DNA of 32,597 bases from Paracoccaceae bacterium (GTDB lineage Bacteria; Pseudomonadota; Alphaproteobacteria; Rhodobacterales; Rhodobacteraceae), in NCBI GenBank assembly GCA_013214665.1, contig JABSSA010000023.1, forward strand, positions 1 to 32,597, written 5' to 3'. The number at the start of each line of letters is the position of its first letter. The stretch's first letter is position 1. The position numbers and the translations under genes are program-made. A model generated the notes under the pieces. That model had not been told where the DNA came from. It did not search any database and saw only the letters and a list, made by a program, of their open reading frames with translations. Positions 1 to 32,597 of the stretch are shown here, piece by piece.

Positions 1-1170
1 GCAATATCCATCGATGCGGGGCGCATCACGGCGTCGGGTGGCACGGTTGTCAATATGAAGGGCGCAATCGTTTTCCCAGCCTTTACCGACATGCACACGC
101 ATCTCGACAAGGGCCACATCTGGCCGCGTAGCCCGAACCCCGATGGCACCTTTCCGGGCGCCTTGAACGCGGTACGCGCGGATACCACAGCGCATTGGAG
201 CGCCGAAGATGTGGCCGCGCGGATGAATTTCGCTCTAAAGTCTGCTTATGCGCATGGCACCAAGGCCATCCGCACACACCTCGATTCAAGCCCTCCGCAA
301 AATGACATCTCTTGGCCTTTGTTCCGCGAGATCCGCGCTGAATGGGCCGACAAGATCGCGTTGCAAGCCGTATGTTTGGTGGGATGCGAAGGTGTGGAGG
401 CTGATGGTCCCTTTGCGCACACGGCCGATCTGGTGGCCGACACCGGCGGCGTGCTGGGCATGGTCAGCTACCCGGTGCCCCGGTTGAAAGAGCATCTGGT
501 GACCTTCCTGAAAATGGCGCAGGATCGCGGTCTCGCCGTCGATCTCCATGTCGATGAAACCATCGACCCGGGCGTTGAAACGCTGCGCATGATCGCAGAG
601 ACGGTGCAGGAAACCGGGTTTGCGGCCCGCGTGATCGCCGGACATTGCTGCTCTCTCTCCACGCAAGACGAAGCACGCGCCTTGGACACCCTTGATCTCG
701 TGGCCAAGGCGGGCATCCACATCGTGTCGCTGCCCATGTGCAACCTCTATCTGCAAGACCGCCACGCCGGACGCACGCCCCGCGGGCGTGGCATCACGCT
801 GGTTCACGAGATGAAGGCGCGGGGCATTCCCGTCTCATTTGCCTCCGACAACACGCGTGACCCGTTTTACGCCTATGGCGATCTCGACATGCTTGAAGTC
901 ATGCGCGATGCCACGCGCATCGGCCATCTGGATCATTCCGATGCCGACTGGTCCAAATCATTCCTCGCTACGCCAGCAGAAACCTGTGGCTTTGACGCGC
1001 CCAGCCTCGCCCCAGGTGCGCCCGCCGATCTGGTGATATTTAACGCCCGTTCCTGGACAGAACTTTTTGCGCGCCCACAATCTGACAGGGTGGTGCTGAG
1101 GAATGGCGCAGCTATCGACCGCACATTGCCCAATTATTCCGAACTTGATCATCTGATGGACAAATCATGA
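1..1170 (+). CDS. Amidohydrolase family protein, cytosine deaminase-like (5' end outside window)
   Basis: Frame is open from base 1 (AISIDAGRITASGGTVVNMKGAIVFPAFTDMHTHLDKGH), so the ATG at 55 is probably internal. HxH motif DMHTHLDKGH, DLHVDE, AGHCCS and SFASDNTRDPF fit cytosine-deaminase-like amidohydrolases. Confidence 0.88.
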   Translation, partial: AISIDAGRITASGGTVVNMKGAIVFPAFTDMHTHLDKGHIWPRSPNPDGTFPGALNAVRADTTAHWSAEDVAARMNFALKSAYAHGTKAIRTHLDSSPPQNDISWPLFREIRAEWADKIALQAVCLVGCEGVEADGPFAHTADLVADTGGVLGMVSYPVPRLKEHLVTFLKMAQDRGLAVDLHVDETIDPGVETLRMIAETVQETGFAARVIAGHCCSLSTQDEARALDTLDLVAKAGIHIVSLPMCNLYLQDRHAGRTPRGRGITLVHEMKARGIPVSFASDNTRDPFYAYGDLDMLEVMRDATRIGHLDHSDADWSKSFLATPAETCGFDAPSLAPGAPADLVIFNARSWTELFARPQSDRVVLRNGAAIDRTLPNYSELDHLMDKS

Positions 1171-2570
1171 AAGAGAACGTCGCCGCCGCCAAGGCCGCCC
1201 TCGCCCATATCGAGACCTCAGAACGCCGGTCCGACATCAAAGCTTCATCGCGCGATTACTTTTGGTACTCGCCGGTTCTGAAAGATCGGCTCAACCATGT
1301 TGTCGCGGACTTCGTCGTACGCCCGAAAAACGAGGCCGAAGTTATCGAGGTGCTGAAGACCTGCTATGCCCACAACGTACCCGTCACAACCCGTGGCGCA
1401 GGTACGGGAAATTACGGGCAGGCCATGCCGTTGGAAGGCGGGTGCGTTATGCATCTGCGGGACATGAACAAGGTCAAGGAAATCCACCCCGGTCGCGTGA
1501 TCTGTGAACCGGGGGTGATCCTCAAAGATCTCGACGCGGCCTGCATCGAGGATTCGGGCCAGGAAATTCGGATGTTCTCCTCAACCTGGGCCACGGCGAC
1601 GGTCGGCGGCTTTATCGCTGGCGGCTCTGGCGGCGTGGGCTCAGTGACATGGGGCAGCCTGCGCGATCTGGGCAACATTCTGCGCCTGCGCGTCGTAACG
1701 ATGGAAGCGGAACCCCGCGTTCTGGACTTTACCGGCGATGATCTGGCCCGCGTCAGCCATGCTTACGGCACTAATGGCATAATCACCGAAATCGAATTGC
1801 CGCTTGCACCACGCTACGAATGGATCGACGTGATGGTGACAACCGAAGACTTCGACATGGCCATGCAGGTGTCTGACGATGTCGCCAATCTCGACGGTAT
1901 CCTGATCAAAGTGGCAAGTGTTTATGAGGCGCCGACCGCCCACGATTATTTCCAGCGGGTCAAACCCTATGTGACCGAGAAAGACCATCTGGTTGGCCTT
2001 ATGGTCGCGCCGCATTCCATGGATGCGTTTCTGACGTATCTTGGTCGCCACGACAGCGCGCAACTGATCTATCGTTCTGATGAAACCAAATGGGACGAAG
2101 ATCCCGGCCCGGTCTTTGAATACGGCTGGAACCACACCACCTTGCGCGCGTTGCAGTTTGATCCAAAGGTCACCTACCTGCAAATTCGCTACGCCTTCCC
2201 GGACCACAAGGAATTGGTCAACAAGATGCGGGCCGAGTTCTATCCGGAAGTGTTGCAACATCTCGAAAGCATCCGCTCCGAAGGCACGTTGAACTTTGCG
2301 GGGCTGAGCCTCATCAAATTCACCACCGAGGAGCGTTTGGATGAAATCGTGCGTATCCACGAAGAGGCAGGCGCGTTGGTTTACAATCCACACCGCTACA
2401 CTCTGGAAGAAGGCGGTCGCCAAACGGTTGATGACGTGCAGCTGCAATTCAAGAAAGAAGCCGATCCCAAAGGCCTTCTGAACCCCGGCAAAATGATCGC
2501 CTGGGACGATCCGGAATGGTCCTATGATCAGATGTATGCTTATCCCAAGCTGCAAGAGGCCAAAAGGTAA
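1167..2570 (+). CDS. FAD-binding oxidoreductase (GlcD/PCMH-type FAD-linked oxidase)
   Basis: 467 aa ORF with FAD-binding PCMH features (VVRPKNEAEVIEVLKTC, PVTTRGAGTGNYGQAMPLEGG, GGFIAGGSGGVGSVTWG). ATGA overlap with the upstream gene. Confidence 0.88.
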   Translation: MKENVAAAKAALAHIETSERRSDIKASSRDYFWYSPVLKDRLNHVVADFVVRPKNEAEVIEVLKTCYAHNVPVTTRGAGTGNYGQAMPLEGGCVMHLRDMNKVKEIHPGRVICEPGVILKDLDAACIEDSGQEIRMFSSTWATATVGGFIAGGSGGVGSVTWGSLRDLGNILRLRVVTMEAEPRVLDFTGDDLARVSHAYGTNGIITEIELPLAPRYEWIDVMVTTEDFDMAMQVSDDVANLDGILIKVASVYEAPTAHDYFQRVKPYVTEKDHLVGLMVAPHSMDAFLTYLGRHDSAQLIYRSDETKWDEDPGPVFEYGWNHTTLRALQFDPKVTYLQIRYAFPDHKELVNKMRAEFYPEVLQHLESIRSEGTLNFAGLSLIKFTTEERLDEIVRIHEEAGALVYNPHRYTLEEGGRQTVDDVQLQFKKEADPKGLLNPGKMIAWDDPEWSYDQMYAYPKLQEAKR

Positions 2571-3152
2571 GTGGCGCGCGCACTCGTTCTTTTTGCCCAT
2601 CCTTGCCCAGAGAGCTTTTCAGCCGCGCTGCATACGGCGACGGTTGAAAGCCTGAAAGGCAAAGGCTGGGATGTGGACGATTGCGATCTGAACGCCGAAG
2701 GGTTTGATCCTGTGCTCAGCCAAGCGGAACGGCGCGCTTATCATGACGAAGGCACCAACACCGCACCGATTGCGGACTACGTGGAGCGCCTGCGTGCGGC
2801 GGATGCTCTGGTGATGGTCTTCCCAGTCTGGAATTTCGGCTATCCTGCGATCCTCAAAGGGTTTCTGGATCGCGTTTTTCTGCCAGGCGTGTCGTTCAAA
2901 CTGGTGGAGGGTAAGGTGAAACCAAACCTGACCCACATCCGCAAACTGGCCGCTGTCACCACATACGGTGGCACGCGCACCCGCGCCTTTCTGGCCGGCG
3001 ATCCGCCCCGCAAAAGCGTGCGGCGCGCGGTTTGGCATGTCTGTCGGCCAGACAAGATGCGGTACCTCGCACTTTACGACATGAACCGGGCCACCGATGG
3101 CCAACGGGCCCAGTTTTTAAAGAAAGTTCAAAAGGAGATGGAGGATTTCTGA
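2571..3152 (+). CDS. NAD(P)H dehydrogenase (quinone)/flavodoxin-fold oxidoreductase
   Basis: GTG start directly after the previous TAA. LVLFAHPCPESFSAALH and VFPVWNFGYPAILKGFLDRVFLPGVSF are typical of the flavodoxin_2 family. Confidence 0.85.
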   Translation: MARALVLFAHPCPESFSAALHTATVESLKGKGWDVDDCDLNAEGFDPVLSQAERRAYHDEGTNTAPIADYVERLRAADALVMVFPVWNFGYPAILKGFLDRVFLPGVSFKLVEGKVKPNLTHIRKLAAVTTYGGTRTRAFLAGDPPRKSVRRAVWHVCRPDKMRYLALYDMNRATDGQRAQFLKKVQKEMEDF

Positions 3153-3155
3153 GCT

Positions 3156-3782
3156 ATGCGCGCGCTCATTGTTTATTGTCACCCACGCCCCGACAGCTTT
3201 AACGCCGCGGTCCGCGATGTTGTCTTGGACCGCCTGAAGGAAGGCGGGGCTGAGGCTCGGCTGATCGACGTTTACGCCCGTGGGTTTGATCCTGTCCTAT
3301 CCACGCAGGAATGGACGGATTACGAAAACGAAAGCATCAATCAGACCGGCCGCGAAGATGACATCGCCCATCTGCAATGGTGCGACACGCTGATCTTTGT
3401 CTATCCCACATGGTGGTACGGCCTGCCCGCAGCGCTCAAAGGATGGCTGGACCGTGTTTTGGTGCCCGGCGTAGCATTCAAAATGCCGAATGATGAAAGC
3501 CCCAACATCCGCCCCGGCCTGTCGCATATCACGCGGCTTGGCGTGTTCACGACCTGCGGCGCTTCCTGGTGGCTGACCCAGATGGTGGGCGCTCCGGGGC
3601 GCAAAACTTTGATGCGCGGTCTGCGGTTCGTCTGCGCCCGGTCCTGCCGCCGCACCTTTGCGGCGCATTACCTGATGGACAGTTCTACAGCCGAAAGCCG
3701 CGCGGCCCATCTTGACCGCGTCGCAGCTAAGATGGACCGTTTCATTGGCCCCAACCCAAAAAGACAAAGTGCCCCCGCATGA
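3156..3782 (+). CDS. NAD(P)H dehydrogenase (quinone)/flavodoxin-fold oxidoreductase, second copy
   Basis: LIVYCHPRPDSFNAAV and YPTWWYGLPAALKGWLDRVLVPGVAFKMP; similar in layout to the preceding gene. Confidence 0.86.
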   Translation: MRALIVYCHPRPDSFNAAVRDVVLDRLKEGGAEARLIDVYARGFDPVLSTQEWTDYENESINQTGREDDIAHLQWCDTLIFVYPTWWYGLPAALKGWLDRVLVPGVAFKMPNDESPNIRPGLSHITRLGVFTTCGASWWLTQMVGAPGRKTLMRGLRFVCARSCRRTFAAHYLMDSSTAESRAAHLDRVAAKMDRFIGPNPKRQSAPA

Positions 3783-4699
3783 TACCCGTTCTTGATTGGC
3801 AAGAGTTCGAAAGCCACCCCGATGCGTTCGTCACCAAACTTGGGCAGGCCTGTCGGGAAACCGGGTTCTTTCTGTTGCAAAATCACGGAATTCCCAAAAC
3901 GCTTCGCGACGATGTCTTTGCCAAAGCGGATGCATTCTTTGCCCTGCCACGCGCCGAAAAGGCCAAGGTCTCGATCCTGAACTCACCGCATTTTCGCGGC
4001 TGGGCGAAACCCGGCGATGAAAGCCTGGACGAAAACAGCCCCGAGATCGATACCAAGGAAACGTTCAACATCGGCTATGACCTGCCCGAGGATGATCCGC
4101 GCGTGATCGCGGGGGAGCCATTTCGCGGCATCAACCAATGGCCCGCCCTGCCAGGCTTTGCCGAAACGATGCGCGCCTATTATGACGCGACCTTAAATCT
4201 GGGCGTGGCGCTGCACCGGGCCTTTGCCTGTGATCTGGGGTTGCCTGCGGATTTCTTTGACCACGCGTTTGATGAGCCGTTGGCGGCACTGCGACTGTTG
4301 ACATACCCACCTGCAACAGGGGCCGCCAATGAAATTGGCGCTGGCGCTCATACGGATTACGGCGCAATTACACTATTGATGACGGATGGCGAGCCGGGCC
4401 TGCAGGTTAAACCACGCGACGGCGATTGGATGGATCTGCCCCATGTGCCCGAAGCCTATGCCGTGAACATCGGTGACTGTTTGATGCGGTGGACAAACGA
4501 TATCTATGTCTCCACGCCGCACCGCGTTTTGCCGCCTCAAAACCGGCGGCGCTCTGTTGCGATGTTCGTCGAGGCGAACCCGGATACGATCTTTAAGGCA
4601 TTGCCAGGCACCGGCGCGGCCAAATATCCGCCAATCCGCGCGGCCGATTACCTGATGTCGCGGCTTGATGCGACCTATGCCCCAAAGGAGGTAACATGA
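3779..4699 (+). CDS. Fe(II)/2-oxoglutarate-dependent oxygenase, isopenicillin N synthase-like family
   Basis: N-terminal DIOX_N-like IPVLDWQEFE...ETGFFLLQNHGIP; catalytic GAHTDYGAITLLMTDGEPGLQV and later STPHRV. ATGA overlap with upstream ORF. Confidence 0.92.
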   Translation: MIPVLDWQEFESHPDAFVTKLGQACRETGFFLLQNHGIPKTLRDDVFAKADAFFALPRAEKAKVSILNSPHFRGWAKPGDESLDENSPEIDTKETFNIGYDLPEDDPRVIAGEPFRGINQWPALPGFAETMRAYYDATLNLGVALHRAFACDLGLPADFFDHAFDEPLAALRLLTYPPATGAANEIGAGAHTDYGAITLLMTDGEPGLQVKPRDGDWMDLPHVPEAYAVNIGDCLMRWTNDIYVSTPHRVLPPQNRRRSVAMFVEANPDTIFKALPGTGAAKYPPIRAADYLMSRLDATYAPKEVT

Positions 4700-5469
4700 C
4701 ACGCCGCATGGATTGGGCCGACTACCGATTTGCCGAATTTGGTGAGATTGATCCGATGAACACCATCGCGATCCTGCCCACAGCCGCCATCGAACAGCAT
4801 GGGCCGCACTTGCCAGTCGGCACGGACACAATGATTGCGCAAGGGATGCTGGATCGCTTTCGCACGCTGTGCCCCAATGATCTCGACGCGCGCATTCTGC
4901 CCATTCAGGCGGTTGGCAAATCGAACGAACATCTCTGGGCGGCGGGCACGCTTACCTTAACGGCGGCCACCGCGTTACAAGTCTGGACAGAGATTGGAGT
5001 GTCGGTCGCCCGCGCAGGCGTGCGCAAGATCGTGATCGTGAATTCCCACGGCGGCAATCTGGATCTCGTATCGATCCTGTCACGCGAGTTGCGCGTTCAG
5101 GCCCAGATGCTGGCCGTGAAATGCCATTGGGGCGCGTTTGGCTATCCCGATGGGCTCTATTCCGACCACGAGATGTCTTACGGCATTCACGGCGGCGATG
5201 TGGAGACCTCGCTGATGCTGCAATTCCGCCCCGAGACCGTGGATATGACAGCCGCGGACAAGTTCCACTCCAGCGCGGAAACCTCCGCCATCTCTCCCAT
5301 CGGGCCCGTCAGCTATGGCTGGATTGCATCCGATCTCAGCGACGCCGGTGTGGTTGGAGATGCCGCGCGGGCCAGCGCACTTAAAGGCGCGGCCACAGCC
5401 GATCACCAGGTGACCGGGTTTATCGATCTTTTGCGCAAGGTCGAAACGACACCCCTTTTTGCGGATTGA
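4696..5469 (+). CDS. Creatininase family protein
   Basis: AILPTAAIEQHGPHLPVGTDT, VNSHGGNLDLV and IHGGDVETSLML are creatininase-family metal-site motifs. ATGA overlap with upstream ORF. Confidence 0.92.
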   Translation: MTRRMDWADYRFAEFGEIDPMNTIAILPTAAIEQHGPHLPVGTDTMIAQGMLDRFRTLCPNDLDARILPIQAVGKSNEHLWAAGTLTLTAATALQVWTEIGVSVARAGVRKIVIVNSHGGNLDLVSILSRELRVQAQMLAVKCHWGAFGYPDGLYSDHEMSYGIHGGDVETSLMLQFRPETVDMTAADKFHSSAETSAISPIGPVSYGWIASDLSDAGVVGDAARASALKGAATADHQVTGFIDLLRKVETTPLFAD

Positions 5470-5472
5470 TCC

Positions 5473-5529
5473 AACGGGCAAGGCGCTTCGAAGCGCCTTG
5501 GCATCGGCTTCGAAGCCGATGGGCCCGTT
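5473..5529. terminator. Nested inverted repeats between convergent operons; candidate bidirectional terminator/three-way junction
   Basis: Two adjacent perfect palindromes, CAAGGCGCTTCGAAGCGCCTTG (5479-5500) and CATCGGCTTCGAAGCCGATG (5502-5521), enclosed by AACGGGC (5473-5479) and GCCCGTT (5523-5529). No T tract, so the terminator role is inferred. Confidence 0.6.
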
Positions 5530-5542
5530 TACTGTGTCATCG

Positions 5543-7498
5543 TCAAAACACCCAACCGGGCCAGACATCTGCCAGCCAGGGCGTGCGCACCCGTATGGGC
5601 GAAAAGTACAACGCATAAGCCGCAATTCCACCAAACCAAAGCGCAGGTGTCAGCCCAAAGCGCCGCCACGCAGGACGCGCGTCCTGCGCCCCCTGAAGCG
5701 CTATCCATCCGGCTGCAAATAACGCCATGCTGGTCGCGACGCCAATCACCGGTACAAGCGCCACCGTCACGCCCATCAGGGCAAATTGCCGGATCGGCAT
5801 CTGTTTGTCTTGCCGCTCAGGCGCTGCCGCTTTCAGCCCCACATAACTGCGGACCAGCATCAGACCGCTGATCATCGCGCCACCCCCCGCAGTTAGCAGG
5901 GACAAAATATCCAACCGCACATTCAACTCAGAACTTTGGGCAAGCAGAGCACAGAAATAGGCCAGAAAGCCCGCGCCAATGATCCGCTCAGAGGGTTGAA
6001 ACCGCCAATCGTCTGCAAAATCCCGGCTCCGACGCACCAGCCTATACAGCACGATGGCCAGCAACAGCATCAACACCAGCGATGCAGGTCGCTCAAACGG
6101 ATTCAATCGCCCGACAGAGATCAACTGAGCCGACAGCGCGTAATTGCCTTCGATGAACTCTCCCAGCAAAAAGGCCAGCAAAAACGGTGTCTTGGGCCAG
6201 TCATGAAAGCGGAACATATATCCCAAAATGCCAAATACGACGGCAAAGACCAGATCCATCGGCTCCCCGCGTAAATGCACGACCGAGACAAAGGTGATGA
6301 TCAAAAGCGGCAAAGCAAAACGCTCGATATCCAGCCGCCGGAACTTGGCCAGCTGCGGGGTCAGAGCCACGCCCACAACCGAGGTCAGGATGTTGGAAAA
6401 CAACAAGGCCAGGATCAACGTCAACGACATCGGCAGGTCTGTGGTCAACATTTCCGGGCCAAGCGCAAATCCGTGAATGGTAAGCACAGCCAACAAAATC
6501 ACCCCGCCTTCGCTGCCGGGCAATCCAAGCGTTAAAAGCGGCAAAAGTGATCCACCGTCCTTGGAATCCGCAGCAGCTTCGGGCGCGATCAAGCCTTTGA
6601 TATTGCCTTTCCCGAAGGCGACTTTTTCTTTCTTGTTGGTGTTCAACGCATGGGAATAGGCCAAAAAGCTGGCAACAGTGCCACCTGCACCCGGCAAAAT
6701 TCCGATCACCGTTCCGATGACAGAGGACCGCATCGTCAACGACAGGTTTTTAAAAACCGCCCGCATCCCCGCCAGGATCGACCCGCTGTCGGCCTGATAT
6801 TGCGTGCCTTCCGTCCGGATGCGTTTTGTCCAGGCGAAAACTTCGGACAGGGTCAGCAATCCAATGATCACTGGCAAATACCCGATCCCACCCAACAAAG
6901 ACAGCAAGCCAAAATCCCACCTCGGTTCGCCTGTCGCGGCAGAGGTGCCAATCATGGGAATGGAAAACCCCAGCAAAATCGTAACCACAGAGCGCGACGG
7001 CGCGGAGCGCACGATCGAGGCCACGGTCAAAATGCCCAAGACCCCAATCAAAACGCGCTCAAACGGGCCGATTTCGACAATGATCTCATAAACAATCGGC
7101 AACAGGATCAAAAGCGTCAGAACCCCGAACACCGAACCAACGGCGGAGGCTGTCGCGGCGGCTGCAATGGCTGTGCGCGCCTGTCCTTTTTGCGCCAGCG
7201 GATAGCCATCCAAAAGCGCCGCTGCCGCCGGTGCGTTGCCAGGGATGTTAAACAGGATCGCCGTGATCGATCCCATAAACGTGGCGCCACCCGTGATGGC
7301 TCCAAAGATCAAAATGACCGGCTCGACATCCCAATCCAGCGAAATCAACAACACAAGCGCTGCAAGGCTCGTGCCGCCGACCCCCGGCAAGAACGCCGAG
7401 AACATGGCGATCAATGTGCCTATGATTGGGTAAAGGATGTTGGGCCAGCTGAACAAAATGCCCGATGCTGTCCCAAACGCATCAAGGAAGTTCGACAT
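5543..7498 (-). CDS. Tripartite tricarboxylate transporter permease, TctA with C-terminal TctB-like region
   Basis: TctA motifs (PGVGGTSLAALVLLISL, GAITGGATFMGSITAILFNIPGNAPAAAALLDGYPLA, GILPGAGGTVASFLAY, LTLGLPGSEGGVILLAVL). The last ~150 aa form a separate hydrophobic TctB-like region. Start taken at MSNFLDAFG (7498), not the longer ORF start. Confidence 0.9.
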   Translation of the reverse strand: MSNFLDAFGTASGILFSWPNILYPIIGTLIAMFSAFLPGVGGTSLAALVLLISLDWDVEPVILIFGAITGGATFMGSITAILFNIPGNAPAAAALLDGYPLAQKGQARTAIAAAATASAVGSVFGVLTLLILLPIVYEIIVEIGPFERVLIGVLGILTVASIVRSAPSRSVVTILLGFSIPMIGTSAATGEPRWDFGLLSLLGGIGYLPVIIGLLTLSEVFAWTKRIRTEGTQYQADSGSILAGMRAVFKNLSLTMRSSVIGTVIGILPGAGGTVASFLAYSHALNTNKKEKVAFGKGNIKGLIAPEAAADSKDGGSLLPLLTLGLPGSEGGVILLAVLTIHGFALGPEMLTTDLPMSLTLILALLFSNILTSVVGVALTPQLAKFRRLDIERFALPLLIITFVSVVHLRGEPMDLVFAVVFGILGYMFRFHDWPKTPFLLAFLLGEFIEGNYALSAQLISVGRLNPFERPASLVLMLLLAIVLYRLVRRSRDFADDWRFQPSERIIGAGFLAYFCALLAQSSELNVRLDILSLLTAGGGAMISGLMLVRSYVGLKAAAPERQDKQMPIRQFALMGVTVALVPVIGVATSMALFAAGWIALQGAQDARPAWRRFGLTPALWFGGIAAYALYFSPIRVRTPWLADVWPGWVF

Positions 7499-9290
7499 AA
7501 TCTTCCTTGAAGGCGGGCGCGAAATGGAATGCCGCGTCTTCCAGTATGTGGCGGGCATGGCTGCGCAATGTGTCGCGTTGCTCCGTGTCGGCATCCGACG
7601 GGAAGGCAAATTTGATCTTGTCCCACGCCATCATTGGAGAGCCGTAAAGCCGCAGCTCTTGAATTGACATCGCACAGAATAAACGCTCCGCATCGCTGCG
7701 TTGCATCGCGGCGCGCGCGGCAGAAAACGCATTGGGAAACGGGCCTGCGCGGCGCGAATCATCCACCCAAACGCCCTTAAGTGCAGAAGTAACAGCCCCC
7801 TCAGACAACCCAGCCATCTGATCCGAGATCGCGTCCGCATCGAGCGCATCCGCATCAAACACCAGCAATTCGGCTGGCACCGAAAATCCGTTGGGTCGCA
7901 GCTGGTTCATCAACAAGACATAGTTTTCCAGCCGGTCCATCGTCGCGAATTGAGGCTGTCCGTTCACTTCGCACAATGCGCCGTCCTGATCGCGCCAGGA
8001 TACGCGCATGTCATTCACAATCACGTCCACGCCAGCCAGATCCAATCGCAGAACCTGCGCCGCCTCTTCGGCCAGTGCAATGTTGTCTGGATGCACATCT
8101 GCCAATTCAATCGTTTCGTTTGTGCCGCCCGCATTGATATTGTCCCGCGCCCTCAGCCGCACGAATTGACCCGCTTCAATGACGCTGTCCACGGTCAAAC
8201 CTTGCCGCGCCAGCAATTGTTCGGCTTCGTCGTCCAGTTCAAGTTTGAATCGTCCGGCGCGCACTCGACGTTGGTTTCGTGGGTCTTGCAGGGCCAGGTC
8301 GCGCAATTCGCGCACAGTGTGTGTGCCATCCCCCAACACCCCACCGGGCCAACGTTTGCGAACATTGATCACACGGCCAGCAACGACCGTCAGGCGATGG
8401 GTATACCCTGGGATATAGCCTTCAATCAGAATGTTGGAGGAGTGTTCTTGCGCCGCGGAATACGCCGCTTTCAACGCGTCAATATCCTGAATATCGGCGG
8501 TAACCCCACGACCCTGATCGGTATCTGCCGGTTTGATCACGACGGGAAACCCGTGCTTTTCGGCAAACGCCTGTGCGTGCCCCACTGTGGCGACCAATTG
8601 CCCTTTTGGAACCGGCAATCCCGCCATCGTCAGGTTCATCCGGCAAGCATTTTTGTTTTTGGCGACCCGTAACCCGATTGGGTTTGTGTTTTCGGTCATC
8701 GTGCTGTCGATCCATAGCGACGCAGCGCCCTTGCCCAAACACACTGAGCCCGTACCAAGGATCGGCACCCACTCCACGCGCAGTCGCTGGGCGACTGTTG
8801 CAAAGGCCATAGCATTGACGTGGTTGGATTGATTGGCCTTTACGTTGTTGCGCAGTGCCGAAAGCTTTTCGGCGAGCATCTCCGCCCCAGCCTCTTTGAA
8901 TCCGTTCCACATATCGACCATCGTAGAAAAAGCGTTGATCGTGCTTTGCGAAACAAAATACGGCACAAAAACGAGCCATTGCGCTTGTTGTGCTGTTTCG
9001 GTGACTTCCACGGAATGAACGGCCTCACCAACAGGCAGCCGATCAGCCCGCTGTATCTGAACCGCGAGCGCTGCAAGCTTGGTGACCACCTGCTGTACGG
9101 GCGACGCAAAATCCGTATCCGGTACAACGCATTGATCATCGATCTCGTGCAATGCGGACGCAAACGCCGTCAACCTTTCGACGTCGGACGCATCAGCGCC
9201 CTTGATAAGAAGCGAAAACCGGACACATGGCTGTGCCAGCCCATAGACATATCCAAGTTGCGGATGTGTGTTGGTGATTTTGATCTGCAC
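7482..9290 (-). CDS. ATP-grasp ligase, related to cyanophycin synthetase ATP-grasp region
   Basis: GFPVVIKPADTDQGRGVTADI, ILIEGYIPGYTHRLTVVAGRVINVRKRWPGGVLGDGTHTV and LCEVNGQPQFATM resemble CphA-type ATP-grasp. No Mur-ligase domain follows. GTG start at 9290; 3' end overlaps the TctA start. Confidence 0.85.
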   Translation of the reverse strand: MQIKITNTHPQLGYVYGLAQPCVRFSLLIKGADASDVERLTAFASALHEIDDQCVVPDTDFASPVQQVVTKLAALAVQIQRADRLPVGEAVHSVEVTETAQQAQWLVFVPYFVSQSTINAFSTMVDMWNGFKEAGAEMLAEKLSALRNNVKANQSNHVNAMAFATVAQRLRVEWVPILGTGSVCLGKGAASLWIDSTMTENTNPIGLRVAKNKNACRMNLTMAGLPVPKGQLVATVGHAQAFAEKHGFPVVIKPADTDQGRGVTADIQDIDALKAAYSAAQEHSSNILIEGYIPGYTHRLTVVAGRVINVRKRWPGGVLGDGTHTVRELRDLALQDPRNQRRVRAGRFKLELDDEAEQLLARQGLTVDSVIEAGQFVRLRARDNINAGGTNETIELADVHPDNIALAEEAAQVLRLDLAGVDVIVNDMRVSWRDQDGALCEVNGQPQFATMDRLENYVLLMNQLRPNGFSVPAELLVFDADALDADAISDQMAGLSEGAVTSALKGVWVDDSRRAGPFPNAFSAARAAMQRSDAERLFCAMSIQELRLYGSPMMAWDKIKFAFPSDADTEQRDTLRSHARHILEDAAFHFAPAFKEDYVELP

Positions 9291-9349
9291 AGGTCTCGCC
9301 TCAGAGCTTTGATGTTGAATATGAAATGAAAAACCGTTCTGCGGTCGAG

Positions 9350-10174
9350 TTACAACCGCCGAAGCGCGAATTGCGCGCGTTTGCGTGGTTGAGCGCCAAG
9401 TTCGCGTCGTGGCGATTTTGTAATCCCGTCGAGGTCATTGTTGATGTCGAGAACTTCGAAACCCGCTTTGGCAACCTCTTCCCGGAACGTCTCTTCCGTC
9501 AAAGGAAACCGCACAACTTCGTCTCTCCAATATGCAAGCGTTGCTTGTCTCACCTCTTCCGCGTCAAATCCCTGATACCGCTTGGAGGTTTCGGCAAGCA
9601 CATCTGCCGTATGTTCAACGCCGGACGGGGAACGATGAAAAGTGTTTGTGCCAAACACCTGAACCCCAAGCCAAACGCCACCGGGTTTCAACGTTTTGGC
9701 CACCACATCCATACATACCTTCTGTGTCGGGACCGGCAGAAACCGCAGGAAATTGTGGCTCACCGCAACGTCTACCGGTGCACAATCAAGCGCACCGATA
9801 TCGCCTTGATGGCATTCCAGCTCAAACCCGGCGCGCCTGGCAAAGATCTCATTCTGCCGCAGCGTGGTGGCACAGCGATCGGTCAACACGAAAGACGGCT
9901 CTATACCATGCGGAGCCGCTGCCGCGCGTGTCATTGCAATCACACCCGTATCAGCAGCGCCTGTCGATAAAATGCGTGGCGTTTTCGTTGTCTGGGCCAC
10001 TTTCGCGAGTTGATCGTTGAAAAAGGCTTCGCCATCTGGCAAGGCGCCATCCAGCTTTAGCAGCCGCACCAGCGAAAACATCCTGTGATACGGCGCACAG
10101 CCATGCGCCGGGTCGCACAGATTTGGCGCGTTCTCAAATGCGAAGCGCGCCAAATCTTCCAAAGGTTCGTTCAT
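9350..10174 (-). CDS. Class I SAM-dependent methyltransferase
   Basis: RILSTGAADTGVIAM (motif I-like), SHNFLRFLPVP, AKTLKPGGVWLGVQ. ORF can extend to 10216 with a TTG start; ATG at 10174 preferred. Confidence 0.75.
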   Translation of the reverse strand: MNEPLEDLARFAFENAPNLCDPAHGCAPYHRMFSLVRLLKLDGALPDGEAFFNDQLAKVAQTTKTPRILSTGAADTGVIAMTRAAAAPHGIEPSFVLTDRCATTLRQNEIFARRAGFELECHQGDIGALDCAPVDVAVSHNFLRFLPVPTQKVCMDVVAKTLKPGGVWLGVQVFGTNTFHRSPSGVEHTADVLAETSKRYQGFDAEEVRQATLAYWRDEVVRFPLTEETFREEVAKAGFEVLDINNDLDGITKSPRRELGAQPRKRAQFALRRL

Positions 10175-10196
10175 TCCAACAAGCTCGGTCTGAGGA

Positions 10197-11255
10197 TCAG
10201 CGTTCTTGTTCGGCAATCAGCGTGCGCAAAATTGGCGCCAGCGCAAGTTGACCCTCCAAAATGCTCTGCATCCGCGCCTTTGCGTCCTCGTGGCCTTCCG
10301 CTGATACAACACGCTTTTGCGCCTGTGCAGCTTCCGCATAGGCCGGATCCAGCAGCGCATCATTTGACGCCTCCACAAGGCACGCAACATCCGCCTCGTC
10401 CAACTTGGACGACACGAAGAACGCGCGCACGTCTTTTGACGTATCCGCAATCGCCTGCGCCAGCTTCATCCGCTCTTCGCGGTCCGCCGGATCGGCATCT
10501 TTGGTTGCCTGATCCACAAGACCACCTTCGCCGGCGATATGAGGAATGTCAGGATAATCCGCCAAAGGAGCATCCGTTTGAGACAACAGGATTTCCACGC
10601 CACCGCTTTTGAGGTGTTTGAGTGCAGTGGGCAAGCTTGATCCCCGCAAATCGATCTCGCCCCTGAGCAAGGCTGCCAGACCCTCGGAACTACCGCGATA
10701 GCCAGTGATCAGGTTCATCTCCAAACCCAAAGCCGACATCGCCATACCGACATCCGTGACACCATTGCTGACCGACATTGCCCCCGCCACAACAGGGCTG
10801 TCTTTGCCGTCCAGAAGATCATACCCCTCAACCCCGATGATCACGTTGGGCTGATTGGCGACGATGCCAAGCGGTATATAATTGTCCAAAATAATCTTGT
10901 CGGGGTTTTGCAAAGACGCGCCAACCAGATCAGCGATGTTCTCGATCAGCATCACCACTTCGGAAGACCGAGACGTGTTGCGCTGTAGTTCAAGCGAAGC
11001 GGCCAACCCACCTGCCCCGGGCATGTTGCTCACCGATACTGGCGCGCCAGAACTGGCTTCGAGGAATGGCGCATAGACGCGCGCGTAGGTGTCAAACCCA
11101 CCACCGGCCTTTTTCGGGACGATGAAGCTAATCCGCTTGCCCGAAAAATACGCAGCACATTGTTCGGAAAGCCCGTCCGCGTGCGCGGCCGCTCCAGAAA
11201 ATGGCATCCCGGCCAGCACCAAGGCAGCTACTTTAAGTTTAGAAATGAGTTTCAC
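10197..11255 (-). CDS. Tripartite tricarboxylate transporter substrate-binding protein (TctC/Bug-like)
   Basis: Signal peptide MKLISKLKVAALVLAGMPFSGAAAHADG, then KRISFIVPKKAGGGFDTYARVYAPFLEA...VSVSNMPGAGGLAASLEL typical of TctC. GTG start preceded by a GGGGGA stretch. Confidence 0.8.
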   Translation of the reverse strand: MKLISKLKVAALVLAGMPFSGAAAHADGLSEQCAAYFSGKRISFIVPKKAGGGFDTYARVYAPFLEASSGAPVSVSNMPGAGGLAASLELQRNTSRSSEVVMLIENIADLVGASLQNPDKIILDNYIPLGIVANQPNVIIGVEGYDLLDGKDSPVVAGAMSVSNGVTDVGMAMSALGLEMNLITGYRGSSEGLAALLRGEIDLRGSSLPTALKHLKSGGVEILLSQTDAPLADYPDIPHIAGEGGLVDQATKDADPADREERMKLAQAIADTSKDVRAFFVSSKLDEADVACLVEASNDALLDPAYAEAAQAQKRVVSAEGHEDAKARMQSILEGQLALAPILRTLIAEQER

Positions 11256-11404
11256 GTTATCCCCCGACGAAATGGTCTGAGAAATCCATATCTAACGTCG
11301 GCGCTTCGGTCTATGAATCGTTGCGTAATTTAGACGTATTCAGGCATGCAAATACCCGATCAGCCCAGTTTCAGCTCGGCCCCCATTTCAAAACAGTTGG
11401 GATA

Positions 11405-11491
11405 TGGTGCGGTCGAGAAGACTCGAACTTCCACGGGTGTTACCCCACAGCGACCTCAACGCTGCGCGTCTACCAATTCCGCCACGACCGC
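11405..11491 (-). tRNA. tRNA-Leu (anticodon GAG)
   Basis: Reverse complement GCGGTCGTGGCGGAATTGGTAGACGCGCAGCGTTGAGGTCGCTG...GTTCGAGTCTTCTCGACCGCACCA folds as a class II tRNA: acceptor GCGGTCG/CGACCGC, anticodon loop TTGAGGT, long variable arm, encoded CCA. Confidence 0.95.
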
Positions 11492-11553
11492 ACGTGTGCA
11501 TAGACAACTGCCGTGTAGCCGCAGTTTTCAGGATTGCCAAGAGGGTCGCGCAC

Positions 11554-11578
11554 AAAAAAAGCCCGCCAATTGGCGGGC
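11554..11578 (-). terminator. Rho-independent terminator for the minus-strand gene at 11599
   Basis: GCCCGCCAATTGGCGGGC (11561-11578) flanked by AAAAAAA (11554-11560), a T run on the minus strand. Confidence 0.9.
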
Positions 11579-11598
11579 TCTTTCCAAAGTCGGGTCAA

Positions 11599-12900
11599 TC
11601 AGTTGGAAGACAGACCGAAAGTGGGTAGCGCTGAGGCCGGTTGCACCTGCGTGGGCGCGGCCAGTCCGGCGTTGTTATCAAGGTTCGCTGATGCCTGGCG
11701 CAGCAGTTCCACACGTTCTGGCTGGCCTGGGCTGAACACAGGCTGCGCGCCTGCGTCAATGGCTGTCAGGGCCTCTGCATACCAGACGCGCGCCAGATCA
11801 GGCCGCTGTGTTGCGCCAAAGCCTTGTGCCAGGTGATGGCCCATCGCTTCGCCATAGACCCGCTCACCCAAAGCAAAAAGCAGCAGGCCAGAGCCAATCG
11901 CCACGTCCATATTATCAGTGCGATAGCCAACGCCCATGCAAATCTTGGCTGTGCCGCTCAACTGCGCAGGTGCCATGCCTGATTGCAGAACGAACCCAGC
12001 AACATCGGACACGACATTCTGCATCGGCTTCAAGGACAGCGCCGCAACATGATCTTTCATGAGCGGGCCAATCTGTTCGCATTGTGCAGCCACCTGATCT
12101 GGCGTCGCACCTTGCACCCGTGCGATCAGGTCTTCGCTTTGGGCAATCGCGTATGTCCGCGCGAGACAGAACTGTTCGTTCAGCGCCTGCATCGGGTCGG
12201 TCATAGAGGCCAATGTGGTGAACCCACCGTTGGAATTGGTCAGCAGCGACACGGTATTACAATGCGAGGCCAACGACCGCTGTGCCCCACCACCAAGGAA
12301 GTTCGGCAGTGCCGGAGCAGCGTTGGCTGTTTCCGTTGGTGCAGGGGCCGCAGGTGCGGCTGGCGCAGTGGGTTGCGGCGCAACGACAATTGTTGTTGTC
12401 GTCGTAGGTTGTTGCGGCGTGACTGTCTGCCCCGCCAATTCCGCGCGATACGTTTTCAAAAGCCCGCGTGAGCCATCAGGATGAGATGCCAGCACCTGAT
12501 TTATGGCGTAACCGCCCGCCTGTGCCCGGTTCCAACTGCTGATCAGAATATTCTGTTCGAATGGCGTCAAATAACCGGTCTGCGGATAACCCATGTAAAA
12601 CTGATACCGAGAAACCGCCTCGCGAGACCGGCGCCCCAACTGTCCGTCCACGCCGCCTGCGTTGAAGCCGAAATAGTTGAGTGACGCCTGAATCTGACGC
12701 CCCTCTTGGGTCGAAGGAATGCGTGACCGCGTGGTCGTTGTGCGCTTGCGGTTCTGATTGTTTTTCGTTGCCGCGTGGCCAATCAGACCACCTACAATCG
12801 CGCCTGCTACGAAGCTGCCCGTATCAGCATCCGCTCTGGTTGTTGGCACCACGATCATGCTGGCCCCTACAAAGGCGGCAATAATTTTCCTCGAAACCAT
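11599..12900 (-). CDS. Peptidoglycan-binding domain-like exported protein
   Basis: Signal peptide MVSRKIIAAFVGASMIVVPTTRADA, glycine-rich GSFVAGAIVGGLIGHAA, then PG_binding-like IQASLNYFGFNAGGVDGQLGRRSREAVSRYQFYMGYPQTGYL. Start placed at 12900, not the longer ORF start. Confidence 0.75.
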   Translation of the reverse strand: MVSRKIIAAFVGASMIVVPTTRADADTGSFVAGAIVGGLIGHAATKNNQNRKRTTTTRSRIPSTQEGRQIQASLNYFGFNAGGVDGQLGRRSREAVSRYQFYMGYPQTGYLTPFEQNILISSWNRAQAGGYAINQVLASHPDGSRGLLKTYRAELAGQTVTPQQPTTTTTIVVAPQPTAPAAPAAPAPTETANAAPALPNFLGGGAQRSLASHCNTVSLLTNSNGGFTTLASMTDPMQALNEQFCLARTYAIAQSEDLIARVQGATPDQVAAQCEQIGPLMKDHVAALSLKPMQNVVSDVAGFVLQSGMAPAQLSGTAKICMGVGYRTDNMDVAIGSGLLLFALGERVYGEAMGHHLAQGFGATQRPDLARVWYAEALTAIDAGAQPVFSPGQPERVELLRQASANLDNNAGLAAPTQVQPASALPTFGLSSN

Positions 12901-13073
12901 CAAAGTTCTCCAAATGCTGCAAATACGACTCTTCAAAGTTGAGTTAACCATAGCCGCTTGCAAGCTGTCTGTGAACCTGTTCACGCTCGCGTGACCGGCA
13001 AAGAATGGCCGCCCTGCCCCTTGCACTTTCCGCCAAGGCCGAACAGATTCACCACTGTCCAACGGAGGCTCCC

Positions 13074-13739
13074 ATGACCCAGACCGAATTGCCCGACAAC
13101 GTGGTGCGCGTTGATATCATCTCGGACGTGATGTGCCCGTGGTGCATCGTGGGGTTTCGCCAGTTGGAACAAGCGCTTGGCGCGACGGGCATGGGCGCAC
13201 AGGTGGTTTGGCATCCGTTCGAATTGAACCCCGATATGCCGCCTGAAGGCCAAAACCTGGCCGAGCATATTCAACAGAAATACGGCTCAACGCCCGAGCA
13301 ATCGGCGCAAGCTCGCCAGCATTTGAAAGATCTTGGCCAAAGCCTGGGCATAAATTTCACGTATTCAGATAACAGCCGCATCGTGAATTCTTTCGTGGCG
13401 CATCAGGTTCTTGAATTTGCCTTGAGCCAAGGAAAGCAGCATCCGCTGAAACTGGCGCTTTTCAAGGCTCATTTCGAAGATCAGCGTGACGTCTCTGACC
13501 CTGAGGTGCTTCTCGATGTGGCCGAAACCGTTGGATTGTCGCGCGCTGACATCGAAAATGTCATCTCAAGCGAAGGCATGGCGGCCAGCGTGCGCGAAAA
13601 GCAGGCGTTCTGGGCCGAGCGCAACATCACTGGCGTGCCGTCAATGATCTTTGACAGCAGCTATCTGATCACCGGCGCCCAAGGCGCGCAAAACTACGCG
13701 CAACTGTTGCAGAGGATTGCGCAAGAACGCGCGGCATAA
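13074..13739 (+). CDS. DsbA family oxidoreductase (FrnE-like)
   Basis: DIISDVMCPWCIVGFRQLEQAL (CPWC thioredoxin motif) and ITGVPSMIFDSSYLITGAQ (cis-Pro region). GGAGG upstream of ATG at 13074. Confidence 0.9.
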   Translation: MTQTELPDNVVRVDIISDVMCPWCIVGFRQLEQALGATGMGAQVVWHPFELNPDMPPEGQNLAEHIQQKYGSTPEQSAQARQHLKDLGQSLGINFTYSDNSRIVNSFVAHQVLEFALSQGKQHPLKLALFKAHFEDQRDVSDPEVLLDVAETVGLSRADIENVISSEGMAASVREKQAFWAERNITGVPSMIFDSSYLITGAQGAQNYAQLLQRIAQERAA

Positions 13740-13742
13740 ACC

Positions 13743-14408
13743 TTGGTTGAATGGATCACATCCCGCGCGCCGGTTGAGTACCGCGCCGCCGAAGCCTTTA
13801 TGGAGGATCGTGTTAAGCGCATTGCAGCGGGCACGGCCAATGAATGCATCTGGCTGCTGGAACATCCCCCCTTGTACACCGCGGGAACTTCTGCCGACAC
13901 GGCTGATCTGCGGGATCCTGACCGTTTTCCTGTCTTCCAAACGCGTCGTGGTGGGCAATACACCTATCACGGTCCCGGCCAACGCGTGGCCTATGTGATG
14001 CTGAATGTCGGACGTCGCGGCAAAGATCTGCGTGTTTTTGTCGATCAATTGGAACGCTGGGTGATCGCAACACTTGCCAGCTTTAACATCACCGGGGTCA
14101 TCCGTCCCGGACGCGTTGGTGTCTGGGTCGAACGGCCAGAAAAGCCGCCGCGCATCACTGGCGAAGTGGCCGAAGACAAAATCGCAGCCGTCGGCATCCG
14201 TATGCACAAATGGATCAGCTTTCACGGCATCTCCATCAATGTGGAGCCTGATCTGTCACACTTCGATGGCATCGTCCCATGCGGCATCGCAGAGCATGGC
14301 GTGACCAGCCTTGTGGATCTGGGGTTGCCGGTGGCGATGGAAGATCTCGACGTCGCATTGAAAGCGGAATTTGAGGCCGCGTTTCCCTCTCCAAGCAGCA
14401 TGACATAA
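13743..14408 (+). CDS. lipB: Lipoyl(octanoyl) transferase LipB
   Basis: [86 protein letters not shown] start predicted. Confidence 0.95.
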
Positions 14409-14596
14409 AGCCGGTTCGCGCCTTTTGCCCCTATGCCAGGCCTTGCGTCCGTTACCGCGTCACAGCCGGCGCGACATTTCATCACTGCCTGCGGCAGGAT
14501 CGACCGTTGAAGCGTTCGTGTCATGTGATTAAAAAGGCGCAGAATCCACACGCGGTTATGCCACCGCGTGTGCCACAATGAGCTAGGAGGCACCTA

Positions 14597-16273
14597 ATGG
14601 CGGACGCAGCCATTCATGGGCACGAGCACGAAGATAACCGGGACTTTTTCACCCGGTGGTTCATGTCCACCAACCACAAAGACATCGGGATTCTGTACCT
14701 GATCGTTTCCGCATTCGTCGGATTTATCTCTGTCGCCTTCACGGTGTACATGCGCATGGAGCTTATGGATCCGGGCGTTCAGTACATGTGTATGGAAGGC
14801 GCGCGCCTGACAGCTGCAGCCAGCGTTGCTGAATGTACACCAAACGGCCACCTCTGGAACGTGCTGATCACCGGCCACGGCATCCTGATGATGTTCTTCG
14901 TGGTGATCCCGGCGCTGTTCGGCGGCTTTGGCAACTACTTCATGCCGCTGCAGATCGGCGCGCCTGACATGGCGTTCCCACGGATGAACAACCTGTCCTT
15001 CTGGATGTATGTTGCAGGCACAACATTGGCGGTTTGCTCCGTTCTGGCACCAGGCGGCAACGGACAAGCAGGCTCCGGTGTGGGTTGGGTGCTTTACCCA
15101 CCACTGTCCACGACCGAAGGCGGTTTCTCCATGGATCTGGCGATCTTTGCGGTACACGTCTCGGGTGCTTCATCGATCCTGGGTGCGATCAATATGATCA
15201 CCACTTTCCTGAACATGCGTGCTCCTGGCATGACTTTGTTCAAGGTGCCGCTCTTTTCCTGGTCGATCTTCGTCACATCGTGGCTGATCCTTCTGTCCCT
15301 GCCGGTTCTGGCGGGCGCGATCACCATGTTGCTGATGGACCGCAACTTTGGCTTCACCTTCTTTGACCCTGCCGGCGGCGGCGACCCAGTGCTTTATCAG
15401 CACATCCTGTGGTTCTTCGGTCACCCAGAGGTGTACATCATCATCCTGCCCGGCTTTGGCATCATCAGCCACGTGATCGCGACCTTCGCGCGCAAGCCCG
15501 TGTTTGGTTACCTGCCGATGGTCTGGGCTTTGATCGCCATCGGCGTTCTCGGCTTCATCGTGTGGGCGCACCACATGTACACCGTGGGCATGAGCCTCAA
15601 TCAACAGGCTTACTTTATGTTGGCCACGATGGTGATTGCGGTGCCGACAGGGGTGAAAATCTTCTCGTGGATTGCGACCATGTGGGGCGGCTCTGTGGAA
15701 TTCAAAACACCCATGCTCTGGGCGTTTGGCTTCCTCTTCCTCTTCACCGTGGGTGGCGTCACCGGCATCGTTCTGTCACAGGCGGCAGTCGACAGGTATT
15801 ACCACGACACATATTACGTGGTGGCACACTTCCACTATGTGATGTCGCTGGGCGCGGTGTTCTGTATCTTTGCTGGGGTGTACTTCTACTTCCCCAAAAT
15901 GACCGGCAAAATGTATCCTGAATGGGCGGGCAAGGTGCACTTCTGGACCATGTTCATCGGGGCCAACATCACGTTCTTCCCACAGCACTTCCTGGGTCGT
16001 CAGGGTATGCCACGTCGTTACATCGACTACCCTGCCGAGTTCGCTTATTGGAATGAATGGTCGTCTTATGGTGCGTTCCTGTCCTTCGCGTCGTTCATCT
16101 TCTTCTTCGGCGTAATCGCGTGGTCGCTGCTGCGCGGCGCAGAAGCCAAGCAGGCGAACCCCTGGAACGAATATGCGGACACGCTGGAATGGACCCTGCC
16201 ATCCCCGCCACCTGAGCATACGTTCGAAATCCTGCCAAAGCAGGAAGACTGGGACCACGAACGCGCCCACTAA
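14597..16273 (+). CDS. ctaD: Cytochrome c oxidase subunit I
   Basis: [71 protein letters not shown] are diagnostic COX1 motifs. Confidence 0.98.
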
Positions 16274-16296
16274 GCGCGACAGGCAAAAGCAAATAC

Positions 16297-16325
16297 AAAG
16301 CCCCGGTGGACACACCGGGGCTTTT
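16297..16325 (+). terminator. Rho-independent terminator downstream of ctaD
   Basis: AAAGCCCCGGTG-GACA-CACCGGGGCTTTT stem-loop with a T-rich tail, 24 nt after the ctaD stop. Confidence 0.9.
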
Positions 16326-16349
16326 GTTTTTGGGGCTTTACCGCAACAA

Positions 16350-16382
16350 GAAAAGGCGCGCGGCGTTTACACCGCGCGCCTC
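16350..16382 (-). terminator. Terminator for the minus-strand DM13-like gene
   Basis: GGCGCGCGG...CCGCGCGCC stem preceded on + by AAAA, i.e. TTTT after the stem on the minus strand. Confidence 0.7.
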
Positions 16383-16420
16383 CTAAGCGTTCTTCCTGTT
16401 GGGGGGCTTCGGCGAACGCC

Positions 16421-16810
16421 TTACTTGCTGCTCAGCTTTGCAATGCCCAAGGGCACCGAGAACTTAGAACACCAAATGTGAAACTCATTGAAGTTGGCCG
16501 GGTTGATGTTGGCCGGAATTGCGTATTCCTGTTTGCCGGTCTTGGATTTCAGCTTGGCAAACACGGCCCCCGACACGTCCCCGTCATTGCCAAAAGCAAC
16601 CCGTGGGTCTGGCGCGCCATCCAACGTGAACGCCTCGTCCAGAATGGCAACATAACCGTCACCACGCTTTTCGATGATCACGTTGCCTGTTGTGATGTGG
16701 TCGCTTGCGCCGACAAATGCGCCTTTGATCTTGCCGCCTGCATCTGCTGCAAGGGTGGATAGTGACAGCGCCAGCGCTGTTGCGAAGGCCAGAAGAGTGG
16801 TTTTGAACAT
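16421..16810 (-). CDS. Secreted DM13 domain-like protein
   Basis: Signal peptide MFKTTLLAFATALALSLSTLAADA, then GAFVGASDHITTGNVIIEKRGDGYVAILDEAFTLDGAPDPRVAFG, DM13-like, with a conserved-looking Cys (IWCSKF). Confidence 0.7.
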   Translation of the reverse strand: MFKTTLLAFATALALSLSTLAADAGGKIKGAFVGASDHITTGNVIIEKRGDGYVAILDEAFTLDGAPDPRVAFGNDGDVSGAVFAKLKSKTGKQEYAIPANINPANFNEFHIWCSKFSVPLGIAKLSSK

Positions 16811-16888
16811 GAGAATTCTCCGGAACTGAAGTGTCGAAAACAGCCTGTCGCCAGCCTTTAAAGAAGCGCTGGGCAGGGCTGGACATAT

Positions 16889-16903
16889 CCAAAACAGTTT
16901 TGG
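16889..16903. promoter_or_regulatory. Candidate operator in DM13/TetR divergent promoter region
   Basis: Perfect odd palindrome CCAAAACAGTTTTGG between the divergent genes. Confidence 0.5.
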
Positions 16904-16994
16904 TACGTCGGTTCAACAATAAGCAGGTCACACTTGCGTGATTCATCCGGGATCGGCCAAGATCACCGCAACAGAACGACGACCAAGGCCCCAC

Positions 16995-17558
16995 ATGGCA
17001 CGCCCACGCAAACACGACACAACCGATATTCTCGACGCCGCGATGCAGGTGTTTTGGGAATTAGGCTATGACCGCACGACAACAAGCGATCTGGAGCGGG
17101 CCACCGGCGTGCGGCGCGGCAGCCTTTACAACACCTATGCCGACAAGCGCGGCCTCTATCTGGCCGTGCTAGAGCATTACGGCGCCAAGGAAATGACGGC
17201 CGCCGCTGACCTTTTTCTGTATGCAACACACGCCTCAGATGCAGCGCGCAGCTTGTTTGACGGCGCAGCGGCGGCTGCGGATCAATCCCCGTTGCGCGGA
17301 TGTCTGATGTGCGATGCGGCAATTGATCAGGCGACAAAAGACCCCGAAATCGCCGAGCGCGTGCAAGCGTGGATCGCAACCCTGCGCGATGCCATCATTC
17401 AGCGGGTTGAACAGGATGGCAGGCCAGACCAGGCCGAGCACATGGCCAACGCAGCTGTTGCGTCTTACTACGGGCTCAAGGTCTTGATCAAAGCCGGAGC
17501 GCCGCGCGCTCAATTGCAATCCATCGCGGATCAGGCGGTTGAGGCGCTCGCCAACTAA
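16995..17558 (+). CDS. TetR/AcrR family transcriptional regulator
   Basis: ILDAAMQVFWELGYDRTTTSDLERATGVRRGSLYNTYADKRGLYLAVLEHY is a TetR-type helix-turn-helix; start at MARPRKH. Confidence 0.94.
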   Translation: MARPRKHDTTDILDAAMQVFWELGYDRTTTSDLERATGVRRGSLYNTYADKRGLYLAVLEHYGAKEMTAAADLFLYATHASDAARSLFDGAAAAADQSPLRGCLMCDAAIDQATKDPEIAERVQAWIATLRDAIIQRVEQDGRPDQAEHMANAAVASYYGLKVLIKAGAPRAQLQSIADQAVEALAN

Positions 17559-17559
17559 A

Positions 17560-17583
17560 AACCCCGCCAACATTTGGCGGGGT
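17560..17583. terminator. Bidirectional terminator between TetR and YceI genes
   Basis: AACCCCGCCAA-CA-TTTGGCGGGGTT stem-loop immediately after the TetR stop, with A run upstream. Confidence 0.75.
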
Positions 17584-17628
17584 TCGAAAACTCTAGGCGC
17601 CACATTGGGCGCAAGACAAGCCTAAACC

Positions 17629-18210
17629 TTAGTCCAGCTTGACCGCTTCCAGCGACAGCTCAACCTTCAGCTCATCGCTGACGGCTGGGGCAAATGCGCC
17701 GACACCAAAGTCAGAGCGTTTCACGGTTGTGGTGGCTGAGAAACCAGCGGCGGGTTTGCCCTGGTTGGCGCCAAATGGATAAGGCTGCACCTGGTTCAGA
17801 ACCGCGTCCAGAACGACCACAGCTGTGTTGCCGTTCATCGACAGATCACCAGTGATCAGCGCGGTGTTGTCGCCTGTCACTTCGATGCCAGTGGAGGTGA
17901 AGGTGATCAGGTCAGCTTCGCTTGCGCCAAAAAAGTCGCCAGACATAAAGTGCTGGAACCGTGCTTCCCAGCCGGTCAGCATGGAGCGTACGGGCATGGA
18001 TACGCTCACAGATGAGTTTGCAGGGTTGTCCTGATCAAACATGATCTCGCCTTCGAAACCAGAGAACATGCCCCAGTTTGTGGAATAGCCCACGTGGTTA
18101 TAGCTGAACACGATTTGGGCGTGGCTGGCGTCTACGGTGAATTTCTCAGGCGCCGCAGATGCAAATGTAGCGGCGGTTGTCAGTGCGGTAGCGAGGAGGA
18201 AGGATTTCAT
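17629..18210 (-). CDS. YceI family protein
   Basis: Signal peptide, FTVDASHAQIVFSYNHVGYSTNWGMFSGFEGEIMFDQDNPANSSVSVSMPV, NGNTAVVVLDAVLNQVQPYPFG; standard YceI layout. Confidence 0.95.
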   Translation of the reverse strand: MKSFLLATALTTAATFASAAPEKFTVDASHAQIVFSYNHVGYSTNWGMFSGFEGEIMFDQDNPANSSVSVSMPVRSMLTGWEARFQHFMSGDFFGASEADLITFTSTGIEVTGDNTALITGDLSMNGNTAVVVLDAVLNQVQPYPFGANQGKPAAGFSATTTVKRSDFGVGAFAPAVSDELKVELSLEAVKLD

Positions 18211-18329
18211 AATAGGTCTCCGAAGTGTTGGATCGACGACCTAAACTTGTAACGGAACGGGGGAAAAGCAACTGCGAATGCTCACACAGACTCTGCGCGC
18301 AGTTGAACATTCCGTGAGATATGGCCGCT

Positions 18330-18815
18330 TCAAGCGCGGTTGAGCAGCTTTGCCAGCAATTGGTCGCGCACATCGCCAACAGGGACAGGCATATCCACCA
18401 ACAGCGCGCCGTCCGGGTCGCACAAGCGTATCGTTTCGCCGTGGTCTTCGACCGGACCCAATTCGGAAAAGGCATAACAGACGACCATGCGGGCATCACG
18501 CCCGGCACGTCGGATCACCCGCACCTCTTCGCGTGTCAAATCCAGCTCGATCTCGGGCACGGTTGACGTACGACCTTCTTGTAAAAAGGCAATGCCCGCA
18601 AAACCAAGCGCCAGCGACACCAAAAGCTTCATCAAAGCCAGATCGGGTTCCCAACTTGTGCCAGGAAACAGCCAAAGGCCCACAGAGGCAAAAATGAGCG
18701 CCGCACCACTGATGCGCTGTGCATTTCGGATCAACAAGACACCTCCGTCCACTTCCCGTGTAATATGGGGCGATAGCCCAAGCGCGATGGGCGCTGGTTC
18801 AGTGACTGCCGACAT
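18330..18815 (-). CDS. Hypothetical membrane protein
   Basis: 161 aa ORF with two hydrophobic segments (ALIFASVGLWLFPG; LLVSLALGFAGIAFL) and a hydrophilic C-terminal half. Confidence 0.65.
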   Translation of the reverse strand: MSAVTEPAPIALGLSPHITREVDGGVLLIRNAQRISGAALIFASVGLWLFPGTSWEPDLALMKLLVSLALGFAGIAFLQEGRTSTVPEIELDLTREEVRVIRRAGRDARMVVCYAFSELGPVEDHGETIRLCDPDGALLVDMPVPVGDVRDQLLAKLLNRA

Positions 18816-19057
18816 GGTTTTCTCGTTTGCCTGTGGTTATGAGATCAGCCTGACGCGCAAGTGCGGCAACCATTAGGCACACCACAGGCAGGTCTGCGGC
18901 GTTTTTGCGCGTTTTCCACAGGCCCCCCTTGCGCGGGCAGCTCATCGGTGTATACGGGCGCGTCCCTGTACCAAACGTTTCCGCGCAGTCTCTCGTGTCG
19001 TGGCCGCAGGGTAACTGGCCCGGCTTTGAAATGCGCCTCGATAGAAGTGGAGATACC

Positions 19058-19414
19058 ATGCCATTGTATGAGCATGTGGTCATCGCCCGCCAGGACCTGT
19101 CAAACCAGCAGGCCGAAGGGTTGAACGAGCACTTTCAAGCAGTGCTGACAGACAACGGCGGTTCCGTCGTTGATACCGAATACTGGGGCGTCAAAACGCT
19201 CGCGTATAAAATCAACAAGAACCGCAAAGGCCATTTCAGCTTCCTGCGCACCGATGCCCCTGCACCGGCCGTTCAGGAAATGGAACGCCTGATGCGCCTG
19301 CATGACGACGTCATGCGCGTGCTGACCATCAAGGTCGATGCGCACGCCGAAGGCCCATCCATCCAGATGCAAAAGCGTGACGAACGTGGCGATCGCCGCG
19401 AACGCCGCTCATAA
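19058..19414 (+). CDS. rpsF: 30S ribosomal protein S6
   Basis: MPLYEHVVIARQDLSNQQAEGLNEHF...WGVKTLAYKINKNRKGHFSFLRTDAP; followed by rpsR and rplI. Confidence 0.98.
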   Translation: MPLYEHVVIARQDLSNQQAEGLNEHFQAVLTDNGGSVVDTEYWGVKTLAYKINKNRKGHFSFLRTDAPAPAVQEMERLMRLHDDVMRVLTIKVDAHAEGPSIQMQKRDERGDRRERRS

Positions 19415-19430
19415 GGGGGAGATCTGACAC

Positions 19431-19658
19431 ATGGCATCCAAACCCTTTTTCCGCCGTCGCAAAGTGTGCCCATTCTCCGGTGAGAACGCACCAAAGATCG
19501 ACTACAAAGACACACGCCTCCTGCAGCGCTACATCTCTGAGCGTGGCAAGATCGTGCCATCCCGCATCACCGCCGTTTCGGCCAAGAAGCAGCGTGAACT
19601 GGCCCGTGCTATCAAGCGCGCCCGCTTCCTCGCCCTGCTGCCTTACGCCGTGAAGTAA
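19431..19658 (+). CDS. rpsR: 30S ribosomal protein S18
   Basis: [65 protein letters not shown]. Confidence 0.98.
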
Positions 19659-19671
19659 GGAGACCTGATCC

Positions 19672-20301
19672 ATGCAAGTTATCCTTCTTGAACGTGTCGC
19701 AAAGCTCGGCCAGATGGGCGATGTTGTTGATGTGAAACCCGGCTACGCGCGCAACTATCTGTTGCTGCAAGGCAAGGCGTTGACCGCCTCCAAGGAAAAC
19801 ATCGCCAACTTTGAAACCCAGAAAGCACAGCTCGAAGCGCGCAACCTGGAAACCCGCAAAGAAGCCGAAGCTCTGGGCGAAAAGCTCGATGGTCAGCAGT
19901 TTGTTGTCATCCGCCAGGCCTCTGACGCAGGTAGCCTCTATGGCTCCGTCACCACCCGTGACGCAGCGGACGTGGCAACAGAAGCCGGCTTCTCGGTTGA
20001 TCGTAAGCAGGTGGTCATCATCTCGCCGATCAAAGAACTGGGCCTGCACGATGTTGACGTCGTTCTGCACCCCGAAGTGACCGTCAGCATCGCGCTGAAC
20101 GTGGCACGCTCCGAAGAAGAAGCAGAGCTTCAGGCCTCCGGGAAATCCATCCAGGAACTGGCCGCCGAAGAAGAAGCGCAAGCTGAATTTGAAATTCAGG
20201 AGCTCTTTGACGATATCGGCGCTGCACAGCTGGACGAGCTGGAAGACACAGCGGCGCCTGCAGAAGACGCACCGGCTGAAGGCGAAGAAACACCGACCTG
20301 A
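19672..20301 (+). CDS. rplI: 50S ribosomal protein L9
   Basis: [37 protein letters not shown]; acidic C-terminal extension. Confidence 0.98.
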
Positions 20302-20327
20302 TCGGATCTACCTTCGAAAGAACACAG

Positions 20328-20356
20328 AAACCGCGCCTGAAACGGCGCGGTTTTTT
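20328..20356 (+). terminator. Rho-independent terminator after rplI
   Basis: AAACCGCGCC-TGAAAC-GGCGCGGTTTTTT. Confidence 0.92.
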
Positions 20357-20925
20357 CATGTCTGCAGGTCTTCAGGCATGGCCGACAAATCTGTTGCCTG
20401 CGGTGCCGCCCCCGCCGCCGTGAGCATCGCGTGGATTTGACCCCTATGATGGGTTTGGTGATTGAACATCTGCACTGCACAACGCGCGACGGGCATGGTG
20501 ATTTTCTCCGATCCATCAGGCGGATACCACCCAACCTCTTGCGCCAAGCCAGCATCCGTCACTGAGGCAGCCCATCCTGCTATGTCCGCATCACGTGCTG
20601 CGCGCAGTCCTTTTAAATCCTCCCAATCATCGGGCTCTGACAGGGAATGGGCAATCGTGCGATGCGGAGCCTCATTGCCCCGCAACCGTTCCAACATCAA
20701 CGCATCAGCCCAATACATATGGTTGAACGTGGCCGCGATGGATTTGAAAAAAGCACCACGGTCCATCCATCGCTCTTTCGGTGTCAAACCATCCGCAGCG
20801 GCGATCAGAGAATGATTTTGCCAGTGGTTATACCGTGCGAAAACACGGCAATACGCAATTGAAATCACGTGAAAATCTCCAGATTGTTTGAGAAAATCGC
20901 GGGCCTGACCAACGGTTGGGATCAT
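20356..20925 (-). CDS. DinB family protein
   Basis: FARYNHWQNHSLIAAA, FKSIAATFNHMYWADALMLERL, MFNHQTHHRGQIHAMLTAAG are DinB motifs. A shorter start near 20868 is possible. Confidence 0.88.
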   Translation of the reverse strand: MIPTVGQARDFLKQSGDFHVISIAYCRVFARYNHWQNHSLIAAADGLTPKERWMDRGAFFKSIAATFNHMYWADALMLERLRGNEAPHRTIAHSLSEPDDWEDLKGLRAARDADIAGWAASVTDAGLAQEVGWYPPDGSEKITMPVARCAVQMFNHQTHHRGQIHAMLTAAGAAPQATDLSAMPEDLQT

Positions 20926-21116
20926 AGCCGTTGCGCGCGCCTGTGGTGGCGCGATCAGAGGCTCCGCACGTTAATCATACACACGACAACGTCTTACCGC
21001 GATCCCAAAACGCGCGGCATTGTGAACACCGCCCCCTTTGAGCAGGCAATCACACAGATGATTTCCCGGCCAAAGCCTCTATCTTGCACAGAGTGACAAC
21101 CTCGAAAGGCCCGCCC

Positions 21117-22307
21117 ATGCTCCGCGCCCTCGCCCTCTCTGCCATCCTGATCCCCGGTGCGCTTACCGCCCAGACACTGACCTATGGGCGCGCGAACGTT
21201 CCAGAATTTGCACCGGCCTTTACCAACCAGACCCGCGCGGGCCTTGTCCAAAGCGACATCGACCTGCGCACTGAGACTGTCGCCCAAGGGCTTACCCGGC
21301 CTTGGGGCATCGACAGGCTGCCTGATGGCTCTTACCTCGTCACGGAGCGCCCCGGCCGCCTGCGCCTGATCACGCCTGCGGGCGACGTCTCGGCCCCGAT
21401 CTCAGGTGTGCCAACCCTTCTGGCCGAACGCCAAGGTGGCCTACTGGACGTGGAACTTTCGCCGGATTTCGCAACAGATCGGACCGTCTTTCTGAGCTAT
21501 TCAAAACCGCTGGGCGGTGGGCAAAGCACACTCGCCGTTGCGCGTGCGACGCTGTCCGACGACGGCGCAACGCTGCGCGAAACCACCGACATCTTTGTTG
21601 GCGGCCCAGGCTCGCGCAACCCGATGCATTACGGCTCCCGCGTTGTGGCCGCCCCTGACGGCATCCTCTACATCACAACGGGCGAACATTTCTCGCGCAC
21701 CGAACGCCGCTATGCGCAGGACATCGATAAAACGCACGGCAAAGTGCTCCGCATCCAAACCGATGGCACCGCCCCCGCCGACAACCCCTTTGCGAACAAC
21801 AGCGCCGCCCGGCCCGAAGTCTTCAGCTACGGTCACCGCAACGTTCAAGGTGCCGCGCTGCGCCCCGGCACGTCACAACTCTGGACGATCGAACACGGGC
21901 CCAAAGGCGGTGACGAGCTTAACCGGATCGAGGCTGGCGCAAACTACGGCTGGCCCGTCGCCAGCTATGGCGAAAACTATAACGGCAGTTCGGTTGGCAA
22001 AGGCATTTCAGACCACGCAGGTAACGGCTTTGCTGAACCACGCTACTACTGGGACCCCGTGATCGCTCCCAGCGGTATGACCTTTTATGACGGCGCTCTC
22101 TTTCCCGAATGGCAAGGTGACGTTTTGATCGCAGCATTGGCCGGGCGCGGCATCGTGCGTGTCAAACTGGATGGCGATCGCGTGATCGAAGAAGAACGCT
22201 TGCTGACCGATCTTGGCCGGGTGCGCGATGTGATGGTCGACACAGATGGCAGCCTGATTGCACTCACCGATGCGGATGGAACGCTCGTGCGGATCACACG
22301 GCGCTAG
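21117..22307 (+). CDS. PQQ-dependent sugar dehydrogenase (soluble aldose dehydrogenase-like)
   Basis: Signal peptide, GLTRPWGIDRLPDGSYLVTERPGRLRLI, GHRNVQGAALRPGTSQLWTIEHGPKGGDELNRIEAGANYGWPVASYG. Confidence 0.92.
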   Translation: MLRALALSAILIPGALTAQTLTYGRANVPEFAPAFTNQTRAGLVQSDIDLRTETVAQGLTRPWGIDRLPDGSYLVTERPGRLRLITPAGDVSAPISGVPTLLAERQGGLLDVELSPDFATDRTVFLSYSKPLGGGQSTLAVARATLSDDGATLRETTDIFVGGPGSRNPMHYGSRVVAAPDGILYITTGEHFSRTERRYAQDIDKTHGKVLRIQTDGTAPADNPFANNSAARPEVFSYGHRNVQGAALRPGTSQLWTIEHGPKGGDELNRIEAGANYGWPVASYGENYNGSSVGKGISDHAGNGFAEPRYYWDPVIAPSGMTFYDGALFPEWQGDVLIAALAGRGIVRVKLDGDRVIEEERLLTDLGRVRDVMVDTDGSLIALTDADGTLVRITRR

Positions 22308-22342
22308 CCACCGCGAGGCAAGCAAGGCATGGTGGCGGGATC

Positions 22343-22894
22343 ATGTACAGACTTCTCGCCGTCTTCACCCTGCTCACCGCGTGCGCCCAAGACCCGGCGG
22401 ACATCGTCGTGCCCGCCCGCCCTCAGGCGCTGACGCAGGCTGAAATCCAATTTGCCCAAAGCACGCTGAATGCTCTGCAATCCCCGTCCTTCGCACAAAA
22501 CCGCGAATTCTGTGGCCTGATCGGTGTGGATGACAACGGCCAATTTGCCGCGACACCGCCTGTGCGCGGCGCCAAGGCCTCATGCCTGCCACCCCTGCCC
22601 GCCCGCGTCGGCCACCTCACGGTGCTGGCCAGCTACCATACACATGGAGCATTCACGCCCGAATTTGAAACCGAAGTCCCCTCGTACGATGACTTGCGCA
22701 CGGATATCGAAGACGGGATCGATGGCTATGTCAGCACGCCAGGTGGGCGGTTCTGGTTTGTCGATGCCCGCGCCCGCGAAGTGCGGCTGATCTGCGGCCC
22801 CGGCTGCATGTTGGCCGACAGCCGCTTCGTCCCTGACCCCGACTTTCCCGTGGACACCCATTACACCTTGCAGGAATTGGCAAACGATTTCTAA
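22343..22894 (+). CDS. DUF4329 domain-like putative lipoprotein
   Basis: Lipobox-like MYRLLAVFTLLTACAQ, then FCGLIGVDDNGQF...VLASYHTHGAFTPEFETEVPSYDDLRTDIEDGIDGYVSTPGGRFWFVD. Confidence 0.75.
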   Translation: MYRLLAVFTLLTACAQDPADIVVPARPQALTQAEIQFAQSTLNALQSPSFAQNREFCGLIGVDDNGQFAATPPVRGAKASCLPPLPARVGHLTVLASYHTHGAFTPEFETEVPSYDDLRTDIEDGIDGYVSTPGGRFWFVDARAREVRLICGPGCMLADSRFVPDPDFPVDTHYTLQELANDF

Positions 22895-23214
22895 ACGCGG
22901 CGCGCGGTGGCGCAGTGAACCGTTAACCTCGCCCGGATAAACCCTCTCCCGCTAGCGCCTGGTCCGGGCCAAAAACCTCAGGACCGGGGACACTCGGATT
23001 TTCCTTGGCGACGCGGGGCTCTTGCTCCCGTCCTTCGAAAACCCATGGATCAGGACGGGGACACCCGCGCCACTTGTCGGAAGATCGTTGTCCATCGGGG
23101 CGGCGCCGCTTCATCACCACGAAAACCCTGCCCCGCGCATGTCGAAAGAGATGCCGCGGGCGCAGGGCGTTGTGCGCGTTTTCAGACGCTTTGCGAAGGG
23201 CCAGTGTTGTTTTT

Positions 23215-23277
23215 GAGTATTTGAAATCCAGAAGAAGACAGGGCACGCGCCCCATCTTCTTTTGGATAAAAATACTC
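23215..23277. repeat. Long imperfect inverted repeat in intergenic region
   Basis: GAGTATTTGAAATCCAGAAGAAGA (23215-23238) pairs with TCTTCTTTTGGATAAAAATACTC (23255-23277), with inner GGGC/GCCC. Confidence 0.75.
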
Positions 23278-23326
23278 ACATCACGACATCCCCCCAAAGC
23301 CCATCACAGGCCTTGGAGGAAAATGG

Positions 23327-25678
23327 TTAACCCAAGAGATCCGGCACGATTGTCACGATCGACGGGAAGAACCAAAGGATCGCCAGCCCCACCACCTGAA
23401 TCAGCACGAAAGGCACGATCCCGCGATAGATATGACCGGTTGTGACCTCCTTTGGTGCCACGCCGCGCAAGTAGAACAGCGCGAAGCCAAAGGGCGGGGT
23501 CAGGAATGAGGTCTGCAAGTTTACCGCAACCATGATGGTCACCCATTTCGGATCAAACGTGCCCCCATAGATCACCGGCCCCACAATCGGGATCACGATG
23601 TAGATGATTTCCAAGAAATCGAGCACAAAACCCAGCACGAAGAGCACGAGCATCACGATCAGGAAGACAGTGAACTCATTGTCAAAGCTCTTCAGGAATT
23701 GCTGGATGTAATGTTCGCCCCCAAAGGAGATCACCACCAGGTTCAGAAGCTGTGAGCCGATCAAGATGGTAAAGACCATCGACGTCACCTTGGCTGTCTC
23801 TCGCACAACTGGCGTCAGAACCCCGGAGGTATAGAGCACATAGCACGAAAAGAGCAGACCGAAGAACGCATAGAGATAGGCGGCATACGCCACACCGAAG
23901 GCAACCCAGCTTTCAAAGGTCACTTCTTCGGTGTTGATGCGCAGGTCAAAGTTCACACCGATCAGGATACATACGATGACTGCCAGGGTAGACCAGATGA
24001 TGATCTTTGGGCTGCGATCCTGATCCGACAGTTTGCGATATGCCGCAAGCATGATCGCCCCACCTGCGCCAAGCGCGGCCGCTGGAGTTGGGTTGGTGAT
24101 CCCGCCCAGGATCGAGCCAAGCACCGCAACGATCAGAACAAGTGGTGGGAACACCACCCGGATCAGTTCGTTTTGAGCGCACCGGCCCATCGCCGCTGTG
24201 ACACCATAAATCACCAACGCAAACGGTATGACCATCACCAGCACGTAGGTCAGCGCAGACATGTCAGCACCAACGATCACGATGTCAGCAAAAAGCGCCA
24301 GCACGATCCCGACCGCCCCGATCAGCAGCGGACGCGCCTCTTGTGAAGGCGCTACACCACGCCCCGTTGACAAGACCAGCCCCGCCAGCACCAACAGGAT
24401 CGCAGTTCCGGTGCCGATTGGCGCCGCGTTTGCAATCTTGTCGAGCACCGCTTGCGCTTGCTCTTCCGGCGTCAGTTTTTCCGCCTGTTGCACGCCACCG
24501 GCTGCATCGATGGTGGCTTGTTGTGCGATTGCCGCGTCCCACGCCTCTTGCCCGTGCAGCTCGATCATCGAGGCTTGGCATTCTTCGCCAACATTGGTGC
24601 GCAGCGTGGCCGTCTGCCCCGCCTCAGAGAAGGAGGACACCGTGATCGACTGTGAGCCAATAACGTTGACGTTGCCCAGCAGTACGGTACCAACGATCAG
24701 CGCAGCAGGTACGCCGAGGAAGTAGGTGAAGGCCTCGTTGCGTGTCACTGGTTCGGAATTGGTGCTGCCCATTTCCACGGCAGGCGCTTTGTCCGGGTTC
24801 AGCAGCGCAAAGCCAAACGCATAGAGCGCATAAAGCAATGCAAGCATGATGCCCGGCAGCAGCGCCGCCTGGAACAGTGTCCCTACAGAAACCACCGCCG
24901 GTTCCCCCAGGAACGTCAGCGCGTCAGAGCAGCCTGCGGCTTGCGCGCGTTCTTCTTGGGCTGCCGAATAGAGATCGCCCGCCAGCGTGCCCAACAGCAC
25001 GATCACGATTGAGGGTGGGATGATCTGACCCAACGTACCCGACGCCGCAATCACGCCTGTGGCAATCTCGGGCGAGTAATTGTTGCGCAACATGGTTGGC
25101 AGAGCGAGCAAGCCCATGGTCACCACGGTTGCGCCCACAATACCTGTGGAGGCCGCCAGGAACGCGCCCACAACCACGATGGACACGGCCAGACCGCCTG
25201 GCAGCGGGCCAAAGACACGCGCCATGGTGGTCAGCAGGTCGTTCGCAATTTTGGAGCGTTCCAGCGTGATGCCCATCATCACGAACATCAGTACCGCTAG
25301 CAGGGTTTCAATCGATTGGCCCGCAAGCACACGTTCGTTGATCCGGTTCACGATAAAGGACACGTTCCGGTCCAAAGCCACTTCCCACCCGCGTGGGAAA
25401 ACCGGTTCGCCATATCGCGGCAAATCCGGGTATCGGAAGATCGATATGGCATCTTGTCGGATGCCTTCGGCGATCAATGCGCGATACGCATCTGATGAGG
25501 TGTCAATCGCCTGATGGATCAGCAAGCCGGCTGAATCCAATGCCGCGATGATGGCAAAGCTGATGGCGCCAGCGCCACCGATGGCAAAGGCCACCGGAAA
25601 GCCTGACAGGATGCCCCCAAAGAGGCAGATGAACACGATGATGAGGCCGATTTCGACGCCGTCTAATCCGAAAAGCAT
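23327..25678 (-). CDS. TRAP transporter large permease subunit (DctM-like, long form)
   Basis: IGLIIVFICLFGGILSGFPVAFAIGGAG, MFVMMGITLERSKIANDLL, ASTGIVGATVVTMGLLALPTML, ASGTLGQIIPPSIVIVLLGTLAGDLYSAA, LDFLEIIYIVIPIVGPV. Confidence 0.94.
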   Translation of the reverse strand: MLFGLDGVEIGLIIVFICLFGGILSGFPVAFAIGGAGAISFAIIAALDSAGLLIHQAIDTSSDAYRALIAEGIRQDAISIFRYPDLPRYGEPVFPRGWEVALDRNVSFIVNRINERVLAGQSIETLLAVLMFVMMGITLERSKIANDLLTTMARVFGPLPGGLAVSIVVVGAFLAASTGIVGATVVTMGLLALPTMLRNNYSPEIATGVIAASGTLGQIIPPSIVIVLLGTLAGDLYSAAQEERAQAAGCSDALTFLGEPAVVSVGTLFQAALLPGIMLALLYALYAFGFALLNPDKAPAVEMGSTNSEPVTRNEAFTYFLGVPAALIVGTVLLGNVNVIGSQSITVSSFSEAGQTATLRTNVGEECQASMIELHGQEAWDAAIAQQATIDAAGGVQQAEKLTPEEQAQAVLDKIANAAPIGTGTAILLVLAGLVLSTGRGVAPSQEARPLLIGAVGIVLALFADIVIVGADMSALTYVLVMVIPFALVIYGVTAAMGRCAQNELIRVVFPPLVLIVAVLGSILGGITNPTPAAALGAGGAIMLAAYRKLSDQDRSPKIIIWSTLAVIVCILIGVNFDLRINTEEVTFESWVAFGVAYAAYLYAFFGLLFSCYVLYTSGVLTPVVRETAKVTSMVFTILIGSQLLNLVVISFGGEHYIQQFLKSFDNEFTVFLIVMLVLFVLGFVLDFLEIIYIVIPIVGPVIYGGTFDPKWVTIMVAVNLQTSFLTPPFGFALFYLRGVAPKEVTTGHIYRGIVPFVLIQVVGLAILWFFPSIVTIVPDLLG

Positions 25679-25692
25679 GATCTCGCAGTCCC

Positions 25693-26583
25693 TTAATGCG
25701 TGCCTTCGAAGGCTTCTTCGCCATCGCCGAGCGTGTCTTTATCGAGGTATTTGTTCTCGCTCTCTTCGCCTTCTTTCCATTCCAGATAGCTACGCCAGAA
25801 GAAGGCGCACGCATGGATGAAGACGAGGCCGGCAAAGGCCACAAGCAGAACTTTGAAGAGGAAATAGGCGTTAAAGCCATTAGGGCTGAAGCCGATGGTT
25901 TCCACGTTCCAGCGCAGAGCGCGGGATTTGGCCAACAGGCGATCCAGCGTGTCCGAGGCAGAGGGCTTTGGCACCACCAGGTGACGCCACAGGAAGTACC
26001 AGCCGTACATCCATGTGATGACCGCCATCGGCATCATGAAGAGCAAGCTGCCCGCCATGTCGATCACCTTTTTGGTGCGGAACCGAACTGCGGAATATAC
26101 GAGGTCCACCCGGACGTGGCCGCCTTGCACAAAGGTGTAGGTACAGCACATGCAAACGATGATGGCATTATAAAGTTTGAGCTCTTCGGCCCACCAGCTC
26201 ACATCGAACGTGAGCGTTTTGCCAAACCCGATGGAAATTTGCGCCACCGCAAACACACGCTGCAGGATCACGATCAGGATCTGTTGGAGCACCATCAAAA
26301 GGCCAGCCCAGACAAAGATGCGCCCGACGATGTTGGCGATCCATTCGGTCCCAACCGTCACGCGCCACAGAAAGTCGCGGTTGTAAAACCCAATGGCTGT
26401 GATCACCAGGAATGTTGTGAAGCAGACAAAGAAAAACTCTGTAGATCCGCCGTAATACACCACCCGCTGAATGGCCTGTTTGTCTGACCAATCCAGCCAT
26501 AGGGATGTGTTGGCCAAGGCCGTGAACACATTCACAAAAGCCATGCCGATGCTGGTGATGATCCAGAGAATGCCGTCAATCAT
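25693..26583 (-). CDS. TRAP transporter small permease subunit (DctQ-like)
   Basis: Multi-TM protein with SWWAEELKLYNAIIVCMCCTYTFVQGGHVRVDLVY; adjacent to DctM. Confidence 0.88.
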   Translation of the reverse strand: MIDGILWIITSIGMAFVNVFTALANTSLWLDWSDKQAIQRVVYYGGSTEFFFVCFTTFLVITAIGFYNRDFLWRVTVGTEWIANIVGRIFVWAGLLMVLQQILIVILQRVFAVAQISIGFGKTLTFDVSWWAEELKLYNAIIVCMCCTYTFVQGGHVRVDLVYSAVRFRTKKVIDMAGSLLFMMPMAVITWMYGWYFLWRHLVVPKPSASDTLDRLLAKSRALRWNVETIGFSPNGFNAYFLFKVLLVAFAGLVFIHACAFFWRSYLEWKEGEESENKYLDKDTLGDGEEAFEGTH

Positions 26584-26640
26584 CGTATCCGCCCCCCGTA
26601 ATTCAATCGGCGCAAGGCGTTTCCCTTGTCACCAAAGATA

Positions 26641-26671
26641 TGTTCGGGCGCACGCGATGCGCGCCCGAACA
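26641..26671 (-). promoter_or_regulatory. Intercistronic stem-loop between TRAP binding-protein and small permease genes
   Basis: TGTTCGGGCGC-ACGCGATGC-GCGCCCGAACA, perfect 11-bp arms. Confidence 0.7.
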
Positions 26672-26694
26672 CAGGTTTTTTCAGAAAGTGCCTA

Positions 26695-27777
26695 TTAGGC
26701 GCGGACGCGGTCACGCTGTGCGCGGTATGCGCCAACGGAGTCGGTCAGCCAGCCGGAGCTTTCGTCCATGGAGGCAAAGTATGCGTCGTTGACTTTCTTG
26801 AAGAGGTCATCGTCCATGAATTCTGCATAGACGCCCTTGGACGCTTCGTACATTGCATCCCAAACGCTGTCTGGGAATTCCAGAACCTGCACACCACCGG
26901 CCTGCAGACGCTTCAGCGCGGCACCGTTGTTGTTCAGATACTGGCTCAGGTTCCAGATGTTGGCGTCAGATGCCGCAACTTCGATCATCTTCTGCTGCTC
27001 TGGGGACAGTTCGTTGAACACGTCCAGGTTACACGCAGCGGACAGACCCGCCGCTGGCTCGTGCATGCCGGCTGTGTAGTAGAACTTGGTGATTTCCTGG
27101 AAACCAGCCTTTTCGTCCGCCCATGGGCCGATCCACTCTGTGCCGTCGATCGCGCCGGACGCCAGAGCCTGGTACACTTCGGCACCTGGCAAGTTCTGAA
27201 CCGATGCGCCCATCGCGCCAAGCACACGGCCGCCGAGGCCAGGCATACGGAACTTCAGGCCGTTGAAGTCTTCTGGGCCCTGGATTTCCTTACGGAACCA
27301 GCCACCCGCCTGCGTGCCGGTGTTACCCGCCAGGAAGGATTTCAGGCCAAAGATCTCGCCCAGCTCGTGGTGCATGCCCATGCCGCCACCGTGGTAGTAC
27401 CAGTTGTTCAGCTCTGTCGCTGTCATGCCGAATGGCACGCCTGTGAAGAATGCGAACGCTGGGTGCTGGTTGATGAAGTAGTAGTCAGCCGCGTGGTAGA
27501 TGTCGGCCTGACCAGAAGTCACAGCGTCAAACACTTCGAACGCGCCAACGAGTTCGCCAGCCGCTTTCACGTCGATGGTCAGCGAGCCACCGGACATTTC
27601 GTTGACGTTGTCCGCAAACTTAACAGCCGCGTCAAACACGCCCGCCAGACCGCGGCCCCACGATGTTACCATCGTCAGTGTGCGGTTGCCCTGTGCGTAT
27701 GCTGGGGCTGCCAGTGTTGTGGCCGCTGCTGCGCCACCACCAAGTGCAGATGTCTTTAGAAAAGAACGACGATCCAT
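26695..27777 (-). CDS. TRAP transporter substrate-binding protein (DctP family, TakP-like), Tat signal
   Basis: MDRRSFLKTSALGGGAAAATTLAAPAYA (twin-arginine signal), GPEDFNGLKFRMPGLGGRVLGAMGASVQNLPGAEVYQALASGAIDGTEWIGPWADEKAGF. Confidence 0.94.
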   Translation of the reverse strand: MDRRSFLKTSALGGGAAAATTLAAPAYAQGNRTLTMVTSWGRGLAGVFDAAVKFADNVNEMSGGSLTIDVKAAGELVGAFEVFDAVTSGQADIYHAADYYFINQHPAFAFFTGVPFGMTATELNNWYYHGGGMGMHHELGEIFGLKSFLAGNTGTQAGGWFRKEIQGPEDFNGLKFRMPGLGGRVLGAMGASVQNLPGAEVYQALASGAIDGTEWIGPWADEKAGFQEITKFYYTAGMHEPAAGLSAACNLDVFNELSPEQQKMIEVAASDANIWNLSQYLNNNGAALKRLQAGGVQVLEFPDSVWDAMYEASKGVYAEFMDDDLFKKVNDAYFASMDESSGWLTDSVGAYRAQRDRVRA

Positions 27778-28022
27778 AGAGATACTCCTCCCGGTTATGT
27801 GGATGCTCGCACCGCTCCCAATGCGAACGGATCGTTTCGAGTGTGCGAAAGGCTAGCGAAGACCGAGCAGAAAGGAATACCAAGTACTGCGTAGACTGCC
27901 CCTTTTTTCACGTTTCACTCTGGAAAATACCGGGAAATATAGCTGTAATTGCAATCGCTCCTTGCATTCGCCTGTTCCGTGCAGGGCTTGCAACACCCGT
28001 CAAAGCAGGTCACGATTCGCAT

Positions 28023-29447
28023 ATGAAGTCGTATTTTCGCATCTCAGGGCCCAGCTTGGCGCAAAAGCTGTCGTTGGTGGCCACCATTCCGTTGGTGTTG
28101 GCTGTTGCCGCGATTGCGACACTTGTGACTGTGCAATCGCGTGCGCTGGCCGAACGCGAGATTGCGGCGTTGGAACGTCAGTTGATCGAAGCCAAAAAGG
28201 TCGAGCTGCGCAATTATGTGACCCAAGCAAGGAACGGGTTCTACTTTATCTACGGACGCGCTGCGCCTGATGATGAGGCGGCAAAGCGACAGGTGGCACA
28301 GATTTTGGCCGCGATGATTTATGCCGACGAAGGATTTTTCTTTGTCTATGACTACGATGGCACCAACCTGGTCAGCCCCCGCCAAACGGAGATGATCAAC
28401 CTCAATTGGAAAGACCTGCGCGACAGCGATGGGGTTCCGGTGGTCCAGGAGTTTATCAACACAGCCCGGCAAGGCTCGGGTTATGTCACGCATCTTTGGC
28501 CCAAACCATCAACAGGACAAGAAGAGCAAATGATCTCTTTCGTGCTGGGGTTTCAGGATTGGCAATGGGCTGTGGGTACCGGCGTATATATTGATGAGGT
28601 ACTCGAGACCGTTGCCGCGGCACGGGCGGACGTGGAGACACGGGTGCGCCAGACCTTCGTTTACATCATGGCGATCACGCTTGCGGCGCTGCTCGTAGTG
28701 TTCTTTGCTGGCCTGCTCATCAATCTGCGGGAACGGCGGCTTGCGGATGCCAAGCTGAAAAAGCTCACGGAACGGGTATTTGACGCGCAAGAAGAAGAAC
28801 GCGGCCGGGTCGCACGCGAATTGCATGATGGGATCAGCCAGATCCTCGTCGGGGTCCGATATTCGCTGGATGGCGCGCGACGGCGGCTTGAGCGTGGCAA
28901 CGGGGATGTGAAATCCCCCCTCGACAATGGGATCGAGCAACTCGGCTCGGCGATTTCCGAAGTACGCCGCATCAGCCGTGACTTGCGGCCCGGTGTGCTT
29001 GACGACTTGGGACTTGGACCCGCACTTAAGTCTTTGGTCGAAGAATTTGAAAAACGCACCGGTATCACGGCGCGGTTTTCAACTGTCGTGTTCCGGAACC
29101 GTTTGGATCAGGAAGCCAAGATTGCATTGTACCGTATCGCTCAAGAAGCGCTGACCAATGTGGAACGGCACGCCAATGCCAGCGAGGTCAAGATGGATCT
29201 GCGGAGCCATCGGCGGGGTGCGACACTGCGAATTGCTGATGATGGGATTGGCGTGTATTCCTCCGACAACCGAAGCGCGGGCATTGGTTTGCGCAACATG
29301 CAGGAACGTATGGAGCAATTGGGTGGCACGCTGCGCATTCTGTCAAGCCGCGGCGAGAAAGGCGGCACCGTGATCGAAGCCACCGTGCCTTTGACCCACC
29401 TCAAACCCCCTGACACCGTAAAGACCGAAACGAGACGCGAAGCATGA
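28023..29447 (+). CDS. Sensor histidine kinase with periplasmic Cache domain (HisKA_3/NarX-like)
   Basis: N-terminal TM, Cache-like YADEGFFFVYDYDGTNLVSPRQTEMINLNWKDLRDSDGVPVVQEF...DWQWAVGTGVYIDEV, HisKA_3 EERGRVARELHDGISQILVGVRYSL, ATPase EALTNVERHANAS...GIGLRNMQERMEQLGG. Start at M61 of the ORF. Confidence 0.93.
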   Translation: MKSYFRISGPSLAQKLSLVATIPLVLAVAAIATLVTVQSRALAEREIAALERQLIEAKKVELRNYVTQARNGFYFIYGRAAPDDEAAKRQVAQILAAMIYADEGFFFVYDYDGTNLVSPRQTEMINLNWKDLRDSDGVPVVQEFINTARQGSGYVTHLWPKPSTGQEEQMISFVLGFQDWQWAVGTGVYIDEVLETVAAARADVETRVRQTFVYIMAITLAALLVVFFAGLLINLRERRLADAKLKKLTERVFDAQEEERGRVARELHDGISQILVGVRYSLDGARRRLERGNGDVKSPLDNGIEQLGSAISEVRRISRDLRPGVLDDLGLGPALKSLVEEFEKRTGITARFSTVVFRNRLDQEAKIALYRIAQEALTNVERHANASEVKMDLRSHRRGATLRIADDGIGVYSSDNRSAGIGLRNMQERMEQLGGTLRILSSRGEKGGTVIEATVPLTHLKPPDTVKTETRREA

Positions 29448-30085
29448 GCCAGCCCCAAACCCGTGTACTGATCGCAGATGACCACCCGATGGTTGCCGAA
29501 GGCGTGCAATCCGTGCTGTCGGACTACGACGACATCGAAGTGGTAGGTACTGTCTCAAATGGGCAAGCTGTCATTGATGCCCTACCCGATCTGCAGCCCG
29601 ATGTGATCCTGATGGATATCAACATGCCCGGCATGGGGGGGCTTACGGCGACCGAGGTGGTGCTGGAAAGCCGGCCTGAAACACGTGTGCTTGTCTTGTC
29701 GATGCACGACAGCCCGGAATACATCTCATCAGCGCTCAGCCACGGCGCGATGGGCTATATTCTCAAAGACGTGCCAACCGAAGAAATCAAAGAGGCCATT
29801 GATAGCGTGATGGCCGGGCGACAGTACCTGTGCACCGGGGCCAAAGTTTCAATCGCGCCACGCGAAGACGGCACCGACCGTGAGGCGCTAACCGGGCGCG
29901 AACAAACGATCCTTTTGCAGCTGGCCCAGGGCCTATCGAATAAAGAGGTTGCACTGGCGCTCGACATTTCGGTGCGCACCGTTGAAACCCACCGCAAGAA
30001 CATCAAACGCAAGCTGGGCATCTCATCCACTGCCGGGTTAACGCGCTACGCGCTGGAGCATGGCGTGCTGCAAGGCACTGGATAG
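29444..30085 (+). CDS. Response regulator, NarL/FixJ family
   Basis: VLIADDHPMVAEGVQSVL, DVILMDINMPGMGGL, LTGREQTILLQLAQGLSNKEVALALDISVRTVETHRKNIKRKLG. ATGA overlap with kinase. Confidence 0.95.
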   Translation: MSQPQTRVLIADDHPMVAEGVQSVLSDYDDIEVVGTVSNGQAVIDALPDLQPDVILMDINMPGMGGLTATEVVLESRPETRVLVLSMHDSPEYISSALSHGAMGYILKDVPTEEIKEAIDSVMAGRQYLCTGAKVSIAPREDGTDREALTGREQTILLQLAQGLSNKEVALALDISVRTVETHRKNIKRKLGISSTAGLTRYALEHGVLQGTG

Positions 30086-30117
30086 GCCTCAAAATCGCAA
30101 AAGTTACGCTCAGAGCC

Positions 30118-30144
30118 ATTTTGCGCAACAATATTTCGCAAAAT
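30118..30144. repeat. Inverted repeat upstream of ilv promoter
   Basis: ATTTTGCG (30118-30125) and CGCAAAAT (30137-30144), perfect 8-bp arms. Confidence 0.5.
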
Positions 30145-30170
30145 AAACTGTTTGAGACACTTTTTCACGG

Positions 30171-30199
30171 TTGACGCCCCTTGAGCACCCCCATAGTGT
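30171..30199 (+). promoter_or_regulatory. Putative sigma70-type promoter for ilv leader
   Basis: TTGACG (30171-30176), 17-nt spacer, TAGTGT (30194-30199), just upstream of the leader peptide. Confidence 0.5.
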
Positions 30200-30224
30200 C
30201 CCGCCTGCGCATGAAAGGAAGAGC

Positions 30225-30272
30225 ATGAACATCGTCGTTGACATTCTAGTAGATGAGCGCATGGGCCGGTAA
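30225..30272 (+). CDS. ilvBN leader peptide (MNIVVDILVDERMGR)
   Basis: 15-codon ORF preceded by AAAGGAAGAGC, rich in Ile/Val/Leu codons (I V V . I L V), directly upstream of a terminator and ilvB. Confidence 0.88.
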   Translation: MNIVVDILVDERMGR

Positions 30273-30298
30273 CGGAAAACCTGATACCACCCCCATGC

Positions 30299-30326
30299 GC
30301 CCCCGATTAACCGGGGGCTTTTTTTT
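30299..30326 (+). terminator. Attenuator terminator of ilvBH
   Basis: GCCCCCG-ATTAAC-CGGGGGC followed by TTTTTTTT, between leader peptide and ilvB. Confidence 0.92.
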
Positions 30327-30359
30327 GCGCATGAGAAACGCCTGAGGAGCACGAAAAAC

Positions 30360-32111
30360 ATGGCACGCCAAATGACCGGAGCGAAAATGGTTGTCCAATC
30401 CCTGATCGATCAGGGTGTCGACACGGTATTCGGATATCCTGGTGGCGCGGTGCTACCAATCTATGACGAGGTGTTTCAGCAAAACAACATTCGCCACATT
30501 CTGGTGCGTCACGAACAAGGCGCTGTGCACGCCGCCGAAGGTTATGCGCGCGCCACAGGCAAACCCGGCGTGGTGCTGGTCACCTCTGGCCCCGGCGCGA
30601 CCAACGCGGTGACGGGTCTGACTGATGCATTGATGGATTCCATCCCGCTGGTGGTTCTCACCGGTCAGGTGCCAACCTTTATGATCGGCTCTGACGCCTT
30701 TCAGGAAGCGGACACCGTCGGCATCACCCGCCCCTGCACCAAGCACAACTGGCTGGTCAAAGAGACCGATCAGTTGCCAGGTGCCATGCACGAAGCCTTT
30801 CACGTCGCAACATCCGGCCGCCCTGGTCCGGTGTTGATCGACATTCCGAAAGACGTGCAGTTTGCGACCGGTACGTACACCGGCCCAAAACCGGCCAGCT
30901 CGCATTACCAGCCGCAGGTGAAAGGCGATATGGAAGCCATCACGGAATTGGTGGCTGCCATTGAAACGGCAAAACGCCCGATCTTTTACACCGGCGGCGG
31001 TGTGATCAACTCTGGCCCCGGTGCCAGCCAGCTGCTGCGCGAATTGGTCGATTCTACTGGCTTTCCGATCACATCGACACTGATGGGGCTGGGCTGCTAT
31101 CCGGCCAATGGCAAGAACTGGCTTGGGATGCTGGGGATGCACGGGCTTTATGAGGCCAATCTGGCGATGCACGATTGTGATCTGATGATCAACATCGGCG
31201 CGCGCTTTGATGACCGGATCACCGGGCGTGTCGATGCGTTTAGCCCGAAGTCCAAAAAGGCGCATATCGATATCGACCCTTCGTCGATCAACAAGGTGAT
31301 CCGCGTCGACATCCCAATTGTCGGCGATGTGGGCCACGTTCTGGAAGACGTGCTGAAGGTTTGGAAATCGCGCGGGCGCAAGACCAATTCAGAGGCTGTT
31401 GCCAAGTGGTGGACCGAGATTGAAACTTGGAAGAAGGTCGATTGCCTGAAGTTCGAGCAGAAGGGCACGACCATCAAGCCGCAATACGCGCTCGAACGGC
31501 TCGAAGCGCTGACCAAGGATCACGACCGGTATATCTGCACCGAAGTGGGCCAGCATCAGATGTGGGCCGCGCAATACCTGGGCTTTAACGATCCCAACCG
31601 CTGGATGACCTCCGGTGGCTTGGGCACGATGGGCTATGGCTTCCCGGCTTCCATCGGCGTGCAGATCGCCCATCCCGACGCGCTGGTTATCAACGTGGCG
31701 GGCGAAGCATCGTGGCTGATGAACATGCAGGAAATGGGCACCGCGGTACAGTACCGCCTGCCGGTGAAACAGTTCATCCTCAACAACGAACGTTTGGGCA
31801 TGGTGCGACAGTGGCAAGAGCTGCTGCATGGTGAGCGCTATTCGCATTCCTGGTCCGAAGCTCTGCCGGATTTTGTAAAACTCGCGGAGGCTTTCGGCGC
31901 CAAAGGTATCTTGTGTGATAATCCCGATGATCTCGACGATGCGATCATGGAGATGATCAATTACGACGGGCCGGTGATCTTTGATTGCCTTGTCGAAAAG
32001 CACGAAAACTGCTTCCCGATGATCCCATCGGGCAAGGCGCATAATGAAATGTTGCTGGGCGAAGCTGAAACCCAAGGCGTCATCGACGCCAAGGGTTCGG
32101 TTCTGGTGTGA
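30360..32111 (+). CDS. ilvB: Acetolactate synthase large subunit
   Basis: GVDTVFGYPGGAVLPIYDEV, HEQGAVHAAEGYARATGKPGVVLVTSGPGATNAVTGLTDALMDSIPLVVLTGQV, TSGGLGTMGYGFPASIGVQIA. Confidence 0.97.
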   Translation: MARQMTGAKMVVQSLIDQGVDTVFGYPGGAVLPIYDEVFQQNNIRHILVRHEQGAVHAAEGYARATGKPGVVLVTSGPGATNAVTGLTDALMDSIPLVVLTGQVPTFMIGSDAFQEADTVGITRPCTKHNWLVKETDQLPGAMHEAFHVATSGRPGPVLIDIPKDVQFATGTYTGPKPASSHYQPQVKGDMEAITELVAAIETAKRPIFYTGGGVINSGPGASQLLRELVDSTGFPITSTLMGLGCYPANGKNWLGMLGMHGLYEANLAMHDCDLMINIGARFDDRITGRVDAFSPKSKKAHIDIDPSSINKVIRVDIPIVGDVGHVLEDVLKVWKSRGRKTNSEAVAKWWTEIETWKKVDCLKFEQKGTTIKPQYALERLEALTKDHDRYICTEVGQHQMWAAQYLGFNDPNRWMTSGGLGTMGYGFPASIGVQIAHPDALVINVAGEASWLMNMQEMGTAVQYRLPVKQFILNNERLGMVRQWQELLHGERYSHSWSEALPDFVKLAEAFGAKGILCDNPDDLDDAIMEMINYDGPVIFDCLVEKHENCFPMIPSGKAHNEMLLGEAETQGVIDAKGSVLV

Positions 32112-32137
32112 CACGATATATTAAGAAAGACCTGCAA

Positions 32138-32597
32138 ATGTCTGCACTAAAAATAAAAAAAGGCTCCAACAGCCATTCCGCCTACAACCTACGGCCCACC
32201 TTTTCTGACATCGAGGAACGCCATACTCTGGCGGTCCTCGTTGACAACGAAGCGGGTGTTTTGGCTCGTGTAATTGGGCTTTTCTCGGGACGTGGATACA
32301 ACATCGACAGCCTGACCGTGGCCGAAGTGGATCATGGCGGACATTTGAGCCGCATCACCATCGTGACCACGGGCACGCCACAGGTTATCGAACAAATCAA
32401 AGCGCAACTCGGCCGGATTGTTTCGGTTCACGAGGTGCATGACCTCACCGTTGAAGGCCCCAGTGTTGAGCGCGAGTTGGCCATGTTCAAAGTTGCAGGC
32501 CAGGGTGAAAAACGGGTTGAAGCGCTGCGGCTGGCGGACATTTTCCGCGCCAACGTCGTGGACAGCACGCTTGAGAGTTTTGTCTTTGAGATCACCG
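32138..32597 (+). CDS. ilvH: Acetolactate synthase small subunit (3' end outside window)
   Basis: Reading from ATG 32138: MSALKIKKGSNSHSAYNLRPTFSDIEERHTLAVLVDNEAGVLARVIGLFSGRGYNIDSL; ACT domain, open to the window end. Confidence 0.96.
   Translation, partial: MSALKIKKGSNSHSAYNLRPTFSDIEERHTLAVLVDNEAGVLARVIGLFSGRGYNIDSLTVAEVDHGGHLSRITIVTTGTPQVIEQIKAQLGRIVSVHEVHDLTVEGPSVERELAMFKVAGQGEKRVEALRLADIFRANVVDSTLESFVFEIT

Follow-up and report, generated by a model that had tools for sequence, protein, structure and literature searches.

Two facing gene modules in a Paracoccaceae bacterium: a likely pterin/folate catabolic operon and a rare TTT transporter unit

Bacterial catabolism of folate and of pterins, its ring part, is represented by the Agrobacterium deaminase Arad3529, the Variovorax sp. 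F1 deaminase PDA and the flavin oxygenase structures 6v42 and 6v43. Both deaminases are experimentally proven to act on pterins and count, in a broad sense, among the cyclic-amidine deaminases. In Variovorax paradoxus, the genes predicted to encode pterin deaminases have a conserved 'endoribonuclease' gene downstream (PMC9513972). Other described systems that bear on the present locus are cytosine deaminase (CodA of E. coli/Klebsiella, 1k6w and 4r7w), the tripartite tricarboxylate transporters (TctABC), and the cyanophycin synthetases CphA1 and CphA2, the latter of which uses one active site to repolymerize beta-Asp-Arg dipeptides (PMC10206079). Here we compare with these systems a stretch of DNA of 32,597 nucleotides (the window), which is the entire contig C146 of an assembly comprising 469 contigs, and we consider it likely that its described genes form two independent modules facing each other, the one on the plus strand being a pterin/folate catabolic operon.

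The ten genes described in the initial annotation were all confirmed with their stated families by Pfam and NCBIfam profile matches (Table 1), and the ATGA overlaps at positions 1167, 3779 and 4696, as well as the TAA-GTG abutment at 2570/2571, were verified in the sequence, which bears out the reported gene families, overlaps and convergent layout. The amidohydrolase gene is cut by the start of the window, and the ATG at position 55 is not its true start, because another contig in this assembly, C329, encodes the true N-terminus, together with an importer made of a substrate-binding protein (SBP), an ATPase and a permease. The end of C329 and the start of the window encode the same ~105 residues with about 6 differences, and strain variation looks like the cause of the assembly break. 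Between the convergent operons lie two adjacent perfect palindromes; since the second one (20 nt) recurs in the genome (4 copies, at least two of the others seemingly intergenic), the pair is probably a shared bidirectional terminator. An island at the tRNA-Leu gene (11405-11491) was also considered and discarded, the 3' end of the tRNA having no direct repeat within the window.

Table 1. Features of the two convergent gene sets in the window, with the family or structure match for each.
Feature	Coordinates	Strand	Match or remark
CodA/pterin-deaminase-like amidohydrolase, 5' end missing at contig edge	1..1170	+	PF07969/PRK07583
FAD-dependent oxygenase/oxidoreductase, FAD_binding_4, VAO-type fold	1167..2570	+	PF01565; 6v42
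NAD(P)H-dependent flavin/quinone reductase 1	2571..3152	+	PF02525 (Flavodoxin_2)
NAD(P)H-dependent flavin/quinone reductase 2	3156..3782	+	PF02525 (Flavodoxin_2)
2-oxoglutarate/Fe(II) oxygenase, IPNS-like fold	3779..4699	+	PF14226+PF03171 (DIOX_N+2OG-FeII_Oxy)
Creatininase-family metallo-amidohydrolase	4696..5469	+	PF02633, 218.8 bits
Two adjacent perfect palindromes	5479-5500 and 5502-5521	.	between convergent operons
TctA permease, extra C-terminal membrane part	5543..7498	-	PF01970, 330 bits
Cyanophycin-synthetase-like ATP-grasp enzyme without C-terminal Mur-ligase half	7482..9290	-	RimK-like ATP-grasp; PRK14016
Class I SAM methyltransferase-like protein	9350..10174	-	weak Methyltransf_25; family alignment
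TctC-like periplasmic binding protein, divergent	10197..11255	-	PF03401, 31.8 bits

The plus-strand genes had been proposed to form a single unit, and they do behave as one operon conserved across Rhodobacteraceae. Among 80 named Rhodobacteraceae loci collected around the FAD gene, of which 70-73 had enough flanking sequence for the counts, an NMT1-type ABC importer (SBP, ATPase, permease; the binding protein is of the NMT1/THI5 type) lies directly upstream in 73/73, and the CodA-like gene is kept in 72/73. Each of the two flavin reductases occurs in 69 of 70 loci, the 2OG oxygenase in 58 and the creatininase in 59 of 70, and a divergent RidA gene in 53 of 73. The core of the operon, namely the importer, the amidohydrolase, the FAD protein, one reductase, the creatininase and RidA, was also found on Rhizobium plasmids, on plasmids of other Rhodobacterales, Sulfitobacter and Pseudooceanicola among them, and on one Klebsiella and one Comamonadaceae plasmid, the RidA gene being present in both of the latter. 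Given this distribution, the plus-strand genes are a widely spread catabolic module. In R. etli the cluster is adjoined by genes for a urea amidolyase and for isochorismatase/allophanate-type hydrolases.

Among solved structures in the PDB, the FAD protein comes closest to 6v42 (phmmer 1.2e-168), with 56% identity over ~450 columns across the whole length (E 7.9e-50), and the title of that entry names a flavin oxygenase and calls it 'involved in folate catabolism'. The amidohydrolase exceeds the cut-off of the NCBIfam cytosine deaminase model (PRK07583, 602 bits), and its best PDB match is cytosine deaminase 4r7w, although at a merely distant level of similarity (E 2.9e-33). It shares with CodA the metal-binding and catalytic set HxH, His, Glu, His and Asp; it differs in the substrate-binding Gln (Q156 of the E. 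coli enzyme), whose column holds Cys, Ile or Val, never Gln, in 35/35 amidohydrolase sequences, and in the Asp following the catalytic Asp, replaced by Asn in the same 35. The roles of these residues in cytosine deaminase are established. The likeness of the window enzyme to Arad3529 and the Variovorax PDA is one of membership in the broad cyclic-amidine deaminase class. As for RidA, 'endoribonuclease' is the older name for proteins of this family; a RidA gene is linked to the operon type of the window, much as the 'endoribonuclease' gene is linked in Variovorax to the gene predicted for PDA.

Because of the 6v42 match, the active-site changes of the amidohydrolase and the RidA/'endoribonuclease' linkage, pterin/folate catabolism is the most likely function of the plus-strand operon, a reading based on one structure title, one enzyme and the gene context. 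The gene order would be RidA, transcribed divergently from the NMT1-type ABC importer, deaminase, flavin oxygenase, two flavin reductases, 2OG oxygenase and creatininase-like hydrolase, and the individual reaction steps and their sequence are inferred. The ABC importer would take up a pterin, i.e., a folate breakdown product (e.g., pterin-6-carboxylate), or folate; the amidohydrolase would convert the pterin into a lumazine by removing its exocyclic amino group; the NAD(P)H reductases would supply reduced flavin or electrons to the FAD oxygenase, which would oxidize the deaminated ring; the creatininase-type metalloenzyme would open the cyclic amide; and RidA may remove reactive imines. Compared with known pterin/folate catabolism, the operon in Rhodobacteraceae contains one more reductase and, in most cases, the 2OG oxygenase, and the clusters read have no carboxypeptidase G gene. 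The primer given in the Variovorax pterin deaminase paper has no match in the Comamonadaceae plasmid.

The initial annotation held that the gene combination was not a named pathway, which is only partly right: a literature search by gene names found no paper on the exact plus-strand operon, but the operon is partly described already through 6v42, the deposited folate-catabolism flavin oxygenase to which its FAD protein is 56% identical, and through the pterin deaminases. Its suggestion of import and breakdown of an N-heterocycle, possibly carboxylated, is supported as probable, and pterins fit it.

An alternative that we consider unlikely is pyrimidine breakdown by the plus-strand operon (of cytosine, 5-methylcytosine, thymine or a thiamine pyrimidine), with CodA as deaminase, the 2OG oxygenase acting in the manner of thymine 7-hydroxylase, and the creatininase opening the ring. 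It draws on the above-cut-off cytosine deaminase name, on the NMT1/THI5-type binding protein and on the oxygenase, whose closest PDB relatives include thymine dioxygenase, which it approaches more nearly than IPNS by sequence; the HxD...H motif of this enzyme was invariant in 8 sequences. However, the substrate-Gln position is not conserved and the Asp-to-Asn change extends to all 35 amidohydrolase sequences, the FAD protein is 56% identical to a folate-catabolism enzyme, and the 2OG oxygenase is missing from 12 of the 70 loci and from the Rhizobium clusters read. Moreover, the region upstream of the importer yielded only partial matches to a RutR-like operator, with no conserved site, and a riboswitch search there returned only tRNAs at threshold. 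Breakdown of thiamine pyrimidine or of thymine had been considered at first and was abandoned after the match to 6v42, with its folate-catabolism title.

Far less probable is the degradation of creatinine, hydantoin or a related cyclic guanidine by a creatinine deaminase and a creatininase; both enzyme names do occur, and the hydrolase genes next to the R. etli cluster would suit it, but the window protein scores 81.7 bits against the creatininase (EC 3.5.2.10) equivalog, far under the cut-off of 235 bits, and neither the flavin oxygenase nor RidA is known to take part in creatinine/hydantoin degradation. The nearest NCBIfam model of the creatininase-like protein is MftE (101.6 bits, under its cut-off).

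The minus-strand genes, in the order TctC, methyltransferase, ATP-grasp enzyme and TctA, are a separate and rare TTT transporter unit. The unit has the TctA and TctC families in common with the TctABC transporters, PF01970 and PF03401 both scoring above their gathering thresholds, and departs from them in the absence of a separate TctB gene, in a TctA with an extra C-terminal part, in a divergent TctC, and in an operon that also contains the methyltransferase and the ATP-grasp enzyme. The start of TctA lies at 7498, and the gene shares 17 nt with that of the ligase; the ~200 residues beyond its Pfam match read as a membrane segment and match no TctB profile, and this extension looks TctB-like, although Pfam matches only TctA. 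For the methyltransferase, a homologue passes Pfam Methyltransf_25/11, and the family profile matches PDB methyltransferases at 4e-08.

Among 397 family genomes, an orthologous fused TctA (E below 1e-110) was found in five, and the methyltransferase adjoins it in 5/5; the chance of such an overlap, with the own genome excluded, is ~1.5e-8. Homologues of TctC adjoin TctA in the four other genomes. The methyltransferase family is present in 7 of the 397 genomes. One genome (G394) encodes the flavin oxygenase and, on another contig, a lone methyltransferase of 36% identity, and has no orthologous TctA.

The window ligase (602 aa) shares its N-terminal and ATP-grasp regions with CphA1 and CphA2, matching positions 95-449 of 871 in NCBIfam PRK14016, and its PDB matches are cyanophycin synthases and ~630-aa relatives (7ta5, 8fxh), the latter close to it in length; 7lgn aligned to residues 32-447. 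Unlike CphA1, it has no C-terminal Mur-ligase match, Pfam, NCBIfam and PDB giving none past residue ~449, and unlike both synthetases it sits in a transporter operon and has nine further matches in its own genome. It is a cyanophycin synthetase relative, and this kinship does not imply cyanophycin chemistry. Its single-sequence structure model (pLDDT 37) was unusable. A role of the paralogues in graspetide formation was considered and set aside: a 67-aa candidate peptide on contig C44 lacked counterparts next to the remaining paralogues, and most of the recurring short-ORF matches fell within the ligase genes themselves or on the strand opposite them.

Of the four other loci with TctA and the methyltransferase, three encode a different protein in place of the window ligase, with a C-terminus that resembles ATP-grasp ligases, and the fourth genome carries a more distant copy of it elsewhere. 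Its best profile matches are D-Ala-D-Ala ligases, at no better than E 0.03-0.06, and we rejected it as a homologue of the window ligase, the similarity not being significant. The TTT unit would probably handle a small carboxylated molecule that undergoes amide ligation and methylation, where substrate and direction are weakly indicated. It is possible, if doubtful, that TctC, TctA and the methyltransferase, with either ATP-grasp type, constitute a new transporter-linked tailoring system for small molecules in which a carboxylate is moved by the TTT transporter, amide-ligated and methylated, an unrelated enzyme having replaced the ligase in this lineage. The unit could be a new variant, with its function suggested by family membership and linkage.

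That both convergent operons form one integrated uptake-and-processing pathway, as the initial annotation had proposed with a lack of co-occurrence in other genomes set beforehand as grounds for refuting it, is the least probable reading of all, since the operons are adjacent in this genome and chemically compatible but do not co-occur elsewhere: none of the 70 plus-operon loci carries TctA, TctC, methyltransferase or ATP-grasp genes, the flavin oxygenase is absent from all four other genomes with orthologous TctA and methyltransferase, and the plus operon, having its own ABC importer, has no need of the TTT system. A false composite pathway is hereby removed, and the TTT transporter-methyltransferase-ATP-grasp unit is isolated as a small, testable problem. 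Taken together, our results indicate that marine Rhodobacteraceae commonly carry genes for pterin/folate breakdown, arranged in a defined and testable operon that includes a dedicated importer and the key enzyme of which is named cytosine deaminase in annotation despite the pterin/folate reading.

A complete version of the plus-strand operon core was found in a clinical Klebsiella isolate, on the Klebsiella pneumoniae plasmid p2B17602 (positions 1677-9362), comprising the amidohydrolase, RidA, the creatininase, an ABC importer and the FAD protein at 36% identity, here accompanied by a PDR/VanB-type reductase. On plasmid pC of Rhizobium etli CIAT 652, a pterin-type operon is flanked by genes for urea amidolyase, an amidase and isochorismatase/allophanate-type hydrolases, enzymes that may process its nitrogenous end products. 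In Rhizobium johnstonii 3841, pRL11 carries a CodA-like gene (46% identity) that has an ABC importer and a 2OG oxygenase close by and no FAD protein; a YcaO/TfuA pair lies a few kb away.

At the boundary of the convergent operons, two perfect palindromes adjoin each other; the genome contains four copies of one of them, of 20 nt, apparently in intergenic positions, which makes a shared terminator likely. The window's opening ~315 bases overlap the end of contig C329, which carries the N-terminus of the first gene; about 6 of 105 residues differ between these contig ends, which suggests that the assembly contains a strain mixture.

Glycosyltransferase-like genes (GT25-like and GT2-like) adjoin two of the TTT-methyltransferase loci.

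Locations of the features described in this section
Feature	Location	Remark
Two adjoining perfect palindromes	window 5479-5521	between convergent operons
Glycosyltransferase-like gene	L160 10078-10944	by eye
Glycosyltransferase-like gene	L163 1684-2679	by eye
ATP-grasp matches in the genome	C44 (L031/L032), C368 (L033), C343 (L034), C416 (L035), C257 (L036), C105 (L037)	

Besides the copy in the window, the cyanophycin-synthetase-like ATP-grasp enzyme has nine further matches in the same genome, some of which may be contig-end fragments; four of them are closely spaced on contig C44. A full-length match is present in few of the 397 family genomes, and the set in this genome constitutes a lineage-specific expansion.
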